Below, in pieces: positions 1 to 64,000 of a stretch of DNA of 64,000 nt. This DNA is from Pontibacillus sp. HMF3514. Its GTDB lineage: Bacteria; Bacillota; Bacilli; Bacillales; BH030062. The stretch lies in the NCBI RefSeq assembly GCF_009858175.1, contig NZ_CP047393.1:806001-870000 (forward strand), read 5' to 3'. The notes below the pieces were generated by a model. The model had not been told where the DNA came from and did no database searches. It saw nothing but the letters and a program-made list of their open reading frames with translations. Both the position numbers and the translations under genes were made by a program. The stretch's first letter is position 1. Every line of letters begins with the position of its first letter.

Positions 1-1
1 A

Positions 2-64
2 GCAACAGCACGTGCAAAGACACAATCAGAGAAAGGCACTTATGTAAAAGTACTTTCAACGTAA
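2..64 (+). CDS. C-terminal end of a gene cut by the window edge
   Basis: Twenty codons read in frame from the window edge to a TAA stop, ending in the residues KGTYVKVLST. A long palindrome follows five bases later, as expected for the 3' end of a transcription unit. Too little is left to identify the protein, and the frame is inferred only from the position of the stop and the hairpin. Confidence 0.4.
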   Translation, partial: ATARAKTQSEKGTYVKVLST

Positions 65-68
65 CATA

Positions 69-114
69 AACCATCATGATCAGGGTCTTTGTAAGCAACC
101 TGATCATGATGGTT
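69..114. terminator. Bidirectional hairpin terminator
   Basis: A 16-bp perfect inverted repeat (69-84 and 99-114, arm AACCATCATGATCAGG) separates the gene cut at the left edge from the convergent peptidase gene and overlaps the latter's stop codon. The T-tracts are weak on both sides. Confidence 0.6.
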
Positions 115-817
115 ATTCTATCGTAATATATTCCATTTCAAGCGGTGTTTCCTTAACATCTTGGCCATTTTCATCTTTTGCAACATGATAGACTTTGGCC
201 TCAGGTCTAGAGGAGATTGCTTTATGAATATCTGTTCCTACAAAGTGAATAGCCGCACCATCATCCATTGCATAGCCAGCACTTAATTCCTCGTTAGCTA
301 TGTAATGTCTGTACATTTCTCCGCTTTCTTCCGGATCATCATAGTGAGGGCATGTGCTCCCATGTAACAATCCTAATCCTTTTACTTTGGTAACCTGACC
401 TGGCACAGAATCAGTAGGTCCTTCATCAAACCAACAAATGGAACCAGCACTGATCCCGGCAAGAATGGTTCCGTTTTTCCAAGCTTTTTCTAAGATTCGA
501 TCTAACTCCCATTCTTTCCACAGGGCCATGAGGTTACGCGTATTTCCACCACCTACATAGATAATATCCTGCGATAAAAGAAACGATTCTTTGTCAGCTA
601 CTTCAGGTTTTAGTAAGGATAGATGAGTTGGCTCACAGTCTTCTTCCTTGAAAAACGTATAAAACCTTTGGATATATTGCTCTGAATCTCCACTAGCTGT
701 TGGTAAAAAACAAATTTTTGGTCGTAATTGTTCTGACTGATTAATGATATATCGATCTAAGCGTGGGTTATTAGGCTCCATGGAAAAACCACCACCACCC
801 ATGGCAATAATATTCAT
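113..817 (-). CDS. Peptidase E (S51 family, cytoplasmic dipeptidase)
   Basis: A 234-residue protein of the S51 family, which is known to cleave N-terminal Asp-Xaa dipeptides in the cytoplasm. The nucleophile elbow GISAGS (121-126, Ser123) and the upstream YVGGGNT strand (87-93) are visible, and the CPHYD segment near 158 fits the family's catalytic His region. Length matches the family (about 230). The start is preceded by AAAGGGAGG nine to ten bases upstream. It reads towards a convergent palindrome and away from the VOC pseudogene. B. subtilis YgaJ is a likely counterpart. No signal peptide is seen. The family is confident; the substrate is inferred. Confidence 0.85.
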   Translation of the reverse strand: MNIIAMGGGGFSMEPNNPRLDRYIINQSEQLRPKICFLPTASGDSEQYIQRFYTFFKEEDCEPTHLSLLKPEVADKESFLLSQDIIYVGGGNTRNLMALWKEWELDRILEKAWKNGTILAGISAGSICWFDEGPTDSVPGQVTKVKGLGLLHGSTCPHYDDPEESGEMYRHYIANEELSAGYAMDDGAAIHFVGTDIHKAISSRPEAKVYHVAKDENGQDVKETPLEMEYITIE

Positions 818-896
818 TTTTTTGTAGCCTCCCTTTGAAGTGAATTCGTAATCAGTGAAATGTTATAATATTATGAAAATGATAAAGGATGTTCTA

Positions 897-1293
897 ATGG
901 AAATTCAAGGATTTAATCATATTACGATCAATGTTAGAGATTTAGAAAGGTCCCTGAACTTTTATGTGAACGTTTTAAACATGACTTTAGTGCATCGAGG
1001 CGGATCGGATGCATATTTAGAGTGGGGGGGGGGACGCATGGGTTTGTTTAATTGAAAAGCCTTTAGATTCCGAGTTATCACAGGAAAAGCTAGGTGTGGA
1101 CCATGTGGCCTTTTCTATTTTAGATAAAGATTTTCAGGATGCTGTTGAGTATTTGCAACAAGAGGGTGTACTCATTGTTCGTGGCCCCGTGCAACGTGGA
1201 CAGGGATGGTCAATTAATTTTTTAGACCCTGACGGAACTCAGCTTGAGTTACATACATCCAATCTTAAGGAACGAATGAAAGTGTGGAAATAG
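897..1293 (+). pseudogene. VOC (glyoxalase/fosfomycin-resistance-like) protein, frameshifted at a G10 tract
   Basis: The first half (MEIQGFNHITINVRDLERSL) and the second half (GVDHVAFSILD, then FLDPDGTQLELH) are a typical vicinal-oxygen-chelate metalloprotein split between two frames. A run of ten G at 1024-1033 puts the first half into a premature TGA. With nine G the reading would run YLEWGGDAWVCLIEKPL and join the second half exactly, giving about 131 residues. The first ATG (897) has an AAAGGA ribosome site. His in NHIT, His in VDHVAF and Glu in QLELH are plausible metal ligands. The break may be a real mutation, reversible slippage or a base-calling error. The family also includes FosB-type thiol transferases, but no specific activity can be assigned. 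Confidence 0.75.
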
Positions 1294-1306
1294 GAGGGGA
1301 CCTGGT

Positions 1307-1507
1307 ATGACGAAAGCGCTAGTAGTCATTGATATGCAAAAATTTATGTTCCGAGGAGATGCGCCTGTTTTTCAGTCTAAGGCGCACAGTACTTTTGATA
1401 CAGAGGATTTACGAGAAGACCACCTTATTGCGCATCACAATAAAGTGTTAAGATGGTTTGCTCATACGAAAGAAACAGAAGATATTTCTTTTGAGGTGAT
1501 TCGATGA
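1307..1507 (+). pseudogene. Isochorismatase-family cysteine hydrolase with internal deletion
   Basis: Only 66 codons remain of a family usually near 180 residues. The N-terminus MTKALVVIDMQ keeps the first catalytic Asp. From about residue 24 the sequence jumps to the family's C-terminal stretch (HSTFDTEDL, then IAHHNKVLRWFA). The central part with the catalytic Lys and the nucleophilic Cys is absent, and the reading frame is kept, so a deletion of roughly 340 bp is inferred. The product cannot be an active hydrolase. It has an AGGAGGGG ribosome site and overlaps the next gene by four bases (ATGA), so it may still be translated and couple to that gene. Confidence 0.75.
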
Positions 1508-2319
1508 GACTTGTATCGATCTGTCCAAGTAATACGGAGCTAGTTGCCTATCTTGGGTTAACGGATCAACTCGTTGGTGTTGATCATTTTTCGGATTGGC
1601 CTGAAGCGGTTCAAGACTTGCCTAAGCTAGGCCCGGATTTGTCGATTCGGATGGATAAAGTAGAGGATTTGGAGCCTGATCTCGTACTTGCTTCTTTAAG
1701 TGTTCCTGGGATGGAGAAAAACATTGAAGAATTAGAAAAAAGGGGCTTACCTTATATTGTGCTAAATCCTAACTCGTTAGAGGAAATTGCTCAGGATTTA
1801 CGAAAGGTAGGTGAGCATACGGGGACGAAGGAGAGAGCCGAGCGCGTTGTAAAGAAGTATGAGAGTATGATTCAACAGTACAAGGATTTGGCGGAAAAGG
1901 TTGATCATAAGCCATCCCTTTATTGGGAGTGGTGGCCAGAACCTGTGTTCACACCTGGAGGTACAAACTGGCTCACTGAGATCAGTCAATTAGCAGGAGC
2001 CCGAAATGTTTTTGGTGATGAAGATAAAGCCAGTGTTCAAACAGATTGGGATGAAGTTTATAAGCGAAATCCTGATGTAGTCTGTATGGTCTGGGTAGGT
2101 GTGAAGGAGAGTAAAATGGATCCTGATCATGTACGAACAAGGGAAGGTTGGGAAGCGGTAAAAGCTGTGCAAGATGACCGTATTCATCTTTTAGAAGAGG
2201 CTTTTTACTGTCGCCCATCGCCTCGGTTGTTAGTTGGACTTCAAAAGGTAGCAGCGATCCTGCACCCAGATATTTTTCCGCAAGGCCCTTTTGAAGATGT
2301 TTTGTTGCAAGTTAAATGA
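1504..2319 (+). CDS. Cobalamin-binding (BtuF/periplasmic-binding type II) protein without signal peptide
   Basis: A 271-residue member of the BtuF/FhuD-like substrate-binding fold. The N-terminus RLVSICPSNTELVAYLGL and the segment LPKLGPDLSIRMDKVEDLEPDLV are characteristic of this fold. No signal peptide or lipobox is present, so it is probably cytoplasmic, as in a Bacillales subfamily annotated as cobalamin-binding protein. Its exact job is not established. The start overlaps the preceding truncated hydrolase (ATGA), which implies translational coupling in an operon with it and the VOC pseudogene. No permease or ATPase partner lies nearby. Family membership is fairly sure; the ligand is inferred. 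Confidence 0.7.
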   Translation: MRLVSICPSNTELVAYLGLTDQLVGVDHFSDWPEAVQDLPKLGPDLSIRMDKVEDLEPDLVLASLSVPGMEKNIEELEKRGLPYIVLNPNSLEEIAQDLRKVGEHTGTKERAERVVKKYESMIQQYKDLAEKVDHKPSLYWEWWPEPVFTPGGTNWLTEISQLAGARNVFGDEDKASVQTDWDEVYKRNPDVVCMVWVGVKESKMDPDHVRTREGWEAVKAVQDDRIHLLEEAFYCRPSPRLLVGLQKVAAILHPDIFPQGPFEDVLLQVK

Positions 2320-2344
2320 TTAAGTGGTCTATAAAACCACTTAA
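2320..2344 (+). terminator. Hairpin after the cobalamin-binding protein gene
   Basis: Arms TTAAGTGGT (2320-2328) and ACCACTTAA (2336-2344) form a 9-bp stem immediately after the stop. The following bases are A-rich rather than T-rich, so it may be a weak or Rho-assisted terminator. Confidence 0.4.
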
Positions 2345-2437
2345 CCAAAAATAAAAATTCAGAAAATTAAGTTTATTGCGCAGGATTATTTAGATCGATA
2401 TGTAAATATAATCATAAGAGTTTTTTGTAAACATTTT

Positions 2438-2455
2438 TGAAAGCGTTTACGCTTT
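2438..2455 (+). promoter_or_regulatory. Catabolite-responsive element (cre) upstream of the acyl-CoA operon
   Basis: TGAAAGCGTTTACG matches the CcpA consensus TGWAARCGYTWNCW at 13 of 14 positions and is centred in the palindrome AAAGCG-TTTA-CGCTTT (2440-2455). It lies 22 bases before the TTG start of the first gene and downstream of a TATAAT hexamer at 2407-2412. CcpA bound there could block elongation. Glucose repression of fatty-acid degradation is known in B. subtilis; its application here is inferred. Confidence 0.7.
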
Positions 2456-2476
2456 AATGTTGTAGGGGGGATTCGT

Positions 2477-3622
2477 TTGGCAGCATCGTACATTCAGGAA
2501 GAACATGAAATCTTCCGAGAGGCGGTTCGAAAGTTTTTAGATCAAGAGGCAAGACCGAATTATCGTGAATGGGAAAAAGGTGGGATGATCCCACGTGAGT
2601 TTTGGATGAAGCTGGGGCAACAAGGTTTTTTATGCCCAGGGGTGGCTGAATCTTATGGTGGCTATAATGCTGATTTTGCCTATTCGGTCATTTTGAATGA
2701 AGAGTTCGAACGAATCGGATCCAGTCTTGTAGGGATTGGACTTCATAATGATATCGTAACGCCCTATATTGATTCTTATGGGACGGAAGAACAAAAGAAC
2801 AAATGGTTACCAAAATGTGCGACAGGAGAAATGATTTCAGCCATTGCTATGACGGAGCCAGGAGCAGGATCTGACTTAGCTGGAATAAAAACGACAGCTG
2901 TTAAAGATGGCGACAGTTTCATTTTGAACGGGGAGAAAACGTTTATCACAAACGGTATATTGGCTGATCTAGTCGTGGTTGTTTGTAAAACAGATCCAAA
3001 GGCGAATCCACCGCACAAAGGAATGAGTTTACTTGTAGTAGAGCGTGACACACCAGGATTTAAACGAGGTCGAAAGCTCGAAAAGGTTGGATTACATGCG
3101 CAAGACACAGCTGAATTAATTTTTGAAGATGTCAGAGTCCCAGCAGAGAATCTATTAGGTGAAGAGGGAAAAGGATTCTATTATTTGATGGATAAACTCC
3201 AACAAGAGCGTTTAGTCGTTTCAATTGCGGCTCAAACAGCAGCTGAAACCATGCTGAAAGAGACAGTTTCCTATGTGAAACAACGGGAGGCATTCGGTAA
3301 ACCAATAAGTAAGCTTCAAACGGTTCAGTTCCGTATTGCTGAAATGGCTACAGAGGTCGAAGTCGGTCGGTCATTTCTAGATGACTTAATCAATCAGCAT
3401 ATAGAAGGAAAAGAGGTCACAACAAAAGTATCCATGTCGAAATGGTGGCATACGGAGATGGCGAGACGTGTCATTACAGAATGCATGCAGCTTCATGGTG
3501 GTTACGGCTATATGGAAGAATACGAGATTGCCAGAAGATATCGAGACATTCCAGTAGCTTCGATATATGCGGGTACGAATGACATTATGAAATCGATCAT
3601 CGCGAAGAATATGGGTCTATAA
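2477..3622 (+). CDS. Acyl-CoA dehydrogenase (long-chain/isovaleryl type)
   Basis: A 381-residue FAD enzyme that introduces the alpha-beta double bond into acyl-CoA. The signatures AMTEPGAGSDLAG (about 124-136) and QLHGGYGYMEEY near the C-terminus are clear. The short- and medium-chain catalytic Glu position reads IYAGTND, so it is Ala there. Instead Glu244 in LQQERL fits the base used by long-chain and isovaleryl-CoA dehydrogenases. The start is TTG at 2477, nine bases after AGGGGGG. It is the first gene of an operon with a CoA transferase, ligase, hydroxyacyl-CoA dehydrogenase and thiolase, and a cre box sits just upstream. Substrate chain length is not known from sequence. Confidence 0.9.
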   Translation: MAASYIQEEHEIFREAVRKFLDQEARPNYREWEKGGMIPREFWMKLGQQGFLCPGVAESYGGYNADFAYSVILNEEFERIGSSLVGIGLHNDIVTPYIDSYGTEEQKNKWLPKCATGEMISAIAMTEPGAGSDLAGIKTTAVKDGDSFILNGEKTFITNGILADLVVVVCKTDPKANPPHKGMSLLVVERDTPGFKRGRKLEKVGLHAQDTAELIFEDVRVPAENLLGEEGKGFYYLMDKLQQERLVVSIAAQTAAETMLKETVSYVKQREAFGKPISKLQTVQFRIAEMATEVEVGRSFLDDLINQHIEGKEVTTKVSMSKWWHTEMARRVITECMQLHGGYGYMEEYEIARRYRDIPVASIYAGTNDIMKSIIAKNMGL

Positions 3623-3623
3623 A

Positions 3624-4778
3624 ATGGAACACATGTTAAAAGGTATGCGTATTCTTGATTTTTCTCACTATATACCGGGACCATTTGCAAGTATGCGTTT
3701 AGGAGATTTAGGAGCAGAGGTTATAAAAGTTGAGCCCTTAACTGGGGACTTGAGCCGAAGTGCTACTAGCGACTCGAACGAGCGTGACAGTGTATTTCAA
3801 GCTTATAACCGTAATAAAAAAAGCCTCGCTGTGAATTTGAAGTCAGAGGAAGGCGTAGAGATGGTTCGTGACCTTATTCAGCATGCTGATATTGTTATAG
3901 AAAGCTTTCGTCCAGGCGTAATGAAACGACTTGGTCTTGATTATGACACGGTCTCGAAATGGAACACTGAGTTAATTTATTGTTCACTATCTGGTTATGG
4001 ACAAGTGGGGGCGCTCTCTCAATTTGGTAGTCACGATATTAACTATATGGCTTTAAGTGGAATGTTAAGTCAATTGAAGGATCGAACAGGACGACCTATT
4101 CACCCTTCGATTACTCTTGCTGATTTAATAGGAGGTTTAGCTGCTACTGAATCTATATTAGCTGCATATATATCACGTGAAAAGACAGGAGAGGGGTCCT
4201 ATATTGATTCTTCCATATTAGATTCCATGCTCTCTCTGACCCAACTTCATATGTTAAACATTCAATATGCAGATGAACACCAAGGACTCACTTCATTGAA
4301 TGGAGAACTTGTTTCTTATAGCATCTATGAAACGGCAGATAACCGATACGTTAGCTTTGCCGCTTTAGAACCGAAGTTTTGGGAAACATTCTGCGAAAAA
4401 GTAGGTAGAGAGGACTGGATCTCCTATCAATTTACGAAAAAAGATAGTGATGATCCTTTTGTGCAAGACATCATTAAATTGTTTAAAAGCAAAACATTTC
4501 AACAGTGGGAGGCGTTTTCATCCCAAGTTGATTGTTGCTTAACTCCTATATATGAAATGGAGGAAGTGCTTACTAAACCTTATGTAAAGGAGAGGATGAT
4601 CCAAGAGAAAGATTCGGCTGGAATTGTGCATGTAGCATCAAGATACCATGCTCAAAAAAATCAGAGAGAGGTGTGGTTTCCTGGATTAGGTGAGCAGACT
4701 GAGGGAATTTTATCAGATTTGTTGTGTTACCCAGAGGAAAAGATTGAAACCATGAAAGAACGCATGATCATTCTATAA
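3624..4778 (+). CDS. CaiB/BaiF family (class III) CoA transferase
   Basis: A 384-residue class III CoA transferase, moving CoA between carboxylic acids through an enzyme-bound aspartyl anhydride. The N-terminus GMRILDFSHYIPGP and the motif GAEVIKVE are typical. ADLIGG (166-171) supplies the catalytic Asp167. Length fits the family (380-400). It begins one base after the acyl-CoA dehydrogenase stop, so translation is probably coupled; no strong ribosome site is visible, and ATG codons at residues 1 and 4 are both possible. Activation of an acid for the same degradative pathway is inferred from context. The actual acid is unknown, and the carnitine-related name refers only to the family. Confidence 0.85.
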   Translation: MEHMLKGMRILDFSHYIPGPFASMRLGDLGAEVIKVEPLTGDLSRSATSDSNERDSVFQAYNRNKKSLAVNLKSEEGVEMVRDLIQHADIVIESFRPGVMKRLGLDYDTVSKWNTELIYCSLSGYGQVGALSQFGSHDINYMALSGMLSQLKDRTGRPIHPSITLADLIGGLAATESILAAYISREKTGEGSYIDSSILDSMLSLTQLHMLNIQYADEHQGLTSLNGELVSYSIYETADNRYVSFAALEPKFWETFCEKVGREDWISYQFTKKDSDDPFVQDIIKLFKSKTFQQWEAFSSQVDCCLTPIYEMEEVLTKPYVKERMIQEKDSAGIVHVASRYHAQKNQREVWFPGLGEQTEGILSDLLCYPEEKIETMKERMIIL

Positions 4779-4796
4779 CGTGGAGGGTGAAACGAT

Positions 4797-6413
4797 ATGA
4801 TGAATGCACCATTAACGTTACCTGCAATGTTGGAACGTGCCGAGAAATTTTTTCCGAAAAAAGAAGTGATTACACGCACAGCTACAGGGACTCATCGAAT
4901 CAATTATAAGGATTTAACAGAACGAACCCGCAAGCTTTCACATGCCTTAGAAAAATTAGGTGTTCAGGAAGGAGAGCGCGTTGGGACGTTTGCTTGGAAC
5001 CACTACCGTCACCTTGAAGCATATTTTGCAATCCCAGGTATGGGTGGGGTATTGCACACGATTAATATTCGACTAGCTGCTCAGCATATCTCTTATATTG
5101 TGAACCATGCAGAGGATAAGGTTCTTCTCATCGATGCAGATTTACTCCCATTGGTAGAAGCAGTTAAAGATGAATTGAAAACGGTTGAGGCTTTTGTAGT
5201 GATGACAGATGATGAAGAGCTCCCAGAAACGAAATTATCTCCTGTCTACCATTATGAGAAACTATTAAAAGAAGCTGATGGAACGTATGAATTTAAAAAA
5301 GATATTGATGAAAATGCGGCTGCTGGTATGTGCTATACATCTGCTACAACTGGGAATCCGAAGGGCGTCGTGTATTCTCATCGTGGGATTGTATTACACT
5401 CCATGGCGCTTGGTTTAGCCGATAGTGCAGCCGTCTCTGAGTCTGATGTTACGATGCCTGTCGTACCAATGTTCCATGCCAATGCTTGGGGGCTTCCTTT
5501 TGCTGCTGTGTGGTTTGGAAGTAATCAAGTGATGCCCGGTGCCCAATTCTCACCTAAAACAATCGCTGAACAAATTCAATCTGAACGCGTCACCATAACA
5601 GCCGGTGTACCAACGATATGGCTAGGATTATTACGAGAGTTGGATACGGGTGATTATGATACCTCTAGCTTACGAGCTGTATTATGTGGAGGATCAGCAG
5701 CTCCAAAAGGTATGATCCGTGCGTTTGAAGAGAAGTACAATGTACCGTTTCTGCATGCATATGGAATGACCGAAACAGCGCCACTTGCTACGATCTCTCG
5801 TCTGAAGAGTTATCAAAAGGACTTACCTGAAGATGAGCGCTTAGAAATTCGATCCAAACAAGGCTCTCTTGTACCGGGATTAGAGATGAAAGTGATTGGG
5901 AAAGACGGAGAAATCGCCTGGGATGGCAAGGAAATGGGTGAACTGTTATTAAGAGGTCCTTGGATTGCAGATGAATATTATCAGGATGAACGTTCAGCTG
6001 AAGCCTTTCAGGACGGTTGGCTACACACAGGAGATGTCGTCACAGTAGATGAAGAAGGGATTATCAAAATTGTCGATCGTACTAAAGATTTGATTAAGAG
6101 TGGGGGCGAATGGATCTCCTCTGTTGATATAGAAAATGCGCTTATGGCTCATGAGGATATATTTGAAGCCGCTGTAATAGCAGTGCCGCATCCAGAGTGG
6201 CAAGAACGTCCAGTCGCCTGCGTTGTTTTGAATGACGGCGCAAACTGCTCACAACGTGACATATATGAATTCCTTAAACCTCAGTTCGCAAAATGGTGGC
6301 TTCCGGATGACATTGTTTTCATGGAAAGCATTCCGAAGACATCCGTAGGGAAGTTCTTAAAGCGAGCGCTTCGTGACCAGCTTGAGGATCATTTTACGAT
6401 TAAGAGTGAATAG
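4797..6413 (+). CDS. Fatty-acyl-CoA synthetase (AMP-binding, long/medium-chain type)
   Basis: A 538-residue adenylate-forming ligase that makes acyl-AMP and then acyl-CoA from fatty acid, ATP and CoA. The AMP-binding P-loop reads [11 protein letters not shown] (180-190). The motif [11 protein letters not shown], the hinge region around [11 protein letters not shown] and the C-terminal [11 protein letters not shown] with its catalytic Lys are all present. The sequence resembles the AlkK-like medium/long-chain group. A GTGGAGGGTG ribosome site precedes the ATG. It is the third gene of the operon, and a hairpin follows before the fourth gene. No membrane segment is seen; it is cytosolic or peripheral. 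Confidence 0.88.
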
Positions 6414-6419
6414 AATCAT

Positions 6420-6444
6420 GAGTAGGAGTTTGGTACTCCTGCTC
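6420..6444 (+). other. Intercistronic hairpin within the acyl-CoA operon
   Basis: Arms GAGTAGGAGT (6420-6429) and ACTCCTGCTC (6435-6444) pair with one G-T wobble and a 5-base loop. Only a few T follow, so read-through to the next gene is expected. It may stabilise or attenuate the operon transcript. Confidence 0.5.
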
Positions 6445-6474
6445 TTACATATTCCTATACAGGAGGGAACGTAA

Positions 6475-7320
6475 TTGATTAATACAGTCAGTGTAATCGG
6501 TGCTGGAGTCATGGGGAATGGAATCGCACAGGCCATGGCAACTGGAGAGAAAAAGGTTTTCTTATATGACATCACCGATGAAGCCATTGGTAACGGGATG
6601 AAAATGATTGAGAAAAGTCTGGCACGTTTTGTGAAGGCTGGACATATATCGGAAGATCAGATGATTAAAGTGCTAGAAAACATTACAGCAACGAAAGATT
6701 TAAAAGAAGCGGTATCGAGTACAGACCTTGTTATTGAAGCGATACCTGAAAATCTTCAGTTGAAGAAAGAGCTATTTGGGAAGTTGGAGGATCTTACACC
6801 TGCTGAAACCATTTTGTCCACTAATACTTCTGAACTTAGTGTAACTGCGATTGCCTCAGCAACCAAACGACCTGATAAAGTCATAGGGATGCATTGGTTT
6901 AATCCAGCTCCCATTATGAAATTAGTAGAGATCGTAAAAGGTGAGGATACATCGGATGAAACGGTGAGCGTAATTAAAGAAGTATCTGAGGAAGTTGGAA
7001 AAGAAACGGTCTTAGTGAAGGATCGACAAGGTTTTGTGACCAGCCGAGCTTTAGCAGCCCATGTTTTAGAATGCATGAGGATTTATGAAGAAGGTGTGGC
7101 ATCAAAAGAGGATATTGATAGGGCCATTCATTTAGGGCTTAATTACCCAATGGGACCTTTAACACTAGCGGATTATGTTGGGTTAGATACATTGCTATTT
7201 GCGAGTGAGGGGATGATTGAGGCCTATGGAGACCGATTCCGACCACCTCAGATCTTACGTAAGCTTGTAGAAGCAGGTCATTTAGGTGTGAAAACAGGAA
7301 AAGGATTTTATACTTATTAA
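6475..7320 (+). CDS. 3-hydroxybutyryl-CoA (3-hydroxyacyl-CoA) dehydrogenase
   Basis: A 281-residue NAD-dependent dehydrogenase oxidising L-3-hydroxyacyl-CoA to 3-ketoacyl-CoA. The Rossmann motif GAGVMGNGIA (8-17), the STNTSELSVTAIA stretch and the family signature HWFNPAPIMKLVEIV are visible. Length is that of the single-function Hbd/MmgB group. The start is TTG at 6475, eight bases after a perfect AGGAGG. It is followed 14 bases later by the thiolase gene. Together these provide two of the beta-oxidation steps; the enoyl-CoA hydratase for the step before is not encoded in this operon. Confidence 0.9.
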   Translation: MINTVSVIGAGVMGNGIAQAMATGEKKVFLYDITDEAIGNGMKMIEKSLARFVKAGHISEDQMIKVLENITATKDLKEAVSSTDLVIEAIPENLQLKKELFGKLEDLTPAETILSTNTSELSVTAIASATKRPDKVIGMHWFNPAPIMKLVEIVKGEDTSDETVSVIKEVSEEVGKETVLVKDRQGFVTSRALAAHVLECMRIYEEGVASKEDIDRAIHLGLNYPMGPLTLADYVGLDTLLFASEGMIEAYGDRFRPPQILRKLVEAGHLGVKTGKGFYTY

Positions 7321-7334
7321 GGGAGAGAGAAGAA

Positions 7335-8486
7335 ATGAATAGAGAAGTAGTCATCGTAGATGCGGTACGAACACCAGTAGGAAAACGCAAAGGTTATTTT
7401 CGAAATGTTCATCCCGTTCATCTGGCATCAAAAGTATTGCAGGAGCTTATGAGTCGTGCCGGGGTTGAAAAAGGAAGGGTAGAAGATATCGTGATGGGGT
7501 GCGTATCACCTATTGGAGAGCAAGGATATAATATTGGTCGCCTCGCATCACTTGATGCAGGGTTTCCGGTGGAAGTGCCAGCTGTACAATTGAACCGAAT
7601 GTGTGGATCAGGTCAGCAAGCAATTCATTTTGCAGCTCAAGAAATTTTAGCTGGGGATATGGATATTACGATTGGTGCAGGCGTTGAGAATATGACGAAG
7701 GTGCCCATTTTAAGTGATGGCAATCAGTCCACAATTCCAGACTCTGTTCATGAGAAGTACGACATTGTGCACCAAGGAGTATCAGCGGAACTAATAGCTG
7801 AAAAATACGGAATGACTAGAGAAGAGCTAGATGCTTACTCCTATGAAAGTCATCAACGTGCCATTCGTGCAACGGAGGAAGGTCGTTTTCAACGCGAAAT
7901 CCTCCCTATTGAAGGGGAGGATCGTGAAGGAAATACGATTATGGTGGATCAGGATGAAGGCCCTCGAAAGGATACGTCGATGGAGGCACTTGGTCAGTTA
8001 AAGCCTGTGTTTAAGGAGAACGGTGTGATCACAGCTGGGAATGCAAGTCAAATGAGTGATGGTGCAGGCGCTGTGTTAATGATGGAGCGTACAAAAGCAG
8101 AAGAACTAGGACTGAAACCTCGTGCTCGGATCATAAATCGAGTTGTAGTTGGCTCTGATCCGAAAATGATGTTAGATGGTGTGATCCCAGCTACGAAAAA
8201 GGTACTAACGAAATCTGGGCTGACTATAGATGATATGGATTTAGTGGAAATCAACGAAGCCTTTGCTCCAGTTGTTTTAGCTTGGCAAAAGGAGATGGAA
8301 ACTAGTTTAGATCGTGTGAATGTGAATGGTGGAGCTATCGCACTTGGGCATCCACTTGGGGCAACAGGTGCGAAGTTAATGACGACCTTGTTGCATGAGT
8401 TAGAGCGCAGAGACGGTCGCTACGGGTTGCTTACAATCTGTATCGGGCATGGCATGTCTACTGCGGCGATTATTGAGAGATTGTAG
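7335..8486 (+). CDS. Acetyl-CoA C-acyltransferase (thiolase)
   Basis: A 383-residue thiolase releasing acetyl-CoA from 3-ketoacyl-CoA, the last step of beta-oxidation. The acyl-accepting Cys90 lies in LNRMCGSGQQ, His339 in GHPLGATGA, and the second catalytic Cys369 in CIGHGMSTA. The final loop has GHG in place of the common GGG. An intrinsic terminator follows directly, closing the operon. Acetyl-CoA acetyltransferase versus broader ketoacyl-CoA thiolase activity cannot be separated from the sequence; the degradative context favours the latter. Confidence 0.9.
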   Translation: MNREVVIVDAVRTPVGKRKGYFRNVHPVHLASKVLQELMSRAGVEKGRVEDIVMGCVSPIGEQGYNIGRLASLDAGFPVEVPAVQLNRMCGSGQQAIHFAAQEILAGDMDITIGAGVENMTKVPILSDGNQSTIPDSVHEKYDIVHQGVSAELIAEKYGMTREELDAYSYESHQRAIRATEEGRFQREILPIEGEDREGNTIMVDQDEGPRKDTSMEALGQLKPVFKENGVITAGNASQMSDGAGAVLMMERTKAEELGLKPRARIINRVVVGSDPKMMLDGVIPATKKVLTKSGLTIDDMDLVEINEAFAPVVLAWQKEMETSLDRVNVNGGAIALGHPLGATGAKLMTTLLHELERRDGRYGLLTICIGHGMSTAAIIERL

Positions 8487-8499
8487 GATATACTAAGTA

Positions 8500-8527
8500 A
8501 GCCGTTCCCTTTAGGGAGCGGTTTTTT
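8500..8527 (+). terminator. Intrinsic terminator of the acyl-CoA operon
   Basis: Arms CCGTTCCC (8502-8509) and GGGAGCGG (8514-8521), with one G-T pair and a TTTA loop, are followed by six T. Confidence 0.85.
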
Positions 8528-8530
8528 GTT

Positions 8531-8593
8531 GAGCGAAAGTGGTGTCGACCCGAGCGAAAGGGGCACTGACCCGAGCCAAAGTGTCGCTACCAC
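8531..8593 (-). repeat. Three degenerate 21-bp tandem units
   Basis: Units at 8531-8551, 8552-8572 and 8573-8593 each begin GAGCGAAAG or GAGCCAAAG. Read on the minus strand they follow the pattern GGGT(6 N)C(4 N)TCGCTC. This matches the consensus of the much cleaner 21-bp array at 63771-63959, so both belong to one repeat family. Confidence 0.6.
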
Positions 8594-8611
8594 GATCATA
8601 AAGTCTTCTAC

Positions 8612-9079
8612 TTATTTCAAAATAGGTCGAGTTGTTCCTTCAGCCCAATCCATAATAAAACTTTTTTGCCTAGGATTAAGGTTTTCAGGTAATGAGGAAC
8701 GGTCAAAGAACTGGTGGTCCTTGCTTTCTCCGTCATTTTGAGACAGAACGCCAACGTAATCCTTACTATAAAAAATAATTTGAACACTATACATCTGATC
8801 ACCGTTAGGGTAGGTGACATAGCAGCTTTCGCCGGAGTACAAACCGAAAAGTCCCGGTTGTTGAATCGTTAATCCCGTTTCCTCGTAAACCTCTCGCACT
8901 GCAGCATCAGTAAAAGATTCGCCGATTTCCATGATGCCACCTGGAATTCCCCAAATGTTCGCATCACTACGATGTTGTAAAAGGATTCTTCCATACTCAT
9001 CTTCTACAATAATGCCGCACCCTACTGTGAAAAGTCTCTCTGTACCAATCAGGCTTCTCATATGTTGAATATAACTCAT
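8612..9079 (-). CDS. Nudix hydrolase
   Basis: A 155-residue Nudix pyrophosphohydrolase. The Nudix box (GX5EX7REUXEEXGU) occupies residues 48-70, beginning GGIMEIGES and ending REVYEETGL, with all the metal-binding Glu residues present. The family cleaves nucleoside diphosphates linked to another moiety; the substrate here cannot be told. It is a stand-alone gene on the minus strand with its 3' end facing the 21-bp repeats and the thiolase terminator. No terminator of its own is obvious. Confidence 0.85.
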   Translation of the reverse strand: MSYIQHMRSLIGTERLFTVGCGIIVEDEYGRILLQHRSDANIWGIPGGIMEIGESFTDAAVREVYEETGLTIQQPGLFGLYSGESCYVTYPNGDQMYSVQIIFYSKDYVGVLSQNDGESKDHQFFDRSSLPENLNPRQKSFIMDWAEGTTRPILK

Positions 9080-9229
9080 CTTTTAGCACCTTCTCTTTCT
9101 TCGATATACCCTTTCATTCTTGATCAAGGTAATGGTTGATCATATGTAGATCTATATACTCCAAAATTTGTATAAATTCTATTATTCTAAAGTTAAGCTA
9201 ATTTGTAAAATAAATGTAGGAGTGAGGTC

Positions 9230-9691
9230 ATGTTTATAAAAAAGATTGTGTGTACCGTAGAGGTAATGGATAGAGAAGCATTTGATAAGGCCCAACGTCA
9301 ATGGACACCACTTTCACAAGTCCCAGGCTTTCTAGCCCAAGTAGGAGGTTGGAGGGGGAGGGATGCAGTTATTTTTGCTTTTTGGGAGAGCAAAGAAGCA
9401 TACGAATCTTTTATGGAGGATGTTCATGATGAAATTTTCAATCAAAACCTCCAAAAGAACACCTACAATTCTATATCTATCACGCTTTGGCAAACGAATA
9501 AACCCTCCATACTATTAATGCAGGCGTTATCGGAGACAAGATCTATCTCAATAAATCAAACTGATCAAAGCTTACTTATAATGGTTGCTTCTGCTGTTCA
9601 TTCGAAAGAAAACTTGTATCTTTCGTTTCTCCCTAACGAAAAGGGAGAACTTAAACTATATCACCCTTGGATAGTATTCTCGAGCAAATAG
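9230..9691 (+). CDS. YdbC-like (DUF4937) protein
   Basis: A 153-residue soluble protein. The N-terminal half (FIKKIVCTVEV, then WTPLSQVPGFLAQVGGW and VIFAFWESKEAYESFM) has the pattern of a dimeric alpha/beta barrel such as the antibiotic monooxygenase fold, and matches my recollection of the B. subtilis YdbC family. The C-terminal part (about 100-153) is less conserved and of unknown role. TAGGAGTGAGG precedes the ATG by eight bases. No operon partner is evident. Function is not established, and no catalytic residue can be named. Confidence 0.6.
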   Translation: MFIKKIVCTVEVMDREAFDKAQRQWTPLSQVPGFLAQVGGWRGRDAVIFAFWESKEAYESFMEDVHDEIFNQNLQKNTYNSISITLWQTNKPSILLMQALSETRSISINQTDQSLLIMVASAVHSKENLYLSFLPNEKGELKLYHPWIVFSSK

Positions 9692-9993
9692 GAGGATCTA
9701 ATAGTGTTCCATCCAGGTCAAATAGTATTGCTCTCGTTATCGTGTAAATTACCTCGTATTAATTTTAATCTTTTATGAGTCTAAAGTCTCATTAGTAAAT
9801 TTTAAGATTATTAACTAAATTTTATCAAATTTTAGTAATGAGAGTGTTTATAAGGATTAGTAGTGTAATAATTCTATTAAAATTATTATATTGTGTAACA
9901 TAATTGTAAACTAGTGTGTAATAAAATGTGATTTTTTGATAAAATTGTGTCGAAGTAATTCCCATCATAGGGAAATTAAGGGGGAAATAGATC
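9692..9993. other. A+T-rich intergenic region with a long inverted repeat
   Basis: No gene is seen. An imperfect 17-bp inverted repeat (9787-9803, TCTCATTAGTAAATTTT; 9827-9843, AAATTTTAGTAATGAGA) lies about 150 bases before the 5'-nucleotidase start. It could be an operator or leader structure for that gene. The rest is very A+T-rich, and no single promoter stands out. Confidence 0.5.
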
Positions 9994-12411
9994 GTGATTA
10001 GAAGTATTCAAAGGCAAATGCGTCGCAAGCGTAAAGCGGCAGTAAGTTCGGTGATGGCTTTAGGAATGGCTCTTTCTGTTGTATCTCCAAATGTTGCACT
10101 AGCATCAGAGGATGAAGATGTTGTTAATCTACGCATTATGGAGACAACGGATATTCACTCCAACGTAATGAACTATGATTATTTTTCGGGTTCAGAAGTG
10201 AATGATTTCGGTCTTGTTAAGACAGCTACACTTATTCGTCAGGCAAAAGACGAAGCAAAGAACTCTTTGTTAATTGATAATGGTGACCTTATTCAAGGAA
10301 GCCCGCTTGCCGATTATATGGCGAAAGAAAAAGAATGGTCAGAAGATGAAATTCACCCTGTATACGAAGCTATGAATATCTTAGATTATGATGTCGGGAA
10401 CTATGGTAACCACGAGTTTAACTATGGTCTTGAGTACTTAGAGAAAGCAACAGATGGATCTGCATTTCCATATGTGAATGCAAACGTTTATAAGGATGAT
10501 GGAGACGACAATCCGGATAACGATGAAAACTATTTTGATCCCTATGTAATGCTTGATAAAACCGTTGTTGATGAAGATGGCGAAGAACATACAATTAAAG
10601 TTGGTGTGATCGGTTTTGTTCCACCACAAATTATGAGGTGGGACCGCTCAAACCTTGAAGGGAAAGTTATCACAAAAGGTATTGTGGAAACAGCAGAAAA
10701 ATTTGTACCGCAAATGAAAGAAGAAGGAGCGGACCTAATTGTAGCTGTACCTCACTCTGGTATGGGTGACGTCACACAAAACGGTATGGAAGAAAACGCA
10801 ACGTATGACCTTTCTAAAGTAGATGGTATTAATGCTATTCTATTTGGTCACGCGCATGCTCAATTCCCAGGTGAAGATTATGCATCCCTTGAGGGAGTAG
10901 ACATTGAAAAAGGTACTGTTAATGGTACACCTTCTGTTATGCCAGGTTTCTGGGGATCCCACCTTGGTATGATTGATTTCTCTCTTGAAAAAGTTGATGG
11001 AGAGTGGAAAGTAAATGATGCTCAGTCTAAATTAAAAGCGATTTATGACTCTGAGAGTGGAGAAGCTTTAGTTGAAGCTGATGAAGAAATTAAGGAAGCG
11101 GTTAAGGATGATCATGAAGGTACAATTGACTACGTAAATAGTCCAGTTGGTCAGACTGAATCACCGCTTTATAGCTATTTCTCTCAAGTTCAGGATGATC
11201 CTACGATCCAAATCGTAACAGACGCTCAAAAAGAATATGTTGAGAACTATATTCAAGGAACAGAGCTTGAAGGTTTACCGGTCCTTTCTGCTGGAGCGCC
11301 ATTCAAAGCTGGTCGTGACGGAATAACGGACTTTACAGACATTGCAGCAGGCGACCTAGCGATTAAAGATACAACGTCTCTTTATAAGTATCCAAACACT
11401 GTAAACGTTGTACAACTATCAGGTGCTGAGGTTCGTGAATGGTTAGAATGGAGTGCAGGTCAGTTCAACCAAATCGATCCAAACAGTAACGAAGAGCAGC
11501 TTCTAGTGAAAAGTAACGATCGTAATGGTGGTTTCCCAAGCTATAACTTTGATGTAATCGACGGCGTATCTTATCAAATTGATGTTACAGTTCCACGTCG
11601 TTACAACAATGGTGGTACTGAAGTGATTAATGATACACACCGTATTAAGAACCTAACGTACAATGGCGAACCAGTTGATCCAGATCAACAGTTCCTTGTT
11701 GCAACAAACAACTACCGTGCAGGTATGCAAATTGCTAATCCGGATGGAGAAAGCATCGTAATCGAATCTCCAGACGAAAACCGTCAAGTGCTTGTGGATT
11801 ACATCCGTGACAACGGTACAGTTGATCCAAAAGCTGATGGAAACTGGAGCTTTGCACCTGTAAAAGGTAACCCAGATCTAGTATTCTACTCTTCTCCTGA
11901 AGCTCAGAAGTATTCAAAAGATAATGAAAAGATCTCTTTTGATGAAAAGCTTGATAATGGATTCGCTAAATACTCTATTGATCTAGCAGCTAAAGGGAAC
12001 AACGACGAAGAGAAGAAAGATAAAGAAAAAGATGAAGAGAAAAATAATGATAAAGGCAACAACGATTCTAAAGAAACAGATAGCACAGACAAAGAAAACG
12101 ACATGAAGTATGTTTTGAAGCCTGGTGATACTCTAGGTAAGATCGGTGCTCAATATGGCGTTCACTGGAAGACACTTGTGGACTACAATAGCATTGAAGA
12201 TGTGCGTAAACTAATGCCTGGTCTAGAAATCATGATCCCAGTTCCAGATGGTGATGCGGATTATGAAGTACACCTTGTTAAACAAGGCGATACGCTTGGT
12301 AAAATTGCAGCACAATACGATGTTCATTGGAAAGATCTAGCGACGTACAACAAGCTAGAGAATCCACACATGCTTCAAATTGGACAAGAAATTAAAATCC
12401 CTAAGAACTAG
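9994..12411 (+). CDS. Secreted 5'-nucleotidase/2',3'-cyclic phosphodiesterase with two LysM domains
   Basis: An 805-residue exported metallophosphatase that would hydrolyse extracellular nucleotides to nucleosides and phosphate. A signal peptide (1-37) ends ALA. The metallophosphoesterase domain shows TTDIHSN (Asp53, His55), NGDLI (Asp98), GNHEFNYG (138-145), PHSGMG and GHAHAQF. A 5'-nucleotidase C-terminal domain follows (about 380-640, with NNYRAGMQ). A Lys/Glu/Asp-rich linker (about 665-700) leads to two LysM repeats (about 704-756 and 757-805) that bind peptidoglycan, replacing a sortase or lipid anchor. The start is GTG after AGGGGGAAA. A strong terminator follows, so it is monocistronic. 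It is shorter than the trifunctional YfkN of B. subtilis. Confidence 0.88.
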   Translation: MIRSIQRQMRRKRKAAVSSVMALGMALSVVSPNVALASEDEDVVNLRIMETTDIHSNVMNYDYFSGSEVNDFGLVKTATLIRQAKDEAKNSLLIDNGDLIQGSPLADYMAKEKEWSEDEIHPVYEAMNILDYDVGNYGNHEFNYGLEYLEKATDGSAFPYVNANVYKDDGDDNPDNDENYFDPYVMLDKTVVDEDGEEHTIKVGVIGFVPPQIMRWDRSNLEGKVITKGIVETAEKFVPQMKEEGADLIVAVPHSGMGDVTQNGMEENATYDLSKVDGINAILFGHAHAQFPGEDYASLEGVDIEKGTVNGTPSVMPGFWGSHLGMIDFSLEKVDGEWKVNDAQSKLKAIYDSESGEALVEADEEIKEAVKDDHEGTIDYVNSPVGQTESPLYSYFSQVQDDPTIQIVTDAQKEYVENYIQGTELEGLPVLSAGAPFKAGRDGITDFTDIAAGDLAIKDTTSLYKYPNTVNVVQLSGAEVREWLEWSAGQFNQIDPNSNEEQLLVKSNDRNGGFPSYNFDVIDGVSYQIDVTVPRRYNNGGTEVINDTHRIKNLTYNGEPVDPDQQFLVATNNYRAGMQIANPDGESIVIESPDENRQVLVDYIRDNGTVDPKADGNWSFAPVKGNPDLVFYSSPEAQKYSKDNEKISFDEKLDNGFAKYSIDLAAKGNNDEEKKDKEKDEEKNNDKGNNDSKETDSTDKENDMKYVLKPGDTLGKIGAQYGVHWKTLVDYNSIEDVRKLMPGLEIMIPVPDGDADYEVHLVKQGDTLGKIAAQYDVHWKDLATYNKLENPHMLQIGQEIKIPKN

Positions 12412-12417
12412 ATTCAT

Positions 12418-12454
12418 AAAAACTACCGATCCTTTTGGGGTCGGTAGTTTTTTA
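12418..12454 (+). terminator. Intrinsic terminator of the 5'-nucleotidase gene
   Basis: AAAAACTACCGA pairs with TCGGTAGTTTTT and a T-run follows. The A-run on the left makes it potentially bidirectional. Confidence 0.9.
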
Positions 12455-12554
12455 TACTCATCTCTTAGTGATTATGGAAATTCTGAACCAAATCCCTCTT
12501 CTCAACATCAAATTCTATGATATATAATTAATAAAATTACACGTAAAGGGCGTC

Positions 12555-13301
12555 ATGCTTTTGAATACAAATCTTGCTGAACAACATACTACTAATTTCA
12601 TTACCCAGTCTATAAAACAAGGAGCTCTGGCAGGGTTACCCATTGTATTTGGTTATTTTCCTATTGCGATCGCATATGGAGTTCTAGCTAAAGAAGCGGG
12701 GTTATCCCTATCAGAAATCACCATGATGAGCATGTTTGTCTTCGCTGGTGCAAGTCAGTTTATGGCTGCAGGTATGGTGCTGAGCAGTGCAGGTCTCATT
12801 GAGATTGTGATTGCGACGTTTGTCGTGAACTTCAGGCATTTTGTAATGAGTTTTTCTTTTATGAATCACCTCAGACATATATCCCTCAAATGGAAGATTC
12901 CGATTTCACTTGGATTAACAGATGAAACGTTTTCCGTTGCATCTTTAAATAAGAAGAAAGCAAAAGAAACCAATGGTATGTGGTTCTATGCGGCTATGAT
13001 TCTCGTAGCATATTCCGCTTGGGTATTAGGTTCATTAACAGGCGGGTTAATCGGCAATATTATGCCAAAAGCCTTAAGTCAAAGTATGGGTGTTGCGTTA
13101 TATGCCATGTTTATCGCTCTCTTGCTTCCATCCATACGTAGTGAATGGAAAGTCGGATTGATTGCTTTTATTAGTATGTTGGTTAATTATATCTGCGCTA
13201 ATCATCTTGGAATTAAAGAAGGTTGGAGCATTGTAATTGCAACAGTTCTAGGCGGTATTTCAGGAATCTTTTTACTACCAGAGGAGGAGGAAGAAGAATG
13301 A
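12555..13301 (+). CDS. azlC: AzlC-family branched-chain amino-acid exporter subunit
   Basis: A 248-residue integral membrane protein of the AzlC family, the large subunit of a two-component branched-chain amino-acid exporter. Typical elements are GALAGLPIVFGYFPIAIAYGVLA near the N-terminus, the FAGASQFMA segment and NFRHFVMS. Several hydrophobic helices follow. An AAAGGGCG sequence precedes the ATG. The C-terminus is a run of six Glu residues encoded by the purine-rich ribosome site of the next gene, and the two genes overlap by four bases (ATGA), so their translation is coupled. The symbol rests on family membership. Confidence 0.88.
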   Translation: MLLNTNLAEQHTTNFITQSIKQGALAGLPIVFGYFPIAIAYGVLAKEAGLSLSEITMMSMFVFAGASQFMAAGMVLSSAGLIEIVIATFVVNFRHFVMSFSFMNHLRHISLKWKIPISLGLTDETFSVASLNKKKAKETNGMWFYAAMILVAYSAWVLGSLTGGLIGNIMPKALSQSMGVALYAMFIALLLPSIRSEWKVGLIAFISMLVNYICANHLGIKEGWSIVIATVLGGISGIFLLPEEEEEE

Positions 13302-13588
13302 TTTTCGTAATAATTGGAATGGCCATTGCTACGATGGTACCAAGGTTTTTACCTGCTCTGGTAGTTGATAAATGGACCTACCCTCGATGGGTAAGCAGAG
13401 GTTTGAATGCAATTCCTTACGCAGCTTTGGGAGCACTTATCTTCCCAGGGATCACCACAGTTGTGGAAGGCCAACCACATGTTGGTGCAATTGCTGGGGG
13501 GATTGCAGCGATTTTGGCTATTTTACGTATGAATGTAATGGTTGTGTTAATCGGAGCAATTGGAACGGTATATCTCATGACACTGTAA
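13298..13588 (+). CDS. azlD: AzlD-family branched-chain amino-acid exporter subunit
   Basis: A 96-residue membrane protein with about four helices, the small partner of AzlC. The motif MVPRFLPALVV near the N-terminus and the small-residue-rich AIPYAALGALIFPG segment are typical. I start it at the ATG at 13298, inside the azlC stop region and preceded by GAGGAGGAGGAAGA. The longer reading from 13223 lacks a ribosome site and overlaps azlC more deeply. No clear terminator follows; the next gene starts 72 bases later. Confidence 0.88.
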   Translation: MIFVIIGMAIATMVPRFLPALVVDKWTYPRWVSRGLNAIPYAALGALIFPGITTVVEGQPHVGAIAGGIAAILAILRMNVMVVLIGAIGTVYLMTL

Positions 13589-13660
13589 TGGGTTCTTGTC
13601 ACACTATATGGGTTTTCGCATATATTGTAGGGAATTCATTATGGAAGGAGTCACACATTC

Positions 13661-14101
13661 ATGGATTATCGTCAAAATCAAGGGCTTGATTGGCTTGGCC
13701 AACTCTTGTTCCCAGGTGGCGGTGGCGGACAGCCAGGATTTCCACCAGGGCAAGGTGGACCTCCAGGAGGCTTCCCTCCTGGTCAAGGGGGACCACCAGG
13801 ACCACCTCCAGGGCAAGGCGGATTTGGCGGTGGCGGTCAACTTCCACCTCCTCCACAATCACCACCAGGTGGCCAACAATATGGTGGTGGACCTAGTTTA
13901 TATGCAGTAGATCCTGGATCAATGTATAGTTGCCTATATCGTTATACATGGGTACGTTTAAATAATGGAAGAAGATTTTGGTTCTATCCGACCTATATCG
14001 GAAGAACATCTGTAGCAGGGTATCGTTGGAGACGACGCCAATACAGATGGGTTTACTACGGTCTTGATACAGATCGTATAGCATCCTTTTCTTGTCAATA
14101 A
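13661..14101 (+). CDS. Gly/Pro-rich protein with conserved aromatic C-terminal domain
   Basis: A 146-residue protein of unknown function. Residues 18-78 are almost only Gly, Pro and Gln in GQGGPPG-type repeats. Residues 80-146 are rich in Trp, Tyr and Arg, with two Cys (91 and 145) at the ends of this part that could form a disulfide. The C-terminal domain (NNGRRFWFYPTYIGRTSVAGYRW region) resembles a family of small Bacillales proteins of unknown role. No signal peptide or membrane segment is seen. AAGGAG lies ten bases before the ATG. A spore-coat or surface role would be a guess from composition alone. Confidence 0.75.
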   Translation: MDYRQNQGLDWLGQLLFPGGGGGQPGFPPGQGGPPGGFPPGQGGPPGPPPGQGGFGGGGQLPPPPQSPPGGQQYGGGPSLYAVDPGSMYSCLYRYTWVRLNNGRRFWFYPTYIGRTSVAGYRWRRRQYRWVYYGLDTDRIASFSCQ

Positions 14102-14107
14102 AACATC

Positions 14108-14146
14108 CACGCCACCAAGAGGATTTCATTTCTTTTGGATGGCGTG
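14108..14146 (+). terminator. Probable terminator after the Gly/Pro-rich gene
   Basis: The imperfect stem CACGCCACCAAGA / TCTTTTGGATGGCGTG is followed by TTCTTA, a weak T-tract. Confidence 0.55.
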
Positions 14147-14216
14147 TTCTTATGAAAAAAGGTTTGAAATAAAATAATATAAGGGTAAGGTTTTAGAGAT
14201 TGTTGGAGGTGTAAAA

Positions 14217-14771
14217 ATGTACCATATTAGAAAAGCGCAACTAGAAGATGCAGAAGCGATTGCAAATATTCATGTTGAAAGCTGGAAATCTACATATAAA
14301 GATCTCATAGACAAACAAGATATTGATGGAATTAGTGTTGAAAATCGTATTGCTCTGTGGGAAACCGTATTGAAAAAAGCCGTGAATGGTCAAGTTGTCC
14401 TGGTGGCTACTGACGAGAGTGAGAAGATTATTGGCTTTATTTCAGGAGGGAAAGAGCGCACAAAGGAATATGGTTATGATGCAGAGATTTATGCGGTCTA
14501 CCTGTTAGATGAATATCACCGCAAGGGAGTTGGGACAGGTTTACTTACCCATTTTGTTCAACATATACGACAATCTGGATATGAATCTCTCCTCGTGTGG
14601 GTGCTCACACAAAACATTAACAAAAAATTCTATGAGAGATATGGTGCTTCACCAATTCAAGCAGAAGAAATCACGATAGGAAAAGGGACGTATAAAGAAA
14701 TAGCATATGGATGGCCAGATATCGAGGCCTTATCTAGTCTATTAGGTGACAAGAAACAATCCTCCATGTAA
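14217..14771 (+). CDS. GNAT-family N-acetyltransferase
   Basis: A 184-residue acetyl-CoA-dependent acyltransferase. The N-terminal YHIRKAQLEDAEAIANIHV and motif A (YAVYLLDEYHRKGVGTGLL, with the RKGVGTG pyrophosphate loop) identify the GNAT fold. FYERYGASP near 150 is the usual motif B. A TTGGAGGTG ribosome site lies upstream. The acceptor substrate is unknown. It is convergent with the cation exporter gene, sharing a bidirectional terminator. Confidence 0.88.
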   Translation: MYHIRKAQLEDAEAIANIHVESWKSTYKDLIDKQDIDGISVENRIALWETVLKKAVNGQVVLVATDESEKIIGFISGGKERTKEYGYDAEIYAVYLLDEYHRKGVGTGLLTHFVQHIRQSGYESLLVWVLTQNINKKFYERYGASPIQAEEITIGKGTYKEIAYGWPDIEALSSLLGDKKQSSM

Positions 14772-14819
14772 AAAAAAGGCGCTCAAAGCATCTTAAAGAT
14801 GTTTTTGAGCGCTTTTTTT
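14772..14819. terminator. Bidirectional terminator between the GNAT and cation efflux genes
   Basis: AAAAAGGCGCTCAAA pairs with TTTGAGCGCTTTTTT around a smaller inner hairpin (CATCTTAAAGATG). A-run and T-run on the two sides serve both strands. Confidence 0.92.
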
Positions 14820-15686
14820 CTACCGATACGGTTCGATATGAATATGCGTGTGTGTGATATTGTGTTCTTCCTTCAAATGTTCTTCAATTCTGTCCGTAAT
14901 GTCATGACTTTCTTGAACACTAAGATTTGGATTCACGTGAATGGTCGCATCCACAAGAATTTGGTTACCATGAAAGCGAGCTTTGACATCATCTACAATT
15001 TTTACGTCAGGATCCTCTGCAATACTATTCTTAATATCATCAAGAAGTTGTTCATTTACACCATCTGTTAAAGCATGCGATGCATCTCGAAAGATATCAT
15101 AAGCGGTTTTACATATGATTATCCCCACTATAAGACCAGCAACAGGGTCTAACCAAAACGCTCCAAACTGGGCTCCTACAATACCAATAAAAGCACCTAT
15201 CGATACAAGCGCATCAGATCGGTTATCTTGGGCAGCTGCATAAAGAGATTGGCTGTTAATGCGTTTAGATAATCGTAAATTATATATATAAACACCTAGC
15301 ATTACGAAAGCGGCGACTAGGGCGGTCCAAGCAGTTAACATGCTTGGTTCGTTCTCATAGCCATCAAGAAGTTGTTTCCCTGTCTGAAATAGGACTTCGA
15401 ATCCAACCGTCATCATGATAAACGCAGCAACGAGAGATCCGATGGTTTCAGCACGGAAATGCCCATAATGATGGTCTTTATCAGGTGGCTTACGGGAAAT
15501 TCTTAAACCTATCAACACAGCTAAGGATGCAACGACATCTGTCACATTATTTAAACCGTCTGCTCGGAGTGCTTGAGACTCTCCGAAGTGTGCAACGATC
15601 AGCTTAACCGTAGATAGAACAAGATAAGCACATATACTTATCCAAGCTCCTTGCTCTCCCTTTTTTAAGTTTTCATATTCGTTCAT
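14820..15686 (-). CDS. Cation diffusion facilitator, probable Mn(II) efflux pump (MneP/MneS type)
   Basis: A 288-residue CDF transporter exchanging divalent metal for protons across the membrane. Helices II and V carry ADGLNNVTD and DNRSDA, the metal site of the subgroup that contains B. subtilis MneP and MneS, known manganese exporters. The sequence KDHHYGHFRAE follows helix II. A cytoplasmic C-terminal domain ends HNITHTHIHIEPYR, rich in His. A TCGGAGGATCC ribosome site precedes the ATG. The metal is inferred from the site motif. No MntR operator was recognised upstream. Confidence 0.82.
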   Translation of the reverse strand: MNEYENLKKGEQGAWISICAYLVLSTVKLIVAHFGESQALRADGLNNVTDVVASLAVLIGLRISRKPPDKDHHYGHFRAETIGSLVAAFIMMTVGFEVLFQTGKQLLDGYENEPSMLTAWTALVAAFVMLGVYIYNLRLSKRINSQSLYAAAQDNRSDALVSIGAFIGIVGAQFGAFWLDPVAGLIVGIIICKTAYDIFRDASHALTDGVNEQLLDDIKNSIAEDPDVKIVDDVKARFHGNQILVDATIHVNPNLSVQESHDITDRIEEHLKEEHNITHTHIHIEPYR

Positions 15687-16000
15687 ATCAGGATCCTCCG
15701 ATACCTCTCATTAGCACTCTTAAGGTTACCAAAGGGGTATTGACTGAGTCTAGAGAAAAAAAACTAGCTGAAGGCAGATGTATTGTCTATATTAAATGAA
15801 GTTGCCCTATGCCAACTAACAGCAATTCCAAAATCAATATGTCAAAAGACTTATATTTATCATCAAAATGTGTAATTTAAGATTAATTTTTGTCAAAAGG
15901 GGTAGACACATACTAAGAAATCATAATAAAGATTTTCCTGGGAGAGAGTGAAAACAGACCAAAAAGGTTTAGAGAATTTCTAAAAAAAGGGGTGAATCAA
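15687..16000. other. Divergent intergenic region
   Basis: It holds the promoters of the cation exporter (minus strand) and the small gene at 16001 (plus strand). A TTGTCA hexamer (15890-15895) precedes the latter, but the best -10 (TACTAA, 15911-15916) gives a short 15-base spacer. I see no riboswitch fold or further gene that I can support. Confidence 0.4.
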
Positions 16001-16216
16001 TTGATTAAAGAAACAATTATTATTGAAGGGTCAGTCCGCGGTATGAAGTTTTCGAAACCGGTCTTATTACAGTATAATCCGAAAGATGAGAACATAGAAG
16101 AAGCTATCATAAACTTTTTTAATAGTCATGCGAAATCTTTCGAAGAATTAGCAGTACAACGTGGTTGGAGAGACTCATATTGGACTTTTCCTCAGTATTA
16201 TGAACTAGTTATTTAA
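16001..16216 (+). CDS. Small protein of unknown function
   Basis: A 71-residue soluble protein, unrecognised. It begins MIKETIIIEGSVRGMKFSKP and ends with an aromatic-rich SYWTFPQYYELVI. I start it at TTG 16001, six bases after AAAGGGGTG; an in-frame GTG at 15992 would place the start inside that ribosome site. An intrinsic terminator follows, so it is a single-gene unit. Codon use looks like that of its neighbours. Confidence 0.6.
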   Translation: MIKETIIIEGSVRGMKFSKPVLLQYNPKDENIEEAIINFFNSHAKSFEELAVQRGWRDSYWTFPQYYELVI

Positions 16217-16227
16217 TAAATATATCC

Positions 16228-16259
16228 AGGCAACCCATATCGGGTTGCCTTATTTTTTT
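16228..16259 (+). terminator. Intrinsic terminator
   Basis: AGGCAACCC pairs with GGGTTGCCT around a 4-6 base loop. TATTTTTTT follows. Confidence 0.9.
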
Positions 16260-16349
16260 GATTTGTAAGTGGTAGTAAATGCTTTCGTGTTGGTGAAATA
16301 GAAGGTATTCTAGAGTAGATAGATGAATGAGAGGGGAGTTAGAGTCAGC

Positions 16350-17111
16350 ATGAAGCGTTTTATTCTTTTTATACTATTCGTTATCCTTCTAACTTCATGT
16401 AATCAACGAGATCCTTCTTCGCAACAAGCTTCGCTAAGAATTTCGGCTGCTTCTAGTCTAACTACGGTTATGAAGGAAATTAAGAAACAATATGAAAAGA
16501 AACACCCAGATCAAGAGATTACAATTCAATATGCTTCTTCTGGAACACTAGCTCACCAACTGATTCAAGGAGCGCCTTCTGATATCTATATATCAGCAAG
16601 TGAATATTGGATGGATAAAGTCGTTCAAGAAGGTCTCATTCAACAAGAAGATGTTTTTCCCTTGCTGAAAAATCGATTGATCTTAGCAACTCATCAAGGA
16701 AAAGAAATAAAGATTAGTCAATTAACCAATGAATCAATAGATCAATTTGCGATGGGCGATCCTGAGAGTGTACCTGCTGGTGCATATGCGAAGCAAGCTT
16801 TGGAACATGCAAAGGTTTGGGAAACTGTTAAAGATAAAGCTGTCTACGGGAAAAATGTACGTCAGGTAGCGTCATACATACAATCTCAAAATGTAAAAGC
16901 AGGATTTGTCTATCAAAGTGATGTTCAGGCATTAACAAATGTCCAAAAAAGTCAGGTGATCCCAGAGGAATATCATGAGACAATTACATATCCAATGGGA
17001 ATTATCAATGAATCAAAAAAAGATTCATCAATAAAAGGTTTTATAAAGTATCTTAAAGGTTCAGAAGCAAAAAAAGTTTTTCAATCATATGGATTTGTCC
17101 CAATTGAGTAG
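16350..17111 (+). CDS. modA: Molybdate ABC transporter, substrate-binding lipoprotein
   Basis: A 253-residue lipoprotein binding molybdate (or tungstate) outside the membrane and delivering it to ModB. The signal sequence MKRFILFILFVILLTSC has a lipobox ending at Cys17. The mature start SLRISAASSLTTVMKEI is characteristic of ModA, and YASSGTLAHQLIQGAPSDIYISAS holds oxyanion-binding Ser residues. I begin it at the ATG at 16350, because the upstream ATG (16323) would add nine charged residues before the signal. GGGGAG lies 11 bases before it. It is the first gene of modABC. No molybdenum-cofactor riboswitch was recognised in the short leader. Confidence 0.9.
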   Translation: MKRFILFILFVILLTSCNQRDPSSQQASLRISAASSLTTVMKEIKKQYEKKHPDQEITIQYASSGTLAHQLIQGAPSDIYISASEYWMDKVVQEGLIQQEDVFPLLKNRLILATHQGKEIKISQLTNESIDQFAMGDPESVPAGAYAKQALEHAKVWETVKDKAVYGKNVRQVASYIQSQNVKAGFVYQSDVQALTNVQKSQVIPEEYHETITYPMGIINESKKDSSIKGFIKYLKGSEAKKVFQSYGFVPIE

Positions 17112-17119
17112 GTGAAAGC

Positions 17120-17809
17120 ATGAATTTAGATCCGTTGTGGTTATCTTTAAAAATTGCAAGCATATCTTCTTTGATCGTTTTCGTCGTAGGTACTTTGTTA
17201 GCAAGATGGCTATCAAGACGCCATTTTAGGGGCAAAAACCTATTAGAATCAGCTATTTTATTACCTATGGTTCTTCCGCCAACCGTTGTAGGATTTGGGT
17301 TGCTTTATATGTTCGGAAAAAATGGCGTTTTAGGGAAATGGTTGCAAGCTTTATTTGACATGCAACTTGTGTTTACTTGGTATGCAGCTGTTATTGCTTC
17401 AGTTATAGTATCTTTTCCTTTGATGTACCAAAGTGCTGCTGCAGCGTTTAAGAATTATAACCCCAATTTAGAAAACGCGGCCTATACGATGGGCGCTAGT
17501 AAAATGAAGGTGTTCTGGACGATTTCACTTCCATTGGCATGGCCAGGACTTTTAGCAGGACTTGTTTTGTCATTCTCACGTGCTTTAGGTGAATTTGGAG
17601 CTACGCTAATGTTTGCAGGGTACATCCCCGGCAAAACAGATACTTTACCCATTGCGATTTATTTTGCTGTTGAAGCAGGGAATTCACAAGCTGCCCTATG
17701 GTTAGTTCTAATTATGGTTGTGATAGGATTTGGAACGGTTTACTGGTTAAATCGTTGGAATAAAAGACAATCGATATGGATTACTGGCGTAAAGGATGAA
17801 GAAGCATAA
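17120..17809 (+). CDS. modB: Molybdate ABC transporter, permease
   Basis: A 229-residue inner-membrane permease with five to six helices. The ATPase-docking EAA loop is present (ENAAYTMGASKMKVFWTISL region, about 114-133), and LGEFGATLMFAGYIPGKT is typical of ModB. It starts eight bases after the modA stop with AGGTGAAAG upstream, and its stop codon shares one base with the modC start (TAATG). It forms the channel for molybdate import. Confidence 0.92.
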   Translation: MNLDPLWLSLKIASISSLIVFVVGTLLARWLSRRHFRGKNLLESAILLPMVLPPTVVGFGLLYMFGKNGVLGKWLQALFDMQLVFTWYAAVIASVIVSFPLMYQSAAAAFKNYNPNLENAAYTMGASKMKVFWTISLPLAWPGLLAGLVLSFSRALGEFGATLMFAGYIPGKTDTLPIAIYFAVEAGNSQAALWLVLIMVVIGFGTVYWLNRWNKRQSIWITGVKDEEA

Positions 17810-18444
17810 TGTTAAAGGTTGATATTCAAAGTAAACTACACCATTATACATTGGATATATCTTTTGAACTTAATGAGGAGATTGGCGTTCTTTTTGGACG
17901 ATCAGGAGCAGGTAAATCAACCATTTTACATGCTATAGCAGGATTGCACACTCCAGACGATGGGCAAATTACCATCCACGATCGATCTGTTTTTAGTTCA
18001 AAAGAGATTAATGTACCTCCTCAAAATCGTAAAGTGGGTTATGTATTTCAGGATTATGCTTTGTTTCCTCATATGACGGTTTCAGACAATATATATTATG
18101 GAATAGCTCGCAAAGCTCGACCTGCTGCGAAGAAACATGTAGATGGCCTAGTCAATGCACTTGGAATGTCCCATTTGCAATCTAAATATCCTCATCAACT
18201 ATCAGGAGGAGAAAAACAACGAGTCGCCCTCATTCGTGCGCTCGCTATGAAGCCAGATGTCCTGTTATTAGATGAACCTTTTTCGGCATTGGATGAGGAT
18301 ACTCGTGCAGAAGGGCATCAAGAACTTCTTCGTTTAAAAAATGAATGGAAAATCCCGATGCTACTAGTCACCCATAACCGTGAAGAGGGAGAAAAGTTGG
18401 CGGATCGTTTATTTAAAGTAGACAACGGAAAGCTCCTTACTTAG
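17809..18444 (+). CDS. modC: Molybdate ABC transporter, ATP-binding protein (short form without TOBE domain)
   Basis: A 211-residue ATPase driving molybdate import. Walker A is GRSGAGKST (about 29-37), the signature LSGGEKQRVALIRALAM, and Walker B LLLDEPFSALDED. Typical ModC proteins are near 350 residues and end in a molybdate-binding TOBE/Mop domain; that part is absent here. The gene ends normally, with its stop inside an intrinsic terminator, so the short form looks native rather than truncated by the window. Loss of the domain would remove substrate feedback on the ATPase (inference). Confidence 0.88.
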   Translation: MLKVDIQSKLHHYTLDISFELNEEIGVLFGRSGAGKSTILHAIAGLHTPDDGQITIHDRSVFSSKEINVPPQNRKVGYVFQDYALFPHMTVSDNIYYGIARKARPAAKKHVDGLVNALGMSHLQSKYPHQLSGGEKQRVALIRALAMKPDVLLLDEPFSALDEDTRAEGHQELLRLKNEWKIPMLLVTHNREEGEKLADRLFKVDNGKLLT

Positions 18445-18458
18445 ATAGGAGCTTTTTT
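18430..18458 (+). terminator. Intrinsic terminator of modABC overlapping the modC stop
   Basis: AAGCTCCT (18430-18437) pairs with AGGAGCTT (18447-18454), followed by a T-run. Confidence 0.88.
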
Positions 18459-18540
18459 ATTTATGCCATTAAAGCCCCCTTATATGGAAGACTTGATTTC
18501 GAGATATTGTGCGGTGAAGGTCCGTTGCTTTTATGAGGGG

Positions 18541-18726
18541 GAGGGGTTCAGTGAAACGGCAATACTCCTGCTGCCCCACACGACGTGGGGTAGGTCGACG
18601 TTGCCACACGATGTGGCGGTCTTAGTCGATCTTCATTATTTACTTTCAGCCTCCTCGTCACTTCGTTCCTGCGGGGTCTCGGCCGCCCTTTCTACCGCGG
18701 GAGTTTGCCGTTTCCCTCACCCCTTT
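18541..18726 (+). repeat. Hairpin module type C, copy 1 (inside mosaic element 1)
   Basis: Outer arms GAAACGGCAATACTCC (18553-18568) and GGGAGTTTGCCGTTTC (18699-18714) pair with one mismatch and extend outward. Inside are two tight hairpins: CCCCACACGACGTGGGG (18574-18590) and GCCACACGATGTGGC (18603-18617). The latter is enclosed by a GGTCGAC/GTCGATC stem. The same architecture recurs inverted at 51480-51635, with compensatory base changes in the enclosing stem. Confidence 0.75.
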
Positions 18727-19010
18727 GCGTTTATGGAGATTAACGGACTCTGGTTGTGTGATTTCTTAACCTTACGGACATCTGTTCCGTTATTTTATCT
18801 TAATCTAACTTCATTGAAGAGCTTACGGACATTCATTCCGTTATTTGCTTCAAATCACCTTGAAAAAGACCAATTTGTCACAAATAAGGTATCATATGTC
18901 CGTAACGACTCTCGTAATGCCTTAAAAGTTCAAAATAAAGGAACAGATGTCCGTAAGCATCGACCTCTCAACATCGCTGCGGTTCCGTTATTCACCATTT
19001 GGCCAAGGTG

Positions 19011-19122
19011 GGCTGTGGAACGGGTTGACTCCTCCGGTAGAAAGGGCGAGCGAGATCCCGCAGGAACGTAGTGACGAGGAAGCTCGATCGGTCTTCCGGG
19101 GAAAGCAACCCGTTCCACAGCC
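19011..19122 (+). repeat. Hairpin module type B, copy 1 (inside mosaic element 1)
   Basis: Perfect 17-bp arms GGCTGTGGAACGGGTTG (19011-19027) and CAACCCGTTCCACAGCC (19106-19122) enclose about 78 bases containing GGGCGAGCGAGA, CCCGCAGGAACG and AAGCTCGATCGG. The inverted copy at 61006-61119 has compensatory changes in the arms. A half copy lies at 22161-22205. Confidence 0.8.
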
Positions 19123-19261
19123 CGCCGAACTGCATAAACATAACGGAACCTCCCCGCACCAGCTTATTCAAGATAACTGCCATTTTATTGAATAAATCAC
19201 TTGTAAGCAATGTAAGCTTTTTATAGGAATTATGAAAAATATCTCGAAATCAAAAGTCTTT

Positions 19262-19293
19262 GTTTTGAACTAAACGTGAGTTGGGTATATAAT
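19262..19293 (+). promoter_or_regulatory. Promoter of wrbA
   Basis: TTGAAC (19265-19270), a 17-base spacer and TATAAT (19288-19293) form a near-consensus vegetative promoter. An overlapping GGGTAT (19283-19288), 15 bases after GTTTTG, partly resembles a general-stress SigB promoter, which would fit a quinone-protective gene but is weaker evidence. Confidence 0.7.
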
Positions 19294-19370
19294 CTAAGTA
19301 GTCTTCAAAAGTATGATTATTTTTCAGGTTGGAGACGATATCAATAAATAGGAAAAGGAGCGATAAGATC

Positions 19371-19967
19371 ATGACAAAATTAGCTGTTATTTATTACAGT
19401 TCAACAGGAACAAACTATAAGTTAGCTCAATGGGCCAAAGAAGGAGCAGAAGCTGCAGGAGCAGAAGTTAAATTACTTCGCGTAGCGGAAACAGCACCCC
19501 AGGAAGCTATTAATGAAAACCCAGCATGGGCAAAACACTTAGAAGAAACAAAGGATGTCCCAATTGCAACGAACGACGATCTAGAATGGGCTGATGGTTT
19601 TATCTTTTCCGTACCTACACGATTTGGTAACGTACCAGCACAGGTTAAATCTTTCCTAGATGCAACTGGTGGACTATGGTTTAATGGAAAACTTGTTAAT
19701 AAAGCTGTGAGTGCAATGTCTTCAGCACAAAACCCTCACGGTGGACAGGAAGCAACAATCTTGAATCTATACACAACAATGTTCCACTGGGGTGCAATTG
19801 TTGCTCAACCTGGTTATTCTGACCCTTCTATTTTCGGAGCGGGCGGAAACCCATACGGTACAAGTGTCACGGTAGACCAAGATGGAAACATGCAGGAAGA
19901 TGTAGAAGATGCAGTTAAGCATCAGGCGAAACGTACAGTAGATATCGCACAGCGAATTAATCAATAA
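19371..19967 (+). CDS. wrbA: WrbA-type NAD(P)H:quinone oxidoreductase (flavodoxin-like)
   Basis: A 198-residue FMN protein reducing quinones by two electrons and so protecting against redox cycling. The flavodoxin phosphate loop YYSSTGTNYKLA (about 8-19), the FSVPTRFGNVPAQVKSFLD stretch and the QNPHGGQEATILN segment are WrbA signatures. The ATG at 19371 is preceded by AAAGGAG at ten bases; a more upstream in-frame ATG lacks one. It is a single-gene unit between a consensus promoter and a terminator. Cytosolic. Confidence 0.88.
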   Translation: MTKLAVIYYSSTGTNYKLAQWAKEGAEAAGAEVKLLRVAETAPQEAINENPAWAKHLEETKDVPIATNDDLEWADGFIFSVPTRFGNVPAQVKSFLDATGGLWFNGKLVNKAVSAMSSAQNPHGGQEATILNLYTTMFHWGAIVAQPGYSDPSIFGAGGNPYGTSVTVDQDGNMQEDVEDAVKHQAKRTVDIAQRINQ

Positions 19968-19976
19968 AACGTAAGA

Positions 19977-20013
19977 AATCCCCTAAAAGATTTTCTCTTT
20001 TAGGGGATTTTTA
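19977..20013 (+). terminator. Intrinsic terminator of wrbA
   Basis: AATCCCCTAAAAG pairs with CTTTTAGGGGATT and T follows. Confidence 0.92.
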
Positions 20014-20232
20014 ACTGGATAACGTTCTCCAGTTATAAGAAATAGTATGTTGGACTCAAGGTCGATATTGTATATATTATCGATGGGAAGAAAAAACCAT
20101 GTAAATCCCTCTACTTCCTAACCGTAACATGGATAAACTAGGTAAATGTTCTTAAAAATTCTAATGCCCCCCCTAAAATTTTTGAATATTCACGTATGTT
20201 TTAGTGAAAATTCACAAAGGGGTGCAATTATT

Positions 20233-21345
20233 ATGAACAAGAAAGTTATTAACGTATTATCTGCTGCAGCATTAACATTTTCTCTTTCTGCTGCACCAAC
20301 GTCTGTCTTCGCACAAGAAGACGAGTCCACTAAGGACAAAACTTCAACTGAAGGTACAACTACTGTCCAAATGAAAGACGATTGGACACTTAATGGTGAA
20401 GAGGTAACATTTGAGTATGGAAAACTATTTAGCTTTTTGGATACGCTAACACAGAACTTCAAATTAGCACTTGAACAAGATGATATGGAAAAAGCTAAGC
20501 TTTATGCTGACTATGGTAAAAAACGTATCGATGAAGCAAAACAGCTTTTAGAAGATGGTAAAGACGAAGAAGCTGCTGAATTACTTGAACAAGCAACAAA
20601 GGCAATGGAAAAAGCTGAAGAGTTATCACAGGAAGAAGACACTGAAGAAAATAACGAAACTGATGAAAACAACGAAGATACAAACCAAGAAGATTCAGAC
20701 GAAGATGAATCAGAGGATACTGAAGATTCCGATGAAGAATCTGACCAAGACGAGAACACTGATGAAGAGTCAGAAGAAGACGAAGAATCTAAAGAAGAAT
20801 CAGATGAGGATAAGTCTGATGAAGAAGAAAAAGCTGAACTTGATGCAAAAATCGGTCAAAATGTAATTTCACTTAAACTTGCAATGGAAAAAGTGAAAAA
20901 CCCACGTGCTAAGCAAGCGTTAGAACGTAATATTGAAAAAGCATTAACAAAGCTTGAAGCAAAGTACGGAGATATCGAAGCATTGAAAGAGCGCTTGAAA
21001 GAAATGGAAGAAGGTAACGAAGAAGAAACAGAAGAAAACACTTCTAAAGAAGATCAGGAAAGTACTGACAGCGAAGAGTCCACTGAACAAAGTACAGTAG
21101 AAAACTCTGAAGATGATCAAGAAGAATTAGAAGAAGAAACAGAAGATCAATCTGGAATTCCTTCTCACGCAAAAGAGCATAAAAAAGCAGCAAAAGAACA
21201 TAAGGAAGAAATGAAAGAGAAAAAAGAAGAACGAAAAAATAAGCGTTTAGAGGACAAAAAAGAGTGGAAAAAAGAAGTAAATAAAGATGACGATAAAGGT
21301 CATCATAGAGGGAATGGGAAAGGTAATGGGAATCCTAATAACTAA
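20233..21345 (+). CDS. Secreted acidic DUF5667-like protein
   Basis: A 370-residue exported protein. The signal peptide [20 protein letters not shown] continues to a cleavage site after SVFA. Two helical segments, [19 protein letters not shown] through [14 protein letters not shown] (about 65-135) and [32 protein letters not shown] (about 212-245), resemble DUF5667. They are separated by about 70 residues of almost pure Glu, Asp, Ser and Asn. The C-terminus is basic and ends in Gly/Asn repeats ([11 protein letters not shown]). I use the ATG at 20233, after AAAGGGGTG; the earlier in-frame ATG would precede the signal with unrelated residues. Role unknown; extracellular or wall-associated is inferred. 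The long acidic stretch suits a halotolerant organism. Confidence 0.75.
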
Positions 21346-21404
21346 TATCCCAAAAAAAACCTCCGCACCCTAATGCGGAGTTCATATAGATTCTCTCTCC
21401 CTGT

Positions 21405-21436
21405 GGTCGCGAAACAAATGTTTTGCGACCTTTTTA
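21405..21436 (+). terminator. Intrinsic terminator downstream of the acidic protein gene
   Basis: GGTCGCGAAAC pairs with GTTTTGCGACC and TTTTTAT follows. A second hairpin just upstream (CTCCGCA / TGCGGAG, 21361-21380) has an A-run on its left and could act on the minus strand. Confidence 0.85.
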
Positions 21437-21709
21437 TATACCCTCTAAACTAAGTATCCCATATTTATCTGATTATTTCAAAAATAATTGGATAGATGTG
21501 CATCGTACGTTTTATATAAGTTTCTTATAGGGTATACTTTACTAACAAACATTTTTCAGAAAATTGTTTCAAATTGAGGGTGGCTGTAATATACTATTAG
21601 AAAAACAAGGTTTTCGCTATGGATGGAGAACCGATTGTATTTTCTTATACTTTAATCCTTTATAAGGGTTAATCTTCCAAATTAAAAAATTGCACAAGGG
21701 GGATGTTCC
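21437..21709. other. A+T-rich leader of the IDEAL-domain gene
   Basis: No gene is seen. GGGTATACTTTAC near 21530 could be a -10 region, but I cannot pair it with a convincing -35. No structured RNA was recognised. Confidence 0.3.
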
Positions 21710-21949
21710 ATGAAGAAAGCAAAAGTTTCGTTTCGATTAAATTGGTTTCCGTCAGATGAAAGCGTGATTCATGCTAAACGAGAATTACCATATGAAATTA
21801 AACTAGCCTCTACATTAGTTTTAGATGAACTCTGCTACAACTGGAACAAATCGAACCTTGAAAAACAAGTTAATGAAGCGATCGATTTTGGAGATTATGA
21901 GCAATTTGAAAAGGTAAGCCAAATGTATAAGCCTTATACGTTTGAATAA
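21710..21949 (+). CDS. IDEAL-domain protein
   Basis: A 79-residue cytosolic protein. Its C-terminal third (KQVNEAIDFGDYEQFEKVSQ, about 51-70) follows the IDEAL domain pattern (short helix, I/V-D/N-E-A, G-D-Y-E-x-F). This domain also forms the tail of UPF0302/YpiB and ComK-related proteins, where it is thought to mediate protein contacts. CAAGGGGGATG precedes the ATG. Specific function unknown. A terminator follows 80 bases downstream. Confidence 0.75.
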   Translation: MKKAKVSFRLNWFPSDESVIHAKRELPYEIKLASTLVLDELCYNWNKSNLEKQVNEAIDFGDYEQFEKVSQMYKPYTFE

Positions 21950-22028
21950 GAAATGCAGATTCTAATTGAAGCTCTTGAAAAGTACAAAGTGACATCATTA
22001 TGCTAACCAAAAACAAATAACACAACAA

Positions 22029-22060
22029 AGTCTAGGGAACTCCCTAGGCTTTTCTTTTTT
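22029..22060 (+). terminator. Intrinsic terminator
   Basis: AGTCTAGGGA pairs with TCCCTAGGCT. TTTCTTTTTT follows. Confidence 0.88.
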
Positions 22061-22083
22061 ATCAGGAGTTATTTAATTTTCAG

Positions 22084-22135
22084 CCCCTTACTCTGATAAA
22101 ATAAGAGGAGTCCGTTGTTTTATCAGAGTAAGGGG
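22084..22135. repeat. Perfect 18-bp inverted repeat at the edge of mosaic element 2
   Basis: CCCCTTACTCTGATAAAA (22084-22101) and TTTTATCAGAGTAAGGGG (22118-22135) enclose 16 bases including GAGTCCGTTG. It abuts the mosaic element directly and replaces the left-end module used by copies 1, 3 and 5. Confidence 0.75.
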
Positions 22136-22139
22136 GTCC

Positions 22140-22266
22140 GTGAAACGGCAATACTCCTCCGGAAGCTCGATCGGTCTTCCGAGGAAAGCAACCCGTTCCA
22201 CAGCCGGCCTAACTGCACAAACGTAACGGAACCACCCCGCACCAGCTTATTCCACATTACTGCCAT
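22140..22266 (+). repeat. Mosaic intergenic element, copy 2 (deleted hybrid)
   Basis: Bases 22140-22159 match the left arm of hairpin module C (GTGAAACGGCAATACTCCTC). From 22161 the sequence continues as the right half of module B (AAGCTCGATCGGTCTTCC, then CAACCCGTTCCACAGCC). It ends with the shared right module (AACGGAACCACCCCGCACC, CTTATTCCACATTACTGCC). The join lies at the short ACTCCTCC stretch common to both modules, as expected for a deletion between them. Confidence 0.75.
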
Positions 22267-22303
22267 ATAGTTAAACAACTATTAACAAAAATATCATGAT
22301 TAC

Positions 22304-22332
22304 AAAAAAAGAAGCACTTATTTGAGTGCTTC
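22304..22332 (-). terminator. Intrinsic terminator of the CapA gene
   Basis: GAAGCACT and AGTGCTTC (22311-22332) form the stem. Seven A at 22304-22310 read as a T-run on the minus strand. Confidence 0.88.
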
Positions 22333-22370
22333 TTACTTATATCCCTAACAAATTTATCCGACAAGTCATA

Positions 22371-23570
22371 TCACTGACCGTTTTTACTTGTCGGAATCAC
22401 GGTATGAAATTGTCCCTTCTCATCAAAAAACACATCGTTCGAAATGGATTCGAGATATCGATATTGTTCTGATCTTCCAACTTTAGATAAAGGCGTAATT
22501 TGATTGTTTACGAGAGTATGAGGATGAAATGACATGGTTACTGTATCATTTTCTAGTTTTAGCTCCAAAACTCCTGTATCAGCCGTGCGTCCTGAAACAT
22601 AATCAGGGAAAAGAAAGTTTCCTAACGAATAAGCAATGGGTTTGCCTTTATATGTCTCAAATCCTTGTAAAACATGTGGATGAGAACCGATGATGGCATC
22701 AGCCCCATGATCAATCAATGATTTGGCAATTTTCTTTTGGTCTTGATTTGGCTTATTTACTTTTTCATCTCCCCAATGGTAATACACAAGAACATAATCG
22801 GCTTTTTCTTTTACCTTTTCTACGATAGTTGCAGCACGGTCAACCTGGTATCCACTTGCTATGCCAGGTTTGTTCTTTCCTGCATACCAACTCACTGAAG
22901 GAAGAACCTCAGAAAATGCTAGAAAGGCAACTTTATTACCTTTTATATTTACGATCCGTTCAGCGTATGCTTCCTCTGAATTCCGTCCAGCACCAATCTT
23001 CTCCATAGAGGCATCCTCAAGAGCATCTAATGTGTCCAGAAGTCCCTTTTCTCCGTAATCTAACGTATGATTGTTTGCTAGACTCACCATATCTACTCCA
23101 GAGGTTTTTAACCCATCCAAAAGGACAGGGGAGGCTTTAAAGTTATACTTTTTTGGAAAAGCGCTAGTCGCATTGGTGATAGGAGTTTCTAGATTAATAA
23201 CAGTGTAATCACTCTTTTGAAAATACGGTTTTACAAATTCAAAAGGATGATCCGCACCATTTTCCTTCATGCTGTGAACTAAAGAGTATTCCATTAAAAC
23301 ATCTCCACCGAATGTAATCGTAATAGGAGATGTGTCATACTGCCCTAACGCAACACATGGATTAATACCGAATATAGACATTGGTGCAGTAAGCCAGTCT
23401 ATAGAACTACAAGTCTCTTGCAAAGATGTCGATTCCTTTTCCAATGATTCATAGAGTTGTTCCGTCCAGGATAATGGGGCGCTTTGTTTGGCCAAAACCT
23501 GATGGTGACTTGGTGACAATCCTAAGATGAGAAGTAAAAGGACGATTACATAATGTCGACTCTTGATCAT
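22371..23570 (-). CDS. CapA family (poly-gamma-glutamate synthesis-like) exported metallophosphatase
   Basis: A 399-residue exported protein of the CapA/PgsA family. An N-terminal hydrophobic segment (about 6-26) serves as signal or anchor. The calcineurin-like core shows TFGGDVLMEYSL, NLETPIT, LANNHTLDYG, and the metal-site His in VYYHWG, and GSHPHVLQG. CapA proteins are linked to poly-gamma-glutamate attachment or release, but no capBC genes are present, so this may be a stand-alone wall phosphatase. It is the last gene of the minus-strand cluster with a sortase and an Ig-like surface protein, 113 bases after the sortase stop. A processing role for surface polymers is inferred only. Confidence 0.82.
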   Translation of the reverse strand: MIKSRHYVIVLLLLILGLSPSHHQVLAKQSAPLSWTEQLYESLEKESTSLQETCSSIDWLTAPMSIFGINPCVALGQYDTSPITITFGGDVLMEYSLVHSMKENGADHPFEFVKPYFQKSDYTVINLETPITNATSAFPKKYNFKASPVLLDGLKTSGVDMVSLANNHTLDYGEKGLLDTLDALEDASMEKIGAGRNSEEAYAERIVNIKGNKVAFLAFSEVLPSVSWYAGKNKPGIASGYQVDRAATIVEKVKEKADYVLVYYHWGDEKVNKPNQDQKKIAKSLIDHGADAIIGSHPHVLQGFETYKGKPIAYSLGNFLFPDYVSGRTADTGVLELKLENDTVTMSFHPHTLVNNQITPLSKVGRSEQYRYLESISNDVFFDEKGQFHTVIPTSKNGQ

Positions 23571-23683
23571 CGACGTATCTCCTCCTAAAAAAACATGCTA
23601 CCATTATTTATAGCCAATAATTAGAAAAATATTCCTATAAGGCTATCGATTTCCATTATAATAAAAAAAGATCTTTGAGCACA

Positions 23684-24340
23684 TCAGTACATTGGCTCAA
23701 AGATCGCTATAGCACGTTTATCATAGCCTCCATCATTAGGATGAAAGTCCCCAGTACAGGTGATTACAGTAACGCGTGGGTTTCCTTGTTGAAGCTGCAT
23801 CACATCTTTAGGTACTTTATCTTTATGATAGACTTTTACATCTGCTAATCGATAAGGTTTTTGTTTTCCATCTTGAAAGGTGAGCGTTAATTGTTGATTG
23901 GTTTCCCAAGATTCGAGTCCATGTAATATACCTAACTCTCCATTCCAATCTCGGTGACTAGATAACAATAGATTTTGCACCTTGTGTCCTTTTGTATTAT
24001 ACCAAGAGAGCGTTTTAGGATCTTCTACAGTTCCCATTCTTCCTTTTTTATCAAGACCTACACTCTTAATATTTACGGTGGTATTGGTTTTATGGAATGT
24101 GGCTGATACTGGTATAGTGTCTGGGGATATTATCGTTTTCTTTTCCTTGGTTTTAGAGCTATTATTCTTATTTGTAGCAGCTGATAAAGATAATGTAGTA
24201 GAAGTAGAACCTTTAAAAGAGTAGGAGACATCTTGACTTGTTTTTGATGCTGGACTGTTATGAAGTGTAGTGCTTGACATGAATGCGAAAAATATAACGA
24301 ACAAAACAGCTATTCTTGTGAGGTTACGTAGAGAGAACAT
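23684..24340 (-). CDS. Class F (class D/F-like) sortase
   Basis: A 218-residue membrane-anchored transpeptidase. One N-terminal helix (about 9-24) precedes a Ser/Thr/Lys-rich stretch and the catalytic beta barrel. The catalytic residues are His129 (LLLSSHRDW), Cys195 (VITCTGDF) and Arg209 (DKRAI). Length and motif spacing fit the short class F/D enzymes, not SrtA. The gene immediately upstream in the same direction encodes a protein with a VPSTG sorting signal, so it is most likely the cognate substrate. A strong hairpin lies between the two genes. Confidence 0.85.
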   Translation of the reverse strand: MFSLRNLTRIAVLFVIFFAFMSSTTLHNSPASKTSQDVSYSFKGSTSTTLSLSAATNKNNSSKTKEKKTIISPDTIPVSATFHKTNTTVNIKSVGLDKKGRMGTVEDPKTLSWYNTKGHKVQNLLLSSHRDWNGELGILHGLESWETNQQLTLTFQDGKQKPYRLADVKVYHKDKVPKDVMQLQQGNPRVTVITCTGDFHPNDGGYDKRAIAIFEPMY

Positions 24341-24369
24341 GTAATCACCTCTTACAATCTTATGTATAG

Positions 24370-24399
24370 GAACCCATGCCTTTTTGAGGGCATGGGTTC
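24370..24399 (-). other. Hairpin between the Ig-like protein and sortase genes
   Basis: GAACCCATGCC (24370-24380) and GGGCATGGGTTC (24388-24399) form an 11-bp stem. On the minus strand the following bases (CTATACATAAG) are not T-rich. It is probably a partial terminator or mRNA stabiliser that lowers sortase relative to its substrate (inference). Confidence 0.6.
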
Positions 24400-24412
24400 T
24401 ATTAAGTCATTC

Positions 24413-26488
24413 TTATTGTTGTTGCTTTCTCCAAGCAAATACTGAAGTTCCAGCAATAGCCATAAGGCCAAGTGCAATCCAACTCCAAGCCATTGAGCTC
24501 TGGCTAGAACCGTCACCTGTAGATGGTACGCCAGGTGTTGTTAGAGAGTCAGAATTCGAGTCACTAGACATGTCGCTTGAAGCTGATGTCCAGTTCTCGT
24601 TAGAATCTTCGTTGTTCCAATCATTGTTACTACCTGTATTCGTCATTTCAGTATCATTAGAAGAGTTATTGTTACTAGCAACTGTAAGTGTCATTTCATC
24701 TTCATAGTTATCAGAAGAAGCTGTTACCGTTACAGTACCTTCACTTTTCGGTGTAATGTTACCTTCAGAGTCTACTGTTGCTACTGATTCATCACTTACT
24801 TCGAAATCAATGTTCTGTAGATCTTCAAGATCATTACCATTTTCGTCCTTACCGTTAACTTTAAGTTTCATGTTTCCATTCATATCAACATCTGCTTCTG
24901 GAGTATCAAATGAAATGTCGCTTAACTCAGAGCCATCGATGTTAACATCTAGTGTATCTGTTTTACCTTCTGCATTTGCAGTAATTGTGACCGTACCTTC
25001 AGCTTTCGGAAGAAGGTATCCATCTTCTGTTACTTCAGCAATGTCTTCATTACTTACATCGAACCAAACGTCAGCCATGGTACCGATTTTGTTCCCATCT
25101 TCATCAAGGCCTTTTACCCAAAGGTTAAGCTTTTCATTAATGTTCATATCTGCTTTTGAAGACTCTAGAGAGATGTCAGTTACTTCATCTAGGTCAGCTT
25201 CTACGTCATCTTGATCAAGGTTTGTATTTGTATTACCTGTAATATCAACAGTGAAGCTGTCTTGCTTATCATCAAGCATCGCCCACACTTTTACAGTACC
25301 TGTTGTTTTTGCAACCAGTTGACCGTTCCCATCAATTGTTGCAACTGATTTATCACTTACTTTGAACTCTACGTTTTTAAGGTTTGCAAGAGCATTACCT
25401 TCAGAGTCGATTCCATTCACTTCAAGATTAAGTTTTTCATTTACACCAATAGAAGACTTAGGTGCATCTAGGTTGATACCATCAATGTCATTACCATCAA
25501 TCATGATATCCATCGTATCTGTCATCCCGTTTGCAGTAGCTGTTACGGTAACTTTACCTTCTTCTTTTGGGTGTAAGTGTCCATTCGCATCAATTGTTGC
25601 TTTAGACTCATCATCTACAGAGAACGTTACGTTGCTCATGTCTTCCCATTTGTTTCCATCAACGTCGAAACCATCAACATCTAATGGAAGAGTTTCTAGT
25701 AGATTAACATTAGCTTTTGGAGCATCAATTTTTACTGAATCTAGGTCGTCCATATCCATTTCGGAATCAGCATCTGAATGGATCATAAGGTCTAGCTTTG
25801 TTTTACGGCCTTCATCTGTTTTTAACCAAACCGTAAGATTACCTGAATTCTCTGCAGTAAGCATACCATCATCAGTGATGTTTGCTTTAGAGTTATCACT
25901 TAGTTCAAATGAAACGTTTTCATTTTCCATTAAACCGTCCCAAGAAAGTTGTAGTTCTTCACCTACATTAAGTTTTCTTTCATCTGCAGTTAGGTTAAGA
26001 GAGCTATCAACATCTCCGTCTAATTCTGTATCTTCACTATCATTGTCATCTTCTTTATTAGCCATAACGTTGAATGTAAAGTTCTCTGAAACGTCTCCAG
26101 CTGATACGGTAACGGTTACTGTTCCTGCTGCCTTAGGTATAAGTTCTCCGTTGCTGTTAACTGTCGCTACTGATTCGTTATTAACGCTATATTGGATATC
26201 ACTCATGTCTTCTATGATATTCCCGTTAGCGTCCCAGCCTTTAACGTTAATTTGCATGTTCTCGCCAACCATAACATCCGATTTTGAAGAGCTTAGTTCA
26301 AGTTTATTTACTGTGCTGGCGTTAGCCTCAGTTTCTGTACTACCATCATCACTATCGACAGAACCCTCAGTCTCTAAGTCTGCATCAACATCTGTGTCGC
26401 CATCTCCTTCAGCCGCTAGTAAAGAACTAGGTAAAAAGGTAAATGAAAGTAACATAATCACGACTAACGATATAAAACTTTTTTGCAT
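24413..26488 (-). CDS. Cell-wall-anchored protein with six Ig-like (Big_2) repeats and VPSTG sorting signal
   Basis: A 691-residue surface protein. The signal peptide (MQKSFISLVVIMLLSFTF to SLLAAEG) is followed by an acidic segment. Six repeats of about 75-95 residues each contain ES(V/K)AT(V/I)-type and KxxGTVTVTA motifs typical of bacterial Ig-like group 2 domains. A Ser/Asn-rich stalk precedes the C-terminal sorting signal: VPSTG, a hydrophobic helix (WIALGLMAIAGTSVFAW) and the basic tail RKQQQ. The usual Leu of LPXTG is Val. It is followed by its probable sortase. Adhesion or wall-structure function is inferred from domain type. Confidence 0.88.
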   Translation of the reverse strand: MQKSFISLVVIMLLSFTFLPSSLLAAEGDGDTDVDADLETEGSVDSDDGSTETEANASTVNKLELSSSKSDVMVGENMQINVKGWDANGNIIEDMSDIQYSVNNESVATVNSNGELIPKAAGTVTVTVSAGDVSENFTFNVMANKEDDNDSEDTELDGDVDSSLNLTADERKLNVGEELQLSWDGLMENENVSFELSDNSKANITDDGMLTAENSGNLTVWLKTDEGRKTKLDLMIHSDADSEMDMDDLDSVKIDAPKANVNLLETLPLDVDGFDVDGNKWEDMSNVTFSVDDESKATIDANGHLHPKEEGKVTVTATANGMTDTMDIMIDGNDIDGINLDAPKSSIGVNEKLNLEVNGIDSEGNALANLKNVEFKVSDKSVATIDGNGQLVAKTTGTVKVWAMLDDKQDSFTVDITGNTNTNLDQDDVEADLDEVTDISLESSKADMNINEKLNLWVKGLDEDGNKIGTMADVWFDVSNEDIAEVTEDGYLLPKAEGTVTITANAEGKTDTLDVNIDGSELSDISFDTPEADVDMNGNMKLKVNGKDENGNDLEDLQNIDFEVSDESVATVDSEGNITPKSEGTVTVTASSDNYEDEMTLTVASNNNSSNDTEMTNTGSNNDWNNEDSNENWTSASSDMSSDSNSDSLTTPGVPSTGDGSSQSSMAWSWIALGLMAIAGTSVFAWRKQQQ

Positions 26489-26684
26489 AAGTTTTACTCA
26501 CTCCAATTTCTGAATTTTAGCTGATCAGCGCTACACGTTACATTCCACCTTAAGAATCTTTTAAACATAAAAATAGTATAACAAACCTATTATTTTTTTC
26601 TGAATAATTGTAAAATAATAGATAACTGTATCGGATTTATATCTTTATTGTCGATCGATAGAACCATAACAGGGGGGCTTTAAG

Positions 26685-28157
26685 ATGGATAGTCATCAAA
26701 TTGAGAAGGATCTAAAAGTGAAACAAAATGGTGTTCTACTAAAAGTTTTAATTTTTTCTATTTTGTTAGGTGTAGGGGCTGAGTATATCGTTTCGGCGCC
26801 TTGGTTAAACATGATTGCTATAGGTGGAGGAGGGACGTTGAGTGTTTTAATCATTGCCATTTTCCACTACTTGCAAAAATTTCACCGAGTTATTCCGTAT
26901 ATTGCAATTGGTTCCATAGCATCAATCGGTTTTGTGATCATCATGACGTCAACTTATGTAACGAACATGCTTTTCACGTTTTATGTTTTAGCTGTGGCAA
27001 CCGTTTCGTTATCGGTTTCCGTTTTAACAACAGGTGGAATATTAGGAGCTTTACTTCTTACATATTTTGCGATTGAAAAAGGGGATATGTTCAACTTTGA
27101 CTCGAGAGCTATGGCCATTTCGTTCGTGTTTTATGCTCTAGTATTTGTTGTTTTATTTATACAGGTTCGACTATCGAAACGGCTCTTATTAGATGTTCAA
27201 TCCTCTTTGACTAAGAGTGATGAATTGCTGCAAAAGCAACAAAAACAAACAAATTTAATTCAGCAAACCGCACAGAAAGTCTATGAACATATGACAGTGA
27301 TTAATCAAAATAGTTCTGAACATACTCGAACGATGAATGAAATGAACGCTTCCTTTAGAGAAATTTCTTATGCAGCCAATTCCCAGGCAGCATCCGTTAC
27401 AGACATTACGGGTGCGACAGATCATGCAAACAACATGCTAGAAGATATGATCGAGTCTTTTGAGAATCTAACAAAAGCAGGACAAAAAGTGCATCGAGAT
27501 GCTAAAGAAGGGCATGAATCCATTCATGATCTTGAGGATACGATGACAGGTTTTAAACAATCTTTTAAGACAATGAGTAATCATATGGAGAGTTTGTCTA
27601 AAAAGATTGGGGAATCAACCGGGTTTACAAATCAAATCCAAGACATTGCTGAGCAAACCAATTTGCTAGCTTTAAATGCTAGTATTGAAGCAGCAAGAGC
27701 AGGTGAGTCTGGAAAAGGGTTCGCTGTTGTAGCGGAAGAGGTACGTAAATTAGCAGAGATCTCGAATCATACAGCACAACAAATCAATGAAAATCTTAAA
27801 GGTATAGAAGTAGATGCTCATGATACGCAAAAACAAATGGGGTCAAATGAAGTTAAGCTCGAAGAAAGTTTAGCCATTTCTCAAGAGGCATCTAAAGCCT
27901 TTAGTGAAATTACACAGGAGATTGCTCACTTTATTGAGCACTTGAAAAAATTTGGAGAGCAGGCTAAGGAGATCAAAGAGTCTTCAGAAGGTATTGACCA
28001 ATCTGTAAATGATCTCGCATCGGTAATTGAACAAACGACAGCAACGATGCAACAGTTACAAGTAACCGTAGAAGAACAAACAAATAAACAACAAAGCCTA
28101 ATGGATTCCATTCATGAAACACAAGCAGCAGTTGGTGAACTAGAAAAACAGCATTAA
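26685..28157 (+). CDS. Methyl-accepting chemotaxis protein with six-helix membrane domain
   Basis: A 490-residue chemoreceptor. About six hydrophobic helices occupy residues 17-161, with almost no extracellular domain, followed directly by a long coiled coil. The signalling tip [20 protein letters not shown] (about 322-341) binds CheW and CheA. Q/E-rich helices on both sides carry methylation sites. No HAMP domain is obvious. The lack of a periplasmic sensor suggests it senses a membrane-related or intracellular cue (inference). GGGGGGCTTT precedes the ATG. It is monocistronic with a strong terminator. Confidence 0.9.
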
Positions 28158-28170
28158 GATTAAGAGATAG

Positions 28171-28201
28171 CCTTCTCATCTATTGATGAGAAGGTTTTTT
28201 A
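28171..28201 (+). terminator. Intrinsic terminator of the chemoreceptor gene
   Basis: CCTTCTCATC pairs with GATGAGAAGG around TATT. Six T follow. Confidence 0.93.
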
Positions 28202-28240
28202 ATTTTAGTTAAGTAAGGTAAAGAAAGTTGTAGCTTATAG

Positions 28241-28387
28241 TTGTCTAGCTTCAGCGCCCGGCAACGAAGGGAGTTCCCTCGCCTCCGTTCAATAAGTCAA
28301 CATCAAATTGTTTCACAATTTGTGTTTCCTTTATCTCACTACGGGCTCAGTCCACTCCCTTCGTTGCTAAACGGGCACTTGCGCTTT
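28241..28387. repeat. Dispersed intergenic palindromic repeat, family D, copy 1
   Basis: It begins GTCTAGCTTCAGCGCCCG and ends CGGGCACTTGCGCTTTTC. Arms GCCCG-GCAACGAAGGGAGT (28256-28274) and ACTCCCTTCGTTGC-TAAA-CGGGC (28354-28376) form a 19-bp stem with one bulge, and an inner CAAATTGT/ACAATTTG hairpin sits in the loop. Similar CTCCAGCGCC ... GGCGCTTGCGCTTTT elements are common between genes in Bacillaceae (from memory; no formal name given). Confidence 0.75.
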
Positions 28388-28411
28388 TCTTAATTTAAGT
28401 AAGAAAGTCTT

Positions 28412-28440
28412 TTGTTTATTGTAAAAAAATCGTGTTATAT
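28412..28440 (+). promoter_or_regulatory. Probable promoter of the VanY-type gene
   Basis: TTGTTT (28412-28417), a 17-base spacer and TTATAT (28435-28440) lie 35 bases before the ATG. The family D repeat ends just upstream. Confidence 0.5.
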
Positions 28441-28474
28441 TGAAGATAATGTTATATAAAGAGAGGATTACAAC

Positions 28475-29344
28475 ATGATACGTACAAAGATGTTTGTTCT
28501 GACGATTGGATCTGTTCTAGTTCTAGCTGGATGTGGAAACCAAAGCCAAGAGGAACTTAGCGGAAACGAATCGCCAGAAAAAAATTCAGAACTCCATCAA
28601 AAGGACCAACCTGACGAAGGACAATTTGATTCGGAAAAGGAAGAAAAACAAGATCCGAATCAAAATGATCAGAACAATGGGGAAGGAACAGAGCCTGAAG
28701 AGAAGAAAGAAAATCAAAAGAATCCTTCGAAGGAAAATGATGTTGTTCCAGAACCAACGAGTCTGCAGGTTGTCGTTAATAAACAAAGACAGCTACCCGC
28801 TGGCTATACCCCACCTAACCTAGTGGTGCCAGATGTTCCGTTTTACTTTGATCAATTCATGCAGAAAAAGCAAATGCGTCAAGAAGCAGCAACTGCGCTA
28901 GAAAATCTATTTCAGGCAGCGAGCGAGCAAGGGTTAGATCTTGTAGCTGCATCAGGGTACCGTTCTTACGCGCGACAAAAGTCAATCTATCAAAGTAACG
29001 TTGATACTTATGGAAGAGAAGAGGCTAATAAATTCTCTGCACAGCCTGGACACAGTGAACACCAAACGGGTTTAGCAATGGACGTCACTGTAGCTGAGCT
29101 TTCCTTCAAGCTTGTTCAAGAATTCGGCAAAACGCCTGAAGGAGACTGGTTAGCGGAAAATGCATACAAATATGGTTTTGTCATTCGCTATCCAGAAGGA
29201 AAAGAATCTATTACAGGCTATAGCTATGAACCTTGGCATCTCCGTTTTGTAGGGAAAGAAGACGCAAAAGAAATTCATGAAGCAAGTGAGACATTAGAAG
29301 AGTTTTATGGTCACATGCCAGGTAATGAAAATCCAACAGATTAG
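28475..29344 (+). CDS. VanY-type D,D-carboxypeptidase lipoprotein (M15B)
   Basis: A 289-residue lipoprotein that would trim the terminal D-Ala from peptidoglycan stem peptides. The lipobox LAGC places the lipidated Cys at 20. Residues 21-92 are a very acidic linker of Glu, Asp, Asn and Gln. The peptidase domain has SGYRSYARQ (160-168), SEHQTGLAMD with zinc ligands His196 and Asp203, and EPWHLRF with His255. It resembles B. subtilis YodJ. AGAGAGGATT precedes the ATG. An intrinsic terminator overlaps the stop codon. No vancomycin-resistance genes are nearby, so wall maturation is the likely role. Confidence 0.88.
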   Translation: MIRTKMFVLTIGSVLVLAGCGNQSQEELSGNESPEKNSELHQKDQPDEGQFDSEKEEKQDPNQNDQNNGEGTEPEEKKENQKNPSKENDVVPEPTSLQVVVNKQRQLPAGYTPPNLVVPDVPFYFDQFMQKKQMRQEAATALENLFQAASEQGLDLVAASGYRSYARQKSIYQSNVDTYGREEANKFSAQPGHSEHQTGLAMDVTVAELSFKLVQEFGKTPEGDWLAENAYKYGFVIRYPEGKESITGYSYEPWHLRFVGKEDAKEIHEASETLEEFYGHMPGNENPTD

Positions 29345-29362
29345 ATCTGTTGGATTATTTTT
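29330..29362 (+). terminator. Intrinsic terminator overlapping the VanY-type stop codon
   Basis: AATCCAACAGA pairs with TCTGTTGGATT around the stop. ATTTTTAT follows. Confidence 0.88.
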
Positions 29363-29388
29363 ATTGCACCAACTAATCGCATCACTCT

Positions 29389-30009
29389 TTAATAGCAAAT
29401 TCCAACTCGTGTGCCAATGAAATGGTCCTCCTTAAAACAATCCCATGCAAAGCGAGCTGTATCACCAGTCGAAATCTTCCTCCCATCTACTGGTAAAAGA
29501 TTCTTTTCCCAACGAATACCACCTAGTTCTTTCCCTTCAGGAAGGTAGGTAGGGCAGACAACGGTCCACTTCAAAGAGCTTTCCGCTAAGGTTTGATAAG
29601 CTTTAAAGTGTTCTTCAGCTGCAAATGTGGTCTTTCGTTTCGATTCTGATGATTGGAAACGATATTTTCCTTCTTCATAACGACTGTCTAAAATGCCAGC
29701 GGTTCCTATAGAGACGATGCGTTCAATCCCAAGCTTTTGCATACTATTTACAATTAAAGGCATGCTCTCTGAAAGGACTGTGTTTTTATCTGTACTTAAA
29801 GCTGAGATAACCCCGTCACACCCATGAAGAGCCTCTAACACATCTGTTTCGTAAATAGAGCTTCCTATAACGATTTCTGCAAAAGGAATGAATTCTTCAG
29901 CTTTATTTTTATCACGAACAAGGGCTTTTACTTCATTTCCCTCTTCATGTATATGTTTGGCTACCTTTTGACCAACTCGTCCAGTAGCACCGAAAATAGC
30001 AATTTTCAT
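29389..30009 (-). CDS. NAD(P)-binding atypical short-chain dehydrogenase (NmrA/YwnB-like)
   Basis: A 206-residue Rossmann-fold protein. It opens MKIAIFGATGRVGQKV, with the GATGRVG dinucleotide motif, and shows VKALVRDKNKA and IVSIGTAG. The full Ser-Tyr-Lys triad of classical SDRs is not evident, as is usual in this atypical group. The last residues are RVGICY. No substrate can be named. It is transcribed divergently from the YxiO-type transporter and converges on the VanY-type gene. Confidence 0.8.
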   Translation of the reverse strand: MKIAIFGATGRVGQKVAKHIHEEGNEVKALVRDKNKAEEFIPFAEIVIGSSIYETDVLEALHGCDGVISALSTDKNTVLSESMPLIVNSMQKLGIERIVSIGTAGILDSRYEEGKYRFQSSESKRKTTFAAEEHFKAYQTLAESSLKWTVVCPTYLPEGKELGGIRWEKNLLPVDGRKISTGDTARFAWDCFKEDHFIGTRVGICY

Positions 30010-30129
30010 AATTTGAATGACCTCCTAATTCTTTAAATCACTGTAAAAATTCTGAAAATTATTGTGTATTACATGTAAATGTCTGCTATTCTGAAAGTAC
30101 ATGGATCGTACAGAAAGCGGGGGAGAATG

Positions 30130-31431
30130 ATGAAGAACAAAAAACTAATTAGAAGCTGGGCTTTTTATGATTGGGCGAATTCAGCTTTTGCTACTACTAT
30201 TATGGCTGCTGTTATGCCAATTTTTTATGTGAACTATGCTGGAGCCAATCTTGAAAACTCCACAGCTACAAGTTATTTAGGTTACTCACATTCAATTGCA
30301 GCGCTTGTTGTTGCGATATTAGCGCCCATACTTGGAGCTATTAGTGATTATTCAGCATCGAAAAAACAGTTTTTACGATTTTTTGCTTATATGGGGATGA
30401 TTGCAAGTGTATTACTAGCTTTTGTTGGGGAAGGACAATATATATTTGCATCGATCCTTCTAATCATTGGAACAATCGGTTTTTCAAGTGCCAACGTCTT
30501 TTATGATGCTTTTCTACCTGAGGTTGCGAAAGATGATAATATTGATCGTGTTTCCACCACAGGGTTTGCATTTGGTTATATTGGAGGAGGCGTTTTATTA
30601 GCGATTAACCTTCTCATGATCATGAAATTTTCATGGTTTGGCTTCCCCTCCACTACATTCGCAACCAAAGTATCGCTAGCATCTGTGGGTATCTGGTGGT
30701 TCTTATTCTCGATCCCTCTGTTTAAAAATATTAAAGAAGCCAAGAAAGAGAAGCAAACGCGAAGCACTTCTTATGCTCGAATTGGGTTTTCTAGAGTAGG
30801 TACAACGCTGAAATCACTAAGTCATTATAAGCAGTTGCTCCTTTTCTTACTTGCATTTTGGTTATTTAATGATGGAATTTCCACGATTATTAAAATGGCG
30901 ACTGCTTATGGTACAGAAGTTGGAATTGGACAAAATGATTTAATCGCAGCTCTGCTCATAACACAATTTGTAGGCATTCCATTTGCTTTTCTGTTTGGCT
31001 GGCTTGCTAAGAAAATCTCAGCGAAGCGTGCCTTACTAATAGCGTTATGTATTTATGTAGGGATTGTCATTTTGGGCTACTTCATGCAAACGGCCCTTCA
31101 TTTTTACGCATTAGCCATTTGTGTTGGCTTTGTGCAAGGTGGAGCGCAAGCACTTAGCCGTTCAATATTCGGACGCATGGTTCCTGAAAATCGTCATGCT
31201 GAATTTTATGGTTTTTACGGCATTTCATCAAAATTTTCGGCTATTCTAGGTCCGGCTGTTTTTGGAATTGTAGGTGGACTGACAGGTTCAAGTAAGTTCG
31301 GTATTTTTTCACTTCTTATTTTCTTTATCCTTGGTATTATCATATTGCTAAAAGTGGATGTAGAAAAAGGGGAGAGAGAAGCAAAACAAGGGTCCATCGA
31401 TCAAGATGCACCCCATGTCTTTACTCAATAA
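30130..31431 (+). CDS. MFS transporter of the YxiO/UMF1 family
   Basis: About 433 residues and 12 membrane helices. The N-terminal SWAFYDWANSAFATTIMAAV is the hallmark of the UMF1 (Atg22/YxiO) branch of the major facilitator superfamily. Later landmarks are FYDAFLPEV, GFAFGYIGGG and GGAQALSRSIFGRMVPE. I prefer ATG 30130 (four bases after GGGGGAG), but ATG 30127 adjoins it. The reading from 30079 lacks a ribosome site. The substrate is unknown; vacuolar amino-acid efflux is known only for fungal relatives. The stop lies three bases from the convergent phospholipase gene's stop, leaving no room for a terminator. Confidence 0.85.
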   Translation: MKNKKLIRSWAFYDWANSAFATTIMAAVMPIFYVNYAGANLENSTATSYLGYSHSIAALVVAILAPILGAISDYSASKKQFLRFFAYMGMIASVLLAFVGEGQYIFASILLIIGTIGFSSANVFYDAFLPEVAKDDNIDRVSTTGFAFGYIGGGVLLAINLLMIMKFSWFGFPSTTFATKVSLASVGIWWFLFSIPLFKNIKEAKKEKQTRSTSYARIGFSRVGTTLKSLSHYKQLLLFLLAFWLFNDGISTIIKMATAYGTEVGIGQNDLIAALLITQFVGIPFAFLFGWLAKKISAKRALLIALCIYVGIVILGYFMQTALHFYALAICVGFVQGGAQALSRSIFGRMVPENRHAEFYGFYGISSKFSAILGPAVFGIVGGLTGSSKFGIFSLLIFFILGIIILLKVDVEKGEREAKQGSIDQDAPHVFTQ

Positions 31432-31434
31432 ACG

Positions 31435-32352
31435 TTATACGATTGGCTCTGCGTATTGATTGACGGCACATTGTTCAAGCGGCTTACCAGTATCATATGA
31501 AATGTTTTGTAGCAGATATTCTAACTCATGTTTTGATTGAGACGTTGGCTTTTCCCAATAAGTGAATACCGCCTGCAAAATTTGATAGCCTTCATCTTTT
31601 GCTTCTTCGTATAAGTCGAGGAAGCTTTTGGTGGAGGCTTCATTTGTGGCTGAGTGACGCCATTCACCATGCTGATCATTGAGATAGTCTTTTTGGTCAT
31701 GGAGTGGTTGATGGGAAAATGGAGAAACTAGTGATCCAAGTAACTTATTTTTCCAACCATAAGGGTCAAAAAGGATTCTTAAGGCAAGCTTCATATCACG
31801 GTATGCTTCTTGTATATATGTGCTTGGGACAGATTGGTGTGTTTGTGGAAAATACTTTTGGATGTTTTCATCTAACACATGCACCGTATCTTTATCCAAG
31901 TTTTTTCCTATGTCAATTTGTTGGTTCACAGGGTTTTTCCATGTTTTTATGTTTCGAAAACGCTCCATCATAACGGTATCAATGTTTACTTCAAGTACCT
32001 GATGATTGTTTTTTTCATAGCCAGCGAGGTAGTGGATGTAAGGGTGTGTATTTCTGTCTAATACATGGTGAGTTACAAATCCTGTAACGTAGGCTCTTGT
32101 GTGGACCGATTTCTGTCGAGCTGACTCAATTAGATCAAGCAGAAAAGGACCGCAATGGTTATGGTGTAAAACTTGTCCGACTTCATTTACGGAGTGCTTT
32201 GATTTCCATGGCCAGAAGTTATGATAGAAAAAAGGATCTGGACCTTGAGCACCAAGATTTAAGTACTTTTTCACACCTGAAAACTCCTGGGGTGTTTCCA
32301 ATGAATCGATGAGTTCTTCACAAAATAAAATATGTGTCCAAATATTAGGCAT
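31435..32352 (-). CDS. Zinc-dependent phospholipase C family protein
   Basis: A 305-residue protein of the PF00882 family. The N-terminus MPNIWTHILFCEEL and the GAQGPDPFFYHNF loop, together with VTGFVTHHVLDRNTHPYIHY (His and Asp zinc ligands), are the family hallmarks. Unlike secreted phospholipases it has no signal peptide, so it is presumably intracellular. Activity towards phospholipids is not assured for this Bacillales branch. The gene reads towards the YxiO-type gene. Confidence 0.78.
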   Translation of the reverse strand: MPNIWTHILFCEELIDSLETPQEFSGVKKYLNLGAQGPDPFFYHNFWPWKSKHSVNEVGQVLHHNHCGPFLLDLIESARQKSVHTRAYVTGFVTHHVLDRNTHPYIHYLAGYEKNNHQVLEVNIDTVMMERFRNIKTWKNPVNQQIDIGKNLDKDTVHVLDENIQKYFPQTHQSVPSTYIQEAYRDMKLALRILFDPYGWKNKLLGSLVSPFSHQPLHDQKDYLNDQHGEWRHSATNEASTKSFLDLYEEAKDEGYQILQAVFTYWEKPTSQSKHELEYLLQNISYDTGKPLEQCAVNQYAEPIV

Positions 32353-32488
32353 TCTTCAAGCATCCCCCTTGGCAATAATGTTATCATATAATTATTATAA
32401 GCGATTACATAGTTGGAGTAGAAGGGGTTACGGATCTTTTCTGCCGCTATGAATCATGATCATAATGTATAAACTAGGAGGCATTACT

Positions 32489-33880
32489 ATGGATTATCGT
32501 ATTGAAAAAGACACATTAGGCGAAATTAAAGTACCAGCAGATAAGTACTGGGGTGCGCAAACGCAGCGTAGTGTTCAAAACTTCCCAATCGGAAATGAAA
32601 AAATGCCAAGAGAAGTGATTCAAGGCTTTGCCGTTTTAAAAAAATGTGCAGCAAAAGCCAATAACGAATTAGGCTTATTAGAAAAGGAAAAAGCAGATGC
32701 TATTGCTCATGCAGCTGATCGCATCCGTAATGGCGAGCTAGATGAGCACTTCCCACTTGTTGTATGGCAAACAGGTAGCGGTACGCAGTCTAACATGAAC
32801 GTAAACGAAGTGATTGCTTACGTAGGAAGTGAGTGGTTGAAAGAGCAAGGTTCTGAAACCCGCCTTCATCCAAATGATGATGTAAACAAATCACAAAGCT
32901 CTAACGATACATATCCAACAGCTATGCACATTGCATCTGTTTTAAAAGTGGAGAAAGAAGTACTTCCATCACTTGATCGTTTGAAGAGTACATTGAAAGA
33001 AAAAATGGATGCTTATAATGAAATTGTAAAAATCGGTCGTACACACCTTCAAGATGCTACCCCTCTTACATTAGGGCAAGAAATTAGTGGCTGGCACCGT
33101 ATGCTTGAAAAAACAAACGATATGTTAAAAGACAGTTTAAGCTACGTTCGTGAATTAGCAATCGGTGGTACAGCTGTTGGGACAGGCTTGAATGCTCACC
33201 AAGATTTCTCTGAGCAGGTTGTTGAAGCGATTTGTGATGAAACAGAGAATGCATTTATTTCAGCTCCAAATAAATTCCATGCACTAACAAGTCATGATGA
33301 GCTTGTTCATACACACGGTGCACTCAAAGCACTTGCTGGCGACTTAATGAAGATTGCCAATGATGTTCGCTGGTTAGCTAGTGGTCCACGTTGTGGAATT
33401 GGCGAGATTACAATTCCTGCAAATGAACCAGGAAGCTCTATTATGCCAGGTAAGGTAAACCCAACTCAGGCTGAGGCAATTACAATGGTATCTACTCAGG
33501 TAATGGGGAACGATGCGACAATTGGCTTCGCAGCAAGTCAGGGTAACTTTGAATTAAACGTGTATAAGCCAGTTATTGCTTATAACTTCTTACAATCTTG
33601 TCAGCTACTTTCTGACAGCATGGACTCATTCAATGACCGTTGTGTGAAAGGTCTTGAGCCAAATCATGATAAAATTAATCAATACTTGAAGGATTCTCTT
33701 ATGTTAGTAACGGCTCTAAATCCTCACATTGGATATGAAAATGCTGCTAAGATTGCGAAGAATGCATTTGAAAAAGATTTAACACTTAAGGAATCTGCCA
33801 TTGAAACAGGTATTTTAACGGAAGAGCAGTTTGAAGAATATATTGATCCTAAAGCGATGACAAAGCCAAACGCTAAATAA
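32489..33880 (+). CDS. fumC: Fumarate hydratase, class II
   Basis: A 463-residue iron-independent fumarase (CitG/FumC) of the citric-acid cycle, interconverting fumarate and L-malate. Visible signatures are [15 protein letters not shown] near the N-terminus, [29 protein letters not shown] (catalytic His) and the superfamily loop [13 protein letters not shown]. Length fits the family. The ATG at 32489 follows TAGGAGG by seven bases; the earlier in-frame ATG has no ribosome site. Single-gene unit ending in a terminator. Cytosolic tetramer by family. Confidence 0.96.
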
Positions 33881-33924
33881 TTAGCCTAATCCACAAATTC
33901 AAAAGCTATATAGAACAAATATGA

Positions 33925-33956
33925 AGCCCTCAAGCATATGCTTGAGGGCTTTTTAG
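33925..33956 (+). terminator. Intrinsic terminator of fumC
   Basis: AGCCCTCAAG pairs with CTTGAGGGCT around CATATG. TTTT follows. Confidence 0.9.
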
Positions 33957-33969
33957 CCATGATATTTAA

Positions 33970-34167
33970 TTATTGTTTTCCACCGAATTGCTGTTCAGCA
34001 GCTTGTACAAGACGTTTTGTAATTTCGCCACCTACAGAACCGTTTTGACGAGATGTAGAATCTGGACCAAGTTGTACGCCAAACTCTTGAGCAATCTCAG
34101 TTTTCATTTGGTCAAGTGCTTGTTGTACACCAGGTACTACAAGCTGGTTAGAGTTATTTTGAGCCAT
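33970..34167 (-). CDS. Alpha/beta-type small acid-soluble spore protein
   Basis: A 65-residue SASP that coats DNA in the spore core and is degraded at germination. The family-wide segments [18 protein letters not shown] (with the GPR protease site region around EIAQEFGV) and [16 protein letters not shown] are present. AAAGAGGTGAAATCT precedes the ATG. It is near-identical in protein sequence to the divergently placed SASP at 34561, although many codons differ. Forespore-specific SigG expression is expected from the family; I could not place the promoter with confidence. Confidence 0.95.
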
Positions 34168-34560
34168 TAGATTTCACCTCTTTACCATATGTTTTTTTGG
34201 TGGGCTTCCCCTGATGTGTACCAGTCGAGCCCGCGTTGTAAAGTGTGTTTCTCTGTTGTGTACTCATATTGTGTGAGGAAATCGTAAATGTATGATAGGT
34301 AATTTTGACCAACGACAATTCAGCTTTAAATGAACTTATTTCTTCTGATTTGAGAGTGTTTTGTATGTGTAATAGAAGAAAAACTATAATGAAATAAGTG
34401 ATATTACATATAGAAGTTTTATGAAAAATATTACGTAAGCATAGTTGTTATAGAAAGTTTCGGCGAATAAAGAAGCTTGAAATATATAATATTTACCAAC
34501 GAAAATTCATGATAGGTTTTTGAATATTGGTCAAACTATGCTTACAGGAGGTGAGACAAC
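34168..34560. other. Divergent region between the two SASP genes, with inverted repeats
   Basis: It holds both SASP promoters. A perfect 12-bp inverted repeat, GTAAGCATAGTT (34435-34446) and AACTATGCTTAC (34534-34545), flanks the 87 bases before the plus-strand gene. The motif ACCAACGA(A/C)AATTCA occurs twice (around 34309 and 34497). A CATGATA (34508-34514) could be a SigG-type -10, but a matching -35 at the right distance was not found. Confidence 0.5.
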
Positions 34561-34758
34561 ATGGCTCAAAACAACTCAAATCAGTTAGTAGTACCTGGTG
34601 TACAACAAGCTCTAGACCAAATGAAGATGGAAATCGCTCAAGAATTCGGTGTTCAACTTGGTCCAGACTCTACTTCTCGTCAAAACGGAAGTGTTGGTGG
34701 TGAGATTACGAAGCGTCTTGTTCAGGCAGCTGAACAACAATTCGGTGGTCAACAGTAA
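34561..34758 (+). CDS. Alpha/beta-type small acid-soluble spore protein (second copy)
   Basis: A 65-residue SASP differing from the copy at 33970 at only two positions (Met for Thr at 23, Gln for Lys at 64), while synonymous sites differ widely. This points to an old duplication under strong protein constraint. GGAGGTGAGACAAC lies just before the ATG. A terminator follows. Role as for the other copy: DNA protection in the dormant spore. Confidence 0.95.
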
Positions 34759-34778
34759 CAACTAAATATCTTGGCATA

Positions 34779-34809
34779 AGGAGGAATGGGCGACCATTCC
34801 TCTTTTCTT
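34779..34809 (+). terminator. Intrinsic terminator of the second SASP gene
   Basis: GAGGAATGG (34781-34789) pairs with CCATTCCTC (34794-34802). TTTTCTT follows. Confidence 0.85.
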
Positions 34810-34901
34810 AATGGAGTTTTTTTCATGTTTATTCTATATTTTTTACATAATCACGCATTCTAAAGGGTAATAGAATGATGACAGACCTTGGAGGGATTCT
34901 G

Positions 34902-35153
34902 ATGTATGTTTGTCCAGCTTGTAATGGACTGCAAAAAGTAATAAAGAATTGCTCAGACTGCGAGGAACACTTAACCGATGAGGGCAAGCTCGTGGACTAT
35001 TTGGATGAGTATAGTCCATATTTAGATGATGAAGGATTAAAGTTAGTAGACGGAGACCCCGAGTCTACAGAAGATCATGTGTGTGTGCATTTATTGAGAT
35101 GTCCGAAGTGTGGTACAGAAACGCACGTTAAGGTATCAGAGCAATCTAGTTAA
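34902..35153 (+). CDS. Small zinc-ribbon-like protein
   Basis: An 83-residue protein with two CxxC knuckles. CPAC lies near the N-terminus and CPKC near the C-terminus, with an additional CSDC after the first knuckle. The middle is very acidic (VDYLDEYSPYLDDEG). This suggests a zinc ribbon split by a helical acidic insert. The ATG at 34902 sits six bases after GGAGGG. Unrecognised function; such small proteins may bind nucleic acid or a partner protein. Single-gene unit ending at a bidirectional terminator. Confidence 0.7.
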   Translation: MYVCPACNGLQKVIKNCSDCEEHLTDEGKLVDYLDEYSPYLDDEGLKLVDGDPESTEDHVCVHLLRCPKCGTETHVKVSEQSS

Positions 35154-35172
35154 GCAAATAGCAATAATGTAC

Positions 35173-35207
35173 AAAAAATGCCTCCTACCATGATGGTAGG
35201 AGGTTTT
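35173..35207. terminator. Bidirectional terminator
   Basis: CCTCCTACCA and TGGTAGGAGG (35181-35203) pair around TGA, with an A-run on the left and TTTT on the right. It serves the zinc-ribbon gene and msmX. Confidence 0.88.
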
Positions 35208-35239
35208 AATGTTCTATATTAATTTGAGGGGAAGCATAT

Positions 35240-36337
35240 TTATCGGATTCTTAACTCAGATTCCTTGTCAAAGAAATGAGCTTTGTTCATATCGAGAGCA
35301 AGGTCCACTTTTTGTCCGCCTTGAATATCTGAGCGAGAATCAACACGTGCGATAAATTCCTGACCACTAACAGAAGAGTATAGATAAGATTCAGAACCCA
35401 TTAGCTCAGCTACATCGATAGTAGCTGTTATTTTCGTATCCTGGCTAGATTCGATAAATACAGGCTCATCATGAATGTCTTCAGGACGAATTCCTAAAAT
35501 AATGTCTTTTCCAACATAATTTTGTTCACGTAGCGTTTTCATTTTACCTTCAGGAACTTTGATTTTGTAATTTTCCATTTCAAAATACTGATCGCTTAAT
35601 GTTCCGTGTAAAAAGTTCATAGCAGGGGAGCCGATAAAGCCACCTACGAAAACATTTTCTGGCTCATCATAAACGTCTTTTGGTCGACCAACTTGTTGGA
35701 TAATACCGTCTTTCATAACAACAAGGCGTGTTGCCATTGTCATTGCCTCTGTTTGGTCGTGTGTAACATAGATAGTTGTGGTTTGTAGACGTTGGTGAAG
35801 CTTTTGAATTTCAGCGCGCATTTGTACACGTAGTTTTGCATCCAGGTTGGAAAGTGGTTCGTCCATAAGGAATACTTTTGCATCACGTACGATCGCGCGT
35901 CCTAGTGCAACACGTTGACGCTGACCACCAGATAGTGCTTTCGGTTTACGGTCGAGGTAACCCTCTAACCCTAAGATTTTCGCTGCATCTTGAACGCGAC
36001 GGTCGATTTCATCTTTTTTAAATTTACGAAGTTTAAGACCGAAAGCCATATTGTCATAAACGTTCATGTGTGGGTATAGTGCGTAGTTCTGGAATACCAT
36101 TGCAATGTCACGATCTTTTGGAGCAACGTCATTCATACGCTTATCACCAATATAGAAATCTCCACCAGTAATTTCTTCAAGACCAGCAATCATACGTAGT
36201 GTTGTTGATTTACCGCAACCAGATGGGCCAACGAATACAATAAATTCTTTATCATCAATATCTAAATTAAAGTCTTCTACTGCTGTAACCTTATTATCAT
36301 AAACTTTGTTAATATTTTGAAGTTGTAGCTCTGCCAT
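35240..36337 (-). CDS. msmX: Sugar ABC transporter ATP-binding protein (MsmX/UgpC type)
   Basis: A 365-residue ATPase. Walker A GPSGCGKST (about 38-46), signature LSGGQRQRVALGRAIV, Walker B FLMDEPLSNLDAKLR and the switch His in VTHDQTEAM are all present. The C-terminal regulatory TOBE-type domain (about 235-365, with LGIRPEDIHDEP) is complete. In B. subtilis MsmX is the shared ATPase for several sugar importers lacking their own. No permease gene is nearby, which supports a shared role here. The upstream region carries two cre-like boxes. A GGAGGATTTC ribosome site precedes the ATG. Confidence 0.9.
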   Translation of the reverse strand: MAELQLQNINKVYDNKVTAVEDFNLDIDDKEFIVFVGPSGCGKSTTLRMIAGLEEITGGDFYIGDKRMNDVAPKDRDIAMVFQNYALYPHMNVYDNMAFGLKLRKFKKDEIDRRVQDAAKILGLEGYLDRKPKALSGGQRQRVALGRAIVRDAKVFLMDEPLSNLDAKLRVQMRAEIQKLHQRLQTTTIYVTHDQTEAMTMATRLVVMKDGIIQQVGRPKDVYDEPENVFVGGFIGSPAMNFLHGTLSDQYFEMENYKIKVPEGKMKTLREQNYVGKDIILGIRPEDIHDEPVFIESSQDTKITATIDVAELMGSESYLYSSVSGQEFIARVDSRSDIQGGQKVDLALDMNKAHFFDKESELRIR

Positions 36338-36354
36338 TATGAAATCCTCCTGTA

Positions 36355-36403
36355 TGTAAGCGTTTTTAATATTGTAACTTTAGTTTATGAGAAATCGCTT
36401 ACA
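36355..36403 (-). promoter_or_regulatory. Two oppositely oriented cre-like boxes upstream of msmX
   Basis: TGTAAGCGTTTTTA (36355-36368, plus strand) and TGTAAGCGATTTCT (36390-36403, read on the minus strand) each match the cre consensus TGWAARCGYTWNCW with one mismatch. A TACAAT -10 (minus strand, 36371-36376) lies between them. Catabolite control of msmX is inferred. Confidence 0.55.
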
Positions 36404-36418
36404 TGGTAAATGGCAGAA

Positions 36419-36449
36419 GTGCACAAAGATGGAGTACATCTTTGTGCAC
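36419..36449 (-). terminator. Hairpin terminator of the PucR-like gene
   Basis: GTGCACAAAGATG (36419-36431) and CATCTTTGTGCAC (36437-36449) form a perfect 13-bp stem. The minus-strand tail TTCTGCC is only moderately T-rich. Confidence 0.65.
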
Positions 36450-36454
36450 ATTAC

Positions 36455-37360
36455 CTACTTATCCTCTTCAACATGAACATGCATTAGAGCTAAATAGGTC
36501 AAGAGTGCCCCTTGAAACTGTTTGATATTGATATTAGTTTTTTCAATATACTTTTCAACACGGTACTGTAAACTATTACGGTGCATAAATAATTCCTTGG
36601 CAGCTAAAGTTGCGTTGGAATTACATTCTAAAAAGACTCTTACCGTCTTTAAGAGTTCACGATCATGAATCGTATCCCCTAATATAGTAGAAACAATGTG
36701 TTGTTTGGTGTTTGAGTCTAATGAATGGATATATACGTATGGAATAATGTCTTGATACGTTGTTACAGGTTTAGGGAAATATGTTAGCTTTGTTTCAAAA
36801 CATTGCTTTCCCCATTTGTAAGCCTCTGGAATATCATGAAGAGCGTGATAATATGGCGTAATGTACATATATAGTTTCATGTAAAAATCACTCATTAGCA
36901 CATCGATCACATGTTCATATGAAATGCTTTCTTCATAAAGGTTAGATTGTTCTTCAATAATAAATCCCTGATGATCATTCTCCCATAGGATCGGCATCGT
37001 GTGAGGGAACAACCCCTGTATTGCTTCATGAAACGTATTGGGTTCAATTCCTTTTTCAGCGAGAGAGAAAAACACAAAACGAAACTGTGAAGGAGCTTTT
37101 TCTTGGTGATTGTCCGTTTTGTGGTGATAGATCCAGTCATACCAAATCCGTTCTCGTTCGGTAAGAGTAGATTGTTTTGGATCATAGGGCTCAAGCAATG
37201 TGTTTAATAATTGCAGTTCCTTGTGCTCTAGGTCAGAAAAAGGAATGCCAAAAACTTCCCCATTACTCGAGCGGAACCATTTATATTGACTTTGATTTAC
37301 ATTTACTGTAGATTCAAATATTATAATATTTGGATATAGTGATTTTAGTTGATCGAACAT
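36455..37360 (-). CDS. PucR/CdaR-type helix-turn-helix regulator
   Basis: A 301-residue protein whose last 70 residues form a PucR C-terminal helix-turn-helix: LLKTVRVFLECNSNATLAAK followed by ELFMHRNSLQYRVEKYIEKT. The N-terminal 230 residues are less conserved and may sense a ligand. It lies upstream of msmX in the same direction with a hairpin between, so it may or may not control msmX. Effector and targets are unknown. No convincing ribosome site is seen within the usual distance of the ATG. Confidence 0.75.
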   Translation of the reverse strand: MFDQLKSLYPNIIIFESTVNVNQSQYKWFRSSNGEVFGIPFSDLEHKELQLLNTLLEPYDPKQSTLTERERIWYDWIYHHKTDNHQEKAPSQFRFVFFSLAEKGIEPNTFHEAIQGLFPHTMPILWENDHQGFIIEEQSNLYEESISYEHVIDVLMSDFYMKLYMYITPYYHALHDIPEAYKWGKQCFETKLTYFPKPVTTYQDIIPYVYIHSLDSNTKQHIVSTILGDTIHDRELLKTVRVFLECNSNATLAAKELFMHRNSLQYRVEKYIEKTNINIKQFQGALLTYLALMHVHVEEDK

Positions 37361-37445
37361 GGCAATCCTCTTTCTATGGTTTATTATTTATAGGAAATTA
37401 TAAGATAGGTGGCTAGTTTATAACTCTTTAAATAGAGCGGGGTCA

Positions 37446-37572
37446 CATCCAGCTCCAGCGCCCAGTAATATGAAATTTTAAGACCGAAGAGATTCGACGT
37501 GGTGAAAATTTCTAGGTTAAAGTACCACGGCTCAGTCCAGCATATACATTGCTACCCAGGCGCTTCAGCTTT
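37446..37572. repeat. Dispersed intergenic repeat, family D, copy 2
   Basis: It begins CATCCAGCTCCAGCGCCCAG and ends CCCAGGCGCTTCAGCTTT, the same border words as the copy at 28241 with a different interior. The interior piece ATTCGACGTGGTGAAAATTT is shared with 53435-53454. The rest of the 364-base gap (37361-37724) holds the promoter of the CstR-like gene, and no further gene is seen. Confidence 0.65.
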
Positions 37573-37724
37573 AGTTCTTATTATAATACAATGTGACACA
37601 TATCGACTTTATGCTCAAACTTTTTTTCGTAGCAATGCTATAGTATAATAAAGGAAGACCATTGATATAAAAAGTATGTTCTGGATATAGATAAAGCGAA
37701 AATTGCAAAAGGGGGCAAATAGAA

Positions 37725-38003
37725 ATGGAAAATCAAGAAATGAACGATTATTCCCAAGATATGAAGAATCGTTTAAAACGTGTAGAAGGACAAATACGAG
37801 GCGTTCTTAAAATGATGGAAGAAGGTAAAGAATGCAAAGATGTTATTACGCAATTGTCCGCAGCACGATCTGCGATGGATCGTTCCATTGGTTATATTGT
37901 AGCTAAAAACTTAGAGACGTGCATTCGATCTTCTGAAGAAAACGGCGAACCAACAGATGAACTTATCCAAGAAGCCGTACAAATGATTGTAAAAAGTAGA
38001 TAA
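37725..38003 (+). CDS. CsoR/DUF156 family regulator, CstR-like (persulfide sensor type)
   Basis: A 92-residue all-helical repressor. The N-terminal LKRVEGQIRGVLKMMEEGKEC and the TQLSAARSAMDRS helix define the DUF156 family. Copper-sensing CsoR uses Cys-His-Cys. Here the equivalent positions are Cys37, Asn62 and Cys66, so the His ligand is missing, as in CstR proteins that react with persulfides. No sulfide-oxidation or copper genes are adjacent; the target is unknown. AAGGGGGCAAAT precedes the ATG. It is followed by a strong terminator. Confidence 0.8.
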   Translation: MENQEMNDYSQDMKNRLKRVEGQIRGVLKMMEEGKECKDVITQLSAARSAMDRSIGYIVAKNLETCIRSSEENGEPTDELIQEAVQMIVKSR

Positions 38004-38014
38004 GCAATAAATGT

Positions 38015-38049
38015 AAAGGACATCAGCCATGTAAGCTGATGTCCTTTTT
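38015..38049 (+). terminator. Intrinsic terminator of the CstR-like gene
   Basis: AAAGGACATCAGC pairs with GCTGATGTCCTTT. TT and TATA follow. Confidence 0.92.
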
Positions 38050-38088
38050 ATATCGCTACCCGGTTTGGCCCATACACTTTTGAAGCTA

Positions 38089-38283
38089 TTAATGCTTTTG
38101 ATGCTCAGTTTGATTAGGAAATGGTTCGTTTTCCTTCGGTAGTTCACGAGCTTCTTCAATCTGTGCTCGATTGTACGTGGAACGCACAGTACCGCCGGCC
38201 ATTCCTTCGTTAATCATGCGATCTACATCCACTTCATACTTCTCGCGACTCTCTTCCTGATACCCTTTTTTTGGATCTGGCAT
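38089..38283 (-). CDS. Small hydrophilic protein of unknown function
   Basis: A 64-residue, highly charged protein (MPDPKKGYQEESREKYEVDV at the N-terminus, FPNQTEHQKH at the end) with no Cys and no membrane segment. The start is the ATG at 38283, seven bases after AAGGAGGG; a longer reading from 38316 lacks one. It lies downstream of the YheC/D gene on the same strand. Composition resembles small spore-associated proteins, but that is not evidence of function. Not recognised. Confidence 0.65.
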   Translation of the reverse strand: MPDPKKGYQEESREKYEVDVDRMINEGMAGGTVRSTYNRAQIEEARELPKENEPFPNQTEHQKH

Positions 38284-38363
38284 ATTGAATCCCTCCTTGG
38301 TGATAGCTTTCCTCATATTAGAGGGATCATGTGTAAGGAAGGGAAGGAAAATAGCCGAGCAAA

Positions 38364-39719
38364 TTACACTCGACTTAAGTTTTTTTCGTATAATGTATTT
38401 ACATAAAAGTATTTTGCGTACCGGAATGGATAGGAAAGAATCATGGATTGTTCTTTTAAAAAAGTTGGATGATCATAAATCGCAAAGCCTGGTTTGGAAT
38501 TAGCTTCAAATAACCATACTTTCCCTTCTTCATCTATACCAAAATCAAAGCCTATTTCACCTAAAGGTCCTGACACTTGTTTTTCCAATGCTTTGCTAAT
38601 AAGAAGTGCTACGCGTTCAAGCTTTTGATATATAAGCTGGCTTTCTCGGTCATCATACATTTCATCAAGGGTGTGTATCGATCCACCTCGTTTTACATGA
38701 GTCGTTAAGCTCCCTTTACCTGCAAACTTCATACATATAGCTGTTACTTCCCATTCATTCCGTTCATTTTTATTCGTGTGAACACGATAATCCATAGGTG
38801 TAGAACGTAATGATTTTAAACGAACTTCTGGTTGTGCGATATATCCATAAAATCCGTTAGGGAACTGTTGATGAAAAAACTTGTTCAAGTCTTGATAACG
38901 TTGGTGGATCTCTTTATCTTCATCATAATAGATGCACTCGATTTCTGATCTCTCTTCTTGGACCCTACACTTTTTAATACCTGCCCCTTTACTACCGTGA
39001 ATGGGCTTAATAAAAAGGCTGCGGTGGTGATAAAGAAGTTCTTGAAATCTTTCTTTTGTAGGGTGCAAAACAGTTGAGGGGAGATAATGAGATACGTCGT
39101 TTGTTTTCCTGAGTTGGTCATAAATTTTCCATTTATTAAAGAAGCCTGTATTAAACATGATAGAAGAATGTTCTAAACGCTCTCGCGCCTCTAATACAAA
39201 AGGGTGATGTTCAACTTTCCGATTTGGGATACGGTCATAAATAACATAGGGGAATGGAAAACGCTTCATCATCCACTCGCCATTATGAAAGACATAGCCT
39301 GTAATACTTTGATCTTCCCAATCGATATGTTGGTATCCAAAAAATAACGTATCAAACCCATAAGACTGACCTGTTATAGTCATGGATTCAAAAACAGGTG
39401 TACGATCTCCAATGGGGTGTATATCATCATCTTGAAAGCCGGCCGTATAAACACCTAATAAGGGCTGAAATAGAATACATCCAGAATCAACAAAGCAGGA
39501 GAGTGTCTCATCTTCCGGTAGGCGTAATATATTCATTAGGTCATGAGAGATATAGAGTGTATCTACATCTTTTTGATGTGTCATGATTTCGGCTTCTGCC
39601 TCTTGTGTACAATACGTTAACGTCATCTTTTGATGAAAGCCTTTATAAAGATGCTTCGGCACAATTATTCGTTGTCTGTGGCTTGGGTATCGCTGAATCT
39701 GAAAGTGGTAGCTTTCCAT
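38364..39719 (-). CDS. YheC/YheD family ATP-grasp protein (spore-coat associated)
   Basis: A 451-residue protein. The C-terminal ATP-grasp fold shows FIKPIHGSKGAGIKKC (nucleotide-binding Lys and Gly loop) and the metal and ATP-binding end PLGEIGFDFGIDEEGKVWLFEANSKPGF. The N-terminal 190 residues are the YheC/D-specific region. B. subtilis YheC and YheD associate with the endospore coat; the ligation reaction is unknown. GGAGGGC lies eight bases before the ATG. It is divergent from yheB. Confidence 0.85.
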   Translation of the reverse strand: MESYHFQIQRYPSHRQRIIVPKHLYKGFHQKMTLTYCTQEAEAEIMTHQKDVDTLYISHDLMNILRLPEDETLSCFVDSGCILFQPLLGVYTAGFQDDDIHPIGDRTPVFESMTITGQSYGFDTLFFGYQHIDWEDQSITGYVFHNGEWMMKRFPFPYVIYDRIPNRKVEHHPFVLEARERLEHSSIMFNTGFFNKWKIYDQLRKTNDVSHYLPSTVLHPTKERFQELLYHHRSLFIKPIHGSKGAGIKKCRVQEERSEIECIYYDEDKEIHQRYQDLNKFFHQQFPNGFYGYIAQPEVRLKSLRSTPMDYRVHTNKNERNEWEVTAICMKFAGKGSLTTHVKRGGSIHTLDEMYDDRESQLIYQKLERVALLISKALEKQVSGPLGEIGFDFGIDEEGKVWLFEANSKPGFAIYDHPTFLKEQSMILSYPFRYAKYFYVNTLYEKNLSRV

Positions 39720-39890
39720 ATTTCATTGCCCTCCTGTATTACGGTCTCTATCCATACTTATGATTTAATAGAGGTAAACATGCTTTTCTTATTCCTTAAG
39801 AGAGTATAAAATTTTATGGAAGGGAATAGTGCTAGGGAAGCAGAAGTACTCTTCAAAAAGACGAGATTGTAATAGAGAAAGGTAGATCTT

Positions 39891-41027
39891 ATGAATACGA
39901 TCGTTATGATTTTATTAATGATGGGCGTAGGTGCCTTAATTGGTGGGGTCACAAACTCTTTGGCAATTAAAATGCTTTTTCGACCATTTACAGCGAAGTA
40001 CGTTGGAAAAATAAAGGTTCCATTTACTCCTGGATTGATTCCTAAGCGACGCCAGGAGCTTGCTGATCAGTTAGGTAAAATGGTGGTAGAGCACCTTCTG
40101 ACACCAGAAGGTTTACGAAAGAAACTGCATGATGATGCTTTCCAAAATCAAATGGTGGGTTGGGCACAACAAGAAGTGTCTTCGATGTTAAAGAGTGATC
40201 GATCTTTAAAAGAGTGGATGAGTGAACTAGATATCTCAATAGATCGTGATCAAATTCATAAAAGTGTCTATTCATTTGCCCATGAGCGTTATCATCAAAT
40301 GATGAAAAATCAAAGACAGAAGTCTATTCGAACACTTATTGGGCCAAACTGGGACCATAAGGGAAAAGAAGCGATGGAGCAAGTGAGCGAATATGTCCTT
40401 CATAACCTAGAGGAATACATCTCGAGCTATGAAGGTAGGCAAAAGATAACAAACATGATTGAGAATTATCTTGAAGGACAAGGATTTCTCGCTAACATGG
40501 TTTCATCGTTTATTGGTACAGATGGATTAGCAGAACGCATTCAACCTGCTGTTTCGGATTATCTTCGCTCTCAGGATGCTAAGCTTTGGCTGAAAAGAAT
40601 TTTAGAAGAGGAATGGGAAAAGTGGCTGAATAAACCTGTTCGCTACTATGAAGATAAACTTGGAGCAGACGTAACAGCAGAGGTGATTGCAACTACCGTA
40701 GCAGACGCACTTCCTGTAGAAGAATGGCTCAATCGTTCAGTTCAGGATATAACAGGAAAATATCAAACCTATATTGTAGAGCATTTCGTTCCAAAACTTG
40801 TTCACAAAACCGGTGACTTTTTATCAAATCGCATTCCTGATATTATGAGCAAACTCCATTTATCTGATGTGGTTAAACAAGAAGTTGAATCGTTTTCCGT
40901 TGAACGGTTGGAGCGCATGGTATTGGATATATCACGAAAAGAATTTAAGCTGATTACATACCTTGGTGCCCTTCTTGGAGGAATCATAGGTTTAATTCAA
41001 GCGGGAATCATTCTGATGATGGGCTAA
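39891..41027 (+). CDS. yheB: DUF445 membrane protein YheB
   Basis: A 378-residue protein with a hydrophobic helix at each end (about 2-22 and 356-377) and a long, charged helical middle, the layout of DUF445. The N-terminal signature GGVTNSLAIKMLFRPF and TPGLIPKRRQELADQLG is clear. Position between yheC/D and yheA matches B. subtilis. In that organism it is linked to sporulation by location; its biochemical function is unknown. Confidence 0.88.
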   Translation: MNTIVMILLMMGVGALIGGVTNSLAIKMLFRPFTAKYVGKIKVPFTPGLIPKRRQELADQLGKMVVEHLLTPEGLRKKLHDDAFQNQMVGWAQQEVSSMLKSDRSLKEWMSELDISIDRDQIHKSVYSFAHERYHQMMKNQRQKSIRTLIGPNWDHKGKEAMEQVSEYVLHNLEEYISSYEGRQKITNMIENYLEGQGFLANMVSSFIGTDGLAERIQPAVSDYLRSQDAKLWLKRILEEEWEKWLNKPVRYYEDKLGADVTAEVIATTVADALPVEEWLNRSVQDITGKYQTYIVEHFVPKLVHKTGDFLSNRIPDIMSKLHLSDVVKQEVESFSVERLERMVLDISRKEFKLITYLGALLGGIIGLIQAGIILMMG

Positions 41028-41106
41028 ACGATTTGTGCAATTCCTATACACAGTAGATATGGTCTGTTATAGTGGTAGAGGATAAAGAACGAGGAGGATT
41101 TAATTC

Positions 41107-41457
41107 ATGGCAAATATTTATGATCAGGCAAATGAACTAGAAAGAGCAATTCGCGAAAGCGAAGAATTTCAAGGCTTAAAACAAGCTTATGAAGCTGTTA
41201 TGGCAGATGAGAACGCAAAGCAAATGTTCGATAACTTCCGTAACACGCAAATCGAGCTTCAGCAAAAACAAATGCAAGGCCAAGAAATTTCTGAAGAAGA
41301 AGTAGAAGAAGCTCGTAAAGTAGTGGAAACTGTACAACAGCATCCACAAATCTCAAAGCTTATGGAAGAGGAGCAGCGTCTTAACACAGTGATTAACGAC
41401 GTTAGCAAAATCATCACGAAGCCACTTGAAGAACTTTACGGTGCAGATGAACAATAA
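41107..41457 (+). CDS. yheA: YlbF-family protein YheA
   Basis: A 116-residue, wholly helical cytosolic protein (MANIYDQANELERAIRESEE at the start). It belongs to the YlbF/YmcA family, some members of which form a complex influencing RNase Y, competence and sporulation; YheA itself is uncharacterised. GAGGAGG lies ahead of the ATG. It follows yheB by 79 bases and ends at a strong terminator. Confidence 0.88.
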   Translation: MANIYDQANELERAIRESEEFQGLKQAYEAVMADENAKQMFDNFRNTQIELQQKQMQGQEISEEEVEEARKVVETVQQHPQISKLMEEEQRLNTVINDVSKIITKPLEELYGADEQ

Positions 41458-41467
41458 AGATATGAAG

Positions 41468-41500
41468 AACGCCAGGGTGTAGAACTCTGGCGTTTTTTTT
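41468..41500 (+). terminator. Intrinsic terminator of yheA
   Basis: AACGCCAG pairs with CTCTGGCGTT, followed by eight T. Confidence 0.9.
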
Positions 41501-41590
41501 GCTTTTAAAAGCAGGGATTTTATGATTTTCATCGAAATACATAATAAATGAATAAGTATTCAGTTTTCTTAAAATTAGGGGGATCCTTGA

Positions 41591-42361
41591 ATGAGTTATT
41601 ATAATGTAAAAACTGAACATGGCATTACACACCTAAAGTTTACGAGACCCGACAAGTTAAATGCACTAAATGTAGAAAGTCTAGAGGAACTAAGAGATCG
41701 TTTAAAAACGATTGAACAAAATGACGACTCCATTGTCATTTTATCTGGTGAAGGCAAAGGTTTTTGTGCTGGTGGAGATGTGTCGATGATGGAAAGTCTA
41801 CATGGTGAAGATTCATTTCATGATGTAATGGGAGTAATTGAAGAGATTATAGAAACGATTTATCTAATGCCGAAGTTAATCATTTCAGCTGTTCATGGGT
41901 CTGCGGTTGGACTGGGGCTTAGCATAGCATTATCGTCTGATTATGTACTCGCCCATAATCAATCGAAGCTTTCTATGAACTTCATAGGTATTGGCCTTTT
42001 ACCAGATGGTGGCGGCCATTTCTGGCTTCAAGAGCGCTTAGGTGTTCATAAAGCGAAACAGTTTGCTTGGCATGGAAAGTCTCTAGCGGCACCTGAAGCA
42101 TATGAAGAAGGGTTAGTGGATGAAATAACTGAAGAGGAAGCGGAGAATGCTGCGATAAACCTTGCAAAAGCATGGCAGAAGCGCCCTCTACAAGCCATGA
42201 TTGCAACGAAACAAGTTTATCATCGAAATCGCATTAAAGAGCTTCAAAGTTATATGGAACAAGAAAGAAACTTACAATACAAACTACGTGGTACACAGGA
42301 TCATAAAGAAGGTGTACAGGCTTTCATGCAAAAACGAGAACCACATTTTATAGGGAAATAA
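41591..42361 (+). CDS. yhaR: Enoyl-CoA hydratase/isomerase family protein YhaR
   Basis: A 256-residue crotonase-fold protein. The first oxyanion-hole segment reads GKGFCAGGDVSMM (about 55-67), followed by SAVHGSAVGLGLSIALSSDY (second oxyanion hole). LLPDGGGHFWL is typical of the YhaR branch. It could supply the hydration step missing from the acyl-CoA operon at 2.5-8.5 kb, but its actual substrate is unknown. AGGGGGATCC precedes the ATG. Single-gene unit between terminators. Confidence 0.85.
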   Translation: MSYYNVKTEHGITHLKFTRPDKLNALNVESLEELRDRLKTIEQNDDSIVILSGEGKGFCAGGDVSMMESLHGEDSFHDVMGVIEEIIETIYLMPKLIISAVHGSAVGLGLSIALSSDYVLAHNQSKLSMNFIGIGLLPDGGGHFWLQERLGVHKAKQFAWHGKSLAAPEAYEEGLVDEITEEEAENAAINLAKAWQKRPLQAMIATKQVYHRNRIKELQSYMEQERNLQYKLRGTQDHKEGVQAFMQKREPHFIGK

Positions 42362-42387
42362 GTATAAGATGTGCATTATAGTAAAAC

Positions 42388-42436
42388 AAAAAAATGAGCA
42401 TCCATTAGCATAACAGCAATGGATGCTCATTTTTAG
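42388..42436. terminator. Bidirectional terminator
   Basis: AAAATGAGCATCCATT pairs with AATGGATGCTCATTTT, with A- and T-runs on either side. It separates the convergent yhaR and YhzC-like genes. Confidence 0.92.
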
Positions 42437-42443
42437 TTTCTAT

Positions 42444-42629
42444 TTACCGATGAAACAACACCATATGTCCTTCAGGAGCTACGCAACGATGTGTATGATC
42501 TTCATAACCTTGGTCAGCTAGCTTTTGTTGACCAATTTTTTTAGCATCATCATCATTAGGAGCTTCGAAGCTTTCTTCTAACAATTGAGTTCCATCTTGT
42601 GCGAATACAGTTAATACATAGGCTTTCAT
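42444..42629 (-). CDS. Small YhzC-like protein
   Basis: A 61-residue soluble protein (MKAYVLTVFAQDGTQLLEES at the start, EGHMVLFHR at the end). It has the look of the short YhzC proteins found at this place in Bacillus. AAGGAGGAATC precedes the ATG on the minus strand. No domain of known function is recognisable. Downstream lies the terminator shared with yhaR. Confidence 0.6.
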   Translation of the reverse strand: MKAYVLTVFAQDGTQLLEESFEAPNDDDAKKIGQQKLADQGYEDHTHRCVAPEGHMVLFHR

Positions 42630-42804
42630 GATTGATTCCTCCTTAACAATTGACCACTTACTTTATTCGAAAAATCTTGTCGAATTCCTTCATGAAAATG
42701 ATGAGGGATTTTCTTCCTTATACTATATCATTACACCTGAGGAAACTTATGAAACTTTTAACTCACTTCTGACGTATAATTGAGACAGAAGGAGGAGTAA
42801 CAAA

Positions 42805-43704
42805 ATGACATTATCCCTGAACAATGTAACAAAGCGATTTGGATCCTTTACTGCTGTGGATCAGTTATCGCTTCAAATACCAGAAAACCAAATTTTCGGC
42901 TTTCTAGGTGCAAATGGAGCTGGTAAAACAACAACATTTCGAATGATCCTTGGCTTAATTGATGCATCTGAAGGTAATATTACTTGGAATGATGGTGCTA
43001 TAAACTACAGTAAAAGTCACCTTATTGGTTATTTACCCGAAGAGCGAGGGTTGTATCCTAAATTAACCGTAAAAGATCAATTGATTTATTTAGGTCGTCT
43101 TCGTGGTATGAATAAATCTGATATCATACGAGAATTAGATGGCTGGCTAGAGCGTTTTAACGTGCCGGAATATAAAAATAAAAAAATTGAAGAGCTATCG
43201 AAAGGGAATCAGCAAAAGATTCAATTCATTTCAGCGGTGATACATAAACCGAAATTATTAATCTTAGATGAGCCATTTTCTGGATTGGACCCGGTTAATG
43301 TCGAGGTCTTAAAGAAGGCTGTTATTAATTTAAAAGAATCAGGAACTTCTATTGTCTTCTCATCACACCGTATGGATCATGTAGAAGAACTGTGTGAACA
43401 TTTATGCATATTACATAAAGGTCAGCCTGTTGTTCATGGAGGACTAAAAGACATTAAGCGATCTTTTGGTAAGAAAAACGTAGTTGTCCATGCTGACTTT
43501 GACTTGAACTATTTAAAAGGTTTGCCGGGTGTCATAAGCTATAAGCCTTCTACAGAGGGATGCGAACTTCAAGTGGAGAGTGAACAAGTGTCACAGGATG
43601 TATTCCAAGCCATTTCAGGAAAAGGGTTTGTCCGAACCTTTGATTTAGAGGAACCATCTCTTAATGATATTTTCATAGAAAAGGTAGGTGATTCCTATGA
43701 ATAA
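42805..43704 (+). CDS. yhaQ: ABC transporter ATP-binding protein YhaQ (NatA-like)
   Basis: A 299-residue ATPase. Walker A is GANGAGKTT (about 36-44), the signature is the divergent LSKGNQQKIQ, and Walker B reads LLILDEPFSGLDP with the switch SSHRMDHVE. The C-terminal part after residue 215 is the extension usual in drug/sodium exporter ATPases. The next gene overlaps it by eight bases and encodes its permease. NatA-type sodium export is plausible in a halotolerant organism but not shown. AGAAGGAGGAGT precedes the ATG. Confidence 0.88.
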   Translation: MTLSLNNVTKRFGSFTAVDQLSLQIPENQIFGFLGANGAGKTTTFRMILGLIDASEGNITWNDGAINYSKSHLIGYLPEERGLYPKLTVKDQLIYLGRLRGMNKSDIIRELDGWLERFNVPEYKNKKIEELSKGNQQKIQFISAVIHKPKLLILDEPFSGLDPVNVEVLKKAVINLKESGTSIVFSSHRMDHVEELCEHLCILHKGQPVVHGGLKDIKRSFGKKNVVVHADFDLNYLKGLPGVISYKPSTEGCELQVESEQVSQDVFQAISGKGFVRTFDLEEPSLNDIFIEKVGDSYE

Positions 43705-44950
43705 ATTTTGGATTATTTTCACCCATACATTTATGTCACGACTAAAATCAAAAGCGTTTATTTGGACGACAGTTATTAGTTTAATATTCGTGCTAGGGAT
43801 AACGAATATTGATAGAATTATGGATCAATTTGGAGGGGGCGAAAATGCAGCTCAGGTAGCTGTTATGGATGAGAGTGGAGAATTATTTACAAGATTGGAG
43901 CAGCAACTATCCACACAGAAGGATGTTGTACATGTTCAAGAGTTTGATGGTACAGAAGAGGAAGCGAAACAAGCTGTTAAGGATGAAGAGTACAAAGGTT
44001 ATTTACATTTAACCTATAATGAGTCAAACATTCCAAAAGCCCAGTATTTTGCTAACCAAATTGCTGAAAACAAAGTAAGTGGTCGCTTGCAGCAAGCCAT
44101 CCAACAGTTAAAAGTAGCTGTGGCTACAGAAAAGGCAGGAATTGACCAAGGTACCATCCAACAAATATACGCACCAGTAGCATTTGAAAAGGTTGCTCTT
44201 CAAGAAAATGCGAAAACACAAGAGGAGTTAAATAAAGCACGTGGACTCGTATATATTATGTTATTCCTTTTATATATGGGCGTTATTATGTATGGGAATA
44301 TGATTGCCATGGATGTAGCTAAGGAAAAATCGTCTCGGGTAATGGAGATTCTTATATCTAGTGCTTCGCCTGTTAAACAGATGTTTGGAAAGATTCTAGG
44401 CATTGCTTTACTTGGTGTCCTTCAATTCGGATTGATTCTGATTGTAGGGTATCAATCTATAAAAGCGAATATGTCTGATGATGGAATAGGCGCATTTCTT
44501 GGGGTAAGCGATCTAGATATGGATACAATCATCTATGCCATTGTGTTTTTCTTATTGGGTTATTTACTCTATGCCACACTAGCTGCCATGTTAGGTTCAC
44601 TTGTAAGTCGTATTGAAGATGCACAACAGCTTATTACACCTATGACATTGATGATTGTAGTTGTATTCATGGTGGCGATGTTTGGTTTAAATGCACCTGA
44701 CTCAAGCCTTATTACGGTTACTTCCTATATTCCTTTCTTTACACCAATGGTCATGTTTTTACGAGTTGGAATGCTTGATGTTCCTTTCTGGCAAGCGGGA
44801 ATTTCGATCTTACTTCTTATCGCAACCATTATTGTGCTAGGGATTATTGGTGCACGAATCTATCGTGGTGGCGTGCTATTATATGGGAAGTCGTCCTCTT
44901 TAAAAGATATTAAGACAGCCATTCAACTGTCGAAAAAAGAATCGTCATAA
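43697..44950 (+). CDS. yhaP: ABC transporter permease YhaP (NatB-like, ABC-2 type)
   Basis: A 417-residue permease. One N-terminal helix (about 20-37) is followed by a large extracytoplasmic loop of about 140 residues, then five to six helices from about residue 178, the layout of ABC-2/NatB permeases. SSRVMEILISSASPVKQMFGKILG is the conserved cytoplasmic coupling segment. I start at ATG 43697, within the last codons of yhaQ and six bases after TAGGTG; a GTG nine bases upstream is less likely. A terminator follows, overlapping the convergent small gene. Confidence 0.87.
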   Translation: MNKFWIIFTHTFMSRLKSKAFIWTTVISLIFVLGITNIDRIMDQFGGGENAAQVAVMDESGELFTRLEQQLSTQKDVVHVQEFDGTEEEAKQAVKDEEYKGYLHLTYNESNIPKAQYFANQIAENKVSGRLQQAIQQLKVAVATEKAGIDQGTIQQIYAPVAFEKVALQENAKTQEELNKARGLVYIMLFLLYMGVIMYGNMIAMDVAKEKSSRVMEILISSASPVKQMFGKILGIALLGVLQFGLILIVGYQSIKANMSDDGIGAFLGVSDLDMDTIIYAIVFFLLGYLLYATLAAMLGSLVSRIEDAQQLITPMTLMIVVVFMVAMFGLNAPDSSLITVTSYIPFFTPMVMFLRVGMLDVPFWQAGISILLLIATIIVLGIIGARIYRGGVLLYGKSSSLKDIKTAIQLSKKESS

Positions 44951-45001
44951 TTAGTAAATGTAAATGAATTCTACACCTACGACCAAGAATTCCTTAAGAA
45001 T

Positions 45002-45047
45002 AAAAACACAGCGAGAGGATTACTCCCCTGCTGTGTTTTGTTTTTTG
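45002..45047 (+). terminator. Terminator of yhaQP lying inside the 3' end of the convergent small gene
   Basis: AAAACACAGC (45002-45011) pairs with GCTGTGTTTT (45030-45039), and TTTTTT follows. The right arm is also coding sequence of the small gene on the minus strand, so the signal is shared. Confidence 0.8.
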
Positions 45048-45175
45048 TATTGCATGTTATTCGTTTGGTTTTCAGGTTCATCACGGAACTTTTCAACAGG
45101 TCCGCTGTTTGGAGAGCCTTTTACACTAGCTGCACTTTTTCCGCGCTCAGAAGGGTCCTTTTTACGTTTTGGCAT
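45020..45175 (-). CDS. Small basic protein of unknown function
   Basis: A 51-residue hydrophilic protein (MPKRKKDPSERGKSAASVKG at the start), rich in Lys, Ser, Asn and Gln. The start at 45175 follows GGAGGTGAG by five bases, a near-perfect ribosome site that supports translation. The composition recalls minor small acid-soluble spore proteins, but no family could be named. It is convergent with yhaP and divergent from yhaO. Confidence 0.65.
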   Translation of the reverse strand: MPKRKKDPSERGKSAASVKGSPNSGPVEKFRDEPENQTNNMQYKKQNTAGE

Positions 45176-45294
45176 AACTCTCACCTCCATTCTTAGCATG
45201 ACCAAGCTTTGGATGAATTATGAAAGCGAACGTGCATTCGTCTATTGGCTTTGATACAATACAGACAAACTTATATACACAGGGAGAAATAGGT

Positions 45295-46536
45295 ATGAAG
45301 GAAACAATAAAATTTATACATAGCGCAGATCTTCATTTAGATAGTCCGTTTCAAGGTTTTTTTGACTTACCTGAAGAGATGTTAGCTCAAGTACGGGACA
45401 GTACGTTTCAAGCTTTTGATCGGTTGATACAACAAGCCATTCAACATGAAGTGGATTTTGTTTTAATTGTTGGAGATTTATTTGACCAAGATGGCAGAAG
45501 CTTAAAAGCTCAAGTACGTTTGCGAAAAGCTTTCGAAAAGCTGCATGAATATGGAATAGATGTTTTTCTGAGTCATGGTAATCATGATCATCTTGGAGGA
45601 AGCTTTTATTCTGTAGAATTTCCTGATAATGTACATATATTTAATGAAGAAACGGTTACCTCAATCCCTTATTATAAAGGTGAGGAAAAATGTGCGGAGA
45701 TTTATGGGTTTAGTTATGAAAAGAGAGCTGTGACTGAACCGAAAGCAGAAGAGTTTATTCCTTCATCAGAGGATGTGTATCACATCGGTATGCTTCACGG
45801 TAGTTTAGCGACCAATACAGATCACGATGTGTATGCTCCATTTCGGATTGAAGACCTTTATAGCCGTGGTTTAGATTATTGGGCACTGGGTCATATTCAC
45901 AAAAGGCAGCAGCTTAGCGAATATCCCCCCATCTTATATAGTGGAAACATTCAAGGCAGACATCGAAATGAAGATGGTGAAAAAGGGTGTAATCTGGTAG
46001 AACTCACAGAAACGGGCCACTCGCTTCAATTTTTACCTACTGGGATGATTCGTTTCGAAACTCGTTCTATTGATGTAAATGGTTGTGAAACGCTAAAAGA
46101 ACTGGAACAGAAGCTTTATGACTGGAAAGAGGAGCTTCGTAAAGAGAGCGCTCCAGTTTTACTTCACCTCACACTTAAAGGAGACATTCCTTCTGGGGGT
46201 GAGGAGGCTCCTGATATTAAAGAGGAGCTACGACAAATATGGAACGAACAAGAAGAAGGGCAGGAAAACTGGATATGGATTCATAAGCTAAACGTCATGA
46301 AGGATAAAGGTATGGAACGAAATCAGCTTGCTCAAGGGTCTCATTTTGTAGGGGAATTGCTTCGTACAATGGAAGAGGTTGAAGAGGTTGAAGAGGTTGA
46401 AGAAGACCTACGTGAATTAACACAACATCATGCTCTTCGAAAATATGTTCAAGGTTTTTCAGAAGAAGAAAAAGAAGAGATTACCAAACATGCTGAAGAT
46501 CTATTACTACGTGAGCTTTTAAAGGAGGGAGATTAA
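45295..46536 (+). CDS. yhaO: DNA repair exonuclease-like metallophosphoesterase YhaO
   Basis: A 413-residue protein of the SbcD/Mre11 family, partner of the YhaN ATPase in processing DNA ends (role inferred from the family). The metal sites SADLHLDSPF (Asp12, His14), VGDLFDQDGR, SHGNHDHLGG and ALGHIHKRQ are present. The C-terminal part has a tandem Glu-Glu-Val repeat (EEVEEVEEVEED) from a 9-base DNA repeat. The ATG at 45295 is preceded by AGGGAGAAAT; the longer reading from 45220 lacks a ribosome site and the conserved start. yhaN begins three bases after its stop. Confidence 0.88.
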   Translation: MKETIKFIHSADLHLDSPFQGFFDLPEEMLAQVRDSTFQAFDRLIQQAIQHEVDFVLIVGDLFDQDGRSLKAQVRLRKAFEKLHEYGIDVFLSHGNHDHLGGSFYSVEFPDNVHIFNEETVTSIPYYKGEEKCAEIYGFSYEKRAVTEPKAEEFIPSSEDVYHIGMLHGSLATNTDHDVYAPFRIEDLYSRGLDYWALGHIHKRQQLSEYPPILYSGNIQGRHRNEDGEKGCNLVELTETGHSLQFLPTGMIRFETRSIDVNGCETLKELEQKLYDWKEELRKESAPVLLHLTLKGDIPSGGEEAPDIKEELRQIWNEQEEGQENWIWIHKLNVMKDKGMERNQLAQGSHFVGELLRTMEEVEEVEEVEEDLRELTQHHALRKYVQGFSEEEKEEITKHAEDLLLRELLKEGD

Positions 46537-46539
46537 GCA

Positions 46540-49515
46540 TTGAAACTGTTAAAAGCAGAAATATTTGGATTTGGAAAGTGGCAAAATCAAACCATTTCAT
46601 TTGAAGAAGATGGATTAACGATTCTTTATGGGGAAAATGAAGCCGGTAAATCCACACTCCACGAGTTTATTTTATACATATTATTTGATCTCCCTCCACG
46701 TAAATGGAAGCCATTTGAACCTAAAACAGGAGGTTCAGTTGGCGGAAGACTTCACTTATCTGTGCCTAATGAAGGGACAGTCACTGTTGAACGTGTTGCC
46801 ACCAAGAAAAATGGTGAAGCTCGCTGTATTTTTCAGAATGGCGAAGAAGCGGATGAATCTTATTTAAAACAACTTTTACATGGAATAGACCGCAGTACAT
46901 ATGAATCCATTTTTTCATTCGGATTAAAAAGTCTTCAAGATATTCAATCCCTGCAAGAAGATGATATCGGGAATGTTTTATTCGGTATTGGAATGACAGG
47001 ATCCAAACAAATTTATGATACGGAAAAGCAATTAGAAAAACAGTTGGATCAGCGTTTTAAAAAGCGTGGGAAGAATCCTGAGATTAATCAACAATTACAA
47101 AAAGTTAAGCAGTTGGAAAAAGAGTATCAACGATTAAAAGAAGAAGAACAAACCTATCAAACCTATAAAGATCAAGAGCAAGGCTTGGAAAAAGAGGTGC
47201 AGGAGCTTCAGGAAAAACAAATCGAGAGTAGAAAGAGATTATCTTATATCGAAAAGCTCATACAAGTTACATCATCTGTACATGCCTACCAAGATGCTGA
47301 GAAGAAATTGGCTCAATATGATCGACCAGTCTCCTTTCCTGAAGATGGTTTAGAGCGTTACTATCATTTAAAAGATCAGTTTCTTCCATTTCAGAGTGAG
47401 CTAAATGTGTTAGAGAATGCGCGAAAGCAGGATGAACAGAAACTTGAGGAAATTCCGAATTTTGATTTGAAGAAAATTGAACTTGCCAAAAGCGTTACCA
47501 ATAAAGCAGAATGGTATGAGGTTCAAGACGAAGAATATCATCAGATCAAAAAAGAGTTAGAGCAAGACAAGCATCGTATTCAGCAAGCTATTCAAGATCT
47601 TGGAATGGGGATAGATTTTGATCTACTTGACGACCTACATCTTCCGTTCTACACACAAGAACTGTGGGAAAACCTTGTGGAAGAGCATAAGCAGTTACAA
47701 GGGGATCTAGAAAGCAGTCAAGATCAATTAAACGCGCTGAAGGAACAGAAGACTCAGACAGAAGAGGATATACAAAAATTATCTACACAAACCTTATCTG
47801 ATGATATGTATCAGCGGTACAAAGATGTAGTAGAGGAACACAAAGAGCAGAAATTGAAACAGAAGTTATCTGACCAGCAAAAAGAGGAACGTGAAAAACA
47901 AACAGCTCAATTGGAACAACAGCAGAAAAAACGTGAACAATCTGCAAAACAATTCTTGATAGTGGGTAGCCTGGTATTTTTAGTTGGAATTGTTCTTAGT
48001 GTTATGTTCTCCAATGCGTGGATTGCAGGAATAGCATTGTTATTTATGGTATTCAGTATTCTAGGTTCTCGGTTGTTGAAACAATCCTTAGCTTCTGTGC
48101 AAACTAGTTTTGATCTAACTTTATACCAAGAAACACAACAGTACACAGACGAAGAAATACAAAAGTTCCAACATGACTTAAATAGACATGAGCAGATCCT
48201 TAGTGAACTTGAACATTTAAAGCAAGTTATGCAACAACTTCAACGTGAAGAGATTCAAAATGAAGAATGGATGCGAACACTCCAGCAAAGAAAGAAGCGT
48301 TTAGACGAACGAATAGAAGAGCAAAAGCATCAGTTTGATTTCTTAGAGAATATTGCATTCGTTTATTGGCCTAAAACCTATCAGCGGCTTAATCAATTAC
48401 AACAAGAGATAAAAGAGTGGAAAAATAAAGAGAATAAGTGCAATCAAAAACAAGAACAAGTTCATGAATTTGAAAAACATGTATGTTCTGTTGCAGATAG
48501 GTTAGAAATGGACCATAAACGGGTAGTGCGTTCTATAATAGAAGCATTGTTTCATTACCTTAAGCGATATGAAAAGATTGAGGAGCAAAAACAGAATTTA
48601 CAAGAGAGACTAGCAACGACTCGCAATCAAGAACAAGAATGGATTCAGAAGCTGCAGCCGATCCAAAAGGAAATGAATCACCTGTTTTCTATCGCTGAAG
48701 TAGAAGATGAAGAAGCCTATCTAAGAAAAGGGAAAAAGCATGAACATGTCTTGATGCTCGAACAAAAGGTAGAGCAAAATGAACAACAAGTAACTTCTGT
48801 CTTTATAGAAGATACTCTTGTCCAAGATGTGTTAGAGCAGACTCTAGATGAGAAGGATCTAACTGAAGAACGAGATCAGTTGCAAAATGATTTAGAGCGT
48901 TTAGGTGAAAAGCTGGAAGTGAATCGTCAAGAGTGGGCTGATGTAAAATCGATCTTAAAACGATTAGAGGAAAACGAATCCTTCTCATCTGTACGCCACC
49001 GTTTTATACTTGAGAAAAATAGGTTGAGAGAGCAAGCGAAAGAATGGGCGGTACATCAAGTAGCATATTCTACACTCCAAAAAACGAAAGCCATCTTTCA
49101 ACAGGAACGAATGCCACTTGTTATTGAATATTGTCATCACTTTTTCAACATCCTAACAAAAGGAGCATATATTCGTGTATTTCCCCCTAAACAGAATCAA
49201 TCTTTTGTTGTAGAATCTAAAGATGGGTATCATTATGAAGCTAATGAGTTGTCTCAAGGAACGAAAGAGCAATTATATGTATCCTTACGCCTTGCCTTGA
49301 GTCGAGTTATTAGCGAACATCATCCTCTACCTTTTATCATAGATGATGCTTTTGTAAACTTTGATCAGATGAGAAAGCACGAAATGATTCAATTGTTAGG
49401 TGAAATTTCAACATCACAACAAGTCCTTTACTTAACATGTCCTCCTGAATCTGAAGCGTTAAATGAGGACAGTACAAAAAATTTATATAAAAAAATCAGT
49501 TTTTATTTGCCATGA
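46540..49515 (+). CDS. yhaN: SbcC/RecN-like ATPase YhaN with central coiled coil and membrane segment
   Basis: A 991-residue ABC-type ATPase. Walker A GENEAGKST (31-39) is at the N-terminus. The signature LSQGTKEQLYVSLRLAL and Walker B PFIIDDAFVNFD are near the C-terminus, with about 700 residues of Gln/Glu/Lys-rich coiled coil between them. Two hydrophobic stretches (about 472-490 and 493-512) interrupt the coil, as in B. subtilis YhaN, suggesting membrane attachment. The start is TTG at 46540 after AAAGGAGGGAG. With YhaO it would form an SbcCD-like complex acting on DNA ends. Confidence 0.9.
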   Translation: MKLLKAEIFGFGKWQNQTISFEEDGLTILYGENEAGKSTLHEFILYILFDLPPRKWKPFEPKTGGSVGGRLHLSVPNEGTVTVERVATKKNGEARCIFQNGEEADESYLKQLLHGIDRSTYESIFSFGLKSLQDIQSLQEDDIGNVLFGIGMTGSKQIYDTEKQLEKQLDQRFKKRGKNPEINQQLQKVKQLEKEYQRLKEEEQTYQTYKDQEQGLEKEVQELQEKQIESRKRLSYIEKLIQVTSSVHAYQDAEKKLAQYDRPVSFPEDGLERYYHLKDQFLPFQSELNVLENARKQDEQKLEEIPNFDLKKIELAKSVTNKAEWYEVQDEEYHQIKKELEQDKHRIQQAIQDLGMGIDFDLLDDLHLPFYTQELWENLVEEHKQLQGDLESSQDQLNALKEQKTQTEEDIQKLSTQTLSDDMYQRYKDVVEEHKEQKLKQKLSDQQKEEREKQTAQLEQQQKKREQSAKQFLIVGSLVFLVGIVLSVMFSNAWIAGIALLFMVFSILGSRLLKQSLASVQTSFDLTLYQETQQYTDEEIQKFQHDLNRHEQILSELEHLKQVMQQLQREEIQNEEWMRTLQQRKKRLDERIEEQKHQFDFLENIAFVYWPKTYQRLNQLQQEIKEWKNKENKCNQKQEQVHEFEKHVCSVADRLEMDHKRVVRSIIEALFHYLKRYEKIEEQKQNLQERLATTRNQEQEWIQKLQPIQKEMNHLFSIAEVEDEEAYLRKGKKHEHVLMLEQKVEQNEQQVTSVFIEDTLVQDVLEQTLDEKDLTEERDQLQNDLERLGEKLEVNRQEWADVKSILKRLEENESFSSVRHRFILEKNRLREQAKEWAVHQVAYSTLQKTKAIFQQERMPLVIEYCHHFFNILTKGAYIRVFPPKQNQSFVVESKDGYHYEANELSQGTKEQLYVSLRLALSRVISEHHPLPFIIDDAFVNFDQMRKHEMIQLLGEISTSQQVLYLTCPPESEALNEDSTKNLYKKISFYLP

Positions 49516-49588
49516 CCTCGCACATCTGGAATAATAGTGATAAAATATCCTAGGTGCATGTCGAATAAAGCTAGTGGAGGGTCGTCCA

Positions 49589-50128
49589 TTGGTAGATAAA
49601 GAACAAGAATGGGCAGAATATGAAGAAACAATCGAAAAGTTTATACAGGTGATTGCGAAAAACATGAACCTATATGGGATCACATCTTCTGTTGGTCGCT
49701 TATATGGTGCATTGTATTTTTCCGATCAACCCATGACATTAGATAATATGCGTGACGCTTTAGAGATGAGCAAGACGAGCATGTCTACTGGGGTAAGAAC
49801 GCTATCCGAAATGAAGATGGTTGAACCAGCGTTCCGGAAAGGTGTTCGTAAAGATTTATATAAGTCTGAGGAAGATTGGTATAAATCCTTTACCTCATTA
49901 TTCGGAAATCGCTGGCGTCATCACACAGAAACAAACATAGAAGAAGCGGATGAAGCTATTGCAGAGCTTCAATCCATCGCTGATTCAACCGACGATGAGG
50001 AGCTGAAAGGAAAAATTCAGCGCGACATCGATCGTCTTCATTATGCGCAAAATTATTATCGTTGGCTGATGAAATTTATTCGTGTAGTGGAGTCAGGAGA
50101 AATATTTAAATATGTACCAAAGGATTAA
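49589..50128 (+). CDS. GbsR-family (MarR-like) transcriptional regulator
   Basis: A 179-residue winged-helix protein. The DNA-binding part reads SSVGRLYGALYFSDQPMTLD, followed by EMSKTSMSTGVRTLSEMKMVE and FRKGVRKDLY, hallmarks of GbsR/OpcR repressors of glycine-betaine genes. I start it at TTG 49589, seven bases after GGAGGG; a GTG at 49574 would sit in that site. It stands alone between yhaN and yhaM, about 7 kb from the opuA operon, which has its own GbsR-type gene. It probably controls choline or betaine genes elsewhere (inference). Confidence 0.82.
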   Translation: MVDKEQEWAEYEETIEKFIQVIAKNMNLYGITSSVGRLYGALYFSDQPMTLDNMRDALEMSKTSMSTGVRTLSEMKMVEPAFRKGVRKDLYKSEEDWYKSFTSLFGNRWRHHTETNIEEADEAIAELQSIADSTDDEELKGKIQRDIDRLHYAQNYYRWLMKFIRVVESGEIFKYVPKD

Positions 50129-50134
50129 TTTAGG

Positions 50135-50166
50135 TTAGAGCGTGTTGATCACGCTCTAATTTTTTA
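50135..50166 (+). terminator. Intrinsic terminator of the GbsR-type gene
   Basis: TTAGAGCGTG pairs with CACGCTCTAA around TTGAT. TTTTTT follows. Confidence 0.93.
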
Positions 50167-50264
50167 ATATCTGGAATTTTGGGTCATGAGATAAGGAGAA
50201 ACCACACATAAAAAGACACCTATCGGACCATCTGATATGATAAAAGAAAAAGGGAGGTAGAATC

Positions 50265-51221
50265 ATGAAAAGTGGAATTAGTCATCATGCTATTGGGGAA
50301 CCTTTTGATAACTTCTTACTTATTAAATCTTCTACAAAAGGTGTAGCCAGTAATGGTAAGCCATTTTTAACCTTAATATTGAAGGATGCTTCTGGTGAAA
50401 TTGAAGCGAAGTTATGGGAAGCTACAAAAGAAGATGAGCAAACCTTTGTAGCTGAAGAGATTGCTAAGATCACGGGAGAGGTCAGTCAATATCGAGGACG
50501 TCCACAACTAAAAATTCAATCTATTCGTCCAGCACAGCCTACGGATGGTGTGGATCAATCTGATTTCCTAGAAACTGCACCAGTTCCAAAGGAAGACTTG
50601 ATTGAACGCTTAACAGAAGCCATATTTGAAATGAAAAACCCAAATCTGCAGCGAATTACAAGGCACTTTGTGAAAACTTATCAGGAAGCGTTTTTAACCT
50701 ATCCTGCTGCGGTGAAAAATCACCATGAATACATATCAGGCTTAGCTCATCACGTAGTATCGATGCTAAACCTGGCGAAACAGCTAAAAGAATTGTATCC
50801 GGATATCGATCTTGATCTTCTGTATGCTGGAATCATTCTTCATGATTTAGGAAAGTTAAAGGAATTATCAGGAGCAGCAACACCTTCCTATACCCTTGAA
50901 GGGAAGTTAATCGGCCATATTCCGATGATGGTGGATGAGATAGGTGGGGTAGCGAAAGAATTAGGGATTGAAGGAGAAGAGGTTACCATGCTTCAACACA
51001 TGGTCTTAAGCCACCATGGTAAAGCTGAGTGGGGAAGTCCCAAGCCACCTTTAATACGTGAAGCAGAGCTATTACATCTTATTGATCTCGTGGATGCTAA
51101 GATGAATATGTTGAACCGCGCATTGGATAAGGTCCAACCTGGAGAATTTACAGATCGCCTCTTTGCTATGGATAACCGTAGTTTTTATAAGCCGCTATTT
51201 ACAAATGAACATGATGAGTAA
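50265..51221 (+). CDS. yhaM: 3'-5' exoribonuclease YhaM
   Basis: A 318-residue nuclease. The N-terminal OB-fold (about 15-100) contains [20 protein letters not shown] and IEAKLW. The HD domain contains [28 protein letters not shown] (His-Asp metal pair) and [15 protein letters not shown]. In B. subtilis YhaM trims RNA (and DNA) from the 3' end with Mn or Co. AAAGGGAGGTAG precedes the ATG. An intrinsic terminator follows, then mosaic element 3. Confidence 0.94.
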
Positions 51222-51230
51222 ATCATAACG

Positions 51231-51258
51231 AAGAGCTTGGGGATCCCAAGCTCTTTTT
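51231..51258 (+). terminator. Intrinsic terminator of yhaM
   Basis: AAGAGCTTGGGG pairs with CCCAAGCTCTT around AT. Five T end the structure. Confidence 0.88.
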
Positions 51259-51276
51259 GTGTGGATGTTCCATAAA

Positions 51277-51715
51277 CCCCCCCTTATATGGAAGACTTGA
51301 AATCGAGATAATGTGCGTATGGTTCCGTTGCTTTTGTGCAGCCCGCCTTTGCCTAATGGAGACTAACGGAACCGCTCATGACAAGGGTCTGAGCAACTTC
51401 TATGAATATGATTTCCAATCAATATGAGAGGGGAATCTCTAAATTATGGTCCGTTAGTCTCCATAATCGCGTGGAGGGAAGGAAACGGCAAACTGTCGTG
51501 GTAAAAAAGGGAAGACGAGACCCCGCAGGAACGAAGAGGCTATACAATGGAGGTTCTACTAAAACCGCCACATCATGTGGCAACGTAGAACTACCCCACG
51601 TCGTGTGGGGCAACAACAGGCTTGCCGTTTCACTGACTGCAACAAATTACTCAATAGCAACGGACTCCTCTCAGTTTCAAGTCTTCAACAATCCTGCCAT
51701 ATTATTGCATAAGGC
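51277..51715 (-). repeat. Mosaic intergenic element, copy 3
   Basis: About 440 bp between yhaM and yhaL. The left end CCCCCTTATATGGAAGACTT and GAAATCGAGATAATGTGCG match the left end of copy 1. It contains GGTTCCGTTGCTTTTGTGCA, GCCCGCC, TAATGGAGACTAACGGAACC (51353-51372) and an inverted copy of hairpin module C (51480-51635). The right border TTCAAGTCTTCAACAATCCT with GCCATAT resembles the end module less well. The rest of the 588-base gap is A+T-rich leader of yhaL. Open frames through it are not supported. Confidence 0.72.
51480..51635 (-). repeat. Hairpin module type C, copy 2 (inside mosaic element 3, inverted)
   Basis: Arms GGAAACGGCAAACT (51481-51494) and GGCTTGCCGTTTCACT (51619-51634) enclose the hairpins GCCACATCATGTGGC (51567-51581) and CCCCACGTCGTGTGGGG (51594-51610). 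The stem around the first hairpin is GTTCTAC/GTAGAAC, compared with GGTCGAC/GTCGATC in copy 1. Both sides of the pair have changed and pairing is kept. Confidence 0.75.
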
Positions 51716-51809
51716 CTTGTGTATTGCAGGAGAATTAGTAAATAAGTCATATTCACCTGTTTCATCACATATGCTTGTACAAACAAGGTAATATAAGGGA
51801 GGTTATTCC

Positions 51810-51986
51810 ATGGTTGAAGGTATTCCGCTGTGGACTATTGCACTCGTTCTTTTGATTATATTTTGTGGATATATGGCACTTCGAGCAATTCGTGAGGACT
51901 ACAAGCAAGAGCAAGAATACATTGAGCGTGAAGGGAAAGTATACATGGATCGAATTCAAGAAGCGAGGTCTACGAAAAGTTCATAA
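51810..51986 (+). CDS. yhaL: Sporulation protein YhaL (single-pass membrane)
   Basis: A 58-residue protein. An N-terminal hydrophobic helix (IPLWTIALVLLIIFCGYMAL, about 5-24) is followed by a charged helix ending RIQEARSTKSS. AGGGAGGTT lies six bases before the ATG. Its position between yhaM and prsA matches B. subtilis YhaL, a small membrane protein linked to sporulation. It shares a bidirectional terminator with prsA. The identification rests on size, topology and synteny. Confidence 0.8.
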   Translation: MVEGIPLWTIALVLLIIFCGYMALRAIREDYKQEQEYIEREGKVYMDRIQEARSTKSS

Positions 51987-52020
51987 TAAAAAAGCAAGCG
52001 CTTATGCGCTTGCTTTTTTT
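51987..52020. terminator. Bidirectional terminator between yhaL and prsA
   Basis: AAAAAAGCAAGCGC pairs with GCGCTTGCTTTTTT around TTAT. Confidence 0.95.
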
Positions 52021-52025
52021 AATCG

Positions 52026-52913
52026 TTATTTAGAAGATGAATCTTGCTTTTCAGGAGACTTAAACAAGTCTTTGAATGCTTCATCTTTAATATCTACTTC
52101 TGCGTCTTTAATCAATTGGTCAATGTCAGCGCGAGCTTTGTTTTTATCGATCTTTTTGCTCTTAAGTTGACGCTTAATATCGCCTTTGATTTCTTCTAGT
52201 GGTTTCACATCTTTGTTTTCGATTTTATCGGTTACTTTAATAATGTGAAGGCCAAATTGAGATGATACTGGCTTACTGATTTCGCCCACTTCCATGCTAT
52301 AAGCAGCATCTTCAAATGGCTGAACCATTTGGCCAGGTCCGAATGTACCTAGTTTACCACCATTTTTACCTGATGGATCTTGAGAATATTCTTTTGCAAG
52401 GTCAGCAAATTTTGCACCATTATCAAGCTTTTTCATAACCTCTTGTGCCTTCTCTTGGCTGTTTACAAGGATATGGCTAGCTTCAATTTTAGTCTTCATA
52501 CGATCATAATGCTGTTGAATTTCTTTATCCGTTACTTCAACTTTAGCTGTAGCAGCTTTCTCTTGTAGAAGGCTGTACTCAATGACGTTCTTAAATTGCT
52601 TCTCATTTTTCATGCCCATTTGTTGAAGAGCTTGTCCGAATTTATTACCGTATTGGTCTTTATACTTTTGAACTTCTTTCTTAACTTCTTCTTCTGTTAC
52701 TTCGTATTTATCATCAAGAACTTCTGTAACAACCATTTCATGTAGTAGCTTGTCGCCATATCGTTCCTTCAGTTCTTGGTAGAATTCTTCCTTCGTAACA
52801 TTTCCATTTTTTGTTTCAACAACAACCTCAGATTCATCCGCTGAACTCTGGTTGCATGCAGATAATGTAAGTACACCTGCAGTCAAAGCAGTTGCTAATG
52901 CAATTCGTTTCAT
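52026..52913 (-). CDS. prsA: Foldase lipoprotein PrsA (parvulin-type peptidyl-prolyl isomerase)
   Basis: A 295-residue lipoprotein on the outer face of the membrane that helps exported proteins fold. The signal MKRIALATALTAGVLTLSAC has its lipobox Cys at 20. The parvulin domain (about 135-230) runs from KIEASHILVN through GGKLGTFGPGQMVQPFEDAAY to SQFGLHIIKV. Charged helical segments on both sides form the chaperone part. GGAGTGTTTACCTG precedes the ATG, and a good promoter lies about 120 bases upstream. Size and context match B. subtilis PrsA, which is essential there. Confidence 0.95.
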   Translation of the reverse strand: MKRIALATALTAGVLTLSACNQSSADESEVVVETKNGNVTKEEFYQELKERYGDKLLHEMVVTEVLDDKYEVTEEEVKKEVQKYKDQYGNKFGQALQQMGMKNEKQFKNVIEYSLLQEKAATAKVEVTDKEIQQHYDRMKTKIEASHILVNSQEKAQEVMKKLDNGAKFADLAKEYSQDPSGKNGGKLGTFGPGQMVQPFEDAAYSMEVGEISKPVSSQFGLHIIKVTDKIENKDVKPLEEIKGDIKRQLKSKKIDKNKARADIDQLIKDAEVDIKDEAFKDLFKSPEKQDSSSK

Positions 52914-53037
52914 CAGGTAAACACTCCTAATCTAATGTGTTTTTCTCAGAAGCCATCTTCTCTAAAGAATTTGACTTTATAAACAGCGTACTCATAAGCA
53001 GCTCGTTTATTAGGAATTGATAACCAATCCTTGAAAT

Positions 53038-53065
53038 AATATAACATATTTAGGAGATAAAACAA
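53038..53065 (-). promoter_or_regulatory. Probable prsA promoter (extended -10)
   Basis: On the minus strand TTGTTT, a 16-base spacer and TATATT are preceded by a TG at the extended -10 position. This implies a leader of about 120 bases before the prsA ATG. The remaining 53066-53256 holds no gene that I can support. Confidence 0.6.
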
Positions 53066-53256
53066 TAGGGCATTCGAGTGACGATTGGAAATTTATTTAA
53101 TTTTAGCACGTCTTTGACCTAGAACTACACACTACTAACTCGACTAAGCTATTGTCCTAAAATAAGAAAACTTTTTACAGATTGAGTCATCTGCCTATTC
53201 AGCGAATGGTTGTTTTGCATACGATATCTTAGTCAGCATGTAAAGGGGGTGTACTC

Positions 53257-53343
53257 ATGGGTAAAGGATATGGCGGAGGATTTGCGTTAATCGTTGTATT
53301 GTTCATTTTGTTAATCATCGTAGGTGCATCTTGGTGGTACTAA
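53257..53343 (+). CDS. YjcZ-family sporulation peptide
   Basis: A 28-residue peptide reading MGKGYGGGFALIVVLFILLI then IVGASWWY. A Gly-rich head followed by a single hydrophobic helix is the YjcZ/YtzJ-type pattern of small Bacillales sporulation proteins. AAAGGGGGTG lies six bases before the ATG, and a strong terminator follows. CATACGATA 40 bases upstream resembles the -10 of mother-cell sigma factors, but the -35 is uncertain. Confidence 0.82.
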   Translation: MGKGYGGGFALIVVLFILLIIVGASWWY

Positions 53344-53356
53344 GATCTTAAAAATA

Positions 53357-53392
53357 AAAAAGGCTGCATACAAAAGTATGCGGCCTTTTTTA
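53357..53392 (+). terminator. Intrinsic terminator of the YjcZ-type gene
   Basis: AAAAAGGCTGCATAC pairs with GTATGCGGCCTTTTTT around AAAA. Confidence 0.93.
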
Positions 53393-53394
53393 CA

Positions 53395-53520
53395 CGTTAA
53401 GAAAGTATAAAATTTTAGTTTTGAAGCAATTCGACGTAGTGAAAATTTTGAAGGAATGAAGTATAAGCGCAACTAAACCTCTGGCTTCGCCTTAAAAGGC
53501 TTGCCAATCGGAAAGTATTA
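53395..53520. repeat. Dispersed intergenic repeat, probable copy 3 (mixed type)
   Basis: AGAAAGTATAAAATTTTA (compare AGAGTATAAAATTTTA near 39797), ATTCGACGTAGTGAAAATTT (shared with the family D copy at 37446) and AAGCGCAACTA, then GGCTTCGCCTTAAAAGGCTTGCC, form a repeat-like block. Its borders differ from the other family D copies. Confidence 0.5.
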
Positions 53521-53521
53521 T

Positions 53522-53550
53522 AAAAATCCTACCCCAATGGAGGTAGGACC
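53522..53550 (-). terminator. Intrinsic terminator of the small membrane protein gene
   Basis: TCCTACC and GGTAGGA form the stem. The minus strand continues with a T-run. Confidence 0.82.
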
Positions 53551-53551
53551 T

Positions 53552-53731
53552 TTATGCGTACAAGACTTCAAAGTATGAAGAAAGTAGTAAAATCGTAATT
53601 AAGATATTAATGGTACGAAATACTTTAGGTTGTTTTTCGTTGGACATTTCTGTTTTCAGGCACAATGAATGTGTTAGTGAGTTGAAAACAAATAAAATAA
53701 ATAGCGCAAATGGTACAAAAAATATTATCAC
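53552..53731 (-). CDS. Small two-helix membrane protein (position of YhaK)
   Basis: A 59-residue protein with two hydrophobic stretches (about 2-16 and 41-55) joined by a polar loop (KTEMSNEKQPKVFRT). I begin it at GTG 53731, because AAAAGGAGG directly precedes it; the earlier ATG at 53752 overlaps that ribosome site. By position between prsA and yhaJ it could correspond to B. subtilis yhaK, but I cannot confirm homology. Function unknown. Confidence 0.6.
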   Translation of the reverse strand: MIIFFVPFALFILFVFNSLTHSLCLKTEMSNEKQPKVFRTINILITILLLSSYFEVLYA

Positions 53732-53815
53732 GATTCGAACCTCCTTTTGCACCTATGAAAATACTGTATCAGAAAATAAAAAAGTTGAACAGATATAAGT
53801 TTTATATAGAAATAT

Positions 53816-53850
53816 AAAAGCACCCAGAGTCGGGTGCTTTTCCTTTTATA
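53816..53850 (-). terminator. Intrinsic terminator of yhaJ
   Basis: AAAAGCACCC pairs with GGGTGCTTTT. The minus-strand tail is TTTTATATTT. Confidence 0.8.
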
Positions 53851-53976
53851 CATAGGAGTTTACCCATTGAGGGGATCTTTTCCATCCATCCATTCAACAA
53901 GTACTTACCCTAAATGCTCTTTACTCAATCTTTCTAACATGTCGTATAGAGCTAAAATTAATTTTCAGATTCTACA

Positions 53977-54531
53977 TTACTGTTTATATTTATCAATTAA
54001 AATGTCATAACCATCTTTCACATTTTCGATAATGCATTGTTTCGGTGCTCTTACGAATTGTCTTACACATATAAAGTCTGTGAATGATAATCCTATATTC
54101 ACAGAAGTAAATAAGATGATATATGCGTAGTAGCCTGGAAACACATAGCTTGTAATTAATCCAGGTATTGTTAAAAGTAACGTTGGGGCTAATGCCATAA
54201 TAATGGACGTCCTCTTTGATAGAGATGAAAACGTGCGGTATGAAAAGGTAGGTAAAAACCCTTTCTTTAGCTTCCAACGTACACGAATGCGCTTATGAAG
54301 CAGCACAAGTGGAATCATATGCATCAATTTATGAATGGTTGGTAACAAAAATAATGCAATGGCTACGGGTAACATGCCATGATCTTCAACTTGATGATTC
54401 TGATGAATCATGGCAAAGGGTAGATATAAGAAAATAAACGATAAGACTCCAAGCATAAGGCTTAAAATGTATATGCGATTAGAGCCAAGGTCTTTCGTGA
54501 TGTTGAAGGATTTCCAGCAGTTTAAGTTCAT
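53977..54531 (-). CDS. DUF3267-type membrane protein (YhaJ-like)
   Basis: A 184-residue protein with four or five hydrophobic segments (about 20-42, 55-75, 108-130, 130-150). HGMLPVAIALFLLPTIHKLMHMIPL contains the H-K-L-M-H pair that recalls zinc-metalloprotease-like DUF3267 proteins. I begin at ATG 54531, nine bases after AAGGGGG; two earlier candidates are too close to that site. Position next to yhaI and hpr matches yhaJ of B. subtilis. Proteolytic activity is not established. Confidence 0.68.
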   Translation of the reverse strand: MNLNCWKSFNITKDLGSNRIYILSLMLGVLSFIFLYLPFAMIHQNHQVEDHGMLPVAIALFLLPTIHKLMHMIPLVLLHKRIRVRWKLKKGFLPTFSYRTFSSLSKRTSIIMALAPTLLLTIPGLITSYVFPGYYAYIILFTSVNIGLSFTDFICVRQFVRAPKQCIIENVKDGYDILIDKYKQ

Positions 54532-54748
54532 CTCCATCAACCCCCTTACTTGTGACAATATCTATAACAATGTAGTAAAATTTTATACATAATGACGATC
54601 TAAATAAGAACGGCTCTATGGAATGATACGATGTTTTGTGGAAGAAATCAATAGGGTTTCTGTAAAAAAATCGAAAGGGTTTTGAAAGGCGTAATTACGC
54701 ATGATGAAGGACTCTTGAAAATGGAGATAAAAGTGAGGGACATGAATA

Positions 54749-55093
54749 GTGAAAAAGGACCACGATATAGAAACGTTGACCTTTTATGTAGAACTATTAA
54801 TGCAAATGAAAGAGTTAGAAAAATATCCTTTTATGAAAATGTTAATTGAAAAAGGTGTAACGGAAAAAGAATATCAGGAGCTAATCATGTTACTTTCAAA
54901 CATCAGAGAAGAATTTGAAACGCAAAAAGAAGCTGGAATGCTCGATTTCACAGGACTCCTGATACATTATGCAGGGAAATTAAATCCCAAGTTACACCCT
55001 GATGAACTTATGGATGCCCTTATTGAAGAGAAGCGATTCCTAGAGGTCATGGTACAGCTAAGGAAAATTAGGCAAAAAGATCATTACTTTTGA
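54749..55093 (+). CDS. yhaI: DUF1878 protein YhaI
   Basis: A 114-residue helical cytosolic protein starting at GTG after GTGAGGGACATGA. It contains [20 protein letters not shown] and [21 protein letters not shown], which match my recollection of the YhaI family (DUF1878). Function unknown. Its last ten bases overlap the 3' end of the convergent hpr gene, so the two transcripts are antisense at their ends. Confidence 0.82.
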
Positions 55094-55656
55094 TTTAGAA
55101 CATCTTCACTAATATGTGCTGCTAACTTATCTTCCTGTTCGAAGTCGCTTTCAATATTATTAAGTGAACGTTCTAAGATATCCATGTATTCTGAACCATA
55201 AATTTCACGAATAAGCGCATACAACTCTAAGAATTCAGGCATTTTTCCATAGATTTTTTTCAAAGGGTTTGACCCTTGGATTAATGAATTTTCTTCTGGA
55301 TTATAGGATTTCATCGTCTCAAGCAATAGACGATCCCCTTCTTCAGTCAATTGAATATACGTATTTCTTTTATCATTTTCTCTTTTAGAAAACGTTAATA
55401 AGCCACGTTCTTCAAGCTTCTTGGAAAAGTTAAATGCTGTGGAGACGTGCATAACACCAAACTTAGAGACTTCAGAAACACTAGCTCCATTAAGCTGGTA
55501 TGCAATCCATAATATATGATGTTCATTAATATTGAGATTGAATGGCTTGATCCAATGTTGCCAATCCTTCTCAATGGCTTTCCATAAAGCTTTACTTAGT
55601 TGCGCCATCTTATGGCTATAAAGTAGTGCCTCCTGGATAGAATATTCTTGATTCAT
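55084..55656 (-). CDS. hpr: HTH-type MarR regulator Hpr (ScoC)
   Basis: A 190-residue winged-helix repressor. The N-terminal [20 protein letters not shown] with [20 protein letters not shown], and the recognition region [20 protein letters not shown], are highly typical of Hpr. In B. subtilis it represses extracellular protease, peptide-transport and sporulation genes in the transition state. The C-terminal acidic tail (about 165-190) is present. Context next to yhaI, yhaJ and prsA matches. A GGGGGCGGGGAG sequence precedes the start. Confidence 0.94.
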
Positions 55657-55965
55657 ACACTCCCCGCCCCCAATATTAAATGATGTATTTTATCTATATA
55701 TTTATACCATTCACCATTATTATGCCAAGAAAACATACGAGAACAAAGTATTAATGTGCAATTTCTTAAGAAAAATCATTAAAAAACTGTTTTGGCGGTC
55801 TTAAAAAGGGGGAAATATTGGGTAACATTTCTAAAAAAATATTTAGTTAACATGAATAGATCCCCGACTTTTTTAAAATCGGGGATCTATTAAATAGCGT
55901 TTACTTTTTAACACTAAAACAAAAATATCAACATTAATGATGGGAAGTTGATCCTAATGTTCTTA
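55657..55965. other. Intergenic region with a terminator-like hairpin
   Basis: It contains the hpr promoter region (minus strand) and a strong stem, TAGATCCCCGA (55858-55868) with TCGGGGATCTA (55880-55890), probably ending the GbsR-type gene transcript; the T-tract is weak. No gene is seen. Confidence 0.55.
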
Positions 55966-56475
55966 TCACTTGTCTTTATTTGGATCTAAGTCTGCAAACG
56001 CTTTAGAAATAAGACAGTGAAATTGAATCATATCATTAAGTCTATCCTTTAAATCTTCAGCTTGATCTGTTTGAACCTGAAAATCGTCTTTATCTAAGAG
56101 AACCCTTGTTTCCTCTAAAGATTGCTTCTGACGTTCAGCAGCGTCAAGCCAGCGATAAACATATGAAGACATAAATTTATTAAATAAATCTTCATTAGCC
56201 GCGTACAAATCCTTACGAACCCCTTTTTTCCAAACCCGTTCCACTAAATTCAAATCAAGTAGACTACGGATTCCAGTACTCATAGAGGTTTTACTCTTGG
56301 CAAGAGCTTCACTCATTTCATCAAGTGTCATTGGCTTCCCTTCTATGTACAGGGTGACAAACAAACGTGCTTCAGAAGGATTCAAACTGAACATTTCTAG
56401 CGTTTTAGAAAATTCAGTTATTGCTTGATACTGAACTTCACTAATAATGTTGTCGGTATTATCAATATCTGGCAT
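55966..56475 (-). CDS. GbsR-family repressor, probable regulator of opuA
   Basis: A 169-residue MarR-like protein with TLYIEGKPMTLDEMSEALAK, SKTSMSTGIRSLLDLNLVE and WKKGVRKDLYAANEDLF, the same winged-helix signature as the GbsR-type protein at 49589 but otherwise quite different. AAGGAGGATCC lies eight bases before the ATG. It is divergent from opuA with about 290 bases between, so it is the likely repressor. In relatives such proteins bind choline or betaine and control osmoprotectant genes; the effector here is inferred. Confidence 0.85.
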   Translation of the reverse strand: MPDIDNTDNIISEVQYQAITEFSKTLEMFSLNPSEARLFVTLYIEGKPMTLDEMSEALAKSKTSMSTGIRSLLDLNLVERVWKKGVRKDLYAANEDLFNKFMSSYVYRWLDAAERQKQSLEETRVLLDKDDFQVQTDQAEDLKDRLNDMIQFHCLISKAFADLDPNKDK

Positions 56476-56635
56476 TGAAGGATCCTCCTTCTTACTTTCT
56501 ATAAAAAAGCATACATGAAATGAAAAAATAATGAAAATATAAGAAGGGGTAGCATTTTGGAGGAATAAGAAGCATTTTAAAGCAATTATCTTTTAAAGTT
56601 TGTTCAGTTTTAACTGTACGTTCTAAATGTTTATA

Positions 56636-56682
56636 GATAAATGTATTTATCGTTTGTACTTTATAGATTAACAAGATATAGT
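56636..56682 (+). promoter_or_regulatory. opuA promoter with adjacent dyad operator candidate
   Basis: TTGTAC (56654-56659), a 17-base spacer and TATAGT (56677-56682) form a good vegetative promoter. The dyad GATAAAT-GT-ATTTATC (56636-56651) lies directly upstream of the -35, and CAGTT-TT-AACTG (56605-56616) farther up. Either could bind the GbsR-type repressor (inference). Confidence 0.65.
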
Positions 56683-56764
56683 ATTAAAGGTGATTGATTG
56701 AACGAAATCATAACAAAATATTAGTTCAAATGTACTAGTAAAAAATTAAAAGAGGTGAACTTTA

Positions 56765-57961
56765 GTGCCGATCATCCAAGTTGAAAACTTATCCAAGATT
56801 TTCGGTAAGAACCCATCACAAGCACAAAAGTTACTTGATGAGGGATACTCGAAGGAAGAAATTTTACAAAAAACAGGTAACACTGTCGGTGTAAACCGTG
56901 CCTCCTTTGATGTAGAAGAAGGCGAAATTTTCGTTATTATGGGATTATCCGGTAGTGGTAAATCTACCTTAGTTCGTTTAATTAACAGATTAATCGAACC
57001 TACAGAAGGTTCTGTTAAGATCAATGGAGAGAACCTTGCTAAGATGAACAAACATGATCTTCGTGAAGTTCGTCGACAAAAATTAAGTATGGTATTCCAA
57101 CGTTTCGCATTATTCCCTCACCGTACTGTCCTATCAAATGCTGAGTTTGGACTTGAAGTACAGGGGATGGATAAAAGTAAACGCTCTGAAAAAGCGAAAG
57201 AAGCTTTAGAGCTTGTTGGACTAGGAAGCTTTATTAATCAGCTACCAGGTCAATTATCAGGTGGAATGCAGCAGCGTGTTGGTTTAGCACGTGCGTTAGC
57301 AAATGATCCTGAGGTTTTACTTATGGACGAAGCATTCTCAGCTCTTGACCCCCTTATTCGTAAAGAAATGCAGGATGAATTATTGGACTTACAAGAGCGC
57401 ATGCAGAAAACCATTCTATTTATTACACACGATTTAGATGAAGCTTTACGTATTGGAGATCGTATTGCTCTTATGAAAGATGGTTCGATCGTACAAATCG
57501 GTTCCCCAGAAGAGATTCTGGTAAACCCTGCGAATGATTATGTAGAGAAATTCGTTGAAGATGTTGATCGTTCGAAGGTTCTTTCAGCTCAACATATTAT
57601 GAAGCGTCCTGAAACTGTAAATATTGAAAAGCATGGTCCTCGTGTTGCTTTAGAGCGCATGAGAGAAGAAGGGCTTTCTAGCATTTACGTTACGGACCGC
57701 TCACGTAACTTAAAAGGTTATGTTACAGCTGATAAAGCTTCTGAAGCGAAGCAAAACGATATTAAAGACCTAACAGAAATTATGGAAACAGACGTACCAA
57801 CGGCTTCACTGGATACACCTATGAATGAAATCTTTGATATGATTCATGATTCCCCAGTTCCAATTGCAGTAGTTGAAGAGGGCAAACTGCGTGGAATTAT
57901 TGTACGCGGAGCCGTAATCAGCGCACTAGCAGGAAGTGAGGTGTCCATCAATGAGTCTTAA
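56765..57961 (+). CDS. opuAA: Glycine betaine ABC transporter ATP-binding protein
   Basis: A 398-residue ATPase energising betaine uptake. The N-terminus LSKIFGKNPSQAQKLLDEG is typical of the ProV/OpuAA group. Walker A is GLSGSGKST (about 61-69), signature LSGGMQQRVGLARALA, Walker B VLLMDEAFSALDP. Two CBS repeats occupy the C-terminal part (about 285-395), which in OpuA sense ionic strength or cyclic di-AMP. The start is GTG after AGAGGTGAACTTTA. The permease gene overlaps its end by 11 bases. Confidence 0.94.
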   Translation: MPIIQVENLSKIFGKNPSQAQKLLDEGYSKEEILQKTGNTVGVNRASFDVEEGEIFVIMGLSGSGKSTLVRLINRLIEPTEGSVKINGENLAKMNKHDLREVRRQKLSMVFQRFALFPHRTVLSNAEFGLEVQGMDKSKRSEKAKEALELVGLGSFINQLPGQLSGGMQQRVGLARALANDPEVLLMDEAFSALDPLIRKEMQDELLDLQERMQKTILFITHDLDEALRIGDRIALMKDGSIVQIGSPEEILVNPANDYVEKFVEDVDRSKVLSAQHIMKRPETVNIEKHGPRVALERMREEGLSSIYVTDRSRNLKGYVTADKASEAKQNDIKDLTEIMETDVPTASLDTPMNEIFDMIHDSPVPIAVVEEGKLRGIIVRGAVISALAGSEVSINES

Positions 57962-58808
57962 TTTTCTAGAAAATATTCCTCAAATACCCGTAGAGACTTG
58001 GGTTGGAGACTTAACTGATTGGATTACAGATACATTTGAATTTTTCTTTGAACCAATTAAAGAACATTTAGGTGACTTTATTGATTGGATGAGTGCGACA
58101 CTTCAGCTTATCAATCCAGTCATTTTCATTTTATTAATTGCAGTTCTTGCATTTTTTGCAACTGGAAAACGTTTAGGACTAGCTATTTTCGCCGTAATCG
58201 GGCTTGTGTTTATTGAAAACCAAGAGTTATGGTCACACTTAATGGATACATTCTCACTTGTTATAACAGCAAGTTTAATATCCGTTATACTCGGTGTTCC
58301 ATTTGGAATTTGGATGGCGAAAAGTGGAATTGTTCAAACCATTGTAACTCCTATTCTTGACTTTATGCAGACAATGCCAGCCTTTGTTTACTTAATTCCT
58401 GCCGTTGCATTCTTCGGAATTGGAATGGTACCAGGTGTGTTTGCATCTGTAATATTCGCAGTACCACCAACTGTACGTTTTACAAACTTAGGGATTCGTC
58501 AGGTTTCTACAGAGCTTATTGAAGCATCTGACGCATTTGGTACAACTGGTGTACAGAAACTATTTAAAGTACAACTGCCAATGGCTAAGAAAACGATCAT
58601 GGCAGGTATTAACCAAACTGTAATGCTTGCACTATCCATGGTTGTAATTGCATCCATGATCGGTGCAGAAGGATTAGGTCAAAAGGTAATTGAAGCCGTT
58701 CAGCGTAACAACGTTGGTCTAGGTTTCGTTGCAGGTATCTCTATAGTAATTCTTGCAATTATTATTGATCGCTTTACGCAAAGCTTAAACACTCAAAAAG
58801 GTGACTAA
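57951..58808 (+). CDS. opuAB: Glycine betaine ABC transporter permease
   Basis: A 285-residue inner-membrane permease with an N-terminal amphipathic stretch and about six to seven helices. DFMQTMPAFVYLIPAVAFFG, and the coupling loop LIEASDAFGTTGVQKLFKVQLP, are the ProW/OpuAB hallmarks. I start at ATG 57951, eight bases after GAGGTG and inside the end of opuAA; the upstream GTG at 57936 is not preceded by a better site. It forms the channel for betaine import during osmotic stress. Confidence 0.94.
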   Translation: MSLNFLENIPQIPVETWVGDLTDWITDTFEFFFEPIKEHLGDFIDWMSATLQLINPVIFILLIAVLAFFATGKRLGLAIFAVIGLVFIENQELWSHLMDTFSLVITASLISVILGVPFGIWMAKSGIVQTIVTPILDFMQTMPAFVYLIPAVAFFGIGMVPGVFASVIFAVPPTVRFTNLGIRQVSTELIEASDAFGTTGVQKLFKVQLPMAKKTIMAGINQTVMLALSMVVIASMIGAEGLGQKVIEAVQRNNVGLGFVAGISIVILAIIIDRFTQSLNTQKGD

Positions 58809-58879
58809 TTGTTAGGTACTTTTCAATTTGGAAAGTTCACTATAGAAAAATATTTAATTAAAAGGGGAGAACAATTATT

Positions 58880-59809
58880 ATGTTTAAATTAAATCTGAAA
58901 CGTGCAGGGATTGTAGCAGGACTATCACTATCCCTAGTAGCTGCTGGTTGCGGAAGTTCTGATGAAGGCGGCGAGAGTACTGATGGTAACGGTGACGGCG
59001 GTAGTGAAAAAGCTGCTGTTGGCGAACAACTTGATTACACAATCACTGGTATCGACGCTGGTTCTGGTGTTGTTGCAGCAGCAAAAAAATCTGTTGAAAC
59101 ATACGGCCTAGATGGTTGGGAAGTTCAAACTTCTTCTGGTGCTGCAATGACTCAGAAGTTAGGTGACGCAATTGAAGATGAAGAGCCTGTAATTGTTACT
59201 GGTTGGACTCCACACTGGATGTTTGCTAAATATGACCTAAAATATCTAGAAGATCCAGAGAAAGTATTTGGTGGCGCAGAGCAAATTAAGACAATGGCAC
59301 GCCAAGGACTTAAAGAAGAAAAACCAAATCTTTACAAGATTCTTGACCAGTTCAACTGGGAAGCTAAGGACATGGAATCTGTAATGCTTGAAATCGAAAA
59401 TGGTACTCCTGAAGAAGAAGCAGCGAAGAACTGGATTAAAGACAACCAAGATAAAGTAGACGAGTGGACAAAAGGCACAGAAAAAGTTGATGGCGTAGAA
59501 GCGAAAATCGCTTATGTTGCATGGTCATCTGAAATTGCATCTTCTAACGTAGTTAAAGCAGTTCTTGAAGAGCAAGGCTTTGAAGCAGAAATCAAGCAGT
59601 TAGACAATGGTGTTATGTGGCAGGCAGTTGCTAAAGGTGAAGCTGACGGAATGGTAGCAGCTTGGTTACCTGGAACTCACGGTGACCTTTACGAATCTTA
59701 CAAAGATGAGCTTAAAGATCTTGGTCCAAACCTTAAAGGTGCAAAAATCGGTCTAGTTGTTCCTAAATATATGGATATCAGCTCTATCGAAGATCTTAAA
59801 TCAAAATAA
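58880..59809 (+). CDS. opuAC: Glycine betaine ABC transporter substrate-binding lipoprotein
   Basis: A 309-residue lipoprotein. The lipobox VAAGC places the lipidated Cys at 24, followed by a Gly/Asp/Ser linker. Trp residues in VTGWTPHWMF, YVAWSSEIAS and VAAWLPGTHGDLY provide the aromatic cage for the trimethylammonium head in the OpuAC/ProX family. AAGGGGAG lies upstream of the ATG. Last gene of the opuA operon, followed by a strong terminator. Confidence 0.94.
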   Translation: MFKLNLKRAGIVAGLSLSLVAAGCGSSDEGGESTDGNGDGGSEKAAVGEQLDYTITGIDAGSGVVAAAKKSVETYGLDGWEVQTSSGAAMTQKLGDAIEDEEPVIVTGWTPHWMFAKYDLKYLEDPEKVFGGAEQIKTMARQGLKEEKPNLYKILDQFNWEAKDMESVMLEIENGTPEEEAAKNWIKDNQDKVDEWTKGTEKVDGVEAKIAYVAWSSEIASSNVVKAVLEEQGFEAEIKQLDNGVMWQAVAKGEADGMVAAWLPGTHGDLYESYKDELKDLGPNLKGAKIGLVVPKYMDISSIEDLKSK

Positions 59810-59845
59810 TAATGAACACGTAAAAAATGACCTCTAATTTTAAAT

Positions 59846-59888
59846 AAAAACCTGCTTAGGGCTTATCGCCTTAAGCAGGTTTTTTATA
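59846..59888 (+). terminator. Intrinsic terminator of the opuA operon
   Basis: AAAAACCTGCTTA pairs with TAAGCAGGTTTTT around GGGCTTATCGCCT. A T-run follows. Confidence 0.93.
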
Positions 59889-59975
59889 TATGTAATAACC
59901 AGATTTTGTGGAGGGCATATTGCTATTTATGTCGAAGGGTTATAAATAGTAAAAAATTAAAAGGAGGTTGGGGTC

Positions 59976-60396
59976 ATGTATGAGTTAAAAACAAAATGAC
60001 AACAGTGTAATGGAATTTATTGAAGGAGTGGATAGTCCCAAGAAGCGTGAGGATGCATATAAGTTATTAGATATCTTTACAGAAGAAACAGGTTATTCTG
60101 CAAAGATGTGGGGCCTAGCATTATCGGTTTTGGATCGTATCATTATAAATATAAGACAGGACATGAAGGGGATGCACCTCTTGTTGGATTTTCACCACGT
60201 AAAGCCAAAATAAGTCTTTATTTATCAGGAGAGGAAAATAAGCGAGAGGAATTGTTAGAGGCGTTTGGAAAGCATAAAACGGGAAAAGCATGTGGTTTAT
60301 ATAAAAAAAGTCACAGATATTAATGTTGAGGTATTAAAAGCGTTTATTCAGGAATTTATACGCTTTTTACATAAGACATATCCAGATCAAACATAA
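59976..60396 (+). pseudogene. DUF1801-domain protein, three frameshifts
   Basis: Reading across frames reconstructs a complete DUF1801 protein of about 139 residues: MYELKQNDNSVMEFIEGV, GYSAKMWGPSIIGFGSYHYK, EGDAPLVGFSPRKAKISLY, GKHKTGKACVYIKKV, then FLHKTYPDQT. Three single-base changes disrupt it: an extra A in the A-run near 59988, a missing base in GGCCT near 60112, and an extra G in TGTGGTTT near 60295. AAAAGGAGGTTGGGG precedes the original ATG. DUF1801 proteins are of unknown function. Three independent indels favour true decay over one sequencing error. Confidence 0.8.
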
Positions 60397-60425
60397 AACC
60401 CTACCGTAAAAGGTAGGGTTTCGTG
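60396..60425. terminator. Bidirectional terminator
   Basis: AAACCCTACC pairs with GGTAGGGTTT around GTAAAA, between the pseudogene and yhaH. Confidence 0.8.
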
Positions 60426-60435
60426 TAAGCGCGTA

Positions 60436-60795
60436 CTACTCTTCTTTCGCCTTATCTTCAAGCTCTTTTAAACTTTTTTCAATTTCTTGCAGGTGTTTTT
60501 GAATGTTTCGCTGGTGAGGTTCAATCGTGTTTCTCCAGCTTTCGATGGAGGTTTTTACATCAGCAGATAAATCTTTAAGTAAAGTTGCACCTTCTTTAGA
60601 CGTGCGTGCAATTTGGTCGGTTAACTCTTTGCCTTCGCCTTTCAAGTTTTCCAACGTATGTTTGAAACGGGTGCCTGAACTTTTCGCTTGGTGGCGTAAT
60701 TGTTCACCAGATTTAGGCGCAGAGAGTAAGGTAGCGGATGCACTAACAACTCCACCAATGACAAATCCAAGTAATAGCGATTTTCCTTTTCCCAT
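60436..60795 (-). CDS. yhaH: YtxH-domain protein YhaH
   Basis: A 119-residue protein. A short N-terminal hydrophobic segment (LLLGFVIGGVVSASATLLSAPKSG, about 7-30) has the YtxH Gly-rich and APKSG pattern. It is followed by a long amphipathic, coiled-coil-like helix rich in Lys and Glu. AAAGGAGTTGGG precedes the ATG. The position between hpr and trpP matches yhaH of B. subtilis, which is associated with general stress and sporulation studies; the function is not settled. Confidence 0.82.
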   Translation of the reverse strand: MGKGKSLLLGFVIGGVVSASATLLSAPKSGEQLRHQAKSSGTRFKHTLENLKGEGKELTDQIARTSKEGATLLKDLSADVKTSIESWRNTIEPHQRNIQKHLQEIEKSLKELEDKAKEE

Positions 60796-60924
60796 ATTCC
60801 CAACTCCTTTCTACTTCTATTATAGCCAATTTCCCTAATAATGTAGAGGAGTAAACGTCTTTTACTTAAGAAAAACTTGGTTATCGTAAAAATTTTCTGT
60901 TAAACAAGATTATATAAGCTTTGA

Positions 60925-61250
60925 GTTTATTCAATTATATGGCAGTTATCTGGAATAACTGTTTTAGTGAGAGAGGCGGTTCCGTTGCTATTGTGGAGTG
61001 CGGCAGGCTTGGGAACGGGTTGCTTTCCCCGGACGAACGATCGAGCCTCCTCATCCGCTACGCTTCTTGCGGGGTCTCGCTCGCCCGTTTTCCCGGAGGA
61101 GTCAACCCGTTCCCAAGCCCACCTTAGCCATAATGGTGACTAACGGAACCGCAGCTATCGTAAGGTTTTCTGATATAGAATATGTGGTTACATCATATAT
61201 GCATCAAAGTGATCTAAAGCCTTATATGTAAAGGGGGTTAGTATCTAAAA
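60925..61250 (-). repeat. Mosaic intergenic element, copy 4 (inverted)
   Basis: On the plus strand it opens with TATATGGCAGTTATCTGGAA and ends with CTTATATGTAAAGGGGGTTA. In inverted sense it has the same order as copy 1: TGCGGTTCCGTTAGTCACCA, hairpin module B, the AACGGAACCGCC stretch and the CAGATAACTGCCATATAA end. Module C and the TTACGGACAT repeats of copy 1 are missing. It fills the gap between yhaH and trpP, in which no gene is seen. Confidence 0.78.
61006..61119 (-). repeat. Hairpin module type B, copy 2 (inside mosaic element 4)
   Basis: Perfect 17-bp arms GGCTTGGGAACGGGTTG (61006-61022) and CAACCCGTTCCCAAGCC (61103-61119). Compared with copy 1 (19011-19122) the arm bases GT/AC have become TG/CA on both sides, preserving every pair. 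The interior (inverted) keeps GACTCCTCCGG, GGGCGAGCGAGA, CCCGCA and GGCTCGATCG. Confidence 0.8.
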
Positions 61251-61308
61251 TACATTTTCCTTAAGCAAGAAATTAAATGATTTCAGCCATAGGTCCGTTA
61301 ATTTCCAT

Positions 61309-61338
61309 TAAAAAACCTCCTGAAAGAATCAGGAGGTT
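61309..61338 (-). terminator. Intrinsic terminator of trpP
   Basis: AACCTCCTGA pairs with TCAGGAGGTT. The A-run at 61310-61315 gives the T-run on the minus strand. Confidence 0.9.
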
Positions 61339-61359
61339 AAACTATTTGTTATACAACAT

Positions 61360-61914
61360 TTAGGCTGCTTTGGTCTGGTTTGATGTTTCATTTGAGATTC
61401 TTGTACGTTTGGTGATGTTCTGAACGATTGGGTACACAATGATCATTAGGACAGTATTGAGCAGTGCTGTTGGAAGTACAACTGAAGCATACAATACTGA
61501 AAATCCTGCGTTCCCTAGACCCATAATCACAACGGGGATAAATAAGAAGATACCACCGCTAATCAAGGTTCCAATCGCTGTAATGGTTGGTGCAAGTTTC
61601 TGTTTACTCATGGATTTTTCTAATACCTTAACCATCCCTAAGATGATAAAAGCAGTAATGGGCTTTTCAATAATGTTCGCAATTTGTCCACCTGGAAAGC
61701 CAGTAGTCATCGCTGAAATGAATCCTGTTGCAAGTGATGCTAACAAAACATATCGTCCTTTAGGAAAAAGAATAATTCCAAGCATCATCATAACAAGTGA
61801 TAAATCCGGCGTAACTCCAAAAATAATAGGTGGCATGATTGTATGAAGCGCAGCCCCAATCCCGATAAGCAATGATAGAAATACTAACACACGAGTATCC
61901 AAACGTGTATTCAT
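61360..61914 (-). CDS. trpP: Tryptophan transporter TrpP
   Basis: A 184-residue membrane protein with about five to six helices. PPIIFGVTPDLSLVMMMLGI and TGFPGGQIANIIEKPITAFI are characteristic of TrpP (YhaG), the probable tryptophan importer of Bacillus. Its leader carries six (G/U)AG triplets with exact two-base spacing overlapping the ribosome site. This is the arrangement bound by the TRAP protein, so translation should be blocked when tryptophan is plentiful. Its place next to yhaH and hit matches B. subtilis. Confidence 0.92.
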   Translation of the reverse strand: MNTRLDTRVLVFLSLLIGIGAALHTIMPPIIFGVTPDLSLVMMMLGIILFPKGRYVLLASLATGFISAMTTGFPGGQIANIIEKPITAFIILGMVKVLEKSMSKQKLAPTITAIGTLISGGIFLFIPVVIMGLGNAGFSVLYASVVLPTALLNTVLMIIVYPIVQNITKRTRISNETSNQTKAA

Positions 61915-61921
61915 GATACAT

Positions 61922-61949
61922 CTCTCCTCTTCTAAACTAGTCTCAACTA
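61922..61949 (-). promoter_or_regulatory. TRAP-binding site overlapping the trpP ribosome site
   Basis: On the minus strand the leader reads UAG-uu-GAG-ac-UAG-uu-UAG-aa-GAG-ga-GAG, six triplets each separated by exactly two bases. The last two form the Shine-Dalgarno sequence, seven bases before the ATG. TRAP (MtrB) binding to such arrays in trp operon, trpP and trpG leaders is established in B. subtilis. No mtrB gene is in this window. Confidence 0.88.
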
Positions 61950-62089
61950 AAGTAATTTACTTTCCAACTGTGTCCTCGTGACCAACTGCGAAAGTATGTT
62001 CATGATTATAACATAATGATTTAGACATGTAGAGTGGAAATATTTTTCAAATATAACCCGTAATAAAGGGAAGTTTAGGAGTGTATTTA

Positions 62090-62557
62090 ATGAAAGCAAA
62101 AATGATTGAGAAGCCAAGTTTCACTATTGTAGGAATGAAGTGTGATACGACGATGGAAGAAAAGGATAAGATTATTCCTAAGGTTGTTGATGAATTCCAT
62201 ATGAAACGTATGGAAGAGGTAGAGGACAGAATAAATGCTCCAAATGCTTATGGTGTATTTGTCGATCCTCCAAACTGGGATCCTGAAACTGAATCATTTA
62301 CGTGGATTACAGCTGTTGAGATAGAAAGTGGAGGCAAGGTTCCAGAAGGCATGATCAGCAAAACGATACCAGCTCATACTTATGCTGCGGTATATTATGA
62401 CCCTAAAACGATGACGATGAATCCTTATATTGATCTTCACCGATGGATCAATGAGCAAGGTTATACTCAGATAGAAGGCTTCGGATTTGAAGTACATACT
62501 TCATATGAAGGGGCTAACACGCCTTACACACTACATTTACCGGTTCAAAAGGGATAA
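62090..62557 (+). CDS. GyrI-like (AraC effector-binding domain) small-molecule-binding protein
   Basis: A 155-residue single-domain protein of the SHS2/GyrI-like effector-binding fold. KMIEKPSFTIVGMKCDTT is the first strand pair; YGVFVDPPNWDPETESFTW, the IPAHTYAAVYYD strand and WINEQGYTQIEGFGFEVHTS follow the family order. No DNA-binding domain is attached, so it may bind or modify a small hydrophobic ligand. I begin at ATG 62090, eight bases after TTAGGAG; an in-frame GTG at 62081 sits in that site. Ligand unknown. Confidence 0.78.
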   Translation: MKAKMIEKPSFTIVGMKCDTTMEEKDKIIPKVVDEFHMKRMEEVEDRINAPNAYGVFVDPPNWDPETESFTWITAVEIESGGKVPEGMISKTIPAHTYAAVYYDPKTMTMNPYIDLHRWINEQGYTQIEGFGFEVHTSYEGANTPYTLHLPVQKG

Positions 62558-62707
62558 GCATTTTAATGAAGGAATGAAACGCTGTGATGGTACGAGAAGC
62601 GAGAATTGAAGTAGACTGCAGTTGATTTTAAAAAAAACTTGGTCTTACACCTATGAGTTTGGCTAATGATTATGCTGAAATTAAAATTGTATTGATAAAA
62701 TTTTAAA

Positions 62708-62736
62708 GCAAAAATGCTCAGGGATACCTGAGCATT
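62708..62736 (-). terminator. Intrinsic terminator of hit
   Basis: AAAATGCTCAGG pairs with CCTGAGCATTTT around GATA. The minus-strand tail continues TTTTGCTTTAAAA. The rest of 62558-62740 is A+T-rich without a gene. Confidence 0.85.
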
Positions 62737-62740
62737 TTGG

Positions 62741-63166
62741 TTATTTAATATGTTTTCCAATATCGGACGCAATTTGTTGTAGATCTTCTGGGGTGTAGTC
62801 ATCACTATGCGTTTCCCATTTAGCACCAAAACCATCATCACTACCATAGCGAGGAATTAGATGGATATGTAAATGGAATACGGATTGACCTGCAGGCTCT
62901 TCATTATTGTTTAGAATGTTTAGACCTACGGGTTTATACGTTTCTTTAATGGCATTTGCGATTTTTGGAACGCGTGCAAAAAGGTTTTCAGCCACCTTTT
63001 CGTCAGTACCATAAATGTCTTTTGTGTGCTGTTTAGGAATAACAAGAGTGTGTCCCTTGGTTACTTGGCTAATATCGAGGAATGCATATACGTGTTCATC
63101 TTCATAAACTTTCGCAGAAGGAATTTCTCCGTCGATAATTTTACAAAAAATACAATCTTGGCTCAT
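62741..63166 (-). CDS. hit: HIT-family nucleotide hydrolase/transferase
   Basis: A 141-residue histidine-triad protein. The N-terminal zinc-site-like pair CIFCKIIDGEIPSAKVYED and the triad HLHIHLIPRYGSDDGF with the catalytic His are complete. These proteins act on nucleoside 5'-phosphoramidates or similar adenylated compounds. The ATG at 63166 follows ATGGAGGATTC; the longer reading from 63268 has no ribosome site. In B. subtilis hit is followed on the other strand by ecsAB; here the next 0.8 kb is non-coding and the window ends before any ecs gene. Confidence 0.93.
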   Translation of the reverse strand: MSQDCIFCKIIDGEIPSAKVYEDEHVYAFLDISQVTKGHTLVIPKQHTKDIYGTDEKVAENLFARVPKIANAIKETYKPVGLNILNNNEEPAGQSVFHLHIHLIPRYGSDDGFGAKWETHSDDYTPEDLQQIASDIGKHIK

Positions 63167-63269
63167 GTGAATCCTCCATTCGATTTTGATTAATCTTATC
63201 GTACCAAATAAGAGAGGCTTATCCAAAGTGAAAGCAAGAATTTTTGAGGCTTTCAGCAAAGTAATCATA

Positions 63270-63690
63270 ATAAAATAATAAAAGGCAAAGCACTTCCGAA
63301 GAAGTACTTTGCCGAAGAAGGCGAGAGTAAGTTGTCGGTGTATCTAAATGGATACATTGGGGACTACTCTGACATGCGTGGGGTCGCCACTATGTTTGAA
63401 TCAGCGGTAAGCGATTCAAAAATCATGCACAGAGTGCGCTATTATACCTGCTGTCAACACCTCATTTGTCTAAGAAAATGTGTGTGTTTCAACCTCAAAC
63501 CTAATGGTGGAGATCTAAATCAGCATGGTCTTTCACTGACACCTCATTTCGATTTTTAAGCCTAAACTTAAGAACTTCAAGGGTCGTTCAGTGATCGGTA
63601 ACGACAAATTACTCTGTTGCCTTCAAGAGTTATATTGCACAAAATCATAAGATACTATGCGGATTTTTTATAGGAGTTGTATTTAATCCT
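63270..63690. other. Non-coding region with three hairpins, possible small RNA
   Basis: H1 GGCAAAGCACTTC-CGAA-GAAGTACTTTGCC (63284-63313), H2 TGTATC...GATACA (63339-63356) and H3 TTTGAATC...GATTCAAA (63395-63420) lie in a row. The words ACACCTCATTTG (63458) and ACACCTCATTTC (63540) occur about 80 bases apart. An open frame of 75 codons crosses the region but lacks a ribosome site and any recognisable domain. No known RNA class was identified. Confidence 0.4.
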
Positions 63691-64000
63691 TATTCCGTTA
63701 TATGGCAGTTATCTTGAATAAGCTGGTGCGGGATGGTTCCGTTACGTTTATGCAGTTCGGCGGGCAGTGGTCTCTTGGGAAGGGACAGTAATCCCTCGGG
63801 TAGGCGACGGAATCGCTCGGGTAGGTGACGGAATCGCTCGGGTAGGTGACGGAATCGCTCGGGTAAGCGACGGAATCGCTCGGGTAGGCGACGGAATCGC
63901 TTGGGTAAGCGACGGAATCGCTCGGGTAGGCGATGGAATCGCTTGGGTAGCCGATGAAAAGCTCGTATTATCTCGAATCCAAGTCTTCCAAATAAGGGGG
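63691..64000 (-). repeat. Mosaic intergenic element, copy 5 (cut by or ending at the window edge)
   Basis: It opens with TATTCCGTTATATGGCAGTT and ATCTTGAATAAGCTGGTGCG, then GGTTCCGTTACGTTTATGCA and GTTCGGCGGGC, the inverted right module of copy 1. It ends with TTATCTCGAATCCAAGTCTT and CCAAATAAGGGGG, the inverted left end of copies 1 and 3. Between these ends the interior is not a hairpin module but a 21-bp tandem array. Confidence 0.8.
63771..63959 (-). repeat. 21-bp tandem array, about nine units
   Basis: Nine consecutive 21-base units, the inner seven close to TCGCTCGGGTAGGCGACGGA plus A and the outer two degenerate. Variation is mainly C/T and A/G at the words CTC/CTT, TAG/TAA and GCG/GTG. 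Several units allow a TCGCTT/AAGCGA mini-stem. The array lies wholly within mosaic element 5 and is related to the three units at 8531-8593. Confidence 0.88.

Follow-up and report, generated by a model that had tools for sequence, protein, structure and literature searches.

Mosaic intergenic units of Pontibacillus sp. HMF3514 may be gene-less cassettes exchanged at fixed docking sites

Introduction

In the Xer-dependent dif modules of plasmids, short two-arm sites bound exchangeable modules and an Xer-type enzyme acts on them; to our knowledge, gene-less units spread over a chromosome have not been described for these modules. BOX repeats are likewise modular. The Pontibacillus units reported here share with the dif modules short two-arm sites and a candidate Xer-type enzyme, a likeness of description. 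With MITEs and with BOX and bcr1, the latter two being named as bacterial repeats in excerpts of one report (PMC2267715), the units share, by description, an intergenic location, high copy number, structure and a modular build, but they lack target duplications, occupy fixed docking sites and are linked to a cassette array.

GInt islands, RIT elements and Tn554-type elements encode their own recombinases, according to excerpts of the reports on them (PMC5385486, PMC3414803). The source genome of the present units contains similar clusters of three tyrosine recombinases, whereas the units themselves encode no recombinase. For integrons, excerpts of the IntegronFinder 2.0 report give one complete integron in Firmicutes, that of Limnochorda pilosa, and complete integrons as nearly unknown in Gram-positive spore formers (PMC9024848). 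In the open-licence papers searched, we found no description of the unit family or of the Bacillales arrays described below.

The window analysed is a stretch of 64,000 nucleotides, bases 806001–870000 of the source genome (G000, one contig of 3,976,892 bases). The YhaM protein it encodes shares 99% identity with its counterpart in Pontibacillus marinus, which was the closest named record. A preliminary description had noticed at least five intergenic blocks with common end modules and variable interiors, and had suggested that they could be non-autonomous mobile elements or structured RNAs moved in trans. The evidence presented here, read from sequence, favours site-specific recombination and a link with an array of gene cassettes whose sites have a matching layout.

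Results

A typical unit consists of a left end, hairpin 1, a middle part (TTACGGACAT repeats or other sequence), hairpin 2 and a right end. Unit 1 (18475–19181, + strand, CCCCC...CTGCC), with boundaries taken from the comparison of close copies, begins with a left end that includes a long arm, followed by hairpin 1 (GGTCCGTT...AACGGAC, 18519–18749), a region of TTACGGACAT / ATGTCCGTAA repeats (18771–18962), hairpin 2 (GGTTCCGTT...AACGGAACC, 18981–19150) and a short arm, all on the + strand. It is bordered by the left docking arm TTATGCCATTAAAG (18461–18474, +), an outer arm of the type that is unlinked to the interior and common to orthologous sites, and by the right docking arm ATTTTATTGAATAA (19182–19195, +), also placed by close-copy comparison. 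Two ORFs, 18463–19071 (202 aa) in this block and 51402–51791 (129 aa) further on, overlap the repeats and are probably not genes.

Unit 2 (22140–22264, +) is shortened to a partial hairpin and the right end CTTATTCCACATTACTGCC, without a left end by the pattern used, and adjoins the right docking arm ATATAGTTAAACAA (22265–22278, +). Unit 3 (51279–51698, +) lies between the docking arms ATGTTCCATAAACC (51265–51278, +) and ATATTATTGCATAA (51699–51712, +) and has a second class of right end (CAAGTCTTCAACAATCCTGCC). Unit 4 (60941–61250, − strand, far end approximate) comprises a right end and hairpin 2 (60978–61150), again without a left end by the pattern used, next to the docking arm ATATAATTGAATAA (60927–60940, −). 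Unit 5 (63704–64000, −) carries a 21-bp array of 7.9 copies (63790–63954), in agreement with the preliminary description; its right docking arm is ATATAACGGAATAA (63690–63703, −), its CCCCC core is at the window edge and its left docking arm lies outside. The positions of the arms of units 1, 2, 3 and 5 were checked. Thus, of the five blocks said to have the same ends, those starting at 18475 and 63691 have both ends as described, the one at 51277 has the other right-end class, and those at 22140 and 60925 retain a right end. The limits of the modules also had to be redrawn, as the exchange unit ends at CCCCC and TGCC and a further 14-nt arm on each side behaves as if it belonged to the site. 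The higher G+C content of the blocks (0.47–0.56 vs 0.34–0.40 in the flanks) was noted correctly.

Within the window, the left module occurs in 3 copies (≤3 mismatches; none in shuffled sequence) and the right module in 4, against 0.23 expected. The ends recur in the 3.98-Mb genome: 104 left ends (≤2 mismatches) and 99 right ends (≤3 mismatches) were found on both strands, with none in the reversed controls. Among the 100 left ends listed, 73 are paired with a right end on the same strand 176–699 bp away. Adding the 27 left and 26 right ends that have no partner gives 126 loci, of which 93 could be delimited as units of 220–743 bp. According to a simple ORF caller, 57 of the delimited units lie between tandem genes, 35 between convergent genes and one between divergent genes. 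In 49 of the 93 a T-run is located no more than 45 nt from the left end, and 59 have an A-run equally close to the right end, both at loose distances. With a shorter left-end pattern, eight Pontibacillus genomes contain 104, 95, 91 (G007), 59, 15 (G006), 5 (G004), 0 and 0 copies, G003 being one of those with none, while each of 53 genomes outside the genus contains 0–2, like the reversed control.

The boundaries of the units were defined by comparing close copies, whose interiors are at least 97% identical over at least 120 nt (93 left-anchored and 78 right-anchored pairs from 89 units). Within these pairs most positions are identical up to the invariant cores, CCCCC on the left side and TGCC(A) on the right, where identity stops; in the 14-nt arms outside, it is at or near background. 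Because identity drops at once outside the cores, the outer 14 nt behave as part of the site. The two docking arms form a dyad (0.615 vs 0.353 for shuffled pairings) and keep the motif TTATTCCATTAAAG / ATATAACTGAATAA, and (G)CC is common to the exchange points of both ends. The right ends fall into two classes, A and B, with only ~19 nt in common, at the outside. No target duplication stood out in 73 units when repeat lengths of 2, 3, 4, 5, 8 and 9 were compared at many offsets with shuffled pairings, and nothing stood out in the covariation of left and right outer arms. A profile scan of the available sequence gave nothing convincing as an empty docking dyad, which counts against a cassette reading. 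A gapped docking pattern matched only sites of right-end layout in the source genome, at 20 places, each on both strands and not each traced to a unit.

The comparison of orthologous intergenic regions proposed in the preliminary description was carried out with the sister species G002, in which the flanks of the compared sites are 87–97% identical to those of the source genome. In 790 kb of G002, both flanks were found for 16 of the 126 loci, and all 16 hold 266–1147 bp between them. At 14 of 15 informative sites (site 108 was left out), the interior in the source genome is closer to a paralogue in the same genome than to the G002 orthologue, and interiors within the genome are 95–100% identical to their paralogues. 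Sites 46, 110, 122 and 124 are incompletely delimited; all 11 fully delimited sites favour the paralogue. Site 124, where the orthologue is the better match and the interior has been kept, counts against a cassette reading.

The docking arms follow the site. In a hand-made comparison, similarity between orthologous sites was 0.847 for left docking arms (0.735 shuffled, n = 14, p = 5e-5) and 0.838 for right docking arms (0.757 shuffled, n = 15, p = 1e-4), while the right inner arms showed no agreement beyond shuffling (0.756 vs 0.730, n = 15, p = 0.27). Sites 46, 108 and 110 were excluded for the right arms and sites 108, 122 and 124 for the left arms, and P. marinus was included for two sites of the window, with both arms at 51277 and with the right arm at 60925. 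An automated version, which included the false row of site 108 and missed most left arms, gave p = 0.008 for the right inner arms and p = 0.21 for the left docking arms (n = 5), and both values again count against a cassette reading. At the 51277 site P. marinus carries a different unit, and at the 60925 site it has the docking arm with one base changed, followed after GGCAG by a different inner arm, that of the other right-end class. In P. yanchengensis, the places that correspond to 51277 and 60925 are both without a unit, though a related left end is present beyond the next gene. The 18475 unit is missing from G002 together with its docking arms; this sole empty place is evidence against a cassette reading. 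Taken together, the cores act as boundaries, the outer arms follow the site and the interiors resemble paralogues; the units therefore appear to be replaced at fixed docking sites. The sharp boundaries and the different units at the same site in sister species support the earlier proposal of non-autonomous elements moved in trans.

Screening for tyrosine recombinases drew attention to a region at 318–357 kb of the source genome, in which an array of ORFs (322.7–349.7 kb) lies between two 407-aa recombinases, YR1 and YR2. The YR1 gene is directed away from the array, has a long dyad upstream of its start and lies beside what we take, from its tail, to be groEL. The array has 13 co-oriented sites, and in 10 cases the site follows a stop codon, by ORF calls, at a distance of no more than 80 nt. 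They were first detected with ≤11 mismatches in 30, a setting at which shuffled sequence gave 10 matches over all stretches; of 17 single matches in the array stretch, 4 that had no core were left out. Each site consists of a short arm, the core GCGCC and a long arm ending ACTTGAATTCGAGATAA. A profile built from the 13 sites found 8 sites in one stretch of genome G001 (L388) with scores of 38.9–57.9 (shuffled maximum 0.0). Among 397 genomes of the order, from 135 genera, 32 from 9 genera contain the motif ACTTGRATTCGAGATA, against one genome for the reversed control. The identical YR1 of G002 lies next to ORFs whose lengths differ.

The left end of the units is laid out like the array sites, with a median array-profile score of ~42. 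When the inner ends of each unit were joined, the resulting site scored 43.0 for class A (69 units) and 33.6 for class B (20 units); the lowest score among all 89 units was 24.9, compared with a maximum of −4.6 in 100,000 random sequences. The joined ends fit no better than the native left end (43.0 vs 41.8 for class A, 33.6 vs 42.1 for class B), and the long arm supplies much of the joined-end score, a point against a cassette reading. For class A, the short arm of the unit itself is a better fit to the array than the docking arm is (14.0 vs 6.1); for class B it is a poorer one (5.8 vs 7.0).

A candidate 280-aa Xer-like recombinase is encoded inside the array (337109–337951). Its nearest solved relatives are XerD and XerC/XerA proteins, with IntI4 matching one short stretch, and its R, K, HxxR, H and Y align with the catalytic residues of XerC and XerD. 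With a score of 220.4 it lies just above the cut-off (220) of the XerA model NF040815, a model whose product name refers to integron integrase as well. The protein is identical in G002, which has a second copy at 96% identity; G001 has two copies (83%) within arrays, as in the source genome, and in G003, which has no left ends, the gene is seemingly broken. A genome of another genus contains a 76% identical protein (partial sequence) together with the site motif. The recombinase was not found in G007, G006 and G004, which have 91, 15 and 5 left ends, respectively, and this weighs against a cassette reading.

Relatives of the 280-aa protein that are 60–63% identical are encoded on Bacillales plasmids. 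Two of the four such loci read have intergenic right-end-like dyads, TTATTCAACTAAACTGCCATTTTGTTGAATAA, and a second dyad type, found by a repeat search (L427 and L429) and then with a pattern built from its results. In L429, a dyad follows the stop codon within 80 nt for 15 of 23 minus-strand genes, as compared with 9.6% of random positions. With the pattern used, no dyad was found on the Peribacillus simplex and Cytobacillus solani plasmids, which also encode relatives, and the array-site profile had no match on the four plasmid loci, a further result against a cassette reading. The plasmid CP053689.1 (L429, L431) is filed as Arthrobacter citreus; its genes include one for a small acid-soluble spore protein and one for a recombinase of Bacillales type, and its species label looks wrong.

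Clusters of three recombinases are present in G000, G002 and G001, and G007 has four recombinases; these are the four high-copy genomes. In the source genome, the adjacent tyrosine recombinases of 541, 386 and 303 aa are at 352173–355826, and two of 407 aa (349853–357389) adjoin the array. The trio and the 407-aa proteins are identical to those of G002 while the neighbouring DNA is several per cent divergent, which suggests recent transfer. No trio gene is present inside the 93 delimited units.

Mobilising enzymes were sought in the Y1, serine and tyrosine families. For Y1, the source genome yielded a single REP-associated tyrosine transposase (RAYT; L297, 1330–1863, at ~3.434 Mb), which lies between two GTGCCTGACCCCC palindromes. 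It was rejected as the mobiliser of the units, as its flanking palindrome differs from theirs; RAYT and the GTGCCTGACCCCC palindromes are a separate REP system. A serine recombinase was also rejected: the source genome has one, and similar-sized ones, with orthology judged by length only, are present in all eight genomes, with or without units.

Two 67-nt pieces of the window match the Rfam family Bacillaceae-1 (RF01690) above its gathering threshold of 35, one in hairpin 1 of unit 1 (18575–18641, −, 68.3 bits) and one in unit 3 (51543–51609, +, 64.5 bits). In the units read, the motif is at the hairpin apices. Of 58 matches above threshold in the genome, 38 are in or near units and 20 are elsewhere, so that the Rfam family covers a nested piece of some units and also occurs outside them. 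Within the units, Rfam covers these pieces only. The cores of hairpins 1 and 2 appear to be reverse complements of each other. Of 61 genomes, 16 contain the hairpin core pattern, and 13 of these 16 do not belong to Pontibacillus; the core, GAGACCCCGCAGG..CGAGGAGGCTC, is dispersed in several Bacillales (G027, G035 and 11 more) without the Pontibacillus ends.

At consensus Watson–Crick positions, 18 of 56 pairs in hairpin 1 and 8 of 58 in hairpin 2 show an alternative Watson–Crick pair, and compensatory change is therefore seen. Together with the Bacillaceae-1 pieces, this partly supports the part of the earlier proposal that concerned structured RNA. For consensus Watson–Crick pairs in hairpins shorter than 200 nt, G–T and A–C cells number 54 vs 23 in hairpin 1 and 85 vs 18 in hairpin 2; the remaining mismatches are more numerous than either (150 and 172 cells). 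Over whole arms, G–T exceeds A–C in hairpin 1 (113 vs 29 contexts) and A–C exceeds G–T in hairpin 2 (53 vs 37 contexts). Because the whole-arm and restricted counts disagree for hairpin 2, we draw no conclusion on the strand.

Discussion

We consider it fairly probable that the blocks are gene-less cassettes which belong to an integron-like tyrosine-recombinase system and are swapped at fixed docking sites by site-specific recombination. In the proposed mechanism, each unit, from core to core, would contribute the long arm TTATSTGGAAGACTTGGAATCGAGATAA from one of its ends and the short arm CTTATTCCAGATAAC from the opposite end. In a putative circular form, these ends would together make a single site (short arm – GCC – long arm) with the layout of the sites that separate the gene cassettes in the array. 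At its core, this site would then recombine with docking sites scattered over the chromosome, each of which consists of two short arms, TTATTCCATTAAAG and ATATAACTGAATAA; the enzyme would be a tyrosine recombinase, with the array-borne Xer-like 280-aa protein as the most likely one. Such an insertion would produce hybrid ends without a target duplication, and later rounds would replace the occupant in place; the docking arms would therefore stay while the inner arms and the interior change. The mosaic look would be due to the cargo, namely two inverted hairpin copies, TTACGGACAT repeats, the 21-bp array and the Bacillaceae-1 motif. Copy number, unit boundaries, the different units at orthologous sites and the array with its site layout are observed; the circle, the enzyme, the direction in which events ran and their order, and the role of the cargo are inferred.

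A different site-specific enzyme, such as a serine recombinase, an IS110-type enzyme with a (G)CC core, or YR1, YR2 or the trios, is unlikely. The (G)CC at the exchange point of both ends would suit such an enzyme, and the genomes with recombinase clusters match those of high copy number, but the trios are not beside the scattered units, and serine recombinases similar in size to the single one of the source genome are found in both unit-free genomes. An ordinary MITE, whose copies jump when a DDE or other transposase acting in trans cuts the ends and prefers a palindromic target, is unlikely. Inversely similar ends, the absence of genes inside and sharp boundaries all fit transposition, and the preliminary description had left room for a transposase. 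This explanation is at odds with the lack of a direct repeat among the lengths and offsets tested in 73 units and with the different palindrome of the sole Y1 transposase, and it would need repeated precise loss and gain to place different units within the same docking arms in sister species.

Gene conversion, in which ancient fixed repeats would swap interiors by RecA-dependent recombination, accounts for sites common to sister species and for the near-identity of interiors within the genome. We nevertheless regard it as quite unlikely, as the points of exchange at either end lie within cores of ~5 nt, the docking arms of close pairs are at background identity, and the two right-end classes have little in common beyond their outermost part. 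Least probable by far are immobile regulatory or RNA elements, that is, transcribed structured RNAs or insulators after genes. The Bacillaceae-1 matches, the compensatory changes, the excess of G–T over A–C cells at consensus pairs and the location of 92 of 93 units outside divergent gene pairs speak for them; the replaced interiors at orthologous places, the two places without a unit in P. yanchengensis and the larger number of other hairpin mismatches speak against them.

The cassette reading resembles an integron in that co-oriented ORFs are each followed by a recombination site, a cassette would carry one site split over its two ends, exchange would occur at a short core, and a recombinase gene (YR1), whose product may act on the array, is directed away from it beside a larger dyad. 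It differs in that the candidate recombinase is Xer-like and far below the integron integrase model TIGR02249 (103.1 bits, cut-off 265) and is itself encoded inside arrays, in that none of the 13 array sites has a GTTRRRY core, which is also absent from the left-end and right-end consensus on either strand, and in that most Pontibacillus units are gene-less, single and at scattered sites. Because the protein scores below the cut-off of the integrase model and the GTTRRRY core is absent, we do not file the system as an integron, though it would work like one. A broader proposition, which we put forward tentatively as a possibility, is a chromosome-wide integron analogue of Pontibacillus with more than 100 docking loci, in-place exchange of gene-less hairpin cassettes and an Xer-derived recombinase that is itself cassette-borne, with related gene-cassette arrays, both plasmid-borne and chromosomal, in other Bacillales. 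If true, Xer-type cassette exchange would be at work in Gram-positive spore formers outside the IntI/attC lineage, a class of mosaic bacterial repeats would be explained as the gene-less side of a cassette system, and the units would represent natural recombinase-mediated cassette exchange with many genomic landing sites.

The source genome also contains an island with large recombinase-like genes (569, 742 and 415 aa, and neighbours) at 2386368–2398556. Long dyads with a GGCC core are present at 2375468–2375532 and 1109000–1109064, with the same neighbouring sequence in inverse order, and are perhaps the ends of a larger mobile island.
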